A stretch of 59,558 nt of DNA. Source: an uncultured SAR116 cluster alpha proteobacterium (GTDB lineage: Bacteria > Pseudomonadota > Alphaproteobacteria > Puniceispirillales > GCA-002684695). Shown one piece after another: positions 1-59,558 of this stretch (the first letter of the stretch is position 1; every line of letters begins with the position of its first letter). A program made the translations under genes and the position numbers. The DNA lies in NCBI GenBank assembly GCA_902532475.1, contig CACAIE010000008.1, positions 1 through 59,558 of the forward strand, written 5' to 3'. The notes beneath the pieces were generated by a model. The model was given only the letters and a program-made list of their open reading frames with translations, made no database searches and was not told the origin of the DNA.

Positions 1-1
1 T

Positions 2-535
2 TTGGTTTCTAAGTATTCCAAGAAATTAAAAATTGGTGACCCATTAGATATAAATAATGACGTTGGCGCAGTTAACAGTCTTCAACAACTCACTTCAGAT
101 CTTGATTTTGTTGAAAAAGCAATTCATGAAGGAGGAAAGATTGAAATTGGTGGTAATAGAATTAATGAGACATCAGGTGGATTTTATATGGAACCAACAA
201 TTATTTCTTCTGTGAAAAAAAATATGGAAGTATTTCAAAATGAAGTTTTTGGCCCCGTTTTAACAGTAACAGCTTTCAAGACTGATGAAGAGGCTGTTAA
301 TCTTTCTAATTCAACAGATTTTGGTCTAGCTTCTGGAATCTGGACATCTAATTTGTCAAGAGCGCATAGAATGATAAGAAAAATTAAAGCTGGTACAGTG
401 TTTGTTAACACTTATGGTGGATCAGATAATTCTCTTCCATTAACAGGAGTTAAACAGTCAGGCAATGGTTCGGATAAATCACTTCACGCTTTAGATAAAT
501 TTACTGACTTAAAATCAGTTTGGATGAAATTATAA
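2..535 (+). CDS. Aldehyde dehydrogenase, PuuC-like (3' end only)
   Basis: C-terminal 177 residues of an NAD(P)-dependent aldehyde dehydrogenase; the gene is cut by the window start, so the catalytic cysteine and most of the Rossmann domain lie outside. Visible are the family's EVFGPVL block and the C-terminal tail KQSGNG-DKSLHALDKFTDLK. From knowledge of the family, that tail resembles gamma-glutamyl-gamma-aminobutyraldehyde dehydrogenase (PuuC) more than betaine-aldehyde or methylmalonate-semialdehyde dehydrogenases. A class III aminotransferase begins 22 bases downstream and a glutamine-synthetase-like ligase lies at 3611, which fits oxidation of an amine-derived aldehyde in a gamma-glutamylated amine pathway. 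The family call is firm; the substrate is inferred. The apparent first codon at position 2 is an internal TTG, not a start. Confidence 0.88.
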   Translation: MVSKYSKKLKIGDPLDINNDVGAVNSLQQLTSDLDFVEKAIHEGGKIEIGGNRINETSGGFYMEPTIISSVKKNMEVFQNEVFGPVLTVTAFKTDEEAVNLSNSTDFGLASGIWTSNLSRAHRMIRKIKAGTVFVNTYGGSDNSLPLTGVKQSGNGSDKSLHALDKFTDLKSVWMKL

Positions 536-557
536 GTCTTAATAGATTGGAGATATT

Positions 558-1907
558 ATGAAACATGAAAATTTTTTAAAAGAAAATAACGCTCGACATT
601 TTTGGCATCCTATGGCCCACCCCTCAGAAATGTTAGAAAACCCTCCTATGATAATTTCTAAAGCTGAAAATGTAGAAGTACAAAATATAGATGGGCACGT
701 CATGCTTGATGCTGTGGGTGGACTTTGGAATGTAAATCTAGGTTACAGTTGCGAACCAATAAAGAATGCGATAATCGAACAAATTAACTTAATGCCATAC
801 TGCAACACATTCAGAGGCATCACAAATGATAAAGCAATAGAACTATCTTACAAACTCAAAGAATGGTTTTCTTCAGATGGAATGGAAAAAGTTTTTTTTA
901 CTCAAGGAGGCTCTGATTCAATCGATACAGCTATGCGATTGGTTAGGCAATATTGGAAAGTTAGAGGCAAAATAGATAAAATAAAATTTATAGCATTGAG
1001 TAAAGGTTACCATGGAACTCATTACGGGGGTGCATCACTTTGTGGTGACCCAAGATTTAGAAGAAATTATGAACCGGGAGTTCCTGGAATATTTCATATT
1101 CCAACACCTTACACCTACAGAAATCCTTTTGATGAAGAAAACCCTGAAAAACTTTCAAAAAAATGCATTCAAAGCCTTGAGGCTTTGATTGCCAGCCAAG
1201 GTTCAGATACCATTGCTGCATTTGTTATGGAGCCAGTCATAGGATCAGCTGGAGTGATTGTACCCCACGAAAATTTTATGAAGCAGGTAAGAAATATATG
1301 TGATAAAAATGATATTCTACTTATAGCAGATGAAGTGATTTGTGCTTTTGGAAGGACAGGAGAGTGGACCGGGTCAAGATTATGGGGAGTTAAACCAGAT
1401 GTAATGACAATAGCAAAAGCATTAACTGGTGGTTACTTCCCAATGGGTGCAACGCTTTTGTCAGGTGAAATCTCTGAAGCAATTGAAAAAAATGATAATA
1501 CTTTAGGCTTGCTCGGCCACGGATATACTAATTCTGGAAATCCTGTTGGGGCGGCAGCTGCATTGGCTGCCCTTGAAGAAACTAATAAACTGAATTTAGC
1601 TTCAAATGCTAAGGCTCGAGGCGCTGAATTGATTTTAGGATTAAATAAATTAAAAAATAAGCATGAAATTATTGGTGATGTTAGGGGTAAAGGATTAATG
1701 GCTGCAGTTGAAATAGTCGAAGATCCAATAAGCAAAAAACCTGCTGGGAAAGATACTGTTGCCAAAATTTTTCAAGCTATTTGCGATGAAGGAGTTCTAT
1801 TGAGAGCATCAGGAAACAACTTTATAATTTCACCTTCTTTAATAATCAATAAAGACCACGTAAATAAAATCACTACAGCAATGGATAAAGGGTTTTCTAT
1901 AATTTAA
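558..1907 (+). CDS. Class III omega-aminotransferase (PuuE/SpuC-like)
   Basis: A 449-residue PLP-dependent fold-type I aminotransferase of normal length for class III. The N-terminal HFWHPMAHPSE block is typical of omega-amine:pyruvate transaminases. Residues LIADEVICAFGRTG hold the aspartate that contacts the PLP pyridine nitrogen, and Lys287 in IAKALTGGYFP should form the Schiff base. The ATG follows the sequence GGAGAT. The gene is 22 bases after the aldehyde dehydrogenase, so the pair would transaminate a terminal amine and then oxidise the aldehyde. Putrescine, GABA, beta-alanine or taurine-type substrates all fit the family; sequence alone does not choose between them. It ends 17 bases from the convergent GMC gene. 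Confidence 0.92.
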   Translation: MKHENFLKENNARHFWHPMAHPSEMLENPPMIISKAENVEVQNIDGHVMLDAVGGLWNVNLGYSCEPIKNAIIEQINLMPYCNTFRGITNDKAIELSYKLKEWFSSDGMEKVFFTQGGSDSIDTAMRLVRQYWKVRGKIDKIKFIALSKGYHGTHYGGASLCGDPRFRRNYEPGVPGIFHIPTPYTYRNPFDEENPEKLSKKCIQSLEALIASQGSDTIAAFVMEPVIGSAGVIVPHENFMKQVRNICDKNDILLIADEVICAFGRTGEWTGSRLWGVKPDVMTIAKALTGGYFPMGATLLSGEISEAIEKNDNTLGLLGHGYTNSGNPVGAAAALAALEETNKLNLASNAKARGAELILGLNKLKNKHEIIGDVRGKGLMAAVEIVEDPISKKPAGKDTVAKIFQAICDEGVLLRASGNNFIISPSLIINKDHVNKITTAMDKGFSII

Positions 1908-1924
1908 AATAATAATAATAGTTT

Positions 1925-3523
1925 TTATTGCGTTTTTGAAAGAATAAAATCTGAGCCTTTTTCTGCAATCATAATTACTGTTGCGTTTGTATTTCCTCTT
2001 ATAATTTGAGGCATTACAGAAGCATCAATCACTCTGAGATTTTTAACCTCCTTAACAGTGAGATCAGAATTCAAAACCCCTTTACTGCCCATGGCGCAAG
2101 TTCCAGCAGCATGATAACCTAAAAAACTATTCTTTTTAATGTAATTTTTAACCTCAGGTTCACTTTTTTGATATAACGGATTTTTAATAATAAATTTAGA
2201 AATTGGTGAAGAAGACATTATTTCAGAAAGCTTTTTTAAAGCCTTAATCATTTTGTTAACATCGCTCTCTTCTTTCCAAAGAAGGTGTTTAATCACTGGC
2301 GGCTCTATTGGATTTTTTGATCGTATTGCAACTGATCCTCTGGTTTTAGGATCTAAAATACATGTGCCAGTCAATAATGCAGGATAGTTTGGAAGTGTCA
2401 AATTTTCTAAAGGAGAATAATGGTATGAAAACGGAGAAAAATGGATTTGCGCATTAGGTCTATTATGAATTTTATCGGTATTAAAAAATGCGCAGCAAGT
2501 AGCTGCAGGAGTACTGATTGGACCTTTCCCATTATAAAGCCAATTAACTCCATGCATGATCATTTTATATAAACTAAATTCTGTATTAAAAGTAGAAATG
2601 CTCGTCGGAAATTCACAATAAACACCAGGATGATCTTGCAAGTTGCCTCCCACCATTTTTTGATCTAACATAATTTTTATTCCATACTTTACTAGTGTTT
2701 TTGCATTTCCAATGCCTGATCTTTGAAGTATTAGTGGGCTTCCAATTGAACCGGCAGAAAGAATAATTTCACCTTTAGATAAATAATTCAAGGATTTGCC
2801 TTTGAGAAAGATATTTACTCCTACAGCCATTTTTCCCTTAAACAAAATCTTATTTATTATAGCACCAGAGATAATTTTTATATTTTTCTTTTTCATAATC
2901 GGCTTTAAAAATGCAGTGGAAGTGTTATGCCTAAATCCATTTCTTTGAAATGCTTGTACTTCGCCCACTCCTTGCTGTTTATGTCCATTGAAGTCATTGT
3001 TAAAAGGAATATGGCAACTTGAAGCAGCTTCAATAAAAGCCTTATTAAGCGAATGTCTGGCCTTCATATTTGAAATACCTAGTGGTCCATTATTTCCATG
3101 AAAAGGGGATGCCCCCCTTTCATTATTTTCTGATTTAATAAAATATTTCAAAACATCTTTAAAGTTCCAATTTTTAACACCAAAATTTTTCCAACTGTCA
3201 AAATCTTCTTTTTGACCTCTAATATAAATCATTCCATTTAAAGAACTACTACCTCCCCATACTTTTCCTGCAGGCCAAATAGGTTTATAATTATCTCTCG
3301 TCAAATCAGGTTCAGCATTATAACACCAGTCAAAGTTTTTTCTTCCAAATGCAAGAGGCTGGAGAGCTGGAATTTTAATTTTTATAGATTTATCGATGTG
3401 TCCTGCTTCCAAGACCAAAACTTTATATTTATTTGAGGATGACGCTAATCTATTTGCCAAAACACATCCTGCGGTTCCAGCTCCTAAAACAATATAATCC
3501 CATTCAACATTTTCTAATGACAT
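1925..3523 (-). CDS. GMC family FAD-dependent alcohol/choline dehydrogenase
   Basis: A 532-residue glucose-methanol-choline oxidoreductase. The FAD dinucleotide fold GAGTAG is at residues 14-19, GMC signature 1 (GKVWGGSSSLNGMIYIRG) is near residue 90, signature 2 (AGSIGSPLILQRSGIG) is in the middle, and the C-terminal catalytic pair is about His471 (GYHAAGTCAMG) and Asn513 (GNTNAT). There is no signal peptide, so it should be cytoplasmic or peripheral. It oxidises a primary alcohol, and the family includes choline dehydrogenases and 3-hydroxypropionate dehydrogenase DddA. It sits alone on the minus strand inside a plus-strand group and is divergent from the glutamine-synthetase-like gene across 87 bases that probably contain both promoters. 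The substrate is unknown. Confidence 0.92.
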   Translation of the reverse strand: MSLENVEWDYIVLGAGTAGCVLANRLASSSNKYKVLVLEAGHIDKSIKIKIPALQPLAFGRKNFDWCYNAEPDLTRDNYKPIWPAGKVWGGSSSLNGMIYIRGQKEDFDSWKNFGVKNWNFKDVLKYFIKSENNERGASPFHGNNGPLGISNMKARHSLNKAFIEAASSCHIPFNNDFNGHKQQGVGEVQAFQRNGFRHNTSTAFLKPIMKKKNIKIISGAIINKILFKGKMAVGVNIFLKGKSLNYLSKGEIILSAGSIGSPLILQRSGIGNAKTLVKYGIKIMLDQKMVGGNLQDHPGVYCEFPTSISTFNTEFSLYKMIMHGVNWLYNGKGPISTPAATCCAFFNTDKIHNRPNAQIHFSPFSYHYSPLENLTLPNYPALLTGTCILDPKTRGSVAIRSKNPIEPPVIKHLLWKEESDVNKMIKALKKLSEIMSSSPISKFIIKNPLYQKSEPEVKNYIKKNSFLGYHAAGTCAMGSKGVLNSDLTVKEVKNLRVIDASVMPQIIRGNTNATVIMIAEKGSDFILSKTQ

Positions 3524-3610
3524 TTTAGATAACTTAATTAAAAAATAACAACAACTAAAATGATGATAGTATAATATTAATATATAGATTTATGTAAAAG
3601 TTTATAAAAA

Positions 3611-4921
3611 ATGATTAAAAAAAATCTTTTTAGAAAATTAAAAAATGAAAAATTAAATTATATATCGGTTTGCTTTGTTGACCCTCTAGGGCAAATAAGA
3701 GGCAAGCTAATCAACAAAGATAAAGTTTTAAAATCAATAGATAAAGATGGAAGTGGCTTTACTGTGGCTCTTCCTTCTCTTGCTTTAGGTTATGGTGACA
3801 ATCAAATTGAAATACCGGGAATTTCTTCTTCAGAAGATAATTTTGGAGACATTCCCGCCAACATTGATTTGGATAGCTTCAGAATAATACCTTGGGCTGA
3901 TGAATCCCAAAATCTCATTTGTTTTTTAGAATTAGAAAATCATTTTTCAAAATTTTGTAGCAGAAGTATTTTAAAGAAAATTTTGAATGAGGTGAATCAG
4001 TTGTCTTTTTTTCCCCGCTTTGGCGTAGAAATTGAATTTACTTTGTTAGATGAAAGTTCAAAAAGCATCAGAGACAAAAATTTTTTAGACTTAAAAACAT
4101 CTACCTTTCAAAGCTCTTATAATCTTCTGCATAGGCAACATGAGCAAAAAGACTTGTATCATGAGTTATGTGAATTTTCTAAAACAATGAATATATCCGT
4201 AGAGGCTTGGCACGAAGAAATGGGGGCAGGCTTTATGGAGGTTGCGCTGTTATCAGGAAAAGATATTAAATCAGCAGATGATGCTATTTTAGTAAAGCAT
4301 CTGATCAAGCAATCTGCATTGCGATTTAGTAAGATTGCTACTTTTATGGCAAGATGGAATGATGATGCAGACGGTCAAAGTGGCCATATACACATTTCAT
4401 TGGAGAACAAGAAAAAAGAAAATATTTTTATTAAAAATACAAGATATTTTGAACAATTTATTCAAGGCCTTCAAAGATATTCACCTGAATTGATGCTCCT
4501 ATTTGCTCCAAATAATAACTCCTACAAAAGATTTCAACCTGATATTTTTTCCCCAACCAAGAATGACTGGGAATGGGATAATAGAAAAGTCGCATTTAGA
4601 GCAATAAAAGGGAGTAATAAGCGGGTTGAAAATAGGATACCAGGCGCAGATATGAACCCATATTTGAGTATAGCTGCTACTATTGTATCTGGCATGGAAG
4701 GAATTAAAGAAATTAAAAATTTTAAAGAAAAGCAAAAGATTATAGATTTGCCATTAAAAATTTCAGAATCTTATAAACATTTTAAAAACTCAAAATTAGC
4801 ACAAAAAACTTTTTCAAATGACTTTGTAAATTTTTTTAGTGAATTCAGACGAAAAGAATCTTTAATTGAGGATGGCCTAATAACTGATATTGAAAAAAAG
4901 CACTTGCTTGAGTTTTCATAA
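3611..4921 (+). CDS. Glutamine synthetase-like gamma-glutamyl amine ligase (PuuA-like)
   Basis: A 436-residue protein with the glutamine synthetase catalytic fold. Residues FGVEIEFTLLDE carry the metal-binding glutamates, GHIHISLE the ATP/metal-binding histidine motif, and NRIPGADMNPYLSIAA the C-terminal catalytic segment. It lacks the adenylylation-loop sequence of housekeeping GlnA. With a PuuC-like dehydrogenase and an aminotransferase nearby it most likely ligates glutamate to an amine, as PuuA does with putrescine or IpuC with isopropylamine. No Shine-Dalgarno sequence is evident before the ATG, which follows an A-rich stretch. A second, clearly diverged paralogue lies at 11941. The amine substrate cannot be read from the sequence. 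Confidence 0.88.
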   Translation: MIKKNLFRKLKNEKLNYISVCFVDPLGQIRGKLINKDKVLKSIDKDGSGFTVALPSLALGYGDNQIEIPGISSSEDNFGDIPANIDLDSFRIIPWADESQNLICFLELENHFSKFCSRSILKKILNEVNQLSFFPRFGVEIEFTLLDESSKSIRDKNFLDLKTSTFQSSYNLLHRQHEQKDLYHELCEFSKTMNISVEAWHEEMGAGFMEVALLSGKDIKSADDAILVKHLIKQSALRFSKIATFMARWNDDADGQSGHIHISLENKKKENIFIKNTRYFEQFIQGLQRYSPELMLLFAPNNNSYKRFQPDIFSPTKNDWEWDNRKVAFRAIKGSNKRVENRIPGADMNPYLSIAATIVSGMEGIKEIKNFKEKQKIIDLPLKISESYKHFKNSKLAQKTFSNDFVNFFSEFRRKESLIEDGLITDIEKKHLLEFS

Positions 4922-4986
4922 ATAATAGTATCGTAAATGATAGTTCCAACATCAATAATTTCTTTGGTAATATAAAAGGATTAAAA

Positions 4987-6567
4987 TTGAACATAAAGAA
5001 TATCTTGTTTATCATGACTGACCAACTCAGGTGGGATTATCTTTCTTGCAATGGTCACCCATCAATAAAAACCACAAATATTGATAAGCTTGCTAAAAAG
5101 GGCATCAACTTTAAAAATGCTTTTGTTCAATCACCAATGTGCGGTCCTTCTCGAGCTTGCTTTTATACAGGCAGAACAATTTTCAGTAATGGTGTTACAT
5201 GGAACAGAGTTCCATTACCTATAGGAGAATTAACTATAGACGATTACTTAAAACCTCAAGGAATTAGAACTGCTGTTGTAGGCAAGACACATATGGAGGC
5301 TGATAAAGATGGGATGCATAGGCTCGGATTAAACAAAGACACAGATATTGGCATGTTGGTTTCAGAGCCAGGGTTTGAACCTTTTGAAAAAGATGATGGC
5401 CTTCATCCAACACCTGGATATTTGCATAAAAATGAAGTTTTAAATTATAATAAATGGTTAAATAGTCTTGGCTATAAAGGCGTAAACCCATGGAATGACT
5501 ACGCCAACTCTGCTGAAGGTGAAAATGGTGAACTTTTATCTGGATGGAACTTAAGATACTCTGACCTGCCGGCACGTATAAAAGAAGAGCACTCTGAAAC
5601 TCCTTATATGACAATGAGAGCAAAAGAATTTATCCAAGAAACTGGAGATAATCCATGGTGCCTTCACCTATCTTTCATAAAACCTCACTGGCCTTACATG
5701 GCTCCTGCACCTTACCATAACATGTATGGGAAAGAGAGTTTTCTTCCTGTGAGCAGGGATGAAATTGAAAGAGAAAGCCCAAATCCTGTTTATGAAATGT
5801 TTATGGAGGAGCAAGTTGGTTTGACATTCTCTCAACAAGGCACCAGGGAAATAGTTCTACCTGGTTATATGGGTTTGATAAAACAAATTGATGACCATTT
5901 GGGAGATCTTTTTAAATTTCTTGATGACGAAGGCAAAACAGATGAAACTATGATTGTATTTACCTCTGATCACGGTGATTACTTAGGTGATCATTGGATG
6001 GGTGAAAAAGAACTTTTCCATGATGTATCTGTTAAAATACCCTTAATTATATTTGACCCCAGGAAAGAAGCTGATCAGACCAGAGGCCTTGAATGTAATG
6101 AATTGGTTGAAGCAATTGACTTACTACCAACATTTATAGAAGCAACTGGATTAGAAATACCCAATTCAAGACTTGAAGGTAAATCATTGATGCCGGTCAT
6201 TGGCGGCGAAATATCAAACGATTTTAGAAGTTTTGTCTTTTCTGAATTTGATTATGGGATCTATCCTGTAAGAACAAAACTTAACGTGGGTCTTAATGAT
6301 GCTAAAATTTTTATGATACGAGATGAAAGGTGGAAATTTGTCTATTTTAAAGGATTTGACCCTCAACTTTTCGATTTAAAAAATGACCCTCAAGAGTTTA
6401 TTGATTTGGGGAAAAGTGAAGAGCATAGGCAGATCATTACCTCATATAAGGAAAAGTTATTTGAAAGACTGATCAATAGAAGAAATAGAATAACTATGAG
6501 TGATGAAATGTATTCCAAAATGAGAGACGATGAAAATGAAAAAGGAATACTTATAGGGGAGTGGTAG
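4987..6567 (+). CDS. Sulfatase / phosphonate monoester hydrolase family (TTG start)
   Basis: A 526-residue alkaline-phosphatase-superfamily sulfatase. The formylglycine signature C-x-P-S-R is Cys52-Gly-Pro-Ser-Arg56, so the enzyme should be activated by oxidation of Cys52. The N-terminal metal site reads FIMTDQLRWD; DQ in place of the usual DD is typical of choline sulfatases and phosphonate monoester hydrolases. A second metal site is TSDHGDYLGDH. There is no signal peptide, so a cytoplasmic enzyme acting on an imported sulfate or phosphonate ester is likely. The start is TTG at 4987, supported by AAGGA six bases upstream and by family alignment at the first residues. It is followed by a TTT transporter, a possible uptake system for its substrate. 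Confidence 0.9.
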   Translation: MNIKNILFIMTDQLRWDYLSCNGHPSIKTTNIDKLAKKGINFKNAFVQSPMCGPSRACFYTGRTIFSNGVTWNRVPLPIGELTIDDYLKPQGIRTAVVGKTHMEADKDGMHRLGLNKDTDIGMLVSEPGFEPFEKDDGLHPTPGYLHKNEVLNYNKWLNSLGYKGVNPWNDYANSAEGENGELLSGWNLRYSDLPARIKEEHSETPYMTMRAKEFIQETGDNPWCLHLSFIKPHWPYMAPAPYHNMYGKESFLPVSRDEIERESPNPVYEMFMEEQVGLTFSQQGTREIVLPGYMGLIKQIDDHLGDLFKFLDDEGKTDETMIVFTSDHGDYLGDHWMGEKELFHDVSVKIPLIIFDPRKEADQTRGLECNELVEAIDLLPTFIEATGLEIPNSRLEGKSLMPVIGGEISNDFRSFVFSEFDYGIYPVRTKLNVGLNDAKIFMIRDERWKFVYFKGFDPQLFDLKNDPQEFIDLGKSEEHRQIITSYKEKLFERLINRRNRITMSDEMYSKMRDDENEKGILIGEW

Positions 6568-6639
6568 TTAACTTTTAGACTATATTTAAATTATAATTTA
6601 TTTGAATTTAATGCATGTCTTTGAGCAACAAAGTTTATT

Positions 6640-7326
6640 ATGAAAATTAGAGTATTTGAAAATGACAATATTTTGAGTTCAATTAAAGACAAGTCCTTAA
6701 ATGTAAAAACAACATCTAAAAAATTTGTCTCTAAAATTCCAAAAGATAAAAAATTTAAAGTTGAAAACTTATTTGAATTTAAACGTGTGACCGGCGATTT
6801 AACTCTCTCAATTATTTTTCTAATCTTAGTATCTTTTTTATTAATTAGTTTTAACACAGAAAGCGGATGGGATGGAAGGGAACTATCACAGAAAAGAGTA
6901 GGAAAAATTTTAAAACAACAATGGGTTGGGCCTCTAATCTGTATGGTTATTTTAGTTCCAGCAGCGATCTATAATCTTTACCAGTCGACAATTCAATTAA
7001 ATATAAATAAACGACTAAGAATGCCCAGTAGAATTAAGTATGAACTTTTTCAATGGTTAAAGTCTCTGGAATTTATTGTTTATTTTTTAATATACACAAA
7101 TATTATCACAATTTTTGGTTACTTAATATCAACCGTAATATTTGCCATCTTTTTGACCACTAGATTAGGATACAGAAGTTTAAAATGGATTTTAAGAAGT
7201 ACAATCGCAGCCTTCATTATTGTAATTATTTTTAGATCAATTTTACAAATTAAGACTCCTGTAAATATTTGGCTATATAAATATTTTCCTCAAAACTTTG
7301 AGGTCTTTATGAAGATATATTTCTAA
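6640..7326 (+). CDS. TTT transporter small membrane subunit (TctB family)
   Basis: A 228-residue membrane protein with about four hydrophobic segments (near residues 50-70, 95-115, 140-165 and 180-205), consistent with the small subunit of a tripartite tricarboxylate transporter. Sequence conservation in TctB is weak, so the call leans on its place immediately before tctA: its TAA shares one base with the ATG of tctA at 7326, implying translational coupling. The N-terminus carries about 45 lysine-rich soluble residues before the first membrane segment, longer than the usual TctB (about 150-170 residues). The ATG used here may therefore be too early, but no better-supported start is visible. 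Confidence 0.8.
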   Translation: MKIRVFENDNILSSIKDKSLNVKTTSKKFVSKIPKDKKFKVENLFEFKRVTGDLTLSIIFLILVSFLLISFNTESGWDGRELSQKRVGKILKQQWVGPLICMVILVPAAIYNLYQSTIQLNINKRLRMPSRIKYELFQWLKSLEFIVYFLIYTNIITIFGYLISTVIFAIFLTTRLGYRSLKWILRSTIAAFIIVIIFRSILQIKTPVNIWLYKYFPQNFEVFMKIYF

Positions 7327-8819
7327 TGGATGCTTTTTATTTAGGTTTATCTAATTTAATGAATTTTCAAGTTATTGTAGCTATTTTAATAGGCGCAGTC
7401 GGTGGAGTAGTCATTGGTGCTGTACCAGGAATTGGTCCTGCAATTGCAATAGCAATTCTACTTCCAGCCACTATTTTCCTTGATGATCTAGTCAGTCTTG
7501 TTCTGCTTTTAGGGATTTATGGCTCGGCAATGTATGGGGGAGCTATACCAGCCATACTGATTAACACACCAGGAACCCCAGTAAATGCACTAACCACTTA
7601 CGATGGTTACTCTATGACTAAAAATGGGGAAGCACCAAGAGCTTTATCTCTTGCCTATTCGTCTTCTTTTTTTGGTGGTTGTTTTTCCATAAGTGTTGCT
7701 TTGATTTGTTTGATAGCATTCGGCCCTTATTTAAAAGATTTTGGAGCTCTCTTTGGTCAACGCGATATATTTATGGCAGCAGCGTTAGGCTCAGTTTTAT
7801 TAATTCTTGCGCATAGACAGAATATGGCTATAGCAGCAATGCTGTTTGCAGTTGGTTTTTTAATTACAATGGTTGGAAGGCAAACGACAAAGAAAGTAGA
7901 CAGATTTACGTTTGATATTGAATATCTAGCATCCGGATTTAATCTCATTGTTGTAATTGTAGGAATTTTTGCTTTAAGCCAGGCTCTAAACTTGATGAAC
8001 GGAAAAGATAATGATCCTCCAGAGGCTAAGCTCATTGGAGGGTTGTTTCGAGGACTTGCAGAGTTAAAGAACTATCCTGCTGTTGCATTTATTTCAGCAT
8101 CTTTCGGAACGGTTATGGGTATAATCCCTGGTGTTGGTGAGTTTGTTGCACAGTTTTTTAGTTATTCAACTGCTAGAAGCTTATCTAAAACTCCTACTCA
8201 GTTTGGTTATGGAGCACCAGAAGGTTTAATAGCATGTGAGACATCGAATAATGCTGTGCCTGCTGCTGCAATGATACCCCTTCTAGCAATTGGTGTACCG
8301 GGGGAAGCTTTAACAGCTATGATGATGGTTGTTTTTTTTGATGCAGGAATTAAACCTGGCCCAGATATTTTTGACACAGCGCCAGATTTTTTATTTAGTC
8401 TTTTTATTGCTCTATTATTTGTAAATATTTTAGTAGTAATAACTCTTCTTTTTACTTCACGTTTTATAGCAACAATTATCTATATTCCAAACAAGTTTTT
8501 AGGGGCATTTGTAATGATATTGGCTTTTGTAGGAGTGTTTTCGATTCGAAATAATTTCATGGATTGTGCATTTGCTGCGGGCTTTGGTTTTCTTGGATAT
8601 ATTCTTAGAAGACTAAATTGGCCTCTAGTTCCAATTGTCCTTGGTATGGTTCTTGGCCAAATTATGATTGAAAAATTAACTGCAGGGGCCGGCAAAATAA
8701 AATATTGGGCAGATTTAGTCAATCGACCTGTATCTGGATTTCTCAGTTTAACTATTTTCCTTGTAATTTTTGGTACTTTGATTTCTTATATTTATAATAA
8801 TTATAAAAAAAGAAATTAA
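7326..8819 (+). CDS. tctA: TTT transporter large permease (TctA)
   Basis: A 497-residue polytopic membrane protein with the hallmark TctA features: an N-terminal GAVPGIGPAIAIAILLPATIF block, a GSAMYGGAIPAILINTPGTP motif, and the second internal repeat GIIPGVGEFVAQFFSYSTA followed by AIGVPGEALTAMM. The length is normal. It forms the transport channel, driven by an ion gradient, with the TctB-like subunit before it and a periplasmic TctC after it. The start overlaps the previous stop by one base. The substrate is unknown, since TTT systems carry citrate, aromatic acids and many other carboxylates; the flanking sulfatase and amine genes are only a hint. Confidence 0.95.
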   Translation: MDAFYLGLSNLMNFQVIVAILIGAVGGVVIGAVPGIGPAIAIAILLPATIFLDDLVSLVLLLGIYGSAMYGGAIPAILINTPGTPVNALTTYDGYSMTKNGEAPRALSLAYSSSFFGGCFSISVALICLIAFGPYLKDFGALFGQRDIFMAAALGSVLLILAHRQNMAIAAMLFAVGFLITMVGRQTTKKVDRFTFDIEYLASGFNLIVVIVGIFALSQALNLMNGKDNDPPEAKLIGGLFRGLAELKNYPAVAFISASFGTVMGIIPGVGEFVAQFFSYSTARSLSKTPTQFGYGAPEGLIACETSNNAVPAAAMIPLLAIGVPGEALTAMMMVVFFDAGIKPGPDIFDTAPDFLFSLFIALLFVNILVVITLLFTSRFIATIIYIPNKFLGAFVMILAFVGVFSIRNNFMDCAFAAGFGFLGYILRRLNWPLVPIVLGMVLGQIMIEKLTAGAGKIKYWADLVNRPVSGFLSLTIFLVIFGTLISYIYNNYKKRN

Positions 8820-8840
8820 ACCTATTGTTTTGGAGGAAAT

Positions 8841-9773
8841 ATGAAAAAGTTTATAATTGCATTTTTAACAACATTTACATTAATGTTTTCTGGCTCAGCT
8901 AATGCTGAATACCCTAGTGGTCCAGTTCAATTTTTAGTTCCTTGGCCTCCTGGTGACTTTGAGGATATTCTCACAAGAATGATCGCTGAAGAATGGAAAG
9001 TAGAAACAGGCATGCCAGCTTCTGTAGTAAATAGACCAGGTGGAGGCGATGGACCTTTCCCAGGCGCGCTTGAAGTTTTAGATGCTCCTGCTGACGGTTC
9101 TGTAATAGGATCCTTTGTTATTGGTGTTCCTATCATTGGACCAAGAATTGGTATTGGCATTGAACAAGATAGTTTCGAGCCAATAGGCGTTTTTGTAACT
9201 TATCCTTTCGTTCTGGCAGCGTCAGGGGATGCACCATACAGCAACTTAAAAGAACTTGCTGCACATGCACAAAATAATGATGTGATCTTAGGTCACTTCG
9301 GTGAAGGTCTTATTCCGACCAAAGCAACATTAGCCGCAGCGAAAAAATTAGGTTTTGAATTTGCAGACAGTTCAGCATATGACATGCTCGATTGTAACTC
9401 GCTTGCCTCTGGGGATGCAGACGTCATAAACACTACCTTGGCTCTCATAGAACCCTGCTTAAGCGATATTAAAATCTTGACTAACATTGGTGTTGAAAGA
9501 ATAAGCAAGCTTCCTGATGTTCCAACAATTTCAGAGCAAAGTGGAATAAATGATCTTGAACTTTGGAATGGTCTCTTTGTTAAAAAAGGAACTCCTCAAG
9601 ATGTTAAAGATAAAATTGCTGCTATCTCTAAAAAAACAATGCTTGGAGAAAAAGCTCAAACCCTTGCTAAAGAAACTGGAGCAAGAATTTATTGGGAAGG
9701 CGAAAGCGAATCAATAGCACGTATTGCTTCTGATACAGTGAAATTTGATGAACTTAACGCAATTCTTCAATAA
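8841..9773 (+). CDS. TTT periplasmic substrate-binding protein (TctC)
   Basis: A 310-residue Bug/TctC family binding protein. A Sec signal peptide (MKKFI, hydrophobic core, SANA cleavage before EYPSG) is followed by PVQFLVPWPPGD, the start of the mature Bug fold, and by VVNRPGGGDGPF in the ligand loop. A strong ribosome site (GGAGGAA) precedes the ATG. It completes the transporter encoded by the two preceding genes. An intrinsic terminator begins 16 bases after its stop, so the TTT transcript probably ends here. The ligand is unknown; Bug proteins typically hold a carboxylate through two water-mediated contacts. Confidence 0.93.
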   Translation: MKKFIIAFLTTFTLMFSGSANAEYPSGPVQFLVPWPPGDFEDILTRMIAEEWKVETGMPASVVNRPGGGDGPFPGALEVLDAPADGSVIGSFVIGVPIIGPRIGIGIEQDSFEPIGVFVTYPFVLAASGDAPYSNLKELAAHAQNNDVILGHFGEGLIPTKATLAAAKKLGFEFADSSAYDMLDCNSLASGDADVINTTLALIEPCLSDIKILTNIGVERISKLPDVPTISEQSGINDLELWNGLFVKKGTPQDVKDKIAAISKKTMLGEKAQTLAKETGARIYWEGESESIARIASDTVKFDELNAILQ

Positions 9774-9789
9774 TATATGACTTTAATTT

Positions 9790-9817
9790 GGGGCAACTAT
9801 AAGTTGCCCCATTTTTT
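9790..9817 (+). terminator. Rho-independent terminator after tctC
   Basis: A perfect 9-bp stem, GGGGCAACT (9790-9798) and AGTTGCCCC (9802-9810), with an ATA loop, is followed by ATTTTTTT. It lies 16 bases downstream of the tctC stop and directly in front of the glutamine amidotransferase start codon at 9819. It is a textbook intrinsic terminator in sequence; termination efficiency is not known. Confidence 0.88.
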
Positions 9818-9818
9818 T

Positions 9819-10538
9819 ATGGAAAAAATAAAACTAGGCATTTTACAGGTCAACCACGATAAGAGTGAAGATATAGGAGATAAATTTCCTGATGACGCTC
9901 ATAGATTTCGTGACCTTTTTGATTCTCTGGAAAGTAGATTTAAGTATAAAATTTATATGACTATTGGGGATGAATTGCCCAATGATATTAACGAGCAAGA
10001 TGTTTATTTAATCTCAGGCAGCCCCCTTTCAGTAAGAGACAACCACTCTTTTTCAAAAAAACTTTACGAATTTATTCGATCTTGTGATTCTCAACAAAAA
10101 CCACTTATTGGAACATGCTTTGGGCATCAAGCCATTGCAGTAGCCTTGGGCGGCAACGTAGAAAAATCCAAAATTAAATGGAATGTTGGTGTAGAAAAAA
10201 CAAAATTTGACAATTTTAAACCCTGGATGCTTCCTAAAAAAGATTTAAATTTATATGTCTTTCATGAAGATCAAGTTTCCGCACTTCCAGAGAATTGTGA
10301 ACTACTAGGTTTTACAAAAAATTGCCCAATATCCAGTTTTTCCAAAGGAAATCATATTTTTTCTATTCAATCTCATCCAGAATTTGACTTCCGGTTTATG
10401 AGGGACATAGTCAAAAAATATGAGGAGATGCTTGGGCCAAATATTTATGATGAAGCCAGCGCTTCTTTATCTAAAGACGTGGATGGAGATGCGTTTGGTT
10501 TGTGGTGTGAAAATTTCATCAAATTAAATTATTCTTAG
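9819..10538 (+). CDS. Class I glutamine amidotransferase (GMP-synthase-like; possible gamma-glutamyl hydrolase)
   Basis: Starting at the ATG at 9819 this is a 239-residue stand-alone GATase1 domain. Its triad is visible: Cys100 in GTCFGHQA, and His186 and Glu188 in SHPEFD. The in-frame ATG at 9777 is rejected because it would place the terminator hairpin inside the coding sequence and add 14 residues not expected in the family. No Shine-Dalgarno sequence precedes 9819; the ATG directly follows the terminator T-tract. Stand-alone proteins of this family hydrolyse glutamine or gamma-glutamyl amides. Near a PuuA-like ligase and a PuuC-like dehydrogenase, release of glutamate from a gamma-glutamyl intermediate (the PuuD step) is a reasonable inference, although classical PuuD belongs to a different subfamily. 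Confidence 0.83.
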   Translation: MEKIKLGILQVNHDKSEDIGDKFPDDAHRFRDLFDSLESRFKYKIYMTIGDELPNDINEQDVYLISGSPLSVRDNHSFSKKLYEFIRSCDSQQKPLIGTCFGHQAIAVALGGNVEKSKIKWNVGVEKTKFDNFKPWMLPKKDLNLYVFHEDQVSALPENCELLGFTKNCPISSFSKGNHIFSIQSHPEFDFRFMRDIVKKYEEMLGPNIYDEASASLSKDVDGDAFGLWCENFIKLNYS

Positions 10539-10554
10539 TGATTGAGAAAATTAA

Positions 10555-11787
10555 ATGAAGGATGATGGTTTATTAGATTTAAGTGATCATGATAGTTTTT
10601 CAATGGGTGTCCCTCACTTAACATTTGAAAGGTTAAGAAATGAGGATCCTGTTTATTGGACTAAAGAAAAAAATGGAAGAGGTTTTTGGTCAATTACAAA
10701 ACACTCAGACATTCTAAAAGTAAATAGAGACAACAAAACGTTTAGTTCTGCTCAAGGAATAAGAATTGAAGATCAAACTGAAGAAGAGTATTTAGCTAGA
10801 AAAACTTTCCAAGAAACTGATCCACCCGAACACAGGGTTACAAGAATGATGGTAGCACCTGCATTCTCGCAAAAAGCAATTGCAACTTATGAGGAAATGA
10901 TAAGGGATTTAGCCAAAAATATCATTGAAAAAGCAACAAAAAGTTCTGAGTTTGATATAGTGGAAAAAGTTGCAAAACAACTTCCCATGATGATGCTTGG
11001 ACGAATTTTAGGCCTACCTGACAATGATCTTGAGTGGCTAGTTGTCAAAGGAGATGCCTTAATAGGAAACTCCGATCCAGAATTTACCGATCATATAGTA
11101 GATAAATTAGATGATGAGCAATATAGATTTATGCCATTCAGATCCCCTGCTGCTTTAGATTTATATGATTATGCTGAAAATATTTTAAATAAAAAAATTT
11201 CAATAAATAAAACAGGTATTCTATCAAAGGTTCTCGATGCAAACTCTTCTGAAAAAGTCATGGAACCTCATGAATTCAAAAACTTTTTCTGTCTTCTTAT
11301 AGCTGCTGGAAATGATACTACACGTTACAGCATTGCAATGGCTTTATACCAGCTTTCATTGGACAATAATCTAATTAGAGATTTAAGATCAAACCAATAC
11401 TGGGGAACATGTGCAGATGAATTTATTAGACTTGCATCACCAACAATGTATTTTAGACGAACCGCCACATGTGATGTAAGTTTAAGAAACAAGAATATCA
11501 AAAAAGGGGACAAAGTCATTCTATGGTTTGTCTCTGGAAATAGAGATCATGAGGTATTTAAAAATCCTCATGATGTTATTCTCTCACGTTCACCTAATCC
11601 CCATGTTTCTTTTGGTCAGGGGGGTGTCCACTTCTGCTTAGGAATTTGGCTCGCTAGAATGGAAGTAAGAATACTTTTAGAGGAGCTTGCAAAAAAAATA
11701 GATAAAATTGACCTTCTAGATAACCCTACATGGACAAGATCCAATTTTATTTGTGGTGTAAAAAGTCTAAAAGTAAGAATAGCTTAA
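10555..11787 (+). CDS. Cytochrome P450
   Basis: A 410-residue soluble bacterial P450. The oxygen-activation helix contains AAGNDTTRY, the E-x-x-R motif is EFIR, and the heme loop FGQGGVHFCLG places the heme-thiolate at Cys361. The NRDHEVF and NPHVSFG segments resemble the CYP125/CYP142-type steroid and terpenoid hydroxylases, but this is only a general likeness. There is no membrane anchor. Ferredoxin and reductase partners are not encoded nearby, so it must use distant redox partners. It starts 16 bases after the amidotransferase gene and is probably co-transcribed with it. The substrate is unknown. Confidence 0.93.
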   Translation: MKDDGLLDLSDHDSFSMGVPHLTFERLRNEDPVYWTKEKNGRGFWSITKHSDILKVNRDNKTFSSAQGIRIEDQTEEEYLARKTFQETDPPEHRVTRMMVAPAFSQKAIATYEEMIRDLAKNIIEKATKSSEFDIVEKVAKQLPMMMLGRILGLPDNDLEWLVVKGDALIGNSDPEFTDHIVDKLDDEQYRFMPFRSPAALDLYDYAENILNKKISINKTGILSKVLDANSSEKVMEPHEFKNFFCLLIAAGNDTTRYSIAMALYQLSLDNNLIRDLRSNQYWGTCADEFIRLASPTMYFRRTATCDVSLRNKNIKKGDKVILWFVSGNRDHEVFKNPHDVILSRSPNPHVSFGQGGVHFCLGIWLARMEVRILLEELAKKIDKIDLLDNPTWTRSNFICGVKSLKVRIA

Positions 11788-11940
11788 AAGCTTATAACTC
11801 AAAAAATTTTTCTTTATTGACTCTATTAAATTAAATGTAACAAATAAAAGAAGAATAAATAGTTGTTTCTTATAATTTATTTATTCTGCTTTTATATATA
11901 ACTTAATAGTGAAAATAATTACTTAATGTAAGGAAAGAAA

Positions 11941-13206
11941 ATGATTAGAACACGTGCACTTTATTGTGATTTACTAGGGCTTCCTAAAGGTAAATACATT
12001 CAACCTGACCTAGCTAAGAGCGGGCATATAGGATTTGCTGCGTGTGCACTTGCTGTTTCATTTGATAGAGATTTATTAAATATACCAGGAACTGGTCTTT
12101 TTGACGGAATCCCAGATATGAATTTAGCTTTAGAAAAAGATAGGTTTCCATCATGGCAAGAAAACACTGAAATAGCTCTAGGAGACCTTAAATTTGAAGG
12201 TAATGATTATGCATTATGTGCGAGAACTAATTTAAAAAATACTATTAAGGAATTTAATAAACTTGATCTCACTCCAATGGTTGGGCTTGAATTTGAAGCT
12301 TACGTTTTCGAAAGAGATGAAGATGGTGTTTGGATGCCATACAATACTCCAGGTGCATTTGTTTATGGAACCGGTCCATCAAATGACCCAAAAAACTTAA
12401 TGGCTAAGATATGGGAAGGAGCATCAGACATTGGATTACCCGTAGAAAGTATTAATGGCGAATATGATAATGGTCAATTTGAATTAACATTAGGTTTTGA
12501 TGAGGCACTTAAAGCTTGCGATAATGCATTCTTATTTAAAACCATGGCTAAAGAAATTGCATTAACTGAAGGCTTAATTCTTTCTTTTATGCCTAAACCA
12601 ATCCCTGAAAGAGGGGGATCAGGTTTACATGTTAACTTTAGTTTCTTAGATAAAAGTAAAATCAATGTTATAGAGCAAAAAGGTAAATTGTCCGAGATCG
12701 CCAATAATTGTATTAGTGGATTAATTCATCATCATGAGGGTTTGTCACCCTTGTTAGCCTCAACAGCTAACAGCTATGATAGATTACAACCAGCTTCTAT
12801 GGCAGGATATTGGGCTAATTGGGCGGGAGATCATAGAATGGTTACTATCAGAACTTCTACTTCCTCATCTAATTCTGCTAGAATAGAACATAGAACAGCT
12901 GATGGAGCTGGAAATCCATATATTGTTACTTCATCAGTTTTAAAAGCTAGTTTGTTAGGCATTAAAAATAAATATAAACTGCCTCCTATTGAAGATCTTG
13001 ACGGAATGGAAAATGTTAGGGCTACTAAACACGCTCCTTCCAGTTTATCAAAAGCTCTCGCTGCACTTGAAAATGATAAGGTTCTCAAATCAGAAATAGG
13101 AGAAAAATTTTGCGACGCTTTTATGGAAATTAAGAAGGATGAAGCAAGTCGACTAGAAGATAAAACCGTCGATGAGGTTAGAGAATTTTATTTACCTTTT
13201 GTGTAA
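11941..13206 (+). CDS. Second glutamine synthetase-like ligase
   Basis: A 421-residue glutamine synthetase-fold protein, clearly diverged from the paralogue at 3611. Visible are the Mg/glutamate block MVGLEFEAYVFE, ESINGEYDNGQFELTL, the ATP-site segment GGSGLHVNFSF and the catalytic region IEHRTADGAGNPY. The N-terminal beta-grasp domain looks short, with the fold beginning almost at the start codon. AAGGAAAG precedes the ATG. It lies 153 bases after the P450 and 71 bases before an HpaB-type monooxygenase, and probably has its own promoter. The likely role is gamma-glutamylation of an amine or aromatic amine before oxidation. The family is clear; the substrate is not. Confidence 0.87.
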   Translation: MIRTRALYCDLLGLPKGKYIQPDLAKSGHIGFAACALAVSFDRDLLNIPGTGLFDGIPDMNLALEKDRFPSWQENTEIALGDLKFEGNDYALCARTNLKNTIKEFNKLDLTPMVGLEFEAYVFERDEDGVWMPYNTPGAFVYGTGPSNDPKNLMAKIWEGASDIGLPVESINGEYDNGQFELTLGFDEALKACDNAFLFKTMAKEIALTEGLILSFMPKPIPERGGSGLHVNFSFLDKSKINVIEQKGKLSEIANNCISGLIHHHEGLSPLLASTANSYDRLQPASMAGYWANWAGDHRMVTIRTSTSSSNSARIEHRTADGAGNPYIVTSSVLKASLLGIKNKYKLPPIEDLDGMENVRATKHAPSSLSKALAALENDKVLKSEIGEKFCDAFMEIKKDEASRLEDKTVDEVREFYLPFV

Positions 13207-13277
13207 TTCTTCAAGTTATGAGAGACTGATAGTTACTGGCTATTTTTAAATGTAATTTTGTATATGGGAAATACGTA

Positions 13278-14882
13278 ATGGATGATGTTCCAATTATAAA
13301 TAAACAAGAATTTAATCAGTCACCAAAAAATATTGGCAAAGTTAGTTTCAAAAAACCAATGACTGGAGATGAATATCTGGAAGAATTAAGAGATGGCAGA
13401 GAAGTTTTTATTTATGGCGAAAAAGTAAAAGACGTTACGAAACATCCAGCTTTTAGAAATACTTCCAGAATGACAGCTCGTTTATTTGACGCACTTCATG
13501 ATAAAAAACACAGCAAGAATCTCTTATTACCAACAGATACAGGAAACGGTGGTAAAACTCATGCATTTTTTAAGGCTCCAAAAAATGTGAATGATTTAAT
13601 TGCTGGAAGAGACGCTATAGCTGAATGGGCTCGAATAACATACGGATGGATTGGTCGTGCTCCAGATTATAAAGCTGCATTTCTTGCGACTTTAGGGGCA
13701 AATGCAGAGTTTTATGATCCTTTTCAAGAAAACGCTAAAAATTGGTATAAATTCAGCCAAGAAAGAGTCCCTTTTATTAATCATGCAATCATTCATCCTC
13801 CTGTTGATAGAGATCGACCACCAAATGAAGCTTCTGATGTATGTTGTAAAGTTGAGAAAGAGACTGATGCCGGACTCATTGTATCTGGAGCAAAAGTTGT
13901 AGCTACAGGATCAGTATTAACAAATTATACTTTCGTTGCCCATCATGGATTAATCCCTCTTCAAGACAAAAAATTTGCATTGGTTTTTATGGTTCCTACA
14001 AATGCACCGGGGATAAAATTTATATGCAGAACATCTTATGAAATGACTTCGACAGTTATGGGCAGTCCATTTGATGCGCCTTTGTCAAGCCGACTTGATG
14101 AGAATGATGCTGTTTTTATTATGGACAAAGTTTTGGTACCTTGGGAAAATGTTTTTGTCTATGGGGATATAGATAAGGCAAATAATTTTTTCCCACAGAC
14201 AGGGTTTCTTCCAAGGTTCGTTGTTCATGGCTGCACAAGACTTGCTGTCAAATTAGATTTTATTGCAGGACTACTTCTAAAAGCTGTAGAGGCTGCAGGT
14301 ACTAAAGATTATAGAGGAGTTCAAGCGAACGTCGGTGAAGTTATTGCCTGGAGAAATCTTTTTTGGGGGTTATCTGACGCAATGGTTAAAGACCCTAAAC
14401 CTTGGATTGAAGGTTATGTTTTACCAAATATGGATCCAGGAAACGCTTACCAGATCATAGCAACGATGGCATATACAAAAATTAAATATATTATCGAGCA
14501 AACAGTTGCTTCAGGACTGATTTATTTAAATTCACATGCTAGGGACTTTAAAAACCCAGAGCTATCTCCTTACATAAACAAATATCTTCGAGGATCGAAT
14601 GGTTATAAAGCAGAAGAAAGAGTAAAGCTTTTAAAACTTCTTTGGGATAGTATAGCTTCAGAATTTGGTGGTAGACATGAATTATATGAAATTAATTATG
14701 GAGGCTCTACTGAAGAAATTAGAAGATATTGTTTATTTGGAGCTCAAGCTTCTGGAAATGCTGATAAATTTAAAGGCTTTGCTGAACAATGTATGTCTGA
14801 ATATGATCTTGATGGTTGGACTGTTCCAGATCTTTCTGACCCTGGAGATTTTAGCTATCATGCAAATAAAGAAAATTCATAA
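13278..14882 (+). CDS. HpaB-type FADH2-dependent aromatic monooxygenase
   Basis: A 534-residue member of the 4-hydroxyphenylacetate 3-hydroxylase / chlorophenol 4-monooxygenase (HpaB/TftD) family, with the acyl-CoA dehydrogenase-like fold. The start [20 protein letters not shown] with [16 protein letters not shown] is the family N-terminus; the flavin/substrate region includes [13 protein letters not shown] and [13 protein letters not shown], and the later block is [14 protein letters not shown]. These enzymes ortho- or para-hydroxylate phenols using FADH2 from a separate reductase, which is not seen in the window. The gene converges on a hydroxyquinol-type dioxygenase 54 bases away. Together these could take a phenol to a trihydroxybenzene and cleave it. 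This pairing is inferred from neighbourhood only. Confidence 0.9.
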
Positions 14883-14936
14883 ATTCAAGTTACTTACAAA
14901 CTAGTAATTTTTATAAATGATAAATGATTTTTGGTA

Positions 14937-15806
14937 TCACAAAGAATATTTTTCTAATACAAAATTGAACTCCAGTTCATAATATGAAGTTTCAAAACCT
15001 ATTTCTTTAGCCTTCATACTGTCTTCAATCAGAACATATTCACTAATAAGACTATCCTTAACTCCAAAAACAGCATCTGAATCTAAGTATTCACTTCCTT
15101 TAACAAAAACATGAGTTACGACTGGTTTATAACCTTCAGCACTAACGATATAATGTAAATGTGCGGGCCTGTTGGGGTGCCTTCCAGTGGCATATATCAT
15201 TGTTCCTACTGGTCCATCAGTAGGGATAGAATAAAATTTAGGTTTAACAGATTTAAACCAGTATTTTCCATCATCTTTAGTAGAGAAAATACCTCGTAAA
15301 TTCATTTTTGGCTGAACATCAGGTTGTTGAATATCATAAAAACCATCTTCATTCGCTTGCCACACATCAATTTCTGCCCCATCGATTGGATTTCCATCAG
15401 TATCAGTAACAGACCCAAAGATATATGCTGGTTCACCCTTCCCATCATAGTTAATATTGTCTCCCATTTCTTTTATTGGAGCATTCTTAACATGAAACGG
15501 ACCAAGCACTGTTGATTCAGTAGCATTTAAAGTTTTACGATTATTGATCGTATCAACTAATGCAGAAATACCCAGAACATCTGACAATAGAATAAATTCT
15601 TGCCTCTTATCATCACACTTCTGGCCCGTTTTTGTTAAATACTCAATCATATACATCCATTCTTCTTGAGTGGGCTCTACTTCTTTTACAAATTCATGCA
15701 GATGAGTAACCGCACTTTCCATAATTGTTTTTAGTCTTATATCTTTGCAATTGGCGTACTGTTGCTTCACTACTTCAGCTGAAAATTCTTCAGAAAAATG
15801 TTGCAT
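14937..15806 (-). CDS. Intradiol dioxygenase, hydroxyquinol 1,2-dioxygenase-like
   Basis: A 289-residue non-heme Fe(III) intradiol dioxygenase with the N-terminal helical dimerisation domain of catechol/hydroxyquinol enzymes. The iron ligands are recognisable: a tyrosine in WQANEDGFYD, a tyrosine in FYSIPTDGPVG, and two histidines in RPAHLHY. The segments TVLGPFHV and DVWQANEDGFYDIQQP are typical of hydroxyquinol 1,2-dioxygenases rather than plain catechol enzymes. The product would be a maleylacetate-type ring-opened acid. It is the last gene of the long minus-strand operon, one base after the start of the livM stop region, with a GGAGAA ribosome site. No maleylacetate reductase is visible. 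Confidence 0.92.
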   Translation of the reverse strand: MQHFSEEFSAEVVKQQYANCKDIRLKTIMESAVTHLHEFVKEVEPTQEEWMYMIEYLTKTGQKCDDKRQEFILLSDVLGISALVDTINNRKTLNATESTVLGPFHVKNAPIKEMGDNINYDGKGEPAYIFGSVTDTDGNPIDGAEIDVWQANEDGFYDIQQPDVQPKMNLRGIFSTKDDGKYWFKSVKPKFYSIPTDGPVGTMIYATGRHPNRPAHLHYIVSAEGYKPVVTHVFVKGSEYLDSDAVFGVKDSLISEYVLIEDSMKAKEIGFETSYYELEFNFVLEKYSL

Positions 15807-16829
15807 TTAATTCTCCTTTATTTGTTTTTTTAGTTTTCTACTCAATGGGAAAAGTTCAATTTTAAAGGTTGAACTAACAAACCCCCAAACTCCTTTTGGA
15901 GCTTTTATCATCACAGCTATAGCCACACATCCAAGCATAATTAAATATATAGTTCCCAAATCAGCTAGCGTCTCTCTCAAAAGGAAGAAAATTAATACCC
16001 CTATGATGGGTCCTTCTATAGTACCTATTCCACCGATTACTACTATGAAGATTACAAATGCTGTCCAATCATTTACATTAAAAGCAGCGTCCGGTGAAAT
16101 TCTTAACTTTTGTAGAAAAATTAAAGCACCTAAAATAGTAGTTAAGCCAGAGGTAATTATATAAACAAATAACTTAGATCGCGTGATGTTTATTCCTAAA
16201 CTTTTGGAAGCTAGTTCATTATCTCTTATAGCTATTAAAGCGATGCCTCTTCTAGATCTTAGAATTAGATATACTGAAACTAATATTAAAACTGTTAGTC
16301 CAAGTATCATCCAATATATTAATGACTCTCTCATTGCTTTATTTGAAGCTATTGACTTTACTATAGCTACTGGCAAACTCGAACCAGAACCACCTCCAAG
16401 AGACTGTATTTGTGCAAAAGATAAACGGAAAACTTCTGCAACAACCCAAGTACCAATAGCAAAATAGGCTCCCCTGAGCCTAAAAATTAAAAAGGCTATT
16501 GGCAAGCTGATTAATGCACCAAATATTCCTGAAATTGGAATAGCTAATAATGGATTGAAGCCAGCAAAGATGGTTAATGCAAAAAGCAAGTAACCACCAA
16601 AACCTACAAATGCCTGCTGGCCAACTGAAACTAATCCACAGTATCCAGCTAACAAGTTCCATAAGCTAGCCAGAGATAAATAAAGAAAAATCTCACTTAG
16701 TAACCTAATATCAGCTCTTCCAGCCCACCAAGGAGCAAAAAATAAAATAATAATGATAAAAAAAGCAATAAAGATACTGATTCTACTTGTAGAAGAGGAT
16801 TGAACGATTTCAAAACGATCAGTGGCCAT
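15807..16829 (-). CDS. livM: Branched-chain amino acid-type ABC permease LivM
   Basis: A 340-residue inner-membrane permease with about ten hydrophobic segments. The family signature is seen in the middle: the block around RGAYFAIGTWVVAEVF, then RSRRGIALIAIRDNELASKSLGIN, which is the cytoplasmic loop contacting the ATPases, then VFIVVIGGIGTIEGPIIG. It pairs with LivH and the two ATPases LivG and LivF. In this setting, within a catabolic operon ending in a ring-cleavage dioxygenase, the system may import an aromatic acid or acyl compound rather than leucine. Such HAAT-family transporters are known to carry aromatic acids. It abuts the dioxygenase gene and its start overlaps the livH stop by one base. 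Confidence 0.94.
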   Translation of the reverse strand: MATDRFEIVQSSSTSRISIFIAFFIIIILFFAPWWAGRADIRLLSEIFLYLSLASLWNLLAGYCGLVSVGQQAFVGFGGYLLFALTIFAGFNPLLAIPISGIFGALISLPIAFLIFRLRGAYFAIGTWVVAEVFRLSFAQIQSLGGGSGSSLPVAIVKSIASNKAMRESLIYWMILGLTVLILVSVYLILRSRRGIALIAIRDNELASKSLGINITRSKLFVYIITSGLTTILGALIFLQKLRISPDAAFNVNDWTAFVIFIVVIGGIGTIEGPIIGVLIFFLLRETLADLGTIYLIMLGCVAIAVMIKAPKGVWGFVSSTFKIELFPLSRKLKKQIKEN

Positions 16830-17695
16830 TAACCATCAACCCTATGGAAAAGACCCTTTGGGCGAATTGCCAAAACAACTAGAAAAGCAATATGGCCTGC
16901 AAGAAGTTGCCATCCTGGGTTTATTTTAGCACCTATATTTTGGCTAACCCCTAAAATAATGCCTCCAATTAAGGTCCCCCATAAGTTGCCCAGTCCACCA
17001 ATAATCACAGCCTCAAAACCAAAAATTAGTCTACTTGGCCCAGCTGCAGGATCAAAGCTAGTTCTTATTCCTAAAAATATACCAGCTATCGCTACAACAA
17101 TCATAGATATAGCCATTGCAAGTCCATAAATATGGTTTTTGTTCAAACCCATTAATTGAGCAATTTCTTGATCATCAGAAGTGGCACGGAATGCCCTTCC
17201 TAAAGCAGTTTTGTAAAAAATAAATTGTAAGATTCCAATAATTATAATTGAAATTATAAACATTAATAAAGGAAACCAACCAATGTTTAATCCGCCAGGC
17301 AAACTCAAACTGGCTACCTCAATATTTCCAGCATTCATCTTTTGGGGATCGGCTGTATATAATTCCATAAGACCATTTTGAATAATAACTGAAAGGCCAA
17401 AAGTAACTAATAATGGAGGCAAAATATCATTGCCCAAGGTTTTGTTAAGAATGCCCCTCTGCAATAGATAACCAAAAAAACCCATTATAGGTAAAACAAC
17501 AATTAGACTAGCAAACGGGTGAAGGTTTAAACTAGATGAAACTGTTAGCCCTAAAAAAGCAGAAAGAATAATTAAGTCACCATGAGCAATATTTACTAGC
17601 CTCATTACACCAAAAATCAATGAAAGGCCTGCAGCAAAAAGAGCATACAGCCCCCCTACTAAAATTCCCTGAATAATTGAGTTTATCCAATCCAT
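16829..17695 (-). CDS. livH: Branched-chain amino acid-type ABC permease LivH
   Basis: A 288-residue permease. The N-terminus LVGGLYALFAAGLSLIFGVMRLVNIAHGD is the LivH hallmark, the ATPase-contact loop is LGRAFRATSDDQEIAQLMGLN, and FGFEAVIIGGLGNLWGTLIGG follows. I start at the ATG at 17695 (MDWINS), five bases after the livF stop region. The longer reading would use a TTG at 17710 that overlaps livF and adds MECKD, which is not expected in the family. The last base of its stop is the first base of the livM start codon, so the two permeases should be translationally coupled. Confidence 0.94.
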   Translation of the reverse strand: MDWINSIIQGILVGGLYALFAAGLSLIFGVMRLVNIAHGDLIILSAFLGLTVSSSLNLHPFASLIVVLPIMGFFGYLLQRGILNKTLGNDILPPLLVTFGLSVIIQNGLMELYTADPQKMNAGNIEVASLSLPGGLNIGWFPLLMFIISIIIIGILQFIFYKTALGRAFRATSDDQEIAQLMGLNKNHIYGLAMAISMIVVAIAGIFLGIRTSFDPAAGPSRLIFGFEAVIIGGLGNLWGTLIGGIILGVSQNIGAKINPGWQLLAGHIAFLVVLAIRPKGLFHRVDG

Positions 17696-17699
17696 ATCT

Positions 17700-18404
17700 T
17701 TACATTCCAAAATATGCTTTGCTTATTTCTTCTCGGGTCAATTTATTTGAATGACCAGATAAGGCAATTTTACCTTCTTGAAGACAATAAACTCTATTTG
17801 AAATTTCAATGGCTTTAGAAATATCTTGTTCCACAACGATTGCACTCATTCCATCTTTGATAACATCGGGCAAATTTTGGTATATTTTTTTGATAATAAT
17901 TGGAGCCAATCCTAAACTAATTTCATCAAATAATATTATTTCTGGATTAGACATAAGTGCTCTCCCTATAGCTGCCATTTGCTGTTGCCCACCTGATAAT
18001 AAATTGCTGGGCATATTTTTTTTCTCATATAAATCTGGAAATAGTTTATAGATTGAAGTTAAATTCCATGGTCCTATCCTATTAATTTGGCCACCAATTA
18101 ATAAATTTTCCTCAACACTTAATGATGGAAATAATTTTCTACCTTCAGGTACCATAGCAATACCCTTTCTAGCTATTTCATCCGCCCTTAAGTTCTTAAT
18201 TGATCTTCCTTTTAGATTTATATCATTTTCAACTTTAGCTAATAAGCCAGTAACTGCTTTCATGAACGTTGATTTACCTGCCCCATTTGCACCTATAATT
18301 GATATTATTTCACCTTCAAAGAGATCTATAGAAACCTCAAACAGTGCCTGGAAATCACCATAAAAAGCATTTAAGTTTTTCGTTTCAAGAATTTTCTTAT
18401 GCAT
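17700..18404 (-). CDS. livF: ABC transporter ATPase LivF
   Basis: A 234-residue ABC ATPase. The Walker A is GANGAGKST, the ABC signature LLSGGQQQMAAIGRAL, the Walker B region IILFDEISLGLAP, and the switch histidine is replaced by a VVEQD segment, as is normal for LivF. The ATG at 18404 is preferred to an upstream TTG at 18419: LivF proteins usually start just before the LETKNLNAFYG strand, and this ATG overlaps the livG stop in the compact arrangement ATGCATAA. It energises the LivH/LivM permease together with LivG. Confidence 0.95.
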   Translation of the reverse strand: MHKKILETKNLNAFYGDFQALFEVSIDLFEGEIISIIGANGAGKSTFMKAVTGLLAKVENDINLKGRSIKNLRADEIARKGIAMVPEGRKLFPSLSVEENLLIGGQINRIGPWNLTSIYKLFPDLYEKKNMPSNLLSGGQQQMAAIGRALMSNPEIILFDEISLGLAPIIIKKIYQNLPDVIKDGMSAIVVEQDISKAIEISNRVYCLQEGKIALSGHSNKLTREEISKAYFGM

Positions 18405-19125
18405 CAGCTTCAATCCCAATATAGATTTCTCTAACTTCCTTGCTTTTCATAATCTTCTTAGGATTTCCATCAGCGATTTTTTTCCCAAAATTAATGACAA
18501 TTAATCTATCAACAATTGAAAGAAGGGCATGTACAATATGCTCTATCCAAATTATTGAAATACCGGATTCTTTTATTTCGCTAACTGTTTGAATGAGTGA
18601 CTTACATTCACTTTCTGTAAGACCACCAGCAATTTCATCTAATAAAAGTAACTTTGGCTGAGCACATAATGCTCTAGCTAATTCTAATCTTTTTCTTTCC
18701 AATAAAGTTAATGAATTTGCCAATTGGTTTGCTTTAGATATCAAACCTGTTTTTTCCAAAATTTGAATGCATGTCTCATTTGCTTTAGAGCTGTCCAATC
18801 CAGCACCATGAGCAGCTGCAACAAATGTATTTTCAAAAACACTTAACCCTCCAAAAGGTTGCGGTATCTGAAAAGATCTACATATTCCTTTATGGCATCG
18901 ATCAGGAGAACTTAAATGATCGATTATTTCTCCATCAAAAAGAATACTGCCTTTATCTTGATTAATATTACCAGTAATTAAATTAAACAAAGAAGTTTTA
19001 CCTGCTCCGTTGGGACCTATAATTCCTAAAGCTTCACCTTCAGATATAAAAAAACTTAATTCATCAGCTACATTTACAGCACCAAATGACTTACATAAAT
19101 TTTTAGCTTCAAGAATCTTTTGCAT
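18397..19125 (-). CDS. livG: ABC transporter ATPase LivG
   Basis: A 242-residue ABC ATPase with Walker A GPNGAGKTS, signature region NSLTLLERKRLELARAL and Walker B LLLLDEIAGGLTESE. LivG enzymes characteristically have LT-x-x-x-R-R/K-L-E in place of the classical LSGGQ, as seen here. It is the first transporter gene after the binding protein and is separated from it by a strong 15-bp stem-loop. Its stop codon is overlapped by the livF start. Confidence 0.95.
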   Translation of the reverse strand: MQKILEAKNLCKSFGAVNVADELSFFISEGEALGIIGPNGAGKTSLFNLITGNINQDKGSILFDGEIIDHLSSPDRCHKGICRSFQIPQPFGGLSVFENTFVAAAHGAGLDSSKANETCIQILEKTGLISKANQLANSLTLLERKRLELARALCAQPKLLLLDEIAGGLTESECKSLIQTVSEIKESGISIIWIEHIVHALLSIVDRLIVINFGKKIADGNPKKIMKSKEVREIYIGIEADA

Positions 19126-19134
19126 AATTTTAGG

Positions 19135-19168
19135 ATAGCCTGCTTAATTCAAAAATTAAGCAGGCTAT
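19135..19168 (-). other. 15-bp stem-loop between binding-protein gene and livG
   Basis: A perfect inverted repeat (19135-19149 and 19154-19168, centre TAGCCTGCTTAATT, four-base loop) begins seven bases after the binding-protein stop on the minus strand. No T-tract follows it in the direction of the operon, so it is not a classical terminator for the operon. Such hairpins often stabilise the upstream binding-protein message or partly attenuate transcription into the membrane genes. On the plus strand it is followed by TAAAATTTTT, an untested reverse-direction possibility. Confidence 0.75.
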
Positions 19169-19175
19169 AAAATTT

Positions 19176-20459
19176 TTATAGAAGTTTTAATGTTCCATTT
19201 GTTGGAATTTCAGGGGCATGAGAGTTATTGGTGATCCTTAACTCTAAACCATTACTTCCTTTCTGCCATTGTCCAGAAACTAATGGGGTTTTAGAAACAT
19301 TCTTAACTGGTCCATTAGACCAGTTTACTTTCCCAACTATTGTTGAAATATTTGTTGAACTAATCGATGCCATAATAGCTATTGTATCATCTAGATCTGA
19401 ACATCTCTTTATTACGTCAGCAGTAACCTCAAACAATGCATGCTGGAAACCTAACCCTTGGTTCCATTTCCTTCCAGTGCTTGAAACATAATCTGCTCCA
19501 AGTTCTTTTGCTTTTGTTCCAGTCAAACTACTTGAAAATGGATGATCAGGTGTCCACCAAATTTCTGAGGTAAGGCCATTTCCTCTATCGCCCAAAGAGT
19601 CAACAAATGATGGGAAAAGCAAAGCTTTACCAATAGTTACTACTTTAGGGTTAAATCCTTGTTGAGCTGACTGTGCCCAAAAAGTTCCAAAATCAGGAGG
19701 TATCATAACACCAGTAACAATTTCACATCCAGCCTCTTTGTATGCATTTATTTGTGCTGAGAAATCATCTGATAAAGGTTGATAATGATCAGGATGAATT
19801 AAATTATAACCCATTTCTGAAAGTGGCTTTGGCAATCCTAACTCAGGATCCCCCCATGCATTTCCATCAGCGTCATTTGGGAATAACCCCCCAACAGTCT
19901 TTGCCACTCCACTTGCACCCCATAAATCAGTAAAAACGGCAATAATATCTTCTAGGCCCCAAAAAAAGTGATACGTATAATCAAATCCTTTTGCAGGATT
20001 TCCATTTCGTCCAAAAAAGTATGGCTGCCATGGACAATTTGTAGTTATGCAGGGGACTTCATTAATCTCTGCCTGATCAGCAACTGGATTAGTTGTATCA
20101 GGAGTAGCTTGAGCTAAAATTATATCCACTTCATCACGTAAAATTAAATCACTCGCTACTTCAGCAGCACGATTCGGATTTGATTGAGAATCCTTAGAAA
20201 TAATCTCAACTTCATAAGTTTTTCCATTATTTGATAGTCCAGAACTAAATACTTTCTGTATTGCTCCAACAACATAATCATCTGCTTCAGCAAAGCCACC
20301 TAAAGGTCCTGTTTTAGGACTAACAAATCCTACTTTTAGTTTAGGGTTAGCTGCATATGCTCTGGTTATAGATAGTATTGCTGGTGCTGCTATAGCTGCG
20401 CCACCACTAATTAAAACCTTTCTTCTAGAAAAAGATTTTTTAAATTTCTTTGATTCCAT
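19176..20459 (-). CDS. Tat-exported substrate-binding protein of the Liv-type ABC transporter
   Basis: A 427-residue periplasmic binding protein of the branched-chain amino acid (peripla_BP_6) type. The N-terminus has a twin-arginine signal, SRRKVL at residues 11-16, then a hydrophobic stretch and an AYA cleavage region before ANPKLKVGFVSPKTGPLG, the start of the mature fold. Tat export is common for this family in alphaproteobacteria. It is the first gene of the transporter set and lies in the middle of a ten-gene catabolic operon. The ligand is therefore more likely an aromatic or acyl compound degraded by the neighbours than a branched-chain amino acid; that is inference from context. Confidence 0.93.
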   Translation of the reverse strand: MESKKFKKSFSRRKVLISGGAAIAAPAILSITRAYAANPKLKVGFVSPKTGPLGGFAEADDYVVGAIQKVFSSGLSNNGKTYEVEIISKDSQSNPNRAAEVASDLILRDEVDIILAQATPDTTNPVADQAEINEVPCITTNCPWQPYFFGRNGNPAKGFDYTYHFFWGLEDIIAVFTDLWGASGVAKTVGGLFPNDADGNAWGDPELGLPKPLSEMGYNLIHPDHYQPLSDDFSAQINAYKEAGCEIVTGVMIPPDFGTFWAQSAQQGFNPKVVTIGKALLFPSFVDSLGDRGNGLTSEIWWTPDHPFSSSLTGTKAKELGADYVSSTGRKWNQGLGFQHALFEVTADVIKRCSDLDDTIAIMASISSTNISTIVGKVNWSNGPVKNVSKTPLVSGQWQKGSNGLELRITNNSHAPEIPTNGTLKLL

Positions 20460-20486
20460 TATTTCCTCCTTGTTATCCTTTTTAAA

Positions 20487-21401
20487 TTAAATTATTTTGT
20501 CTAACTCTTTTAAATGCTTACTGATCCTTAATTTAATCTTATCTGGATCTTTTTGATTCCATTTTTGAAATCCTTGGCCACTCTTCATGCCTAGCTTTCC
20601 ATCATTGACAAGATTTTTCAAGAGCTTTGATGGGTTCTTGCTACTTTCTAAATCATAAAAAACATTCTCATGAATATCTAAAGTCAGGTCTGTCCCTACT
20701 AAATCAGCGTTTTCCATCGGTCCTAAAATAGATAACCTTCTTCCAAAGCTAGATTTTACAACAGCATCAACCGATTGGGCATCACATACACCGTTTTCCA
20801 CAAGACTAATTGCCTCTCTCCAGAGAGCATGTTGAAGTCTATTCCCAATAAATCCAGGAACATCCTTTTCAACACGAACAGGTGTTTTGCCAATTTCATT
20901 TAAAATCTTAATTACTTTACCAATAGTGCTCTCATCAGTCCATTGAGTTCTAATCACTTCGACAAGAGGTATTAAATGAGGTGGATTCCACCAATGCGTG
21001 CCTAACGCCCTAGTCCTATCCCTCATTTTTTCAACAATTTTACTTATTGGAATTACAGATGTATTTGATGCAAAAATACATTTATCTGGAGCGAATTTTT
21101 CAATTTCTTTAAAAATATCTTGCTTTAATCCTAATTTTTCTGGAACTGCCTCAATAACGAGTTCACAATTTTCTAAAGATTGTTTCAAATTATTAGATTT
21201 TTTTATTAATGATAGACATTTTTTGATATTTAATTTTGAGACATCCATTTGTATCAAACTAATTTCAATCCTTTTAAACAGAGTGTCCATAGAACTTTGG
21301 TTAGGATCAAAGACCGTTGCAATACATCCATGTTGAGCAAATTTTAGTGCAATTCCATGCCCCATCAAACCTGAGCCAATAACAGTTAATTTATTAATCA
21401 T
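20487..21401 (-). CDS. 3-hydroxyacyl-CoA dehydrogenase family protein
   Basis: A 304-residue NAD-dependent L-3-hydroxyacyl-CoA dehydrogenase-fold enzyme. The Rossmann motif GSGLMGHG is at residues 9-16, the catalytic-histidine region is ALGTHWWNPPHLIPLVEV, and the C-terminal domain contains VPGFIGNRLQHALWREA. The THWWNPPHLIPLVEV variant occurs in stand-alone dehydrogenases for short hydroxy acids and hydroxyacyl-CoAs (including carnitine and gulonate dehydrogenase relatives), so the substrate may not be a CoA ester. It lies six bases downstream of the SDR gene and upstream of the ABC binding protein, within the same minus-strand operon. Confidence 0.9.
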   Translation of the reverse strand: MINKLTVIGSGLMGHGIALKFAQHGCIATVFDPNQSSMDTLFKRIEISLIQMDVSKLNIKKCLSLIKKSNNLKQSLENCELVIEAVPEKLGLKQDIFKEIEKFAPDKCIFASNTSVIPISKIVEKMRDRTRALGTHWWNPPHLIPLVEVIRTQWTDESTIGKVIKILNEIGKTPVRVEKDVPGFIGNRLQHALWREAISLVENGVCDAQSVDAVVKSSFGRRLSILGPMENADLVGTDLTLDIHENVFYDLESSKNPSKLLKNLVNDGKLGMKSGQGFQKWNQKDPDKIKLRISKHLKELDKII

Positions 21402-21407
21402 TTATTT

Positions 21408-22199
21408 TTAACCTGCAGTATAACCTCCATCTGCGTATAAAATATGGCCTGTATAAAAATCAGACGCACTTGATGATAAAAATAATAGAGGACCAGCTAA
21501 GTCCTCTGGTTCACCCAATCTTCCTTTAGGTACTCGAGTAATAAATCCAGACCTGACTTTATCAGCTTCTGGATTATCTTCAAACATCCATGCAGTAAGA
21601 GGAGATCTAAAAACTGTTGGAGCAATGGCATTCACAGTTATTCCAGCATTTCCAAGCTCACAACCCAATGCCTTTGTTATTCCATCAATTGCAGACTTCG
21701 ATGCACAATAAGCTGAATAACCAGCTGGGTGACCAAGCAAACCTCTTGCTGATGAAACTAAAACAATTTTTCCACCCCCACCCTGCAATTTCATTTGCTT
21801 TGTTACTTCTCTTGCCATTAACCATGATTGAGTGACATTTACATCCATTACATTTTTAAAAGTGTCTGGAGACATTTCGTCAACTTTAGAAACTTTATTT
21901 ATTCCAGAAGCAACTACTAAAATATCTATTCTGCCAAAAGATCTAACTGTTTCTTCTACAATTCTTTCACAGTCCTTCTCTGATGAAGGGCGAATATTAA
22001 TCATTTTGCTACTACAACCAATTTCGTTAACTGCTTCTGATATTTTTTTTAATTCTGCTTTGTTTCCCCCTGTTAAAACTACTTTGCAACCAGCGCCAGC
22101 ATATGTTTTAGATGCGACACTCCCAAATGCACCAGTTGCCCCTACAACCAAAGCTACTTTTTCTTTAATGTTAAAGATAGAATACGGATCGCTATTCAT
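21408..22199 (-). CDS. SDR family NAD(P)-dependent oxidoreductase
   Basis: A 263-residue classical short-chain dehydrogenase. The cofactor motif is slightly unusual, GATGAFG in place of TGxxxGIG, followed by a VVLTGGNKAEL strand. The active-site serine lies in LVSSARG and the Tyr-x-x-x-Lys pair is in AYCASKSA. The C-terminal YTGHILYADGGYTAG is typical of the family. It should oxidise or reduce a secondary alcohol or ketone in the pathway of this operon. The gene is 12 bases after the cupin stop. The substrate is unknown. Confidence 0.92.
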   Translation of the reverse strand: MNSDPYSIFNIKEKVALVVGATGAFGSVASKTYAGAGCKVVLTGGNKAELKKISEAVNEIGCSSKMINIRPSSEKDCERIVEETVRSFGRIDILVVASGINKVSKVDEMSPDTFKNVMDVNVTQSWLMAREVTKQMKLQGGGGKIVLVSSARGLLGHPAGYSAYCASKSAIDGITKALGCELGNAGITVNAIAPTVFRSPLTAWMFEDNPEADKVRSGFITRVPKGRLGEPEDLAGPLLFLSSSASDFYTGHILYADGGYTAG

Positions 22200-22211
22200 A
22201 AAAATTTCTCC

Positions 22212-22559
22212 CTAACTACTCTTTGGAGGATAAGGCATAATTACGGTCATAATTACGGTTTCATTGGTTTCATTTCTAATTTCCCTTTCTTTACCTCCAG
22301 GTATAAATACAGTATCTCCAGGATTTGCTAATTTCTCTTCACCATCAACCCTGATTGAAAGACTTCCTTGAGTTATAACGTAAACCTTTTCTAATGGAGA
22401 TGCATCTGGACCTGCCCCACCTCCTGGTAAAAACTGAGAATGGCCAACCCAAAAGTTTTCGGGGCCATAATCTTCAAAGCCCGCCAATCTGACAGAATGA
22501 CATTTTTGATGATTGGGCGCTTCATATGCTTTTGCATCTTTTAGTTTTTTTACATACAT
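22212..22559 (-). CDS. Small cupin-domain protein
   Basis: A 115-residue single-domain cupin. The beta-barrel motifs are seen as GGGAGPDASPLEKVYVITQGSL and GDTVFIPGG. The first motif lacks the usual histidine pair (PDASPLEKVY), so metal binding may be altered or lost, although His23 and other residues could contribute. Its ATG overlaps the cyclase stop by one base (TAATG), implying coupled translation. It may be a lactone or enol isomerase-type accessory enzyme, or a sensor for a pathway intermediate. Function is not assigned. Confidence 0.82.
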   Translation of the reverse strand: MYVKKLKDAKAYEAPNHQKCHSVRLAGFEDYGPENFWVGHSQFLPGGGAGPDASPLEKVYVITQGSLSIRVDGEEKLANPGDTVFIPGGKEREIRNETNETVIMTVIMPYPPKSS

Positions 22560-23398
22560 TAAAAACTCTCCCCTGTTTCAATCCTATAAGATTGTTTTTT
22601 ATCAATCATTGCCACTAATCTTATAATACAGCCATCTCCTCTATCCCAATTCCATGGGAAAAATGCAAAAGTACATCTTTTACCCGTCACATCGTCCAAA
22701 TCTCCTCCAACATTTTCAATACCTAGAATCCCTTTATTAAAAATCATATTGTGAACGGGTTCCCATACTGGAAATGCATCTTTCCAATCAACACCCCCTG
22801 ACCACTCCTTATATTCTTCTGCAAGATGGGGAAGTAAAGGCCCGTTTCTTTGTGGACCAATAGCAGTAGCTAATGGGTGATCATTTGCTTGTGTATCATG
22901 TCCAACAACTTTAACTCCTTTATCTATCATCCACTCAGCTGCTGAAGGAACAAGCCCAGGACAATATGGAAAATAATCCCCATCTTCATAACGTTTATGC
23001 CAACCAGTATTTATTATTAATACATCATTTTTTCTAATAGCGTGCCCACATGCCTTTTCGAGATCATCACCTGTAATTTGCTCCCATTTCTTCTTAGGAA
23101 TAGAAACAACAATTCCTGAACCAAAAAAATGTGGGAGAGGCACTTCATCAATAAATGGTGTTGATTGAACTACATGTGCAGGTGCATCAATATGGGTTGT
23201 AACATGCATAGTCGTGGTAAGTGTTTGAGACAAAACCCCTGATTTTGCCATATAATGCATTCTTTCAATTCTTACATCTCTAAAATATGGCCAGTTAGGA
23301 CATTGGTATCCAAACCGATGAGATAAATTATAAAATTCAATTCCCATTTCATTTTTTGTATTTTCTTGAAAATCAATTCCACGAATATTAATTGTCAC
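22559..23398 (-). CDS. Cyclase family protein (kynurenine formamidase-like hydrolase)
   Basis: A 279-residue member of the putative cyclase / KynB-like metal hydrolase family. The family motif H-x-G-T-H-x-D-x-P-x-H appears as His65-V-T-T-His69-I-Asp71-A-Pro73-A-His75, with the glycine replaced by threonine but all metal-binding residues present; a second conserved block is VVGHDTQANDHPLA. Members hydrolyse amides or lactones or release formate from ring-opened aromatics. It is the first gene of the minus-strand operon, its start lies 32 bases from a palindrome proposed as an IclR operator, and AGGAGGAAT is a strong ribosome site. Confidence 0.9.
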   Translation of the reverse strand: MTINIRGIDFQENTKNEMGIEFYNLSHRFGYQCPNWPYFRDVRIERMHYMAKSGVLSQTLTTTMHVTTHIDAPAHVVQSTPFIDEVPLPHFFGSGIVVSIPKKKWEQITGDDLEKACGHAIRKNDVLIINTGWHKRYEDGDYFPYCPGLVPSAAEWMIDKGVKVVGHDTQANDHPLATAIGPQRNGPLLPHLAEEYKEWSGGVDWKDAFPVWEPVHNMIFNKGILGIENVGGDLDDVTGKRCTFAFFPWNWDRGDGCIIRLVAMIDKKQSYRIETGESF

Positions 23399-23429
23399 AA
23401 ATTCCTCCTTAATAAATATTACTTTTAAA

Positions 23430-23450
23430 GTGTATCATAATTTGGTACAC
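23430..23450. promoter_or_regulatory. Candidate IclR-family operator in the cyclase/iclR divergent region
   Basis: A 21-bp imperfect palindrome GTGTATC-ATAATTT-GGTACAC lies between the divergent cyclase operon and the iclR gene. The core half-sites TGTATC and GGTACA are separated by seven bases. A near-identical element, TGTATC-N7-GATACA, occurs at 40423-40441 in the other divergent catabolic region. Placement beside iclR suggests it is the regulator's own site. Binding is inferred. Confidence 0.55.
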
Positions 23451-23507
23451 ATGTATTACTCTATGGTGATTCTAACTTTCTTACAAGAATAATTTATAAA
23501 ACTGAAC

Positions 23508-24245
23508 ATGGGAAAATCTAGCAGCAATATTCAGGTTTTAACCAGAGCCTTTCAAATACTCAGAATTATAAAAAAAGAAAGAGATAGTAAAATTAGCCTG
23601 GGAAAAATTGCAAAAATCTCAAATTTACCGAGATCAACTGTCCAAAGAATTGTTAATTCTCTAATAAAAGAAAATTATCTGACAATCGCTTCAGATAAAG
23701 GCATTCAATTAGGTGATGAAATTTATAAATTGGCTGCCTTGGATAATTACGATGTAGTGAAAACTTTAAGCCCTATCATAAATTTACTGTCAAACAAAAC
23801 AAAAGAGACTGTCGACTTAGCAATATTAGATAAAACCCACATGGTATTACTTGATAGGGTTTTGGGTTCATATAGACTTGGCGTTAATTCAAAAGTAGGT
23901 CTCAAACTTCCTTTATCAACCACCGCAAGTGGAAAATCAGCACTATCTTTGCTTGATACAAACAAAGCAAAAGAATTCCTGGAAAGTGAAAACCAGCAAC
24001 AAAGAAGAAAAGATGTTAAAAAATTAGAGGATGAAATCGCTAAGGCAGGCATTAACGGAGTTGCATATGACTTTGATGAAAATAATGATGGAATATCTGC
24101 TTTAGGATCATCCTTTATAATCAACAAAGAGATATATTCTATTTCTATACCTGTTCCTTCTCATCGATTTTATTTAAAACAAAAAGAATTAGAAAAACAT
24201 CTCAAAACAGCAATTGAAAAAGTAAAGCCCCTTATTGTAAACTAA
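23508..24245 (+). CDS. IclR family transcriptional regulator
   Basis: A 245-residue one-component regulator. An N-terminal winged helix-turn-helix (VLTRAFQILRIIKKERDS, then LGKIAKISNLPRSTVQRIVNSL) is followed by the IclR effector domain, which contains LPLSTTASGKSALSLL and a C-terminal SISIPVPSHRF strand. IclR proteins commonly repress or activate aromatic and carboxylic acid catabolic operons and bind short palindromes in divergent promoters. Its gene is divergent from the cyclase operon and is followed 71 bases later by the FadN-like gene. A palindrome at 23430-23450 is the likely autoregulatory site, and a matching one at 40423 suggests a wider regulon. The effector is unknown. Confidence 0.93.
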   Translation: MGKSSSNIQVLTRAFQILRIIKKERDSKISLGKIAKISNLPRSTVQRIVNSLIKENYLTIASDKGIQLGDEIYKLAALDNYDVVKTLSPIINLLSNKTKETVDLAILDKTHMVLLDRVLGSYRLGVNSKVGLKLPLSTTASGKSALSLLDTNKAKEFLESENQQQRRKDVKKLEDEIAKAGINGVAYDFDENNDGISALGSSFIINKEIYSISIPVPSHRFYLKQKELEKHLKTAIEKVKPLIVN

Positions 24246-24316
24246 CTAAATAATTGATTTTGTAATAAAACATTTATAAAAAATATAAAAATTTAATTCA
24301 AGGTGAGAATTCATAA

Positions 24317-26683
24317 ATGCATAAAGTTGTTCCATTTAAAAAAGTTGCTGTGATTGGTGCAGGAACTATGGGAAGTGGCATTGCAGGCCAAATTGCCAAT
24401 GCAAATCAAGAGGTTTTATTATTAGATATACCTGGAGATGAACCCAATAGCATCACAGAAGACGCTATAAAAAAATTAATAAAATCCGATCCACCTGCAC
24501 TTATGCATAAAAACAGAACTAATCTAATAAAAATTGGAAATATCAGAGATAATTTTGAGAGCCTATCTGAGTGTGATTTAATAATTGAAGCGGTTGTTGA
24601 AAGACTTGATATCAAAAAAGACTTATACAAAAGGATTAATGAGGTTATTAATGAAGATTGTGTAATCACCTCCAACACATCTACTATTCCAATAAAATTA
24701 TTAATTGAAGACATGCCACTATCATTTAGAAAACGTTTTGCTATTACCCATTATTTTAATCCTGTAAGATTTATGAGATTACTTGAGTTGGTTCGAGGAC
24801 ATGATACAAACCCAAAGATTATTTCCAAATTGGCAGATTATAATGACAGAATCCTTGGTAAAGGTGTTGTTGCTTGCGATGATACACCAGGGTTTTTAGG
24901 GAATAGAGTTGGCGTTTACGCTTTGCAGGTGGGAATGGACGAAGCTTTTAAGCTGGGTCTTTCTATTGAAGAAGCTGATGCCTTAATGGGTCGCCCAATG
25001 GGAATACCCAAAACAGGTGTTTTTGGATTATATGACTTAATTGGTGTCGATTTGATGGCAGATGTAGTTGATACTTTAGGTTCAATTTTACCTAAAAGTG
25101 ATCTATTTCATAAGGTGGGATCAAAAAATATTCCCACTGCAGAATTAATAAAGCAAATGATACAAGATGGCTTTACAGGCAATAAGGGCAAAGGCGGATT
25201 TTATAGGATAGACGAGAATGAACATGAATTAATAGTTGACATCCACACTCATAAAATATGCCCAAAAATTGGTAAATTGAACGACAAAGCACAAAAAGCA
25301 GCTGAACTTTTGGAGCAAGGGAAAGAGACACTCTTTCATTTGATTAATAATAGCTCAAATAATAACTCTGAAAAAAAATACACATCATTTTGTAGAAATG
25401 TATTAGGCAGAATATTAAATTACTCAGCTTCTTTGATTCCTGAAATTACTTCATCACCTCAAAATATAGATGATGCAATGAAATTAGGTTTTAACTGGAT
25501 AAGAGGACCATTTGAAATAATTGATGCTCTTGGAAAAGATGTTGCAAATGAACTTTTTATTGAAAGTGATTTAGAAATACCCAAATCAATGGCCTGTTTC
25601 CCTTTTTACAGAGTTAAAAAAAATAAACTATATGTAAGCAATTATTCAAATTCTAATAATAAACCTAAATCTTCATTAAAACCTATTATTTTACCTGAAA
25701 ATGCAATGCGGTTCCATTTGAAAAGGCAAACCCTAAAACCAGTTTTTGAAAATCGTTCAGCAAGTTTATTTACAATAGATGACGATATAAGGTTGATTGA
25801 ATTTCATTCTAAAGCCAATACTCTAGATGATTTTTCAATGGAAGTTGTCAAGGCAGCAACAAACAATCCAGGAAATGGCATTATAGTCCATAATGATGCT
25901 CAACATTTTTCATCAGGTGTAAATTTAAACGCTTTTTTATCACTTATTAGGTCAAAAAATTGGGAGGGCATAGATAAATTTCTTTTGAAGTTTCAGCACG
26001 CAGTCAAGTCCCTTAAATTCTCTTCAGTGCCAGTGGTAGGCGCACCTTCTGGTATGGCTATTGGTGGAGGCTTTGAAGTTTTGCTTCACTCAGACAAAAT
26101 TATTGCCCATACAAATTCTGTGTTAGGCCTTGTAGAATCTGGAGTGGGCTTGATACCAGGTGGTGGCGGGGTAAAAGAAACCTATTTAAGATGCTATCAA
26201 AAATTAAATGATGAAGAAGAGGCAGCTTGGAAGACATGGATGCAAATAGGATATGGTCAAACTGGTACAAGCCCAGAAAAAAGTTCAGAATTATTATATT
26301 TTATAAATGACCGGGATAGAACAGAAATGAATAGAGATTATCTGGTTAATTCTGCCCTTCTGTCTATCAAAGAGTTAAATGAAAAAGGATATAAAAAACC
26401 AGAACCAAAAACAATTCGTTTACCAGGAAACTCTATACTTAAGAAAATGGAGGACTTTATGGACAATGGCATTGATAAAGGTGTCTTTTATCCACATGAC
26501 AAAACAGTAGCAATGGAAGTTGCCAGTGTAGTAGCTAATAAAAAAGAAAACAAAGTCATTACAGTAAAAGAGGATGAACTCTTTGACCGGGAAAGAAAAG
26601 CTTTTATAAACCTTGCTAAAACAAAACCAACGTTAGATAGAATATCAGCATTAATTGAAAAAGGGGTAAGTTTAAGAAATTAA
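24317..26683 (+). CDS. FadN-like 3-hydroxyacyl-CoA dehydrogenase / enoyl-CoA hydratase fusion
   Basis: A 788-residue bifunctional enzyme with the dehydrogenase domain first and the hydratase domain last, the order of Bacillus FadN rather than E. coli FadB. The Rossmann motif GAGTMGSG is near residues 14-21 and the catalytic histidine lies in AITHYFNPVRFM. VVACDDTPGFLGNRVG leads the first C-terminal dehydrogenase repeat. Crotonase-fold oxyanion-hole segments appear late: ASGMAIGGGFEVLLHSD and then GVGLIPGGGGVKE. It would hydrate an enoyl-CoA and oxidise the hydroxyacyl-CoA. It is followed 20 bases later by an acyl-CoA ligase, so the two probably process the same acid. Confidence 0.93.
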   Translation: MHKVVPFKKVAVIGAGTMGSGIAGQIANANQEVLLLDIPGDEPNSITEDAIKKLIKSDPPALMHKNRTNLIKIGNIRDNFESLSECDLIIEAVVERLDIKKDLYKRINEVINEDCVITSNTSTIPIKLLIEDMPLSFRKRFAITHYFNPVRFMRLLELVRGHDTNPKIISKLADYNDRILGKGVVACDDTPGFLGNRVGVYALQVGMDEAFKLGLSIEEADALMGRPMGIPKTGVFGLYDLIGVDLMADVVDTLGSILPKSDLFHKVGSKNIPTAELIKQMIQDGFTGNKGKGGFYRIDENEHELIVDIHTHKICPKIGKLNDKAQKAAELLEQGKETLFHLINNSSNNNSEKKYTSFCRNVLGRILNYSASLIPEITSSPQNIDDAMKLGFNWIRGPFEIIDALGKDVANELFIESDLEIPKSMACFPFYRVKKNKLYVSNYSNSNNKPKSSLKPIILPENAMRFHLKRQTLKPVFENRSASLFTIDDDIRLIEFHSKANTLDDFSMEVVKAATNNPGNGIIVHNDAQHFSSGVNLNAFLSLIRSKNWEGIDKFLLKFQHAVKSLKFSSVPVVGAPSGMAIGGGFEVLLHSDKIIAHTNSVLGLVESGVGLIPGGGGVKETYLRCYQKLNDEEEAAWKTWMQIGYGQTGTSPEKSSELLYFINDRDRTEMNRDYLVNSALLSIKELNEKGYKKPEPKTIRLPGNSILKKMEDFMDNGIDKGVFYPHDKTVAMEVASVVANKKENKVITVKEDELFDRERKAFINLAKTKPTLDRISALIEKGVSLRN

Positions 26684-26703
26684 ATTAATTGGGGACTAAA
26701 TAA

Positions 26704-28335
26704 ATGAACAACACATCAAATAGCATGTATAGCACCTTTAAGAAGGTTAAAGCTAATCATGTAGCGCTTTCACCACTTTCATTTTTGCCTAGGGCTGCTA
26801 ACCTATTTCCAAATAAAGATGCAGTTGTTTATGGAGATAGAAAGTATTCATGGTCTGAATGTTATAACAGATGCAGAAGTTTAGCCTCAGCTATATCAAA
26901 ATTAGGCGTTTCAACTGGCGATACTGTATCAGTAATTGCTGCAAATACTCCTGAAATGGTCGAAGCTCACTATGGAATTGCCATGGCAGGAGCGGTATTA
27001 AACAGTATTAATGTAAGGTTAGACGCTGATACAATTGCTTATATTTTAGATCATAGTGAAGCAAAAATTCTTATAACTGATACTGGTTTTTCTCCTTCGG
27101 TGAAAGAAGCTATAAAGAAAATAGAGAACAAAAAACTGATTATTATCGATATAGTAGATATGCAAGCAGAGGGAGATAAAACTACCCTTGGAACAATGAA
27201 CTACGAAGAACTTCTCTTGACTGGAGATACAAACTTTAAATGGTCTTTGCCAGATGATGAGTGGAACGCACTATCCCTAAACTATACTTCTGGGACTAGT
27301 GGAAAACCCAAGGGTGTTGTATACCACCATAGAGGATCATACCTCATGACTATGGGAACAATTTGTGATTGGCAACTGCCAATGCATCCTAGTTATTTAT
27401 ATACTGTACCATTGTTTCATTGCAATGGTTGGGGGCATGCATGGACTATGACTGCCCTTGGCGGAAAAATAGTTTGTTGTAGGCAAGTTTCAGCATCTGC
27501 AATTTATGAGGCAATCCAACATCATAAAGTTACTCATTTTGGAGGCGCTCCTATCATTTTAGGCATGATAATCAATGCATCAGAATCAGAAAGAAAACCA
27601 ATGGATCAAACAGTTGAAATTATGACTGCAGGCGCTCCACCCCCAGCAGCAATTTTAGAAGGCATTGAAAATTTAGGTTTTAACGTAACTCATGTATACG
27701 GCCTAACAGAAACTTACGGCCATACAGTTATGTGTTTTTGGCAAGAAGAATGGAGTGGTAGTGATTTTTCACAACGCGCCACAATCAAGGCACGTCAAGG
27801 TGTTGCAATGACAGCAACTGAAAGCGCCAGAGTTGTTGACCTAAAAACAAGAGAAGACGTTCCTAAAGACGGGAAAACGATTGGTGAGATTGTTCTTCAA
27901 GGAAATACAATCATGAAAGGATATTTGAAAAATCCAGAAGCAACCTCCGAAGCTTTTGAAGGTGGATGGTTCAAATCTGGAGACTTGGCGGTTATGCACG
28001 AAACTGGTTACATTGAAATTAAGGATAGATTAAAAGATATAATAATATCAGGAGGAGAAAATATTTCTTCAGTAGAAATTGAAGGAATTCTTCATAAACA
28101 TCCTGCAGTATCAATAGCTGCAGTTATTGCAAAACCAGATGAAAAATGGGGCGAGGTTCCTTGTGCTTTTGTTGAGCTTAAAAAAGAAAAAAGCATAACT
28201 GAGGAAGAATTAATGGATTTTTGTAGAAAAAATTTAGCTGGATTTAAAAGACCTAAACAAATAGTTTTTTGTGAAATTCCCAAAACTGCCACAGGTAAAT
28301 TGCAAAAATTTGAACTAAGAAAACAGATACAATAA
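26704..28335 (+). CDS. AMP-forming acyl-CoA synthetase
   Basis: A 543-residue ANL-superfamily ligase. The P-loop is YTSGTSGKPKGVVYHH, the adenylate block is THVYGLTETYG, the hinge region is SGDLAVMHETGYIEIKDRLKDII, and the C-terminal catalytic lysine is in TATGKLQKFEL. The PLFHCNGWGHAWT segment is common in short- and medium-chain acyl-CoA ligases related to DmdB and plant AAE proteins. It activates a carboxylic acid with ATP and CoA, feeding the FadN-like fusion encoded just before it. Acrylate, methylthiopropionate and aromatic ring-cleavage acids all remain possible substrates. Confidence 0.93.
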   Translation: MNNTSNSMYSTFKKVKANHVALSPLSFLPRAANLFPNKDAVVYGDRKYSWSECYNRCRSLASAISKLGVSTGDTVSVIAANTPEMVEAHYGIAMAGAVLNSINVRLDADTIAYILDHSEAKILITDTGFSPSVKEAIKKIENKKLIIIDIVDMQAEGDKTTLGTMNYEELLLTGDTNFKWSLPDDEWNALSLNYTSGTSGKPKGVVYHHRGSYLMTMGTICDWQLPMHPSYLYTVPLFHCNGWGHAWTMTALGGKIVCCRQVSASAIYEAIQHHKVTHFGGAPIILGMIINASESERKPMDQTVEIMTAGAPPPAAILEGIENLGFNVTHVYGLTETYGHTVMCFWQEEWSGSDFSQRATIKARQGVAMTATESARVVDLKTREDVPKDGKTIGEIVLQGNTIMKGYLKNPEATSEAFEGGWFKSGDLAVMHETGYIEIKDRLKDIIISGGENISSVEIEGILHKHPAVSIAAVIAKPDEKWGEVPCAFVELKKEKSITEEELMDFCRKNLAGFKRPKQIVFCEIPKTATGKLQKFELRKQIQ

Positions 28336-28351
28336 CAAATAAATTGAGATT

Positions 28352-28744
28352 ATGAGAAGATCAATTAATTCACCTAATGTCCATTCACATAAAAATCCAA
28401 TCCCTCATGCCGCCGAAATAAATGGACTAATAATATCCTCTGCTATTACAGGAATTGATAATGATACAGGCAAGTTTCCTGACAGTAAAGAAAAGCAGAT
28501 CGAACTTTCACTTAAAAATATGTTAATCGTTCTTGAAGAAGCAGGCGCTTCTTGTGAAAATGTTATAAAGGTAGATTTATACTTCAAAGACAAATCAGAT
28601 AGAAAAATTGTCAATCCTTTTTGGACAAAAATGTTTCCTGATGAAAATAATAGGCCTGCAAGGCACTCACATTTGGCAATTCTAGAAAGCGAATGTATCA
28701 TACAAATAGTTTTCACAGCTTTAAAAAAACAAAAAAATTCTTAA
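28352..28744 (+). CDS. RidA (YjgF/YER057c) family protein
   Basis: A 130-residue protein of the RidA family, which hydrolyses reactive enamines/imines or related ketone-forming intermediates. The family's arginine motif is seen near the C-terminus as NRPARHSHLA, the helix with EEAGASCENVIKVDLYFKD is typical, and the N-terminal GLIISSAITGID strand matches the fold. It lies 16 bases after the acyl-CoA ligase and 11 bases before the methyltransferase, within one operon. RidA homologues are frequent in aromatic and heterocycle catabolic clusters, where they deaminate or decarboxylate pathway intermediates. The exact step is not assigned. Confidence 0.92.
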   Translation: MRRSINSPNVHSHKNPIPHAAEINGLIISSAITGIDNDTGKFPDSKEKQIELSLKNMLIVLEEAGASCENVIKVDLYFKDKSDRKIVNPFWTKMFPDENNRPARHSHLAILESECIIQIVFTALKKQKNS

Positions 28745-28755
28745 GGGATTAATCC

Positions 28756-29388
28756 ATGACAAATAAAAAAGGTTTGAAAGATGCATATTCACTTAAAACT
28801 CCTCAGGATTCAATAGATTTATATAGAGCATGGGCATCCACTTATGATATTGATTTTGCTAAAAAAAATGGCTATCAATCTCCGATTCTAATTGCTAAGT
28901 ATTTTGAAAAATATTCCTTCATAGAAGATACTCCTATTTTGGATGTAGGTGCAGGGACTGGTCTAATTGGAGAATGCATGAAACTAAGTAGCGAACAAGA
29001 AATTGACGCGATTGATATTTCTCCTGAAATGCTTGAAACAGCCAAATCAAAACAATGTTATTCTAAAATCATTGAAGCTGACCTTACAAGTAAGTTAGCT
29101 ATAGAGCATAATCACTATGGAGCAATTGTAAGTGCAGGAACCTTTACTTATGGTCATATTGGGCCAAATGCACTTGATGAACTGGTAAGAATAACAAAAC
29201 CTAATGGTTTATTTATTATTACAATTCATTCAAAACTATTTAAAAAAGATAAATTTGATAAAAAATTTCTTGAAATGGAAAACATTATATCAACACCAAT
29301 TTATCATGAAGAAAAAGTATATGTTAGCAATGAGGACGAAACTCATGGACAGGATACAGTTTTGATTGCTAAATTTAGAAAAAAATAA
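28756..29388 (+). CDS. Class I SAM-dependent methyltransferase
   Basis: A 210-residue Rossmann-fold methyltransferase. Motif I is ILDVGAGTGLIGECM, the acidic end of strand two is AIDISPEMLETAK, and motif IV is near YGAIVSAGTFTYGHIG. The leading segment YRAWASTYDIDFAKKNGY resembles the WBSCR27-like group of small-molecule methyltransferases. The sequence does not show the acceptor. It lies in the + strand operon between RidA and the DMSP-lyase-like cupin (22 bases downstream); a thiol, carboxyl or hydroxyl acceptor would all be compatible. Confidence 0.88.
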   Translation: MTNKKGLKDAYSLKTPQDSIDLYRAWASTYDIDFAKKNGYQSPILIAKYFEKYSFIEDTPILDVGAGTGLIGECMKLSSEQEIDAIDISPEMLETAKSKQCYSKIIEADLTSKLAIEHNHYGAIVSAGTFTYGHIGPNALDELVRITKPNGLFIITIHSKLFKKDKFDKKFLEMENIISTPIYHEEKVYVSNEDETHGQDTVLIAKFRKK

Positions 29389-29410
29389 ATACTAAAAAGT
29401 TAAAATAGTT

Positions 29411-30049
29411 ATGCCAGAAAACTCTATTACGGTTTCCGAAAACTTTAGGAGAACAGTTAATTCATTTTATAAAAATTCTAAAAAAAAAAATAGTAACAAT
29501 ATTCCCAATTATAATATCCATCTTGATAAAGTAATAGAAGCGACTTCAAAGAGGCTAACATTTAATCATTCTTATAAATCAAACGATCAACCCGTTTGTA
29601 GATTTTTAAATTCATGTATAAAAAACGCTCCAAAAAAGTACAAAGTAATTGCTGAAGTCACTCAACAAATAAAAGAATTATTATACTGGAAAGTAAATGA
29701 TAATTACAAAAACGTTTACCCAGATCATTTCTTTCAAAACGAAAGCTTTGTTGAAATCATTGGACCATCTGGATTACTTATCTGTCCTAATATCAGGGTA
29801 GGATTTTTACTCCTTGGTAAAGATGTATTGTATCCATCGCATAATCATGAAGCATTGGAATTATACAATATTATTAGCGGATACTCGTTGTGGCAAATTA
29901 ATGATGAAAAATTTGCAAAAAAATCACCTGGTGATGAAATTTTTCATGATCTTTGGATGCCTCATTCTATGAAGACTGAGGAACAACCTGTTCTGGCATT
30001 ATTTTCTTGGTCAGGTGCAATATTTAAAGAAGCAGTCCCTATAATTTAA
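29411..30049 (+). CDS. DMSP lyase-like cupin (DddQ/DddL family fold)
   Basis: A 212-residue protein with an N-terminal helical part and a C-terminal cupin. The motif YPSHNHEALELY places His146, Glu150 and Tyr152, and His185 lies in WMPHSM. This spacing matches the metal ligands and catalytic tyrosine known for DddQ (His125, Glu129, Tyr131, His163). The terminal strand PVLALFSWSGAIF resembles the DddL/DddQ C-terminal strand. The family fold is well supported; cleavage of dimethylsulfoniopropionate to DMS and acrylate is plausible but unproven, since many proteins annotated this way act on other substrates. It is the last gene of the + operon, and its stop lies 12 bases from a convergent MetE-like gene. 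Confidence 0.7.
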   Translation: MPENSITVSENFRRTVNSFYKNSKKKNSNNIPNYNIHLDKVIEATSKRLTFNHSYKSNDQPVCRFLNSCIKNAPKKYKVIAEVTQQIKELLYWKVNDNYKNVYPDHFFQNESFVEIIGPSGLLICPNIRVGFLLLGKDVLYPSHNHEALELYNIISGYSLWQINDEKFAKKSPGDEIFHDLWMPHSMKTEEQPVLALFSWSGAIFKEAVPII

Positions 30050-30061
30050 ACAATGAACAAA

Positions 30062-31135
30062 TCAAACATTTTTGACTGCCTCACACATTATCTTTAATTT
30101 TTTCTCAGCCAACTCTAAACTGAAAAGACCTAAGCCACAATCAGGAGAAACTATAAGCCTTTCCCTGTCAATATAATTCAAAACGTCTAGAAGCCTTTCC
30201 TGAATTTCCTCTAAACTTTCAAGACGACTTTTAGTTACATTAACAGCTCCAAAGATAATTTTTTTGTCAGGGAATTTACTCAATAAAGTTAGATCATTTT
30301 TAAAATGTGCATCTTCAATAGAAATTTGATCAATATTCATTGAGTTTAGATCACTGGAAAGTTCAAAATAACTTTGCGGATCAGCTTTTTTATAATTTTC
30401 ATCATCTAAATGATCTGTATAACCGCAACAGATATGAATAATTTTGTTAATATTTTTTGGAACTTTATGAAAACATCTTTCAACTCCTTCAATGCCAAAA
30501 GATAGAGCATCTTCAACTTGTCGAGCAAATAATGGTTCATCAATTTGAATATGAACGCATCCATTTTCAACAAGATTGAGTATCTCTTTATTTACGGTAT
30601 CTGCCAGATCATTATTTAGTTTTTCTCTATTATCATAATAACAGTCTGCGGTAGTGTCCATAATTGTCAATGGACCGGGAATAGTAAATTTTACTGGATT
30701 ACCTGAAACTGTCTGACTAGATAAATAATCGTGAGATGAATAATACTTTCCAGTGTGCTTTATTTGACTTCTTATAGCTGGCAAACCCGTCTCATAAGCA
30801 CCATCTCTTAAAACTCTATGCTCAAGATTATTAAAATCAAACCCTTCAAGATGCCTACAGTGATAATGAATATAATTTTCTCTTCTAACTTCACCATCTG
30901 TCGGAACATCTATCCCTGCTTTTAATTGAATATTTATTATTTCAGATGCCGCTTTCAAAAATAAGAACTCATCCTTACTACTTTTATTTTCATTGTATTT
31001 GTTATATTCCAACGTGGTTTTGACAGTATTCATTCCATCTTCACCTCTGGCAGAATCAAACCAATCTATGATAGGTAAATAGTTAGGTTTAGGAAATGAG
31101 CCAATGGTTGTGGTGCAGATTTTTTTCTTAGTCAT
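30062..31135 (-). CDS. MetE C-terminal-like (cobalamin-independent methionine synthase family) protein
   Basis: A 357-residue single-domain protein of the UROD/MetE-like (COG0620) superfamily. The N-terminus TTTIGSFPKPNYL, the central HIQIDEPLFARQ, and probable zinc ligands in IHICCGY and SPDCGLG are seen. Full-length MetE is about 750 residues, so this is the short form, whose members include methyltransferases for small thiols and epoxyalkane:coenzyme M transferases. It is the last gene of the minus-strand aromatic operon, 39 bases after pobA. A role in methyl or one-carbon transfer (for example O-demethylation) would fit but is not shown. Confidence 0.85.
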   Translation of the reverse strand: MTKKKICTTTIGSFPKPNYLPIIDWFDSARGEDGMNTVKTTLEYNKYNENKSSKDEFLFLKAASEIINIQLKAGIDVPTDGEVRRENYIHYHCRHLEGFDFNNLEHRVLRDGAYETGLPAIRSQIKHTGKYYSSHDYLSSQTVSGNPVKFTIPGPLTIMDTTADCYYDNREKLNNDLADTVNKEILNLVENGCVHIQIDEPLFARQVEDALSFGIEGVERCFHKVPKNINKIIHICCGYTDHLDDENYKKADPQSYFELSSDLNSMNIDQISIEDAHFKNDLTLLSKFPDKKIIFGAVNVTKSRLESLEEIQERLLDVLNYIDRERLIVSPDCGLGLFSLELAEKKLKIMCEAVKNV

Positions 31136-31174
31136 AATTAATCTAATTAGAAAATTTTAATTAGAATAGCAAAT

Positions 31175-32347
31175 TTAATATGGTAGACCCACATAATTTT
31201 CAGCAAATGATTTTTGCGCCCCTATTGAATTTGAAAGATATTCTAATTCTGCAAGTTGAATCTTTCTTTCAAAATCATTTTGTCCAGGAAAATTATGCAT
31301 TACAGTAGTCATCCACCAGCTAAATCTAATGCCCTTCCAAACTCGTGATAATGCAGTTTCAGAATATTTCTCTAAGAAATTTTTATCATTCTCAACAAAA
31401 AAGGAGATAAGAGACTTTGACAAATAGTGAACGTCAGAAACTGCAAGATTGAGTCCTTTCGCTCCTGTTGGCGGAACGATATGAGATGAGTCTCCTGCTA
31501 AAAATAAGTTTCCCCAACTCATAGGTTCAGAAACAAAACTACGCAATGGAGCTATAGATTTCTCTATTGATGGGCCAATAATGATTTTGTCCGAAGTTTC
31601 TGTTGGAAGTCTAAATTTTAATTCATCCCAAAAACTTTGATCCGACCATTTATCTATTTTATCACTATTTGGAACTTGAATATAGTATCTAGATAGATTT
31701 TTATTTCTCATTGATGCAAGAGCAAAGCCTCTCTCATGATTTGCGTATATCAATTCATCACTAACAGGTGGTGTTTCAGATAAAACCCCTAACCAGCCGA
31801 ATGGATAAATTTTTTCATAGGTTTTTAATATTTTTGATGGAATATACTTCCTGCTAATCCCATGAAAACCATCACAACCAATTATGAATTGTGTTTTGAC
31901 AGTTTTAGATATGCCACTTCTATCTTTATATGAAACTCTTGAAAATTCTTTGTTAAGATTATCTAGAGATACATCATCAACTTCATGCAATATTTTAACA
32001 TCATATTTTCTCAAAGCTTCATATAGATCGAAAGTCACTTCAGTCTGACCATAAACCATCACTTGTTTATTAACTGTTTTTTTAAAGTCAATTCTAAACT
32101 GTCTGTTGGCTGACGATAAAAATGTTCCTTCATGAACATATCCTAATGTATTCATTCGGCTGCCAACTCCAGACTTTGTCAGCATATCAACCGTATTCCA
32201 CTCTAAAACACCCGCTCTAATTCGAGACAAGACATATTCTTTGGTTTTTCTTTCTAGGACTAATACATCTATTTTTGCTTGGGCTAAAAGAAGGGCTAGC
32301 AATGTTCCTGAGGGACCACCACCAATAATCACTACCTGATGCTGCAT
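31175..32347 (-). CDS. pobA: 4-Hydroxybenzoate 3-monooxygenase (PobA)
   Basis: A 390-residue class A flavoprotein monooxygenase, the usual PobA length. The FAD motif GGGPSG is at residues 9-14, followed by LERKTKEYVLSRIRAGVLEW, VYGQTEVTFDLYEA and the second FAD-binding block FLAGDSSHIVPPTGAKGLNLAVSD, all characteristic of p-hydroxybenzoate hydroxylase. It would convert 4-hydroxybenzoate, NAD(P)H and oxygen to protocatechuate. It lies 18 bases after the aminotransferase-fold gene and in the same run as two extradiol dioxygenases, so the operon is clearly oxygen-dependent. No protocatechuate dioxygenase of the PcaGH or LigAB type is visible; one of the two VOC dioxygenases may cleave the product or a derivative. 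Confidence 0.94.
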   Translation of the reverse strand: MQHQVVIIGGGPSGTLLALLLAQAKIDVLVLERKTKEYVLSRIRAGVLEWNTVDMLTKSGVGSRMNTLGYVHEGTFLSSANRQFRIDFKKTVNKQVMVYGQTEVTFDLYEALRKYDVKILHEVDDVSLDNLNKEFSRVSYKDRSGISKTVKTQFIIGCDGFHGISRKYIPSKILKTYEKIYPFGWLGVLSETPPVSDELIYANHERGFALASMRNKNLSRYYIQVPNSDKIDKWSDQSFWDELKFRLPTETSDKIIIGPSIEKSIAPLRSFVSEPMSWGNLFLAGDSSHIVPPTGAKGLNLAVSDVHYLSKSLISFFVENDKNFLEKYSETALSRVWKGIRFSWWMTTVMHNFPGQNDFERKIQLAELEYLSNSIGAQKSFAENYVGLPY

Positions 32348-32365
32348 TAATTTAAAATTCCCAAT

Positions 32366-33607
32366 TTATAAAGTTTTTTCCAATGCATTTATAAGTGAAT
32401 TTATCTCATTCTTAGTGTTATAATGAACAAAAGAAAGTCTAACCACTCCATCTTTCGGGTCAATTCCAAGTGCCATCAAGGGCCTTACTGCATAAAAATC
32501 TCCTGCCCCAGCCATAATATTATAATTTGCCAACTCATTTGCAACTTCTTCTGGCATTTTATTTTTAGGAACAAACGCAACTGTTGGGGCTCTTAATACA
32601 TTATCTCCAGGACCAATTAGCTTGATCTTTTTATTGTTATTCAAAAACTCTAAAAGTGGCTTTAATAAATCAATCTCATGGTTTCTAAATAAATTAGCAA
32701 CGCGTCTAGGCTTGTTTGTTCCATGGAAGCTTTTTTTATCAGTCGATAAAAAGTGATGCTGATCAATTAAATCAAAGTAATCTAAAATTCCATTACACGC
32801 TGCTACTTGAGCATGATCTGGGCCTGCAGGAACCATAAATTTATCAGAATAATCAGCATTAAAAAAATGGGATTGATTTGTTAATGCCAGCTTAGCCTTT
32901 TCTCTTATCACCATGACACCTTGATGAGGGCCATAGGTTTTGTAAGCAGAAAAAAAATAAATGTCTGCGCCCAAATCATTTACATCTGGCAAGCCATGTG
33001 GGCAATAGGACACACCATCAACTATAAGCAATGAACCATTCGATCGAGCTATTTCAGAAATTTCTTTGATAGGATTAATTTCTCCAACCACGTTAGAGCA
33101 ATGGGTTGCAGCGATAAATTTGGTTTTTTCAGTTATTAAATTCTTTAAATCTTTAATGTCTAACGAACCTGTATCAGGTTCAATAGTCCAAATTTTTACT
33201 TTTATACCTCTGTCCGCCATTCTATGCCATGCCCCAGCATTTGCTTCATGTTCTTGATCAGAAATAATTATTTCATCTTGATTGCTCATCTTATCTAAAA
33301 ATGCATGAGCTAAAACATAAGTATTTTGAGAAGTAGAAGGTCCAAATAATACTTCATCAGTATTAACATTTAAATATTCTGCCATCCTCTTCCTAGAACT
33401 ATCCATTTCCTCACCAGCTAGTTTGGATGCTTCATAGAACCCGTATGGCTGAACTTTTCTCTGTCTAAAATATCGATCAAACCTATCAATTACTTGTTGG
33501 CACATAAATGAACCGCCTGCATTTTCAAAAAATGCTTTTTTAAATAAACTTTTCTCTGAAAATGCAGGAAATTGGTTCCTCACAAATTCAATATCTAATT
33601 TTTCCAT
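32366..33607 (-). CDS. Cysteine-desulfurase-fold PLP enzyme lacking the catalytic cysteine
   Basis: A 413-residue fold-type I, class V aminotransferase-like protein resembling the VC1184 'desulfurase-like' group. Asp197 (LIVDGVSYCPHG) should bind the PLP ring nitrogen and Lys223 (SAYKTYGPHQG) the cofactor. In SufS/IscS the catalytic cysteine sits on a C-terminal loop; here the matching segment reads MAGAGDFYAVRPL and there is no cysteine anywhere in the last third of the protein. It is therefore unlikely to be a true desulfurase and may be a lyase, epimerase or kynureninase-type enzyme. It lies between the transhydroxylase subunits and pobA in the same operon. Confidence 0.85.
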   Translation of the reverse strand: MEKLDIEFVRNQFPAFSEKSLFKKAFFENAGGSFMCQQVIDRFDRYFRQRKVQPYGFYEASKLAGEEMDSSRKRMAEYLNVNTDEVLFGPSTSQNTYVLAHAFLDKMSNQDEIIISDQEHEANAGAWHRMADRGIKVKIWTIEPDTGSLDIKDLKNLITEKTKFIAATHCSNVVGEINPIKEISEIARSNGSLLIVDGVSYCPHGLPDVNDLGADIYFFSAYKTYGPHQGVMVIREKAKLALTNQSHFFNADYSDKFMVPAGPDHAQVAACNGILDYFDLIDQHHFLSTDKKSFHGTNKPRRVANLFRNHEIDLLKPLLEFLNNNKKIKLIGPGDNVLRAPTVAFVPKNKMPEEVANELANYNIMAGAGDFYAVRPLMALGIDPKDGVVRLSFVHYNTKNEINSLINALEKTL

Positions 33608-33651
33608 AAATACCCCAAAACATTAGAGAGACTGCTTCTAAAAGTTAAATA

Positions 33652-34488
33652 TTATAAATATATATTCCCAAGATAAATACTATTTTCTAAATCAAGCTCA
33701 ATAGTTTTCTTTTTTGAATTATACTCTATATTAACGCCATAATTGCCACTATTTGGCTTCAGTTTATCAAATTTAAAGTCACCAAAATCGTCTGTTTTTA
33801 ACTCTGAAATTATTTTTTTATTTTGAATTAATTTTACAACTGCACCACTTACACAATCTTCAACTTTATTTTTTATTAAAGCGACACTTCCTCCAATAAA
33901 ACATTTATTATATCTATATAGATTTTTATAATAAATCCTCGGCTTAGTATTAAATTGAGGGTTAAGAACCTCTAGACTCTCCTTTTCAGCCAAATTTTTC
34001 ATTTCTTGGTCTTCGATTTTGATAGTTTTCATTGCGCCAGTAGCACAAACTGAAATTGCTCGAGGTTCCTTCCAGCCTTTATCTAACAGATGTGCATCAA
34101 AAAACCATATTTGTGGTATTTCAAGTTCTTCATTCCAAGAAATTGCACTATGAGGGCAACTATCTACTATTTGTTTTTGACCTTTAGATTTCTCTGGGTC
34201 AATAATAATAATACCATCTTCCCTTTTAATTACTGCATTATTCTTAGCTGCTTTCAGACATGGAGCATCATCACAATGCTGGCACATAGTAGGAATATAT
34301 CCTACGTCTACCATTGGCGTTTGGCCACGCTCTTTTTTCTTAATATTTATCCAGTTTGCACCCCTTTTAGGCATTTCGGCTGAATAACCAGGAAAACTAT
34401 TACCCACAAATTCATCTTTACACGCCAAAGAACACATATGGCAATTAGTGCAATTATCTACATCAATAATTAAATTCCATTTTTTCAT
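33652..34488 (-). CDS. Transhydroxylase small (Fe-S) subunit, pyrogallol hydroxytransferase-like
   Basis: A 278-residue iron-sulfur subunit closely resembling the beta subunit of Pelobacter pyrogallol:phloroglucinol transhydroxylase. Residues 13-23 hold C-x2-C-x2-C-x3-C, residues 69-77 hold C-x2-C-x4-C, and Cys111 and Cys148 follow. The shared landmarks REDGIIIIDPEKSKG, AHLLD and KPRIYYKNLYRYNK are present. The C-terminal 75 residues (from about GGSVALIK) form the family's transthyretin-like beta domain. Only nine cysteines occur in the Fe-S part against twelve expected for three clusters, and Trp128-Phe-Phe-Asp131 stands where a C-x2-C pair is expected before AHLLD. It follows the large subunit by 22 bases and should shuttle electrons or stabilise the complex in the cytoplasm. 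Confidence 0.9.
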   Translation of the reverse strand: MKKWNLIIDVDNCTNCHMCSLACKDEFVGNSFPGYSAEMPKRGANWINIKKKERGQTPMVDVGYIPTMCQHCDDAPCLKAAKNNAVIKREDGIIIIDPEKSKGQKQIVDSCPHSAISWNEELEIPQIWFFDAHLLDKGWKEPRAISVCATGAMKTIKIEDQEMKNLAEKESLEVLNPQFNTKPRIYYKNLYRYNKCFIGGSVALIKNKVEDCVSGAVVKLIQNKKIISELKTDDFGDFKFDKLKPNSGNYGVNIEYNSKKKTIELDLENSIYLGNIYL

Positions 34489-34510
34489 AATCTATGCTCC
34501 GCAATAACCT

Positions 34511-37500
34511 TCATTCTGCTGTTTCAAAGATTTTTTCTTTTGAAAATTTCTTTGGCTTAAGTTCTTTTTTGTCCCAAAGTTCTATTTGCACAATTGCCGT
34601 GCTATTTCCCATAGAATGAGCTTTTTTAATTTGTGTTTTCTTAGGGGTTAATAAATTTAGCATGCCACCTCTGTCTACTGAGTTGCCAGGCTTTCCTAAT
34701 GGATCGTATTTAGCGCATGATTCATAGCCATGGGCAGAACTTTCCATGATTCTATCAGTAAGTTGGGCTGCACATATAACTGCTCCTTGATCGTTATAAA
34801 CCTTAACAAGGTCATTCATTTTTATATTTCTGTCTTTAGCATCTTCAGTATTAATTCTGATAACCCAATAATCATAACCATCTACTTTAACTCGGTGATC
34901 AGATATATCGTTAATAAAACTATCTTTAGCATCACCCTGGGTATGAAATGAATATCTTGGATGAGGCGTTAGCATCATGATTGGGTATTTAGAATTTTTA
35001 TTAACTTGAAACGCTGGTTTATACTTAACAATAGGCGGCCTTTCAGGGTCATTTTCATCAAATCTTTTAAGGCTTGAAGCTTCAAATTCTATCTTGCCCG
35101 ATTGAGTTTGAATACCTTTTAAATATTCATCTTTATAGTCAGAAGGCAAAGGCATTGGTTCAGGCACATCTTTCTTTCTATTTTCATAATACCAATTCCA
35201 AGACAGAGGATCCCTTAATTCACTTTTATTTGGAGGAATAACCGCGTAACCTTTCTTTACAAAATTTTCCCATGAAATTATTTTAGGCAAATCTGAAGAA
35301 TCAAAAATTCTCCTTGCCCAATCGATTTCTGAAATGCCTTCTGTAAAATATGCACTCAATCCCAACCTTTCACATATCATAGAAAATATTTTATAATCTG
35401 ACTTTGACTCGCCAAGTGGCTCTATAGCTTTATGCTGAAAAACCGCAACTCTATTATTTAATTGAGTTTGTCCGTGATGTGCATAACCGCCCAAGGCTGC
35501 CCACTCACTAATATCATCTCTTTCAAAGTTTGTGCATGCAGGTAATATAAGGTCAGCAAACTTTGTCTCACCTTCCATCCATATAGATTGATTAACTACA
35601 AATTCTAAATTTTCAGATTGATACATTTTTATGTGTCTATTTGAATCTGGCATAGTACCAAACATAGAGCCGCCATATTTATATAGCATTTTAACTGGCG
35701 AATAGCCCGGTTTAGGATAAGACACTTTGTTGAACTGTGCTTCTATTGACTTGCCATCCCAAACATAGCCTTCTGCTTTACCTTCAATTATTGCCTCAGG
35801 AAGCCAAAGTCTTGGAATAGATTGTTCTACTGTATTTAAACTCTGCAATTGAGGCATTCTTTGGTATAATTCTACAGACATAGCAGTGTGGTGAAGATCT
35901 CCTGAAATCCCTCCTTCAGCATAACCTGGAAAATAAAAATTATTATCTACCGGAGTGCCCCATTGAAGATTTCCCATATTGACACCAGGTTTTCCAATGC
36001 CTTGCATTGCAATAAGGCAAACTAGAGAACGTGCCCATTGTATTCCGGTTTGGTTTCTACACGCTCCGCCATGGCCATTCCCCCAACCTCCAGCAGCCAA
36101 ATATACTTTCTTATTGCCCCATTTCCTTGCAAGTGCTCTTATATCCTTAGCTGCGAGACCTGTTTCTTTTGATGCCCATTCAGGTGTTTTTTCTATTTTG
36201 TCCTCTTTACCAAGAATATATTCTTTCCATACCTCAAATCCAGTTGTTCTATTTTTTACAAATTCCTTATCGTATAGATTTTCTTTAATCCATACATAAG
36301 CAATAGCCATAGCTAATGCTGGCGAAGAAGTCGGTTTAGTAGGCAACCATTTGCCACCTAAAAATTGGCAACTGTCATTATAAAAAGGGTCAACATGAAC
36401 AATATCGATATCTAACTCTTTAAGCCATTTCCTTCTTATTGTCCCTTCAAAAGAACCATAAGCTCCACTAGTTCCCTCTGGATTGCTTGCCCAAAAGACA
36501 ACCATTTCAGCTTCTTTCAATAAATCTTCTACAGTGCCATAAGTTTCTGATTGCCCTACTCTTAAGGATCCTCCCCAATGATGTGCTGCCCCCCAATACC
36601 AACCTTCCCAACTATCTGGGTTATGGTGAACCCTCGTCATTCCTACAGCATTGATAAATTTAAAATTTGCACTCAAATAGTAACCGACGTTCCCCCAAGT
36701 ATGATGTGAACCATGACTATTAACAATTGCTCCTGGTCCGTGTTCCTTTTTTACCCTCTTAATTTCACCAGATACTATATTTAAAGCTTCATCCCATGAA
36801 ATTCTCTCATAACCTGAATTTCCTCTATTTTTTTGATTTCTTTTTCCATCGGGATCAAAATCAATTCTTTTCATTGGATAAAGAAGTCTATCGGGTGAAT
36901 AAACCATAGACTTCCAATTCATTCCGTGGGGAGCCAAAGATGTTTTTCTTGGTGGCCTAAATTTTTTTCCCCTAGCAGAGATAGTCCATGTTTCAGGATC
37001 ATTATGATCAAACTCAATTGGTGTTATTCTGATAATTTTATCATTCTTTACATAAAGAAAAACTGGACCACCATTGGTCATATTTGTGTATCTGACAACC
37101 CCATCGCCAACATCAATTCCAAATTTCAAGCCATTTGTTTGAGTTTTCATTAAAGTTTGTGTAAACCATAACGTTAACTCATCAGGGCCATCTAGAGTTA
37201 AATTAAAATCTTTTAAAGCATTAATTTGATCCAGTTGATTAATAGATTTTTTTAGCAAAAAGGCCATTACTAGGGGCATCAATAACTCAACAGCAACATT
37301 CGCATTTTTAAAAGATAATACCACTTCAGGTTTTTGATGAAACCCTGAAGATGAAATAACGCTTCCATTATTAAATGTTAACCACCTCCCAATTGATTGA
37401 TCTTTTGTCTGGATTTGTGCTGTAAAATTTTTTTCAGATAAATGATCTTTAAATTTTTTATAAATTAAGGATTGCCATAAAAGCAGAGCCCGCAAGCCAA

Positions 37501-37531
37501 ATAAAATTAAAGAAAATTTAATTGCTGCCAT
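34511..37531 (-). CDS. Molybdopterin transhydroxylase large subunit with N-terminal SCP2-like domain
   Basis: A 1006-residue DMSO-reductase-family molybdoenzyme. From about residue 144 ([14 protein letters not shown]) onward it follows the pyrogallol:phloroglucinol transhydroxylase large subunit to its end. His276 ([11 protein letters not shown]) and Asp306-Ser307 ([10 protein letters not shown]) correspond to the catalytic His144, Asp174 and molybdenum ligand Ser175 of the Pelobacter enzyme. There is no N-terminal Fe-S motif and no Tat signal, as in that enzyme. Residues 1-127 are extra: a short hydrophobic stretch, then an alpha/beta region ([45 protein letters not shown]) reminiscent of SCP2 sterol-carrier domains. 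An internal ATG at 37150 would give the usual length but has no ribosome site; GAGAG precedes 37531. The enzyme probably moves a hydroxyl group between polyhydroxybenzenes. Confidence 0.93.
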
Positions 37532-37554
37532 TTTTAACTCTCTTATAAATATAT

Positions 37555-38424
37555 CTAGTTTTCTTTTTGGATCTTATTTCTTAAAATTCCTAATTTAGAA
37601 ATTTCAATTTCAATGGTGTCACCATCTTTCATATACACTGGAGGAACTCTTCTATCTCCAACACCACCAGGGGTACCAGTTACAATAACATCACCAGGAT
37701 GGAGCTCTATAAATGAAGAGCAGTAACTGACCAATTCTTCAAGAGGAAAAATTAAGTCACTTAATGAGGCATCCTGCATCACTTGACCATTTAACCTTGT
37801 TTGAATTTTCATTTCTTTGTAGTCTGGCACCTCATCAGAAGTAAGCATATAAGGTCCAAACCCACCTGTTTTATAAAAATTTTTTCCTGGAGTAAATTGC
37901 GAAGTATGTTTTTGCCAGTCTCTGACTGAAGCATCATTATAACATGAATAACCAGCAATATAGTCCATTGCATTTTCCTCAACTATATACCTACCTGACT
38001 TGCCAATAATAATCGCCATTTCACCTTCATAATCTAATTTTTCAGAAACCTTAGGGCATATAATTGTATCTTCATGGCCTGTTTGAGTATCAGCAAAACG
38101 AGTAAAGATTGTAGGATGCATACTTTCAGGTCTTTTAGTTTCAGCTCTATGATTCTCATAATTAAGACCCACACAGAATATTTTTCCTGGATTAGGAATT
38201 ACTGGCTTCAAGATCACATCACTAGTATTTACTTTAGGAAGACCATCTAACTCAAGGTTATTCAATTCAGAAATTTTACCCTGTATCAACGCCGATTTTA
38301 AACATGGTATCCATTCCATTCCTTCTCTGTAACGTTCATAATGTGATGTTAAATCAATGATTTTTTCACCTTGTAAAATTCCAAAGCAATTTTTGTCATT
38401 ATATAAAAAACTTACATATTTCAT
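37555..38424 (-). CDS. Fumarylacetoacetate hydrolase (FAH) family protein
   Basis: A 289-residue FAH-fold metal hydrolase. The core motifs are [13 protein letters not shown], the metal-binding acidic pair in [12 protein letters not shown], the third acidic residue in [10 protein letters not shown], and [14 protein letters not shown] near the C-terminus. Such enzymes hydrolyse acylpyruvates (fumarylpyruvate, acylpyruvate) or isomerise and decarboxylate the meta-cleavage products of extradiol dioxygenases. It is placed directly between the second dioxygenase gene and the transhydroxylase genes, consistent with processing a meta-cleavage product. The specific substrate is not determined. Confidence 0.94.
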
Positions 38425-38440
38425 AAATTCTCCTATTAGT

Positions 38441-39310
38441 TTAAGACCTCATAACCGAATGAGGACCCCAAAGATTTAAGGTTTTTGGCTCATGCTTCCA
38501 TACCTTTACTTGCCTGTCATGAATAACTTCTAATTCAGCAGAAATTTCTATCCAATTGCCATCAGGATCTTCGATAAAAATAAATAAATTATTACCAGGT
38601 CCATGCCTTCCAGGCCCCCATTTAAGTTGAATGCCTTTCTTTTCAAATCGATCGCACCAATCTTTAATTCTTTGCCATTCACCAGTTTCATAGCTGTGAT
38701 GATCGATTTCGATGGTATTTGATTTAAAACATGCAATAGTATGATGTTCATGATTAGAAGTTAAAAAACTAGTGGCAAGAGTACTATCCTCTTTCATAAC
38801 GCGATCTGAAACAAAAAACCCTAGTTTTTTTTCATAAAAGCTCTCAAAAGATTCAACATTTTTTGATTTAAATGTTAAATGCTGAAGAGGAGCATAAATT
38901 TTGTCAATGAATGATGAAGAGTATGAAATGCCTTCTTTACTGTTTGATAAACCGAAGACTAAAAAGTTTTTGTCCGGATCCACAACCCCGAAAGAGCCCT
39001 CAATAAAAAAAGGTGTTTCAAAATCAATTATTTTGACATTTTCAGAAATTAGATAATTTTTGTATTTCTCAAGACTATTATTGTCCCTGCAAGAAAAAGC
39101 TGCAAAATCAAGTTTCTTATTTTTGCCTGATGAAAAGATTATTCTCCTATCATTTCCAAAACACATCCATTTAGTCTTTTCATTGTGGGTAATTTTTTTA
39201 TAATCCATTCCAAGTATTTCTGAATAAAACTTTGCTAATTCCATAGGTTTGGGGCTCTCTATAGATAGATGATGCAAAAAGGAATTTGTGTGAAAATTTG
39301 ATGTTGTCAT
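38441..39310 (-). CDS. VOC-family extradiol ring-cleavage dioxygenase (second copy)
   Basis: A 289-residue two-domain vicinal-oxygen-chelate protein. The N-terminal domain starts with FLHHLSIESPKPMELAKFYSEILGMDY. The C-terminal domain carries a type I extradiol metal triad: a histidine in LQHLTFKSKNV, a histidine in EIDHHSYETGEW, and a glutamate in WIEISAELEV. The triad looks complete, so it is probably an active Fe(II) dioxygenase. It lies 28 bases downstream of the other VOC gene but is quite different in sequence, so the two enzymes may act on successive or alternative catechols. The next gene is an FAH hydrolase. Confidence 0.88.
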   Translation of the reverse strand: MTTSNFHTNSFLHHLSIESPKPMELAKFYSEILGMDYKKITHNEKTKWMCFGNDRRIIFSSGKNKKLDFAAFSCRDNNSLEKYKNYLISENVKIIDFETPFFIEGSFGVVDPDKNFLVFGLSNSKEGISYSSSFIDKIYAPLQHLTFKSKNVESFESFYEKKLGFFVSDRVMKEDSTLATSFLTSNHEHHTIACFKSNTIEIDHHSYETGEWQRIKDWCDRFEKKGIQLKWGPGRHGPGNNLFIFIEDPDGNWIEISAELEVIHDRQVKVWKHEPKTLNLWGPHSVMRS

Positions 39311-39338
39311 TTAGAATTTCCCGTTTTAACCTGGTGAA

Positions 39339-40334
39339 TTATTTCTTTAGGTTGCTATTCCACCAAGGACACTCTCCTATACCAATATTATAATTCCCAG
39401 GCATAACATTCACTGGAATTCTAACGTTATTTTCAGCTGCCATTGATCTAACTTTTTGGGCTTGTTTAAGTTGATCTGATGGCATCCAAAGCCTATCATG
39501 GCCCCATAAACTTGGCCCATAAGTTACTTCTTCGGGCTCCCAATTTTCAACATCTATTGTCCTCCCTCCCCAACCGTACTCAAATAAAAAATCAGAAGGA
39601 GAATAACTGTAAAATGATGTCATGTTGTCATTAATATGGCGTCCAAATGTTGTTCCAATTCTATTCTCTTTTGCAAGAGCAATATCGTAGCATTGTCCAA
39701 CATCATCTAAACTATAAAGTTCGATCATCAGGTGATGAATTTTATTTTCTCCAGTTTCAATTAAGGCAATACTATGATGCCTTGGATTACTGTGAAAAAA
39801 ATATGCTTTAAATGGTCTTAACATATAATCGCTTAGTTTAAATCCTAACACATCTTGGTAAAACCATTGTGTATCCTCAAGTTTTTTGACATTTAAAACT
39901 ATATGGCCCATCCCTAAAGTGCCCGTTCTAAAACCTGATATAGGTCTTCCTGGGACAAATTTTTCGTTACTTAATTCTGGCCCATGAAATGCTTCATGCC
40001 TGTTTCCTGAAGGATCAGAAAAGCTGATTACTTCCGATACAAATCTTTGCTCTGAGAGAGACTTAGGTTCTTTAGTTACTACAATTTCAGCTTTTTCCAA
40101 TCTATTAGCTAAAAGGGCCAAATCTTTTTTATCAGCAACCTCCCATCCAAAAATATTTGAAGAATGCGTTTCGTTTGTAACGACAAATCTTTGCTTTCGT
40201 TCATCCATTCTTAATACAGCAGTTGATTTAGTTTTATCAACTAATTGCATCCCTAAATAATCTCTACTAAATTCTGTCCAGTCTTCTAGTTTATCTGATC
40301 TGACCGTTATATAACCTAAACCTAAAATTAGCAT
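39339..40334 (-). CDS. VOC-family extradiol ring-cleavage dioxygenase (BphC-like)
   Basis: A 331-residue type I extradiol dioxygenase. The N-terminal GLGYITVRSDKLEDWTEFSRDYLGMQLVDK segment, split by domain, is the classical BphC start, and the catalytic domain holds metal ligands in MGHIVLNVKKL, IHHLMIELYS and FEYGWGGRTID. It resembles 2,3-dihydroxybiphenyl and related catechol dioxygenases, with a longer C-terminal tail. It is the first gene of the minus-strand aromatic operon. The 185-base divergent region in front of it contains a palindrome matching the one beside iclR. It would open a catechol or trihydroxybenzene ring next to the hydroxyl groups. Confidence 0.92.
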   Translation of the reverse strand: MLILGLGYITVRSDKLEDWTEFSRDYLGMQLVDKTKSTAVLRMDERKQRFVVTNETHSSNIFGWEVADKKDLALLANRLEKAEIVVTKEPKSLSEQRFVSEVISFSDPSGNRHEAFHGPELSNEKFVPGRPISGFRTGTLGMGHIVLNVKKLEDTQWFYQDVLGFKLSDYMLRPFKAYFFHSNPRHHSIALIETGENKIHHLMIELYSLDDVGQCYDIALAKENRIGTTFGRHINDNMTSFYSYSPSDFLFEYGWGGRTIDVENWEPEEVTYGPSLWGHDRLWMPSDQLKQAQKVRSMAAENNVRIPVNVMPGNYNIGIGECPWWNSNLKK

Positions 40335-40422
40335 TTTGTTCCCTAAGTAATATTTCTTGATGTTTTAGTATAAATTAAAAATAAATGATATTTTTATATT
40401 TTGTTAGTTTACTATTTATAAT

Positions 40423-40441
40423 TGTATCACTTAACGATACA
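40423..40441. promoter_or_regulatory. Candidate IclR-family operator in the dioxygenase/aldolase divergent region
   Basis: A 19-bp palindrome, TGTATC-ACTTAAC-GATACA, with perfect six-base half-sites. On the plus strand a TATAAT sequence at 40417-40422 directly abuts it, so a bound repressor could block a promoter facing the aldolase/TRAP genes. Its first seven bases and its spacing match the palindrome at 23430-23450 next to iclR. No good -35 sequence was found. Function is inferred. Confidence 0.55.
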
Positions 40442-40519
40442 TATCAAAATTATTATTGAAAATTTTTAAAAAGTATTGATCATTGAATAAATATTATTAA
40501 TAAATACTCTAGGCTATAA

Positions 40520-41308
40520 ATGATGGATAAATTAAATATTGAATTTCCAAAAAAACCAGACCATTTATCTCAAAATGAGTGGGAAGCAAGGGTTGATCTT
40601 GCTGCTTGTTATAGACTTGCCCATTATTATGGTTGGACAAGCACAGTATACAATCACATAACCTTAAGAGTGCCAAACACTGATACATTTCTCATTAATG
40701 CTTTTGGATTAAACTATAATGAAATTTGTGCATCAAATTTAGTTTTAATAGATATAGACGGCAATAAATTAAGTAATGATAATTGGCCTATCAACAAAGC
40801 AGGATATCTGATACACTCTGCCATTCATCGCGCACGTGAAAATGACCTTCATTGTGTAATGCATTCCCATGAAGTTAACACTCAAACGCTTGCCGCTTCT
40901 AACCAAGAGGCAATTCCTTTGATTCAAGAAGGATGTCAATTATTTGAAAGAGTTGGGTATCATGACTTTGAAGGTATTGTATTAAATCAAGATGAGCAAA
41001 ATAGACTGATAAAATCATTAGGAAAAGAGAATCACACCCTTCTTTTAAGAAATCATGGATTAATTACTGCTGGCCCTTCAGCAGCTTGGGCATTTGTCAG
41101 GCACCAAGTATTTATCAGAAATACTGAAGTACAATTAAAGCTAATGGCCTCCAATGCAACAATAAATAAAATTCCAGATAACGTTTTAAGACATACAAGG
41201 CAACAATTTGAGGGTGGGGATGCCCAAGGAGGAGCAAAAGTCAGACATCCTGAATGGCCAGCATTCTGGCGGTTGTTAGATGAGATTGATCCTTCATGGA
41301 AAACTTAA
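40520..41308 (+). CDS. Class II aldolase/adducin family protein
   Basis: A 262-residue zinc-dependent aldolase-fold protein. The metal-binding histidines are visible in VMHSHEVNTQTLAAS and LLRNHGLITAG, and the N-terminal helix LAACYRLAHYYGWTSTVYNHITLR is typical of the bacterial adducin-like group. These proteins catalyse retro-aldol cleavage or decarboxylation of hydroxy-keto acids. It is divergent from the dioxygenase operon and precedes a TRAP transporter by 184 AT-rich bases, so it may act on the acid formed after ring cleavage. ATGATG offers two adjacent starts; the first is used. Confidence 0.92.
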   Translation: MMDKLNIEFPKKPDHLSQNEWEARVDLAACYRLAHYYGWTSTVYNHITLRVPNTDTFLINAFGLNYNEICASNLVLIDIDGNKLSNDNWPINKAGYLIHSAIHRARENDLHCVMHSHEVNTQTLAASNQEAIPLIQEGCQLFERVGYHDFEGIVLNQDEQNRLIKSLGKENHTLLLRNHGLITAGPSAAWAFVRHQVFIRNTEVQLKLMASNATINKIPDNVLRHTRQQFEGGDAQGGAKVRHPEWPAFWRLLDEIDPSWKT

Positions 41309-41492
41309 TTGATGCAAATTAACAAGATCAAACTTTTTCAAAATGTGATTTCTTTAAACTTTTATTAAGTACTAATATAAAACACTGGATTTTTTTTATT
41401 TATAATTTATAAAATATAAAGTTATTAAATAATAAAATTACAAGTTATTAAAATATTAAAAACAAATAATATAAATTTTGCGGGAGTGAAAA

Positions 41493-42521
41493 ATGAAAAA
41501 AATATTATACGGAGTTAGTGCTGCAGTATTATCAGCATTAGTATCCACAACTGCTATGGCTGCAGACAAAGTTCTTACTGTGGCGTCTTGGGCTGCTCCA
41601 TTCCATACTCAGAATGAAAACTTCTTTCCTTGGATGAATGAACAGTTTAAAAGTTGCTCTGGAGGATCGCTTAGTCTTAAAGTGGAATACGGTTTGGCTC
41701 CACCACCAGCACTTTATGATTCAATCAGAGATGGCGTAGCTGATATTACTTGGATTGTTTATGGATATACACCAGGTAAATTTGTAACAACTATGATTGC
41801 AGAGCTACCTCTTATACCAGGAAACGCTCAAGAAAAATCGGTTGCTTTCCAAAAAACTTATGAAAAGTACTTAGAATCTGCTGGAGAAGCAAAAGGCGTT
41901 CAAATTTTAGCAAATTTTACTCATGGCCCAGGAATGGCGAACACTGTCAAAAAAGTTACTTCATACAAAGAACTTGAAGGTGTAAAAATGAGAGTTGGTG
42001 GCGGTGTTGCCAACGCTATTGGAACAGCTTTAGGCGTTGCAGGTGTTAATGCACCAGCTCCAAAAGTTTATGAAATCATTTCTGGCGGTGTTGCAGACGG
42101 GGTGATGTTTCCATTTGAAACAATGCATGCTTTTAAAATTGCTGAACTTGCAAAATACTCATTGCACAACCCAGATGGAATGTACACAACAGCATTTGCA
42201 GTTATCATGAACAATGATTCTTATAACGATCTTTCTGCTGCTCACAAAAAATGCATTGATGATATGCGTGGAGTATCACTTTCAAGAACAATTGGAAAAT
42301 ATTGGGATCAAGCAGATGATAAAGGAAAAGCTGCTGCAGCTGAATATAACCATGAGCTAACAATTGCAAGTCATGATGAAAGACAATATTTTAAAGAAAA
42401 AATGGGTCCAGTAATTGATGGTGTTATAAACAAAATTGATGCTGTAGGAGTAGACGCTAATGCAGCATTGTCTTACTTTAAAGAAGAAGTAAAAATTGAA
42501 AATGCACTTTCAGGTAATTAA
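41493..42521 (+). CDS. TRAP transporter substrate-binding protein (DctP family)
   Basis: A 342-residue periplasmic binding protein. A Sec signal peptide (MKKILYG, hydrophobic core, TAMA cleavage before ADKVLTVASWA) precedes the DctP fold. The conserved arginine strand VKMRVGGGVANAIGTALG and GVADGVMFPFETMHAFK follow, as in TRAP solute receptors for organic acids. GGGAG lies upstream of the ATG. It is 184 bases after the aldolase, preceded by AT-rich sequence that probably holds its own promoter. The ligand is probably an aromatic or other carboxylate, judged by neighbours. Confidence 0.94.
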   Translation: MKKILYGVSAAVLSALVSTTAMAADKVLTVASWAAPFHTQNENFFPWMNEQFKSCSGGSLSLKVEYGLAPPPALYDSIRDGVADITWIVYGYTPGKFVTTMIAELPLIPGNAQEKSVAFQKTYEKYLESAGEAKGVQILANFTHGPGMANTVKKVTSYKELEGVKMRVGGGVANAIGTALGVAGVNAPAPKVYEIISGGVADGVMFPFETMHAFKIAELAKYSLHNPDGMYTTAFAVIMNNDSYNDLSAAHKKCIDDMRGVSLSRTIGKYWDQADDKGKAAAAEYNHELTIASHDERQYFKEKMGPVIDGVINKIDAVGVDANAALSYFKEEVKIENALSGN

Positions 42522-42545
42522 TTAAAATAATTATTTGAATAACAC

Positions 42546-43109
42546 ATGAATCAATTTCTTAATACAATAGAGCGGCTAGCCATAAATGTTAGTCGCTCTA
42601 TTTCTATTTTAGCTGGGTTAGTATTACTCTGGATAGTGCTTATTACCTGTGTTGATGTTGTTGGAAGATATTTTTTTAATTCACCTCTTTATGCTGGGGC
42701 AGAAATAATAAAAGTTAGTATGGCCGGGGTAATTTTCTTTTCATTGCCTTATATGTTTTTCAAAAATGAGCATATTATAGTTGATCTTTTCCCAATTTTT
42801 AAAAGAGGCTATCTTGGATGGATTTTAGGTTTGGCTTTCCTAGCTATTGGAGGCTATGCTCTTTGGGTTATAGGAGACAAAACTTTCAGTTTGGCAATGC
42901 GATCTCTTGAAGATGGTGATACCTACGAATACATTATTGCTCCATCTTTTTTAGCTAGGGAAAATAGTGAATTTTTACCAAAAGTTTATATAGACACCTT
43001 TATTGCAGTCTCTATTTATTTTACTGTTTTTATGATAGCGCTTAAATTTCTTTTAGTTTTGTTAAAACCAGGCTCAAGTGCTGAAAGCTCAGAAGAGGAA
43101 AACTTATGA
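42546..43109 (+). CDS. TRAP transporter small permease (DctQ family)
   Basis: A 187-residue membrane protein with four predicted hydrophobic segments (about residues 18-38, 52-72, 88-108 and 140-165), the usual DctQ layout. WIVLITCVDVVGRYFFNSPLYAGAE contains the family VxxRY motif. The first 12 codons overlap a stem-loop (42568-42600). The stop overlaps the dctM start by four bases (ATGA), so the two membrane subunits are translationally coupled. It links the binding protein to the large permease. Confidence 0.92.
   Translation: MNQFLNTIERLAINVSRSISILAGLVLLWIVLITCVDVVGRYFFNSPLYAGAEIIKVSMAGVIFFSLPYMFFKNEHIIVDLFPIFKRGYLGWILGLAFLAIGGYALWVIGDKTFSLAMRSLEDGDTYEYIIAPSFLARENSEFLPKVYIDTFIAVSIYFTVFMIALKFLLVLLKPGSSAESSEEENL
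42568..42600 (+). other. Stem-loop in the 5' coding region of dctQ
   Basis: A 13-bp stem with two G-U wobbles, TAGAGCGGCTAGC (42568-42580) and GTTAGTCGCTCTA (42588-42600), and a seven-base loop, followed by TTTCTATTTTA. It lies inside the first codons of dctQ, just after the binding-protein gene. It could attenuate transcription or mask translation so that the binding protein is made in excess. This is inference from structure only. Confidence 0.5.
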
Positions 43110-44431
43110 GCGCTTTAACAATATCTTTTATTGGTTTTTCTGCAATCTTAATACTTGCATTTCTTAGATTCCCATTAGCTCTTTCTATGGGTTTGGTTGG
43201 AGTTATAGGATTTGGAGAACTTACCAATTATAGAGCTGCAATATCTAATATTGGTAGGCTGGTTATGGACCTTGGTCAGAGTTACTCTTTGTCTGTATTG
43301 CCCTTGTTTATTTTGATGGGTCTTCTGGTTGAAAAAGGAGGAATGGCTAAACAACTTTACAAAGCTGCTTATGCATTTCTTGGAGACAAAAAAGGTGGTT
43401 TGGCTATGTCAACAGTTGTTGCCTGTGGAATGTTCTCAGCAATTTCAGGCTCTTCTATAGCAACTGCTGCAACTATGTCTAAAGTTGCAATGCCTGAAAT
43501 GAGAAGGTATAAATACGCTGATTCATTAGCAACCGCATCTATAGCTGCTGGTGGTACCTTAGGAATTTTAATCCCACCGAGTGTTATTTTAGTTATCTAT
43601 GGGCTGCTCACAGAGCAATCTATAGGTAAACTTTTTATGGCAGGCTTCCTCCCTGGCATGTTAGGGATTTTGTTTTACACACTTGCTGTATTTTTTGTTG
43701 TCTCAAGAAATCCCTCTTTAGGACCAGCAGGAGAAAAAACAAACTGGCCTGAAAGACTACTAGCTTTAAAAGACGTATGGACAACATTAGCTCTTTTTAT
43801 CTTTGTAATTGGAGGGATATATATAGGTCTATTTTCTGCCACAGAAGCTGCTGGTATGGGAGCAGCAGGCGCTCTTGTTATTGCGTTATCAAGTGGTAAC
43901 TTAAATTTTAATGTATATCTTAATGTTTTAAGAGATGCTTCAGTTTTAGCTGCCAAACTATTTGCTTTGTTATTTGGTGCAACAATGTTCTCAAACTTTT
44001 TGAATAGAGCAGGATTACCAGATGCATTGTTGGGTATAATTAATTCATTTGAACTTTCAGGCATGGCTGTAATTTTTATAATTCTAATAATTTATATTCT
44101 TCTGGGATGTGTGTTTGAGTCCATGTCAATGATACTTCTAACCGTTCCAATTTTTGTCCCCCTAGTGAAAAACCTTGCACCTGAGCTAGGATTAAGTCCC
44201 GACTTAGTTCTCATTTGGTTTGGAATTTTAGTTGTGGTAGTGACGGAAATTAGTCTTATCACTCCTCCTATTGGATTAAATGTTTTTGTTTTAAAGGGAG
44301 TAGTAAAAAACGTCTCAGTAGGGACAATTTTTTACGGTGTAACACCCTTTTGGATTGTTGACATAATTAGACTTGCAATTATTGTTTTATTTCCAGCAAT
44401 TGCATTATTTTTACCATCTATGATGTTCTAA
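43106..44431 (+). CDS. TRAP transporter large permease (DctM family)
   Basis: A 441-residue polytopic permease. Hallmarks are VLPLFILMGLLVEKGGMAKQLY, MFSAISGSSIATAATMSKVAMPEM, AAGGTLGILIPPSVILVIYG and TPPIGLNVFVLKGV. It forms the ion-coupled channel with DctQ and DctP. Its start overlaps the dctQ stop by four bases. Its TAA (44429-44431) overlaps the TAG of the convergent acyl-CoA ligase (44428-44430), leaving no space for a terminator. Confidence 0.96.
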   Translation: MSALTISFIGFSAILILAFLRFPLALSMGLVGVIGFGELTNYRAAISNIGRLVMDLGQSYSLSVLPLFILMGLLVEKGGMAKQLYKAAYAFLGDKKGGLAMSTVVACGMFSAISGSSIATAATMSKVAMPEMRRYKYADSLATASIAAGGTLGILIPPSVILVIYGLLTEQSIGKLFMAGFLPGMLGILFYTLAVFFVVSRNPSLGPAGEKTNWPERLLALKDVWTTLALFIFVIGGIYIGLFSATEAAGMGAAGALVIALSSGNLNFNVYLNVLRDASVLAAKLFALLFGATMFSNFLNRAGLPDALLGIINSFELSGMAVIFIILIIYILLGCVFESMSMILLTVPIFVPLVKNLAPELGLSPDLVLIWFGILVVVVTEISLITPPIGLNVFVLKGVVKNVSVGTIFYGVTPFWIVDIIRLAIIVLFPAIALFLPSMMF

Positions 44432-45924
44432 ATAACTAATTCTTTTACTTCATCAATTACTATTTTACCTAGTGCGTTTCTAGGTAAAGCTTGAACAAAC
44501 AGAACGTCTTTTGGAATTTTGTAATTTGCTACTTTTCCTTTAAAAAGTTTTAATATGTCCTCTGGTAAAATATTTAAATTTTTTCTTACCGCAACAATAA
44601 CTGGAACTTCCCCCCATTTTTCATCTTTCCTTCCGACAATTGAATATTCCTTTAAATTCTGATTTTTGGAAAGAAGTGTTTCTAATTCAGCAGGATAAAT
44701 ATTTTCTCCGCCAGAAATTATTACATTTTTAATCCTATCAACAAACCAATAGTTTCCATCTAAATCAACTTTTGCTACATCACCAGTTTGAAACCAACCA
44801 TCAATTATACTATCCTTAGTGGAAGTTTTATCTTCCCAATAGGATTCAAGGATATTGTCACCTTTTATTAATATCTGACCCGGTTCTCCATAACCAACAT
44901 CTTCAAGTTCTTCGTTGACCAATCGAACAAAACAATATAATCCCTTCTTACCTATAGATCCCTCTGAAATTAATGCGTCTCCAATTGTCTGATAAATTGC
45001 TATTGGCCCGGTTTCAGTTGCTCCATATATTTGAATAATGGGTATATTATATTCATGTACTTTTCTTATTAATGACAATGGAACATTTGTTGACCCAATA
45101 GAAATTGCTCTTAATGAAGAAAGTTTGGTTTCATTCCATGATTTCGAATTTATTATTTGGTCAAGTACTGTTGGAACTGTGATAATGTGCGTTATGTGAT
45201 AATTTTCAATAGCCTTAATTGCATCTTCTGGATCAAATTTTTCTTGAAGAACCACGGTTGCACCTAGAAACAAAGCTGGCATAAGTAAAATATTTATCCC
45301 ACCAACATGGAACAGAGGTAAAAAGACTAAAACATTATCAGAAGACTGTAATGAATGAGCATGGTGACTCATCTTTGCGTTGCAAATTAAAGCTTTTTGA
45401 TTTAGTAAAGCCCCTTTTGGTTTTCCAGTTGTACCCGAAGTATAAACAAGTAAAACTGGTAGATTATTATCCACAATGTAATTAATTTTATATAAATTTT
45501 TCCTTCTTTCTAAAAGAGATTTGTTCTTCCCAGCCGGTGTATCAATAGCTACCATTTCAATGTTTTTATTCAGATTTAATAAGTCTAAATTGTTTTTAAA
45601 TCTAGAATGATAGAATATCATTTTGGGTTTAGAATGGTTAACTTGAAATTCAATTTCAGGATTGGCCAATCTCCAATTTAAAGGGGAAAGAATAACTCCA
45701 ATTTTTGAGGACGCTAGAAGTAAAATGATTTGCTCAGGGTTATTCGGTCCGTAGAAACAAATCCTATCTCCTATTTTTAAGTTACCTTCTTTTTGAAGAA
45801 AAGATGCAGTTTCTATTATTGCATTATTTAATTTTTCATATGACCAAATTGTATCTTTAAATATAATTGCTGGTTTATCAGATGAAATCTCTCCAAATTC
45901 ACAAAACCATTGATCAACTCTCAT
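44428..45924 (-). CDS. AMP-forming acyl-CoA synthetase (second)
   Basis: A 498-residue ANL-family ligase. The P-loop is LVYTSGTTGKPKGALL, followed by PIIQIYGATETGP, the hinge FVDRIKNVIISGGENIYPAE and the catalytic lysine in NALGKIVIDEV. I start at the ATG at 45924 (MRVDQWFCEF), preceded by AAGGTG; the longer open frame to 46035 only reads through the acyl-CoA dehydrogenase gene in another frame. The start overlaps the dehydrogenase stop by 11 bases. The ligase should activate the carboxylic acid oxidised by the dehydrogenase, at the end of the ring-opening module on this strand. Confidence 0.94.
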   Translation of the reverse strand: MRVDQWFCEFGEISSDKPAIIFKDTIWSYEKLNNAIIETASFLQKEGNLKIGDRICFYGPNNPEQIILLLASSKIGVILSPLNWRLANPEIEFQVNHSKPKMIFYHSRFKNNLDLLNLNKNIEMVAIDTPAGKNKSLLERRKNLYKINYIVDNNLPVLLVYTSGTTGKPKGALLNQKALICNAKMSHHAHSLQSSDNVLVFLPLFHVGGINILLMPALFLGATVVLQEKFDPEDAIKAIENYHITHIITVPTVLDQIINSKSWNETKLSSLRAISIGSTNVPLSLIRKVHEYNIPIIQIYGATETGPIAIYQTIGDALISEGSIGKKGLYCFVRLVNEELEDVGYGEPGQILIKGDNILESYWEDKTSTKDSIIDGWFQTGDVAKVDLDGNYWFVDRIKNVIISGGENIYPAELETLLSKNQNLKEYSIVGRKDEKWGEVPVIVAVRKNLNILPEDILKLFKGKVANYKIPKDVLFVQALPRNALGKIVIDEVKELVI

Positions 45925-47167
45925 CACTTTCACCTTGCTCGTAAAGGGCTCCCTTCCCAAGCATGTCCATGCATAACTCAGCAGTCCAAGGCAGCATAAG
46001 AGCTCCGCACCTACTATCTCGATAAAATCTTTCAAGAGGTTGTGATTTTAACATTGATTGTCCACCACATGTTCTTATTGCCAGTCTGGCAATTTCATTT
46101 ACATTTTCCATAACAGAATATTGAGCAGCCCAAGCTCTCATTAATTGTTCTTTTGATGGGTTTGGTTTAGCCTCAGAAATTGACTGATACCAAATTGATT
46201 TTGTTTGTTCTAAGATTATTTTTATTTGGGCTACTGTAAGTTGTTTTGTTGGATACATTCTTCTCTTTACAGGTGACATTCCTGGTTGTTCACCTCTTAA
46301 ATATCTTACTGTAAAGTCATAACATGCCTGAGCTATACCTACATAACTAGGTGTCAGCGTCATAAACATATGTGGCCATTGCTTAGCAGCATTATAATAA
46401 ATTCCTCTTGGCATTAGTTGTTCTTCAAATGGGATAAAAACATCTTCAAATATTAGAGTACGGGAAACTGTTCCTCTCATACCAAGTGGATCCCAATCAC
46501 CCTCTACCCGAACTCCTTTCTGATGAGCAGGAATTGCAATATACATCGTATTTGATCTTGAAGGCTTGGAGTTTATTTCCAATAGCTCAGTACATAACAC
46601 CCCATAGTAATTTGCATGGCCTGAAAGAGATGCAAAAATCTTTTTACCGTTTACTATCCACCCTTTTTCTGTTCTCAATGCGATTGTACCAAATGCCGTC
46701 TTGCCCGCTGCAGAAGCATTACCTTCAGAAAATGGTTGAGCATAAATAGACCCTTTCTTTAAAATCCTCTCATAATGCATTTCCCTCATTTTATGATGCT
46801 CTTTTCTTGTGTCCTTATCCATCTCCAGTTGATCTGATAAAAAGCCAGTCCAAAGACACGAGCTAACATGCATATTAAATGTTAAGGCCGTTGCACCACA
46901 ATATCTTCCTATTTCGGATGCAGCTAACATATAAGTTTTAAGGTCTGCGTCACGACCACCATATTCTTTAGGAATACAAATGCCCATTAAATTATGTTCG
47001 TAAAGATCAGAGTAATTTTCCGAGGGAAACGTAGCATCCAAGTCGTATTTAGCCGCTCTTTTTTCAAATTTCTTGGAAGCAATTATTCTGGTTTCTTCAC
47101 AAAGCTGCTTTTGTTGCTTTGTAAGTTTCCATTCTGAAGGTTCAAATATAGGTTTGTCTATGAGCAT
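45914..47167 (-). CDS. Acyl-CoA dehydrogenase family flavoprotein
   Basis: A 417-residue acyl-CoA dehydrogenase-fold protein. N-terminal helices (EETRIIASKKFEKRAAKYD) lead to IPKEYGGRDAD, the flavin-binding middle domain YAQPFSEGNASAAG followed by KKIFASLSGHANYYGV, and the C-terminal helices RTCGGQSMLKSQPLERFYRDSR. The last segment carries the usual FAD-contact arginine region. The position normally holding the catalytic glutamate was not identified with certainty, so a monooxygenase-like role (as in DszC/HpaB relatives) is also possible. Start and stop are tightly packed between the alpha/beta hydrolase and the acyl-CoA ligase. Confidence 0.9.
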   Translation of the reverse strand: MLIDKPIFEPSEWKLTKQQKQLCEETRIIASKKFEKRAAKYDLDATFPSENYSDLYEHNLMGICIPKEYGGRDADLKTYMLAASEIGRYCGATALTFNMHVSSCLWTGFLSDQLEMDKDTRKEHHKMREMHYERILKKGSIYAQPFSEGNASAAGKTAFGTIALRTEKGWIVNGKKIFASLSGHANYYGVLCTELLEINSKPSRSNTMYIAIPAHQKGVRVEGDWDPLGMRGTVSRTLIFEDVFIPFEEQLMPRGIYYNAAKQWPHMFMTLTPSYVGIAQACYDFTVRYLRGEQPGMSPVKRRMYPTKQLTVAQIKIILEQTKSIWYQSISEAKPNPSKEQLMRAWAAQYSVMENVNEIARLAIRTCGGQSMLKSQPLERFYRDSRCGALMLPWTAELCMDMLGKGALYEQGESDES

Positions 47168-47974
47168 TTAATTTTCCTGATTTAATGATTTTAAAGTTAA
47201 ATTTTCAAGAAATTCAACAATTATTTCATTAGTTTCTTTTGGTGATTCCAAATTAACCAAATGGCCTGCATTATTAATATTATAATATTTGCAATCACTT
47301 AATTTGTCAGACATTTTCTTCATGGTTTTACTTGGAGAATTATTATCTTCAGAACCAGAAATTAAACAACAAGGAATATTAATCTTAGAGAAGTCGTGAT
47401 ATCTGTCAAACGTAACCAAACATGAAATAACTTTTTTATACGTCTCTGCAGGTATATTTTCCATAGATTGAATAGCACTATTTATTACATTTTGAGATGC
47501 TGGATGAGCCAAGATAGAAGGCACAAAAGACTTTGCCAAGTCTTTCATGGTTTTTCCTAATGAAAGAGGTTTTAATCGTTTTTCCAAAAATTCTTTTTTA
47601 AAACTTTGGTCTTTCCCTCCAAAAGCTGATGTTGTTGCTATTAAGATAAGAGAGTTTACTTTATTCGGATACCTAAAAAAAAATTCTTGTGCCAACATTC
47701 CTCCTATTGATTGCCCAATTAAAGTGGTGTTGTATATTTTTAAATCTGATAGGAATTCATTTAAGCTATAACATAAATTTTCAAATGAATAGTTTTCCAA
47801 GGTTTTTGATCCTTTATAACCAGGCATATTCCATGAAATGACTCTATATTTACTGGATAAATTCTTTAATTGCGGTTCAAAACTTTTATCATCACCCCCA
47901 ATTCCATGTAAGCAAATTAATGAATTCGTAGAATTACCTTCTTCACTATAGAAAATTTTTCCAGTAGAATGCAT
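47168..47974 (-). CDS. Alpha/beta hydrolase, NicD/PcaD-like
   Basis: A 268-residue alpha/beta hydrolase. The oxyanion strand is LICLHGIGGDDKSF, the nucleophile elbow LIGQSIGGML contains the serine, a likely acid is in LISGSEDNNSP, and the histidine is in NNAGHLVNLE. Its ATG overlaps the stop of the NicX-like gene by one base (TAATG), so the two are translationally coupled. In nicotinate degradation NicX is followed by NicD, an alpha/beta hydrolase that removes formate from N-formylmaleamate, so a similar role here is a strong contextual inference. Enol-lactone hydrolase (PcaD) relatives look alike in sequence. Confidence 0.9.
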   Translation of the reverse strand: MHSTGKIFYSEEGNSTNSLICLHGIGGDDKSFEPQLKNLSSKYRVISWNMPGYKGSKTLENYSFENLCYSLNEFLSDLKIYNTTLIGQSIGGMLAQEFFFRYPNKVNSLILIATTSAFGGKDQSFKKEFLEKRLKPLSLGKTMKDLAKSFVPSILAHPASQNVINSAIQSMENIPAETYKKVISCLVTFDRYHDFSKINIPCCLISGSEDNNSPSKTMKKMSDKLSDCKYYNINNAGHLVNLESPKETNEIIVEFLENLTLKSLNQEN

Positions 47975-49005
47975 TAAACAACCAATCCTTTATCAACAAC
48001 AATTTTATTATCTAAAAGAATTGTACATTCCATCATAGGTAAATCAAAATGCCCATCGGTAAACCTGTTTGCAAACTCATTCGCGCCAATTGAATATAAA
48101 AAACATCCGGATAATGCCCTTAATTCAGTTCCATTTAAGTCAGACTTGTCATACATAGTAAGAGATTCATATCTTGCTTTTTTATTGAGCCCCCATCCTA
48201 CATGACTAGTAGCATAAGCATTTTTATCTCCAAAATCCTTAAGATAATTTTTCATTAGTTTGACGTCTGAACCTGTTCCAGAAATACTTGTTACAAAGTC
48301 ATTTTCAATATTAAAGATTACCTCACTTTCGAAATATTTTTTAAAAGTTAGGTTTATATCACCAGGTTGAAAAACAATTTTTCCATTCACAGAAGATTTG
48401 TTTGGGAAGCTAACCACTAACCCTCCTGGCCAATGAGCAAGTGTTCCGGGTCTATCTGTCCACCCCCAAACACCCACAGTATTAGTGTTCTTTAAATTTA
48501 CTTCCAAATTTGTACCTACTTCCGATTTTACTTTCATGACCGATGCATTTCTACACTGTGCAACAGCTTCCTTAACAATCTCTTTTAAAGATAAATCTGG
48601 TTTAAGGCGTGCGAGGATATCTGGATGTTCATCAGAAATACACATAATTCTTGTCCCAGAAGAAAGTATTTCTTTAGTTTGCTTAGAGTGCATTAATCCC
48701 TCTTTGCTTAAATCAAAAATAACATCTGTCTCTTTTAAAATTTTAAGATTTTCATCTTCAAAATCCAGAATGTTCGATGCTCCTGTTGATCTTATAATAG
48801 GATCAACTGAATATGGTTTAGAGTTTATTTCAATTTTTTTATATTTCAGAGAATGGTCTTTTAGAACAAGCTCAACAAGAGAAATATTAATCTGCCTACT
48901 CAACGTTTCCGTTAAAACTACAACATTTTCATTTGTCTTAATTTTGCACAACTCTAGTAATAATGAAAATGTTTCTTTCCAGTGTTCTTGAATTTTATTT
49001 TCCAT
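47974..49005 (-). CDS. 2,5-Dihydroxypyridine 5,6-dioxygenase-like protein (NicX family)
   Basis: A 343-residue protein matching the NicX family, an M29-aminopeptidase fold converted to a non-heme Fe(II) ring-cleaving dioxygenase. The family's three iron ligands (His265, His318, Asp320 in Pseudomonas NicX) correspond to His268 (SHVGWGL), His319 and Asp321 (GHFDLPM). The long shared stretch around GWTDRPGTLAHWPGGLVVSFPN also fits. It would open a dihydroxypyridine-type ring to an N-formyl amide. The downstream coupled alpha/beta hydrolase supports this. The ring substituents of the true substrate are unknown, and nicotinate hydroxylase genes are not in the window. Confidence 0.85.
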   Translation of the reverse strand: MENKIQEHWKETFSLLLELCKIKTNENVVVLTETLSRQINISLVELVLKDHSLKYKKIEINSKPYSVDPIIRSTGASNILDFEDENLKILKETDVIFDLSKEGLMHSKQTKEILSSGTRIMCISDEHPDILARLKPDLSLKEIVKEAVAQCRNASVMKVKSEVGTNLEVNLKNTNTVGVWGWTDRPGTLAHWPGGLVVSFPNKSSVNGKIVFQPGDINLTFKKYFESEVIFNIENDFVTSISGTGSDVKLMKNYLKDFGDKNAYATSHVGWGLNKKARYESLTMYDKSDLNGTELRALSGCFLYSIGANEFANRFTDGHFDLPMMECTILLDNKIVVDKGLVV

Positions 49006-49151
49006 AACTTATACCTGAAAAACTAAAATGTTTTTAAAGCTTAATAATACTTTCTTGACTATTTAATTCCTTTATACTAAATCCCGCAACTTTTTTATAT
49101 TTTTAAGAGTGTTCAGATAACTGCTTTAAAGAAATCACATCTTCAATGTTA

Positions 49152-49278
49152 TTAAACTTCCCCTCCGCATAAATCTTCTACCATTTGCAATATAGCATCT
49201 GGCCCTGCCTTTCGGTTGGTTAAAATGATATTATTAGCTAGAGGCAGAACTTCTATTGATATTCTTCTAATGTAAATT
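49152..49278 (-). pseudogene. Possible gene remnant between nicX-like and M29 genes
   Basis: The 288-base gap between the NicX-like and M29 peptidase genes contains, on the minus strand, an open run of about 42 codons with no start. It reads IRRISIEVLPLANN then LTNRKAGPDAILQMVEDL and ends GGEV-stop. Composition looks more protein-like than the AT-rich flanks. I do not recognise the family. It could be the 3' relic of a deleted gene or chance; the rest of the gap shows nothing. Confidence 0.3.
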
Positions 49279-49293
49279 GGTTAATGCCATATT

Positions 49294-50529
49294 TTAGAAA
49301 TTTAGAGCCCATTGACCTTTTCTAAACACTGGTATTTTTGTACCATCTTCCTCAATGCCATCTATATCAATTTGATTAGAGCCTATCATCCAGTCAATGT
49401 GTATCATGCTTGAGTTTCCACCTTTGGAGATAATCTCTTCTTTTGTGAGATTTTGATTTTTAAAACATTTTGTATAGCATTGACCGAGAGCAATATGGCA
49501 TGCTGCATTTTCATCAAAAAGAGTATTATAAAATAGGAGACCTGTCTGAGCGATCGGTGAATTATCAGGAACCAGAGCAACTTCTCCCAGACGTCGTGCC
49601 CCTTCATCAGAGTCTAACACTTTCAGCAAAACTTCTTCGCCTTTAGATGCGTGAGCTTCAATAATTTTTCCTTTTTCAAATTTAACTTTAATGTTTTCGA
49701 TTAAACTGCCTTGGTGAGACAATGGTTTAGTTGCGCATACTTCACCATCTACTTTTTGCGCATGGGGCGTTGTAAACACCTCTTCTGATGGAATATTAGG
49801 ATTACATATAACACCATTTTGAGCCATTGATGCTCCACCCATCCATTCATGGTCTTTTGCTAAACCAACAGTTAAATCGGTGCCTGGTCCTTTAAAATGA
49901 AGTGAATAAAAATTTTTTTTATTCAACCAATCAGACCATTTCTTTAAATTTTTGTTATGCTTATCCCATTCTTCAACTGGGTCCAAACCATCAACTCTTG
50001 AAGCTGAAAAAATAGCATCTGCCAATCTACTTTGAGCTTCTTCAGGTTTTAGTTCAGGGAACATTTGAATTGCCCAGGCCTTCCCTGGCCAAGAAATAAT
50101 ATTCCAATTAATATCAAATCTTGTTATCCTTTCTCTTGCTGGCTTATAAGCGATCGATGTAGCTTTGTTTGCTCTGCCAACCTTATCTGGGTCTTGACTT
50201 GATAATAATAATGGGTCTTCTCCAACTATTGCTAGTCTTGCAGTATTATTATCAAAAGCTTCACCCATTCCATTGAATAGCCAATTCGGTGCCTTATCAA
50301 AAGATTCATCTGGTGCATGTAAATACCTCGCAAGTGTTATTTCTGGATCCGAAAACAATGGAGTAACTATATTAGCTCCTGCTTTGTAAGCGTGTACAGA
50401 AATCCTTCTCACAAGTGGCAAAGCTTCTATTGGAGCTGTTAATAAAAGGTCTTGTCCTTTTTGTAAAGCTACTCCTGTCTTGATTGCAAGTTCAGCTAAT
50501 TTATCTAATTTTTGTTCATTTATAATCAA
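49294..50529 (-). CDS. M29 family aminopeptidase (AmpS/PepS-like)
   Basis: A 411-residue member of the thermophilic aminopeptidase family M29, a dinuclear metal exopeptidase of normal length. The metal-site blocks are GLAKDHEWMGGASMAQNG, NIPSEEVFTTPHAQKVDGEV (the family's conserved NxPxxEVFT-P), LGEVALVPDNSPI and SMIHIDWMIGS. It is a classical cytoplasmic peptidase in sequence, unlike the two NicX-fold neighbours on each side. Its presence between them in one strand run suggests local duplication and divergence of the fold, or amide hydrolysis in the same pathway. The latter is inference. Confidence 0.92.
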   Translation of the reverse strand: MIINEQKLDKLAELAIKTGVALQKGQDLLLTAPIEALPLVRRISVHAYKAGANIVTPLFSDPEITLARYLHAPDESFDKAPNWLFNGMGEAFDNNTARLAIVGEDPLLLSSQDPDKVGRANKATSIAYKPARERITRFDINWNIISWPGKAWAIQMFPELKPEEAQSRLADAIFSASRVDGLDPVEEWDKHNKNLKKWSDWLNKKNFYSLHFKGPGTDLTVGLAKDHEWMGGASMAQNGVICNPNIPSEEVFTTPHAQKVDGEVCATKPLSHQGSLIENIKVKFEKGKIIEAHASKGEEVLLKVLDSDEGARRLGEVALVPDNSPIAQTGLLFYNTLFDENAACHIALGQCYTKCFKNQNLTKEEIISKGGNSSMIHIDWMIGSNQIDIDGIEEDGTKIPVFRKGQWALNF

Positions 50530-50554
50530 TATAATTTCCTAAGTTAGTTTAATT

Positions 50555-51610
50555 TTAGTTAATAAAAAGTTCCTTTAAATCAGCCCATTTATCAATACAA
50601 TCCTTAGTTTCTATAAAATTATTGGCCACTAATTGTCCATCTTTCCATAAGGGCTCTCCATCAATAATAATGCTGTGATTTTGTACCATCCAACAAATCT
50701 CACCTGGAGCATAGTCGCCACATGTATGGAAGTGCAAAAACTTTGGGCTACCAAAAATTGTATTAGACCATCTATCTGGATCATCTTCAATTGGAAAATC
50801 ATAGTACGTACCTGGATGAATACCTGCGTGCCAAGAATCAATGTTATACTTTTCAATATTAAACATTTTAGCAACATCATTGTAGTGATTTTTAACTCTA
50901 TTTATAGTCTCTTCATCTCCTTCAAAATCTAAAATCTTTCCTTGTTCAACAATTGAAAAAATATCTTTCTTTAATTCTAAATTAGGGGGTTCGTATACTT
51001 TTGATCCAGTGGGTGTTAAATACTTGGAAAGGGCTACTTTTCCTGAAAAACGTTTTGCACTTATAGGCGTGGGGACAAGCATTGGAAAACGTATAACCCC
51101 TACATCTGTACTTTCATCAATTTTTAACTTAGGCAATTCTCCAGAAATGTTTGTTCCTAATGGGCAAGTTATTTTAACATTCCCACCTTTTGAAAATATT
51201 GTGTTTATTGCTTTTTTTAATTCAATTAATGCTTGATGATGGGTACAGCCAAATTTAGATGCTAAGTTTTCTGCGCTCCTGGCATATGACATGACTCTTT
51301 TCGTATTAAATGATGATTTCTCAAATCTATCTTGATCTCCTATCCTCGCAAAAAATATTGTGCAGTCAAAATCATCAATAACTTTTGTTAATTTACTTTT
51401 TGAATCATTTTGTGGACCACCAACTTCCAGAATAGTTGTTTTAATGCTCATGCCCTTTGCTTCTGCAGCTAGAGCATCAGTAATATCTTTGTTATACCAC
51501 CCTAATACAGGGTCTTCAGATATAATTAACAAAGTTTGATTTCTTGATAAGTCTGCACAATTTTCTAATATATTTTTTGCACCTTTTGTTATATTTTCAG
51601 GATTTATCAT
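50555..51610 (-). CDS. M29/NicX-superfamily protein of unknown substrate
   Basis: A 351-residue protein distantly related to NicX and M29 peptidases. The NicX layout recurs: His261 in SWHAGIHPG, about 32 residues later His293/His295 and Asp299 in HFHTCGD, then GEICWMVQNHSIIIDGEPLWKDG in the C-terminal strand. The N-terminal domain (NQTLLIISEDPVLG) resembles that of M29 proteins. The ATG at 51610 is chosen, since the longer frame uses a TTG at 51643 inside the 2OG-oxygenase gene. It lies four bases after that gene. A ring-opening dioxygenase or amide hydrolase on a second heterocycle are both possible; the function is not known. Confidence 0.72.
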   Translation of the reverse strand: MINPENITKGAKNILENCADLSRNQTLLIISEDPVLGWYNKDITDALAAEAKGMSIKTTILEVGGPQNDSKSKLTKVIDDFDCTIFFARIGDQDRFEKSSFNTKRVMSYARSAENLASKFGCTHHQALIELKKAINTIFSKGGNVKITCPLGTNISGELPKLKIDESTDVGVIRFPMLVPTPISAKRFSGKVALSKYLTPTGSKVYEPPNLELKKDIFSIVEQGKILDFEGDEETINRVKNHYNDVAKMFNIEKYNIDSWHAGIHPGTYYDFPIEDDPDRWSNTIFGSPKFLHFHTCGDYAPGEICWMVQNHSIIIDGEPLWKDGQLVANNFIETKDCIDKWADLKELFIN

Positions 51611-51614
51611 AAAA

Positions 51615-52577
51615 TTATTTTCGATAAGAAAAAGCTTTTCCAAATCTCCAAATTAGGTATTCGCCACATGTTATTGGTTTTTCAACGTCTTTAATAGTTT
51701 TTCCAAGTATTTCCTTTGGATCAATTATTGTTTCTGGATCCGGGTCGAATGCTAAAACTATTGATAATCTCTCTTTACCAGACTTATTCACGACACGGTG
51801 GGGTGTAGATTTATATTCACCACCTGTCCATCGTGAAAGCAAATCTGCAACATTTACAATAATTGTATCTTCAATAGGTGGAGCGTGAAACCATTTGCCG
51901 TTTATATCTTCTACTTGAAGTCCACCAACTGAATCTTGGCAAAGAACTGTCAAAACTCCAAAATCAGTGTGGGAACTAACACCAAATTGATTTTTTCCAA
52001 GACTGGATGGTTGATTTGGGTAATAAACAAGAGAAGCCCTACTCAGAGGATTTTTGCAGGTTTTCAAAAAAAACTCTTGGTCTAATTTTAAGCCTAAAGC
52101 AAAACCACGTAATAAATTTCTCGCTAATTTATCAGCATGGTTAAAATAGCTCATTGCATATTGTTCCAATTCAGGTTGAAACTTAGGCCAGACATTGTTC
52201 CCTCTCAGCGGATGGTTGTCCAAAGAAAAACCATTTTTATCTTGGTGTCCCCATAAAAAGCTTTCTTTCAAATCAGCTTTAGCATTGTCTTCCATCTTTG
52301 CACCGCCATAGCCCAACCAGCCTCGATGCTTTTCTGTTATTTTAACTTCACTTTTTTTACTTTTATTATTCCTAAAAAACGCTAGACCTTCATTCCTTAA
52401 TAATTCTATAACTTCTTTAGGTATTCCATGTCCTTTAATATAGATAAAACCTAATCCAGTGCTAGCTTTGTGAAGCTCTGATGAAACAGATTTAGGGTCA
52501 CTCCCATCACATAATTTGGTTATGTCTATAACAGGTATTTTGTCAATTTCTAAATGTTTTGCTTCAGTGTAGGACAT
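51615..52577 (-). CDS. Isopenicillin N synthase-like 2OG-Fe(II) oxygenase
   Basis: A 320-residue non-heme iron oxygenase of the IPNS/2-oxoglutarate-dependent family. The N-terminal DIOX_N block is IPVIDITKLCDG. The iron ligands are in SSHTDFGVLTVL (His and Asp) and STPHRVVN (His), and the R-x-S motif RLSIVLAF that binds the 2-oxoglutarate carboxylate is present. It would hydroxylate or desaturate a small molecule using 2-oxoglutarate and oxygen. It is upstream of the M29/NicX-fold genes in the same run and may install a hydroxyl group before ring opening. The substrate is unknown. Confidence 0.93.
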   Translation of the reverse strand: MSYTEAKHLEIDKIPVIDITKLCDGSDPKSVSSELHKASTGLGFIYIKGHGIPKEVIELLRNEGLAFFRNNKSKKSEVKITEKHRGWLGYGGAKMEDNAKADLKESFLWGHQDKNGFSLDNHPLRGNNVWPKFQPELEQYAMSYFNHADKLARNLLRGFALGLKLDQEFFLKTCKNPLSRASLVYYPNQPSSLGKNQFGVSSHTDFGVLTVLCQDSVGGLQVEDINGKWFHAPPIEDTIIVNVADLLSRWTGGEYKSTPHRVVNKSGKERLSIVLAFDPDPETIIDPKEILGKTIKDVEKPITCGEYLIWRFGKAFSYRK

Positions 52578-52623
52578 AATTTAGAATATATTTGATAATT
52601 AAAATAGAATCCAATAATTAAAA

Positions 52624-52968
52624 TTAACCTTTAGCATTTGACATTTGCTCAAAAGCATCTAGCGCTTTTGCACTATAGGTTATAGATGGCCCTCCCCCCA
52701 TATAAGATGCCATGCTCAAAGCTTCAATAAATTCACCTTTAGTCGCTCCAAGGCGAACTAATGAAGCAACATGAAATCCTATACAACTTTCACATCTAGT
52801 CGCAATCGCTATACCTAGAGCAATAAATTCTTTTGTTTTTTCGCTTAACTCTCCATTCTTTTTTGCCTCTTTACCCATAGCATTAAAACCCTTAAAGGTT
52901 TCAGGTATATTTTTGTTGAGGTTCGCAAAACTTTTTTGGGTATCTGATAAAAATGATTTCCAGTCCAT
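52624..52968 (-). CDS. Carboxymuconolactone decarboxylase / AhpD-like protein
   Basis: A 114-residue protein of the CMD family with the AhpD-type redox motif C-x-x-C in TRCESCIGFHVASLVRLGATKGE, where the following histidine completes the proton relay. The C-x-x-C and the GATKGEFIEALSMASYMGG helix support an alkylhydroperoxidase-like role (peroxide defence) rather than a true decarboxylase. It is the first gene of the minus-strand ring-opening run, 46 bases before the 2OG oxygenase, and may protect against peroxide from these oxygenases. Confidence 0.9.
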   Translation of the reverse strand: MDWKSFLSDTQKSFANLNKNIPETFKGFNAMGKEAKKNGELSEKTKEFIALGIAIATRCESCIGFHVASLVRLGATKGEFIEALSMASYMGGGPSITYSAKALDAFEQMSNAKG

Positions 52969-53045
52969 AACTTTCCTTTTTTATAAATATTTTTTTACAG
53001 TTAGAATCTTTGTTAATAATTTATTTAATATGAATTGTTTTTACT

Positions 53046-53816
53046 TCAACCTTTACTTTCGTCTGAACCCATTTTTCTTTCAAGCCACCTAACTACCTGA
53101 CTTATAATTAAAACTAAAATTAGATACTCAAAAATAAGCAAAGTATAGATTTCTAAAGGTCTATATTCTGTAACAACAATTTCATTGGCACGGCGTGTTA
53201 ATTCCTGCATTCCTATTACTGATGCAAATGCTGACATTTTTACTATATAAATAAATTGATTTGCTAAAGGTGGCAATATACGCCTCAGTGCTTGTGGCAA
53301 AATTACATACCGCATAGTTTGATAATAATTAAGACCTACAGTTTGCGCAGCTTCAGTTTGCCCTTTTTGTATTGATTGAATACCCGCTCTATATATCTCC
53401 GCAGTAAAAGCGCTGTCAGATATAGCCAAAGTAAGAATAGCTCCCCAGAAAGCATCAATATTAATATTGATGCCCATTGATTTTAATACTACAGGCAACC
53501 CATAAAAAACCCAGAATAACATTGGCAATAACGGAATAGCTCTAATAAATTCTACATATATTCTGCTAATCGTTCTTAAAAAGATATTATTCGACATACC
53601 TGGTAAAGCAACAATTAAGCCTAATATTATTGACATAAACGCCGCAATTATTGACAACTGTATTGTAGATGAAAAGCCTCCTATTAAGAATTTAATGTTT
53701 GTTAAGCCTGACTGGGTATTTGGATTTATGACATACCATCCCCATGTACCCGGTGGCGATGAGCATCCACATAATAGCAGAATAAAAAATAGAAAAATGT
53801 AAGTGTTTATCTTCAT
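53046..53816 (-). CDS. Polar amino acid ABC transporter permease
   Basis: A 256-residue HisM/GlnP-type inner-membrane permease. The binding-protein-dependent transport signature lies around EIYRAGIQSIQKGQTEAAQTVGLNYYQTMRYVILPQALRR, read as adjoining short blocks, with five or so hydrophobic segments. The N-terminus contains a lipobox-like LLCGCSSPPGTWGWY before the first transport segment; this also occurs in related alphaproteobacterial permeases and may simply be part of a first membrane helix. It works with the ATPase encoded 9 bases upstream and probably with the binding protein encoded divergently at 55119. Confidence 0.93.
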   Translation of the reverse strand: MKINTYIFLFFILLLCGCSSPPGTWGWYVINPNTQSGLTNIKFLIGGFSSTIQLSIIAAFMSIILGLIVALPGMSNNIFLRTISRIYVEFIRAIPLLPMLFWVFYGLPVVLKSMGININIDAFWGAILTLAISDSAFTAEIYRAGIQSIQKGQTEAAQTVGLNYYQTMRYVILPQALRRILPPLANQFIYIVKMSAFASVIGMQELTRRANEIVVTEYRPLEIYTLLIFEYLILVLIISQVVRWLERKMGSDESKG

Positions 53817-53825
53817 TATTTCTCT

Positions 53826-54572
53826 TTAATGCTGTAAAATTTGCTTTAAAAATATTCTACAGCGGTCAGTTTTTGGTGTTTCAAAAAATTCATTTGGAGT
53901 TCCTATTTCTACTATCTTACCTTCATCCATAAAAATCATTCTATCAGCTGCTTTCCTTGCAAATCCCATCTCGTGAGTGACAACAACCATGGTCATACCA
54001 TCATTTGCTAAATCTATAATCACATCAAGAACTTCAGAAATCATTTCTGGATCAAGTGCTGAAGTAGGTTCATCAAAAAGCATGATTTTTGGTTCCATAC
54101 ATAAAGATCGAGCTATTGCAACTCGTTGCTGCTGTCCACCTGACAATTGGCTTGGACGTTTATTAGCTTGCTCAGGTATTTTTACCCGCTCCAGTAGTAA
54201 AAACGCTCTTTCTTTTGCCTCTTTTTCACTCAACCCTAGAGCATTAATTGGTCCTAAAGTTAGATTTTGAATTACTGAAAGATGGGGGAAGAGATTAAAT
54301 TGCTGAAATACCATCCCAACATCTGATCTAATTTCCGCAATAGACTTTGGGTCATTTGTAAGCTCAGTTCCCCTTACATTTATCGTGCCTGATTGATGCA
54401 TTTCTAATCTATTAATACACCTAACAAGAGTAGACTTACCTGAACCAGATGGGCCGCAAATTACTACCTTTTCTCCTTCTTGGACCGTTAAATTGATATC
54501 CTTAAGAACTTTAAATTCACCAAACCATTTGTTAAGATTATTAATATTTATAGCGGGTGATAAACTAACCAT
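53826..54572 (-). CDS. Polar amino acid ABC transporter ATPase
   Basis: A 248-residue GlnQ/HisP-type ATPase. Walker A is GPSGSGKST, the Q-loop is [13 protein letters not shown], the signature is [15 protein letters not shown], Walker B is [13 protein letters not shown], and the switch region is [15 protein letters not shown]. The C-terminal [11 protein letters not shown] tail is standard. It pairs with the following permease. Its start faces a TrpR-like regulator gene across 227 AT-rich bases. That gap includes an imperfect AT-rich inverted repeat (54598-54607 and 54645-54654) upstream of the ATPase. Confidence 0.96.
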
Positions 54573-54758
54573 TTTAACCTTTTACAGAATTTATTAACAA
54601 AGAATAACAAAGAAGAATTTTTATCTCATCGGATTTTCGTTTCTTTATTCTTTGCAAAAAATATCTTTTTATCAATTAATATTATCTTACATAAAACTTA
54701 TACTCTGAAAAAACAATTAATCATCTATAAAAAAATAATTGACTTAAACTGTGTTCAT

Positions 54759-54776
54759 GTACTAGTAAGATAATAC
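54759..54776. promoter_or_regulatory. TrpR-box-like element upstream of the TrpR-type regulator
   Basis: GTACTAGTAAGATAATAC is an imperfect palindrome whose left half, GTACTAGT, equals the half-site of the E. coli trp operator. It lies 24 bases before the TTG start of a YerC/TrpR-family gene. A TTGACT sequence (54739-54744) lies just upstream but no well-spaced -10 was found. Autoregulation is a guess from position and similarity. Confidence 0.35.
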
Positions 54777-54799
54777 AATAAACATTTGGGATGATTTAA

Positions 54800-55078
54800 T
54801 TGGAATCAAAAGAGGAAAATGAACTTTTTAGAGCTATTTTAGCTTTAAAAACAATACAAGAATGTAAACAATTCTTATATGATCTATGTACTCCTGCAGA
54901 AATTCAAGAATTCTCAACAAGATGGCTTATTGCACGATTATTAGTCAAAAAAAAACCATACCGCAAAATAGCTGATGAAACAGGTGTTAGCACTACTACG
55001 ATTAGTCGGGTTGCACGTTATTTAAATTATGGAAATAATGGCTATAAAATACTTTTAAACAGATTGAAAAAAATATAG
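54800..55078 (+). CDS. YerC/YecD TrpR-related regulator (TTG start)
   Basis: A 92-residue helical DNA-binding protein of the TrpR/YerC family. The N-terminal helices FRAILALKTIQECKQFLYDL and TPAEIQEFSTRWLIARLL lead into a helix-turn-helix, YRKIADETGVSTTTISRVARYL. No ATG is available in frame near the N-terminus; TTG at 54800, 10 bases after GGGATG, gives the family's usual length. It sits between two divergent halves of an amino-acid ABC transporter and 40 bases before the binding-protein gene, so it most likely controls that transporter in response to an amino acid. Tryptophan is one option by analogy, not shown here. Confidence 0.88.
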   Translation: MESKEENELFRAILALKTIQECKQFLYDLCTPAEIQEFSTRWLIARLLVKKKPYRKIADETGVSTTTISRVARYLNYGNNGYKILLNRLKKI

Positions 55079-55118
55079 TAAATTTAACTTTTGATACTAA
55101 ATCTAGGGAGATTATATA

Positions 55119-55892
55119 ATGAAATTTTTGAAGATAATAGCTTTCTCAATTATTACAATGTTTTCTTTAAACAACATTGTTCTAGCTGATTCTGCTTTAA
55201 ATGAAATTTTAAGTTCTGGGACACTAAAAGCCGGAACTACTGGGGATTTCAACCCATTTAGCACTCGTGACCCTGCGACGAATACTTTTAAGGGCTATGA
55301 TATTGATATTATGAGCGAGCTTGCAAAAGATATGGGTGTTGAAATTGAATTTGTACCTACTGATTGGAAAACTATTGTTAATGGTGTAGTAGCAGGTAAA
55401 TACCATATAACCGGTTCAGCTTCTATTAAAGCCTCTAGAATGAAAGCAGCTGGTTTCTCAGAAAGTTATATGGGCGTGAATTTTAAACCATTTACAACAG
55501 CTGATAAAGTTAGCAAGTTTGATGGGTGGGATTCTATTAATAAAGCTAATGTAAAAGTTGCAACAACACTTGGAACTGCTATGGAGCCTATGGTTAAGGA
55601 TTGGTTTCCTAATGCAGAAATTAAAGTAGTTGAAGCTCCAGCCAGAGGATACCAAGAAGTGCTTGCAGGTAGAGCGGATGTTTTTATAACGTCTAACCTT
55701 GAAGGGTCAACTTTAAAAGCACAATACTCTGATGTTAAAGAAATTAATATTGATTCGCCTCGTTCACCTACACCTTTAGCAATGCTTCTTCCTCAGTCTG
55801 ATCAGGTTTGGATTAACTATGTTAACCACTGGATTAAAATTAAAACGGCAAAAGGTTTTTTTAAGAAAACAGCTGAGAAATGGGGTTTATAA
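55119..55892 (+). CDS. Amino acid ABC transporter substrate-binding protein (family 3, PheC-like)
   Basis: A 257-residue periplasmic binding protein. A Sec signal peptide (MKFLKIIAFS, core, VLA cleavage before DSALNEI) is followed by LSSGTLKAGTTGDFNPFSTRDPATNTFKGYDIDI, read as adjoining short blocks, the first-lobe start of family 3 receptors. The wording also resembles periplasmic cyclohexadienyl/arogenate dehydratases (PheC), close relatives of these receptors. It probably serves the divergent ATPase and permease genes. AGGGAG precedes its ATG, and an intrinsic terminator lies 21 bases after the stop. The ligand is unknown; an aromatic amino acid would fit the TrpR-like regulator. Confidence 0.9.
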   Translation: MKFLKIIAFSIITMFSLNNIVLADSALNEILSSGTLKAGTTGDFNPFSTRDPATNTFKGYDIDIMSELAKDMGVEIEFVPTDWKTIVNGVVAGKYHITGSASIKASRMKAAGFSESYMGVNFKPFTTADKVSKFDGWDSINKANVKVATTLGTAMEPMVKDWFPNAEIKVVEAPARGYQEVLAGRADVFITSNLEGSTLKAQYSDVKEINIDSPRSPTPLAMLLPQSDQVWINYVNHWIKIKTAKGFFKKTAEKWGL

Positions 55893-55912
55893 TTTAAATC
55901 TTTAAACATATG

Positions 55913-55942
55913 AAAAGGGCGAGTAACAATTCGCCCTTTTTT
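55913..55942 (+). terminator. Rho-independent terminator after the binding-protein gene
   Basis: A 10-bp stem, AAAAGGGCGA (55913-55922) and TCGCCCTTTT (55931-55940), with loop GTAACAAT, is followed by a T-run to 55942. It starts 21 bases after the stop of the amino-acid binding protein and 38 bases before the next gene, which has its own strong ribosome site. Confidence 0.9.
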
Positions 55943-55979
55943 AATTCTAAAGTAAAAAAATTACAATATCGGAGGTAAT

Positions 55980-56558
55980 ATGTCTGCTTGGATAAAGATG
56001 ATTCAAGATGATGAAGCGGGTAATAATTTAAAAGAAATACTATCTTTCGCAAAAACACCCCATGGAACAGTAGACAATGTTATGCGTGTCCACTCTTTAA
56101 GACCAAGTACAATGAATGGCCATATGGTTTTGTATAAATCTGTTTTGCATGATGACGCAAACACTATTCCAGAATGGTTTCAAGAAACAATAAGCTCCTA
56201 TGTTTCGATAATCAACAAATGCTCATACTCTTTGGAAAACCACTGGTCTAATGCTTCTCATCTGATAAATGATGAAGTAAAAAGCAAAGCAATTAAGTTT
56301 GCCTTAGATAATAAAAGGCCCGAAGAAGTTTTTGAAGGATCAAAATTAGCCATCCTTAAGTATGCAGAAAAGTTAACTTTAAGACCTAGTAAAATGGATA
56401 AATCTGATATTGACACCCTTAAAAAGAATGGCGTTGGGGACGGTGAAATTTTAGAGGCAAATCAAATAATTTGCTATTTTAATTATGTCAATAGAACAAT
56501 CAATGGTCTTGGAGTAACAACCGAAGGTGATATCGTCGGTTACTATAAAGATGATTAA
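55980..56558 (+). CDS. Peroxidase-related AhpD-fold protein with C-x-x-S active site
   Basis: A 192-residue protein of the YciW-like 'uncharacterized peroxidase-related enzyme' family within the CMD/AhpD superfamily. The region corresponding to the family's C-x-x-C-x-x-x-H is Cys81-Ser-Tyr-Ser84-Leu-Glu-Asn-His88, so the second, resolving cysteine is a serine while the histidine stays. The earlier RVHSLRPSTMNGHMVLYKSVL helix is typical. A strong GGAGG site precedes the ATG. Peroxide reduction would need an outside thiol; alternatively the protein has another role. It stands alone after the terminator. Confidence 0.85.
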   Translation: MSAWIKMIQDDEAGNNLKEILSFAKTPHGTVDNVMRVHSLRPSTMNGHMVLYKSVLHDDANTIPEWFQETISSYVSIINKCSYSLENHWSNASHLINDEVKSKAIKFALDNKRPEEVFEGSKLAILKYAEKLTLRPSKMDKSDIDTLKKNGVGDGEILEANQIICYFNYVNRTINGLGVTTEGDIVGYYKDD

Positions 56559-56676
56559 AAATTAATAATAATATAATTGTTAATTAATAACCTTAAAATA
56601 AAAATAGTTTTTATATTTTAATAATAGATTTGAGAGATTAAAATAATTTTTTGTGTTGTTATAATGGAGGGATACG

Positions 56677-56967
56677 ATGCCAAAAGGATATATATTAAGC
56701 GCTCATAGAAGTCCTGCCAATCCAGAAAAAAGGGACGCCTATGCAAAAATAGCGGTTCCTGCATTTAAATTAGCTGGTGGTAAATTTCTAGCTCAAGCTT
56801 CGAATGTAATCGCTAAAGAAAATGGTAAGAATGAAAGGACCATTTTGATAGAATTTGAAAGCCTTGAAAAGGCTATTGCAGCATACAATAGCGAAGAATA
56901 TCAGAAAGCTCTTCAAGTTTTAGATGGAGGAGCTGACAGGGATTTTAGAATTTTTGAGGGCGTTTAA
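56677..56967 (+). CDS. DUF1330 family protein
   Basis: A 96-residue dimeric alpha+beta barrel-type small protein of the DUF1330 family. The strand-helix pattern KGYILSAHRSPANPEKRDAY, AGGKFLAQASN and ERTILIEFESLEKAIAAYNSEEYQKAL is diagnostic. A GGAGGG ribosome site lies 7 bases before the ATG. Biochemical function of the family is unknown. It is separated from the AhpD-fold gene by 118 AT-rich bases with no visible terminator hairpin, and converges on a small cupin gene. Confidence 0.88.
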   Translation: MPKGYILSAHRSPANPEKRDAYAKIAVPAFKLAGGKFLAQASNVIAKENGKNERTILIEFESLEKAIAAYNSEEYQKALQVLDGGADRDFRIFEGV

Positions 56968-57032
56968 CTGCTTATTTACATTGCGTAAGATGTTTTAATA
57001 ACTAAAATAAAAATTGCATAAAGTTTTATTTT

Positions 57033-57314
57033 CTACTTAATTTCCACTTCAATGAAACTATACAAAAAATCATTATTATTTTTAACATTATGATTAACAC
57101 CTTTATTTCTAAAATAACATTCACCTTTATTTAGTTTGGAGATTGATATAGAATCATCTTCATTTATAATTTTCAATTCTCCATCTAACATTGGCACAAT
57201 AACATAATCATATTCATGAACATGCTGCCCTGTTTCATCTCCAACTTCAAAGGACCACATTGTCACTCTAGTTTTTTCATTATCAATCATCGTTTTAGAT
57301 TTCGCCATATTCAT
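57033..57314 (-). CDS. Small cupin-domain protein
   Basis: A 93-residue cupin. The metal-site motif is partly visible in GQHVHEYDYVIVPMLDGEL (two histidines and an acidic residue) and GECYFRNKGVNHNV (glycine-rich turn and a histidine), so a metal ion can probably be bound. The N-terminal TRVTMWSFEVGDETG strand is typical of single-domain cupins linked to ectoine-like or hydroxylase-accessory roles, but no specific function follows. The start could also be the third codon (MAKSK). The gene is isolated, convergent with the DUF1330 gene. Confidence 0.8.
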   Translation of the reverse strand: MNMAKSKTMIDNEKTRVTMWSFEVGDETGQHVHEYDYVIVPMLDGELKIINEDDSISISKLNKGECYFRNKGVNHNVKNNNDFLYSFIEVEIK

Positions 57315-57412
57315 TTCCCATAAATTTAATTACTTGAAACTATCATAAATACCATAACAGTATTTAATAAGTTTCTATTTATGCACCATTTAAAAACTAA
57401 TGCTTTTTATTA

Positions 57413-58000
57413 TTAAATCAATACCGCCCAAATAATCACAATAATTGTTAGTAAAATTAATATTCTGCTTAGTAAGAGATTGTTCGGTATCGATCGATTT
57501 AAAATCGCTCCAAATAAACTCCAAGAATTATGGACAACTATCTGAACCAATGCAAAGCTTGAGGTGATAATGACAAATTGAAATACAAAACCACCTAACT
57601 GAGGACCAAACTCGGTCCAGGCAATGAGCGTCATAACCCAAGCTTTTGGATTAAGGGGGTGAACAAGTATTCCCTGCTTCCATCCAATATTTAATTCTTG
57701 TCGATTTGTTTGGTTGTTACTATTCCATGATCTTAGTGCCAAATATATCATATATCCAGCTCCGCAAAACTTAAGCAATGTTTGAAAAGTACTAAAGTTT
57801 ACTAGTAAAATACCTAACCCCAACCCCATTGCAATGTTAAGTAGAAACTTACCAAGAGTTAAGCCCAAATTAAAAGGAATACATCTAATAAAACCTATTT
57901 GAGCGCCTGCTGCCATTGTCAAAAGATTTGCAGGTCCTGGTGTACCTACCATTAAAATAATGAAAATCCACAACCCTGTAAAAACGTTAAAATCAACCAT
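57413..58000 (-). CDS. LysE family amino acid exporter
   Basis: A 195-residue membrane protein of the LysE/RhtB superfamily with about six hydrophobic segments. The N-terminal VGTPGPANLLTMAAGAQIGF is the family signature (usually TPGP-x-x), and the middle segment LNPKAWVMTLIAW matches the NPK motif. It exports amino acids or related small molecules across the inner membrane using the proton gradient. It follows typA by 14 bases on the minus strand and may be co-transcribed with it. The substrate is unknown. Confidence 0.92.
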   Translation of the reverse strand: MVDFNVFTGLWIFIILMVGTPGPANLLTMAAGAQIGFIRCIPFNLGLTLGKFLLNIAMGLGLGILLVNFSTFQTLLKFCGAGYMIYLALRSWNSNNQTNRQELNIGWKQGILVHPLNPKAWVMTLIAWTEFGPQLGGFVFQFVIITSSFALVQIVVHNSWSLFGAILNRSIPNNLLLSRILILLTIIVIIWAVLI

Positions 58001-58014
58001 TTCTACCTACATTT

Positions 58015-59558
58015 TTAAGAAGCTCTTTTTCTCAAATGTGAAAGCAAAAGTTTTTTCCTAAGGCGTAGACTTTTTGGCGTTACCTCTAGGAGCTCATCTT
58101 CTGCCATATACGCCATCATTTGCTCTAATGTCATTTTTCTAGGAGGAGATAATATTATTGCTTGATCTGAGCCAGATGCTCTTATGTTTGTCAACTTTTT
58201 CCCTTTAAGAACATTTACTTCTAAATCGTTGTCTCTATTATGTTCCCCAACTATCATTCCTTTGTAGACATAAGTTTTAGGATCGATAAACATAATCCCC
58301 CGACTTTGCAAATTAAAGAGAGCAAACGCGACTGCACTGCCTTGATCAGTAGCAATTAAAACTCCATTCCTCCGCCCCTTGATAGCTCCCTTAAACACAT
58401 CATATTTATCAAAAACTCTATTTAAAACACCTGTTCCCCTTGTTTCAGTGAGAAATTGATTTTGATAACCAATCAACCCCCTTGAAGGAGACTTAAAGAT
58501 TAATCTTGTTTTTCCTTTCCCCCCTGACTTCATTTCCTTTAATTCTGATTTCCTTTGGTTCATACTGTCTATCACGGCACTTGAAAATTCCTCATCGACA
58601 TCAATTATAACCTCCTCAAAGGGCTCTAATTTTGTTCCTTTATCACCAATTTTGAATAAAACCCTAGGCCTTGAAACATTAATTTCAAAACCTTCCCGTC
58701 GCATAGTTTCAATTAATACTCCTAACTGCAATTCACCTCTACCACCTATCTCGAAAGAATCTTTCGTTTCATTTTCAGTAAAAGTAACCGCAACATTTGT
58801 TTCGGCTTCAGCCAATAATCTTGTCCTAATTAAAGTAGAAGTTACCTTCTTCCCTTCAGTTCCAGCAAAAACAGAATCGTTAACTGTAATTGTAACAGCC
58901 ATTGAAGGGGGATCTATTGGTGTTGATTTTATTGCTTTTTCAATTTCATTGTCACAAATTGTATCAGATACAGAGGCTTTGTTTAATCCAGCAATACAAA
59001 TGATATCTCCTGCATTAACTTGTTCTATAGGAATTTTATTCATTCCTTTAAATCTTAATAATTTTGTAAGTCTTCCATTTTCTATTTTTTTGTTTTCAAG
59101 ATTGATTACTTTTACATTGTCATTAACTTTTGCCGAGCCTTGAACAACTTTCCCTATCAAACATCTCCCCAAATATGGATCAAAGTCTAGAAGCGTTGAC
59201 AACATTGCAAAAGGAAGATCTTTATTAACATTTGGTGGAGGCACGTAAGCGATTATCAAATCAAGTAATGGCTCTAAGTTTTTTCTTTCATGATTTAATT
59301 CTTTAGTACACCAACCATCCCTACCAGAAGAATATAAAATTGGAAAATCTAGTTGCTCGTCACTTGCTTCTAGGGCAATAAAAAGATCAAACACTTCATC
59401 AACCACCGCATCAACTCTTCTATCAGGCCGATCTATTTTGTTAATCACAACTAATGGCTTAAGGCCTTGATTTAAAGCTTTTCCTAATACAAACTTAGTT
59501 TGCGGCATTGGACCTTCGGCTGCATCTACCAATAGAATTACCCCATCTGCCATTCCTA
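58015..59558 (-). CDS. typA: Ribosome-associated translational GTPase TypA/BipA (5' part missing)
   Basis: The C-terminal 512 or so residues of an approximately 600-residue translational GTPase; the Walker A and switch I are outside the window. The visible part starts at ADGVILLVDAAEGPMPQT (G3-G4 region) and has NKIDRPDRR (G4 NKxD), the SSGRDGW segment, domain II around DPYLGRCLIGKVVQGS, and the BipA-specific C-terminal domain with RGTGVLNRVFDKYD and DQAIILSPPRKMTLEQMMAYM. It binds ribosomes under stress and cold. It is the only plainly housekeeping gene in the window and marks the right edge of the catabolic region. Confidence 0.97.
   Translation of the reverse strand, partial: GMADGVILLVDAAEGPMPQTKFVLGKALNQGLKPLVVINKIDRPDRRVDAVVDEVFDLFIALEASDEQLDFPILYSSGRDGWCTKELNHERKNLEPLLDLIIAYVPPPNVNKDLPFAMLSTLLDFDPYLGRCLIGKVVQGSAKVNDNVKVINLENKKIENGRLTKLLRFKGMNKIPIEQVNAGDIICIAGLNKASVSDTICDNEIEKAIKSTPIDPPSMAVTITVNDSVFAGTEGKKVTSTLIRTRLLAEAETNVAVTFTENETKDSFEIGGRGELQLGVLIETMRREGFEINVSRPRVLFKIGDKGTKLEPFEEVIIDVDEEFSSAVIDSMNQRKSELKEMKSGGKGKTRLIFKSPSRGLIGYQNQFLTETRGTGVLNRVFDKYDVFKGAIKGRRNGVLIATDQGSAVAFALFNLQSRGIMFIDPKTYVYKGMIVGEHNRDNDLEVNVLKGKKLTNIRASGSDQAIILSPPRKMTLEQMMAYMAEDELLEVTPKSLRLRKKLLLSHLRKRAS

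Follow-up and report, generated by a model that had tools for sequence, protein, structure and literature searches.

What is a NicX-family dioxygenase doing in an operon that lacks the other genes of nicotinate degradation? The question is raised by the window analyzed here (the whole stretch of 59,558 nucleotides, from an uncultured SAR116 cluster alphaproteobacterium), in which a NicX-like gene, an alpha/beta hydrolase gene, a gene for a protein with the acyl-CoA dehydrogenase (ACAD) fold and an AMP-forming ligase gene are transcribed in that order from the minus strand. The initial annotation had taken this cassette to be a variant N-heterocycle ring-opening module. We give roughly even odds to the reading that the four genes are central to the aerobic breakdown of an N-heteroaromatic acid to anthranilate or anthraniloyl-CoA; the likeliest such acid would be indole-3-acetic acid or another indolic acid close to it. 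The genes of the cassette and of the adjoining TRAP transporter are as follows.

47974 to 49005, minus strand: NicX-like non-heme Fe(II) dioxygenase, 343 aa (phmmer match to 7cn3, iron ligands, AlphaFold2 model)
47168 to 47974, minus strand: alpha/beta hydrolase, PcaD/MenH-like, in the NicD position (Pfam PF00561, 1.2e-23; triad comparison)
45914 to 47167, minus strand: ACAD-fold flavoprotein lacking the catalytic Glu, probably a two-component flavin monooxygenase (profiles, residues)
44428 to 46035, likely start 45924, minus strand: AMP-forming acyl/aryl-CoA ligase (PF00501, 8.4e-75)
41493 to 42521, plus strand: TRAP solute-binding protein DctP, putatively of the aromatic-acid type (PF03480)
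42546 to 43109, plus strand: TRAP small permease subunit DctQ (position and co-conservation)
43106 to 44431, plus strand: TRAP large permease subunit DctM (71 to 72% identity to the cassette-adjoining DctM of L021 to L024)

The stop codon of the NicX-like gene and the start codon of the hydrolase gene have one base in common (TAATG), as the initial annotation had it. For the ligase, a start at 45924, giving an 11-base overlap with the ACAD-like gene, is more likely, judging from the translation and from the -11 spacing in several relatives. The transporter genes (41493 to 44431) converge with the cassette and are co-located with it in nine further loci (L018, L021 to L023, L025, L056, L057, L066, and L099); the PDB entry nearest to DctP is 4p56, and the set 5i5p/5iga was also matched. 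None of NicA, NicB, NicC, NicD, NicE, and NicF adjoins the cassette, and queries with NicF, NicE, and NicC against the whole genome (1.94 Mb, 65% complete) found distant paralogues only (26 to 31% identical), in agreement with the reported absence of NicAB, NicC, NicE, and NicF.

The NicX-like protein matched no Pfam or NCBIfam model, PF02073 included. Its assignment to the NicX family, proposed earlier, was borne out by a phmmer match to NicX of Pseudomonas putida KT2440 (2,5-dihydroxypyridine 5,6-dioxygenase; 7cn3, E 7e-46) and by an AlphaFold2 model built from 25 relatives (pLDDT 92.5), in which the predicted fold is that of NicX (TM 0.92 to 7cn3, compared with about 0.6 to M29 peptidases). 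The iron ligands of NicX are His265, Ser302, His318, and Asp320 (PMC7910607); in the alignment to 7cn3 all are kept in the window protein, and they are invariant in cassette members. The iron ligands claimed for this protein are thus present, but they number four rather than three. His105 and His189 of NicX are conserved as well, with Leu or Met at position 104. Identity in the structural alignment is nevertheless only 29 to 30%, and the substrate pocket differs. In NicX, Glu177 together with His189 holds the 2-oxygen (2-OH) of dihydroxypyridine (PMC7910607). The canonical NicX proteins in our set have Glu or Gln at this position, whereas the window protein has Val and every other type I or type II cassette member has Val or Gly, with Thr in L026 only. 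At position 308, most cassette members likewise have Phe, Val, or Thr instead of Glu. Because the iron ligands are kept and Glu177 and Glu308 are changed, the chemistry at the iron site is likely to be the same as in NicX and the substrate to be different. In a tree, 41 cassette-type proteins formed one clade (support 100) beside, and apart from, 21 canonical NicX proteins (support 97), and they did not group with M29 peptidases.

The partner proteins also depart from the nicotinate pathway. The hydrolase gene overlaps and follows the NicX-like gene just as a hydrolase gene follows nicX, and it had accordingly been placed in the role of NicD (N-formylmaleamate deformylase). The position is indeed that of NicD, but orthology is ruled out by the triad comparison, because the catalytic acid of the cassette hydrolase lies after strand 7 and not in the DPPVSGPGR motif after strand 6, where we take that of canonical NicD to be. 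The cassette protein is closer to hydrolases of the PcaD/MenH type. Genes for an acyl-CoA dehydrogenase and a ligase had been expected next, and both are in place; the first of these labels, however, probably describes a fold rather than an activity. A Glu residue is the catalytic base of acyl-CoA dehydrogenases. In the ACAD-like proteins that include the region, it is gone at both known positions, those of the YEGT motif and of isovaleryl-CoA dehydrogenase (the YEGT region has the consensus DSRCG-LMLPWT), which rules out an ordinary acyl-CoA dehydrogenase. In profile searches, the best PDB relatives were 5gj7/5z8t, the latter titled flavin-containing monooxygenase, followed by nitrososynthases; true dehydrogenases are just as close in overall fold. 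In many relatives, a flavin reductase gene (PF01613), a MarR gene, or both are oriented divergently to the cassette. The window cassette has neither adjoining it, and a flavin reductase gene (43%) is found on contig C7 of the same genome. The missing Glu and the frequently adjoining flavin reductase suggest that the ACAD-fold protein is probably a two-component flavin monooxygenase; if so, the CoA chemistry of the module would belong to the ligase and to a downstream anthraniloyl-CoA pathway.

A search for conserved gene order found NicX, hydrolase, ACAD, and ligase genes in that order in 25 fetched loci. The NicX and hydrolase genes are spaced at -4 in 16 of these loci and at 0 to -4 bases in 22; genes of the GC-rich loci were called in this analysis with a codon-usage caller. 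This recurrence is far beyond chance. In one sample of 385 genomes, the carriers belonged to 18 families; more were found outside the class of the window organism, and close-relative carriers include, by name, Rhodobacteraceae and Leucothrix metagenome-assembled genomes. The genes on the other side of the cassette, in a block from 49294 to 54572, are a true M29 peptidase gene (49294 to 50529), a gene for a 362-aa protein (50555 to 51643), and genes for a 2OG-Fe(II) oxygenase, a 114-aa protein, and an ABC transporter. The peptidase, the 362-aa protein, the oxygenase, and the transporter were rejected as parts of the module, since they stand beside the cassette in the same genus only. The 362-aa protein, encoded between the peptidase and the oxygenase and found next to the cassette only in that genus (L018 and L019), had no Pfam, NCBIfam, or PDB match.

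Two associations of the cassette bear on its substrate. The first is with a 2-aminobenzoyl-CoA operon, marked by NF006101 (an enzyme of the salicylyl-CoA 5-hydroxylase / 2-aminobenzoyl-CoA monooxygenase type) and also encoding an enoyl-CoA hydratase, a short-chain dehydrogenase (SDR), and a ligase of its own. This operon is often beside the cassette or in the same genome: it adjoins the cassette or lies within about 20 kb of it in several lineages (NF006101, 1316 bits), including one group of large genomes (6 to 8 Mb, probably Bradyrhizobium). The window genome has a match at 61313 to 63598 of contig C5 (L132, 9314 to 11599; 1257 bits), with ligase, ACAD, enoyl-CoA hydratase, and SDR genes. 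One in-frame TGA was counted in this match, which could reflect faulty assembly or recent decay, or be the stop codon of the gene. In the sample of 385 genomes, NF006101 was over the cutoff in 19 of 26 cassette genomes, compared with 46 of 359 others (Fisher P value of 5e-11, inflated by relatedness and genome size) and with 8 of 24 genomes with canonical NicX (P value of 0.01, inflated in the same ways). A full-length match was absent from the other 7 cassette genomes, among them the complete genome G009. The operon is separate from the cassette, and we propose a downstream role for it; because it has its own ligase, anthranilate may not be what the cassette ligase activates. Also in favor of the indolic reading, a kynureninase gene and a TDO-like gene lie near L110, and a TDO-like gene is found in L057.

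The second association is with regulators of the IadR type. For the MarR proteins encoded next to the cassettes of L107 and L099, the nearest PDB entry was IadR of Variovorax (E 2e-34 and 2e-30), and the next was the R. pomeroyi protein 3cdh. IadR is a repressor and sensor of indole-3-acetate, and the R. pomeroyi protein was, in the same study, the MarR with the highest affinity for this compound (PMC9613470). Among all neighbor genes collected there were 11 strong matches to IadR, every one within 1 kb of a NicX gene of the cassette clade. Arg46 and Ser28 of IadR bind the carboxylate of indole-3-acetate (PMC9613470); the former is conserved in all 11 proteins and the latter in 7. From these two residues we infer the probable ligand specificity of the MarR proteins. 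The only MarR match in the window genome was weak.

A pyridine substrate, as NicX has, is one alternative. In such a pathway, the ring opened by the NicX-like enzyme would be that of a substituted hydroxypyridine carboxylate, whose side chain or acid would be left to the ligase and the ACAD-fold protein. The conserved fold, iron site, Leu/Met104-His105 pair, and His189 would all fit, and a molybdenum hydroxylase gene follows the cassette in L016. However, that is the only cassette locus with such a gene, the Glu177 contact is gone across the clade, and NicA, NicB, NicC, NicE, and NicF show no association with the cassette, while the anthranilate and IadR context is strong. We therefore consider a pyridine pathway unlikely and prefer an indolic or anthranilate context, to which the neighbors and regulators point. 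What stands of the module originally proposed is a conserved NicX-type variant tied to CoA chemistry; a dihydroxypyridine substrate is not supported, given the loss of Glu177 and the lack, as a rule, of neighbors for pyridine hydroxylation or the maleate pathway. Homarine (N-methylpicolinate) catabolism was also considered, since the genome may be marine, and was set aside; the context was unfitting, and the literature gave nothing on its genes.

The indolic acid pathway that we propose would run as follows. The TRAP transporter would import the acid, and the ACAD-fold protein, supplied with reduced flavin by a separate flavin reductase, would hydroxylate the pyrrole ring. The NicX-like Fe(II) enzyme would then add O2 and break the ring C-C bond beside the hydroxylated carbon; with the geometry of NicX, C(OH)=C-N, the bond cut in an indole would be C2-C3, and the product would be an N-formyl or N-carboxy 2-aminophenyl compound. 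The alpha/beta hydrolase would remove either the N-acyl substituent or the side chain. The ligase would join CoA in a thioester to the anthranilate finally formed or, if it acts first, to the starting acid. The 2-aminobenzoyl-CoA operon on contig C5 would degrade the product. The fold and iron site of the dioxygenase, its changed pocket, the loss of the ACAD base, the conservation of the operon, and the genomic links to 2-aminobenzoyl-CoA degradation and to regulators like IadR are observed; from them we infer the substrate and the order of the steps.

Flavin-reductase-dependent first oxygenases are also a feature of the iac and iif/ind systems (IacA/IacG and IifC/IifD), and oxygenases of the IacA/IifC type have an ACAD-type fold. 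No NicX-like enzyme is reported in these systems, however, and their routes differ, that of iac ending in catechol and that of iif passing through indole dihydrodiol. Features that the cassettes share with the iad locus of Variovorax and Bradyrhizobium are a CoA ligase, anthranilate as the likely end product and, in many relatives, an IadR-type MarR. In contrast to the NicX-like dioxygenase of the cassettes, iad uses the Rieske system IadCDE, the thiolase IadG, and the formamidase-like IadI (PMC12633357), and neither Rieske IadDE nor IadAB was found among the cassette neighbors profiled, which were a part of all neighbors. Membership in iad was set aside, since the published enzyme set differs. 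The enzymes of the iad and iac routes are other than those of the cassette (PMC9613470, PMC12633357), and in the open-access literature joining NicX with indole or anthranilate, or M29 with indole-3-acetate genes, we found no such module described. It is possible, although we hold it only tentatively, that the cassette adds to iac and iad a third aerobic route of indole-3-acetic acid degradation, in which the indole ring is cleaved by a NicX-type dioxygenase built on the M29-peptidase fold. The route would occur in many bacterial families, marine-type lineages among them. That reading, if true, would supply the missing genes of a route of 1961 from indole-3-acetate through 2-formamidobenzoylacetate to anthranilate; the intermediate is credited to Tsubokura, with no genes assigned, in the passage of PMC11630574 that mentions it. 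Indole-3-acetic acid, the possible substrate, is a hormone of plants and algae, and the turnover of auxin and indole in plant-associated and probably marine bacteria might then be wider than iac and iad markers show. More generally, an indolic substrate would extend the NicX reaction beyond one pyridine and provide candidate genes for an old, unassigned route from indolic acid to anthranilate. The public labels "peptidase M29" and "acyl-CoA dehydrogenase" hide the pathway from annotation.

The link to anthranilate could have another meaning, in which the ring of anthranilate itself is attacked: the ligase would form anthraniloyl-CoA, the ACAD-fold protein would hydroxylate it, the NicX-like enzyme would open the benzene ring, and the hydrolase would finish the degradation. 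This would account for both the ligase and the anthranilate link and would suit the cassette genomes that have no full NF006101 match, as well as the kynureninase gene near L110. Such a route would, however, be redundant with the 2-aminobenzoyl-CoA operon of most cassette genomes, which sometimes even adjoins the cassette; moreover, NicX cuts a heterocycle at an N-bonded carbon, and the IadR-type sensors suggest indole-3-acetate over anthranilate. We regard it as improbable. To the same low degree we credit indole or indole-3-carboxylate as the substrate, with hydroxylation to indoxyl, C2-C3 cleavage by the NicX-like enzyme to N-formylanthranilate, deformylation by the hydrolase, and activation of anthranilate by the ligase. 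The cleavage would be an exact analogue of that of 2,5-dihydroxypyridine, there would be a step for all four genes, and N-formylanthranilate was proposed as a bacterial product of indole by Sakamoto in 1953, without assigned genes in the part of PMC6221969 that treats the proposal. On the other hand, the TRAP transporter and the carboxylate-binding Arg of the IadR-like regulators point to an acid that carries a side chain, and tryptophanase was not noticed near cassettes. A role as M29 aminopeptidase for the NicX-like protein, in an operon unrelated to ring cleavage, as the public labels of its relatives and the true M29 gene of the window might suggest, is very hard to reconcile with the missing PF02073 match, the much higher TM score to NicX, and the invariant iron ligands.

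Several variants of the cassette were observed. A cytochrome P450 gene lies upstream of the NicX-like gene in L021 to L023 and L056, and the first three of these loci also have genes for a PaaZ-like ALDH-MaoC fusion and an enoyl-CoA hydratase. Some NicX-like members of the clade stand without part of the cassette or with a different monooxygenase (L074, L076, and L077). These three loci have a gene of the FAD aromatic hydroxylase type (FAD_binding_3 and Rng_hyd_C were profiled in L076) and Tyr at the position of His189, and in L076 and L077, genes for a YCII-type protein and a hydrolase are found where the ACAD and ligase genes would stand. A lone ACAD-like gene, 54% identical to that of the window, lies among transposons and toxin-antitoxin genes on a conjugative plasmid labeled cyanobacterial (Dolichospermum sp. 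DET69, L144), with the other three genes absent. Finally, the window genome has a second type of cassette (type II; L026, contig C32, 1 to 18941), also seen in L111 to L115, L145, and L146, with genes for a NicX-like protein, an ACAD-like protein, an SRPBCC-hydrolase fusion, a TetR regulator, and a glutamine-synthetase-like protein. Type II cassettes often occur with a gentisate-dioxygenase-like cupin, an FAA hydrolase, a nitrilase, and a flavin reductase. They might serve a hydroxylated indole amine; the type II cassette of Aminobacter lies near a gene for a tyramine oxidase subunit.
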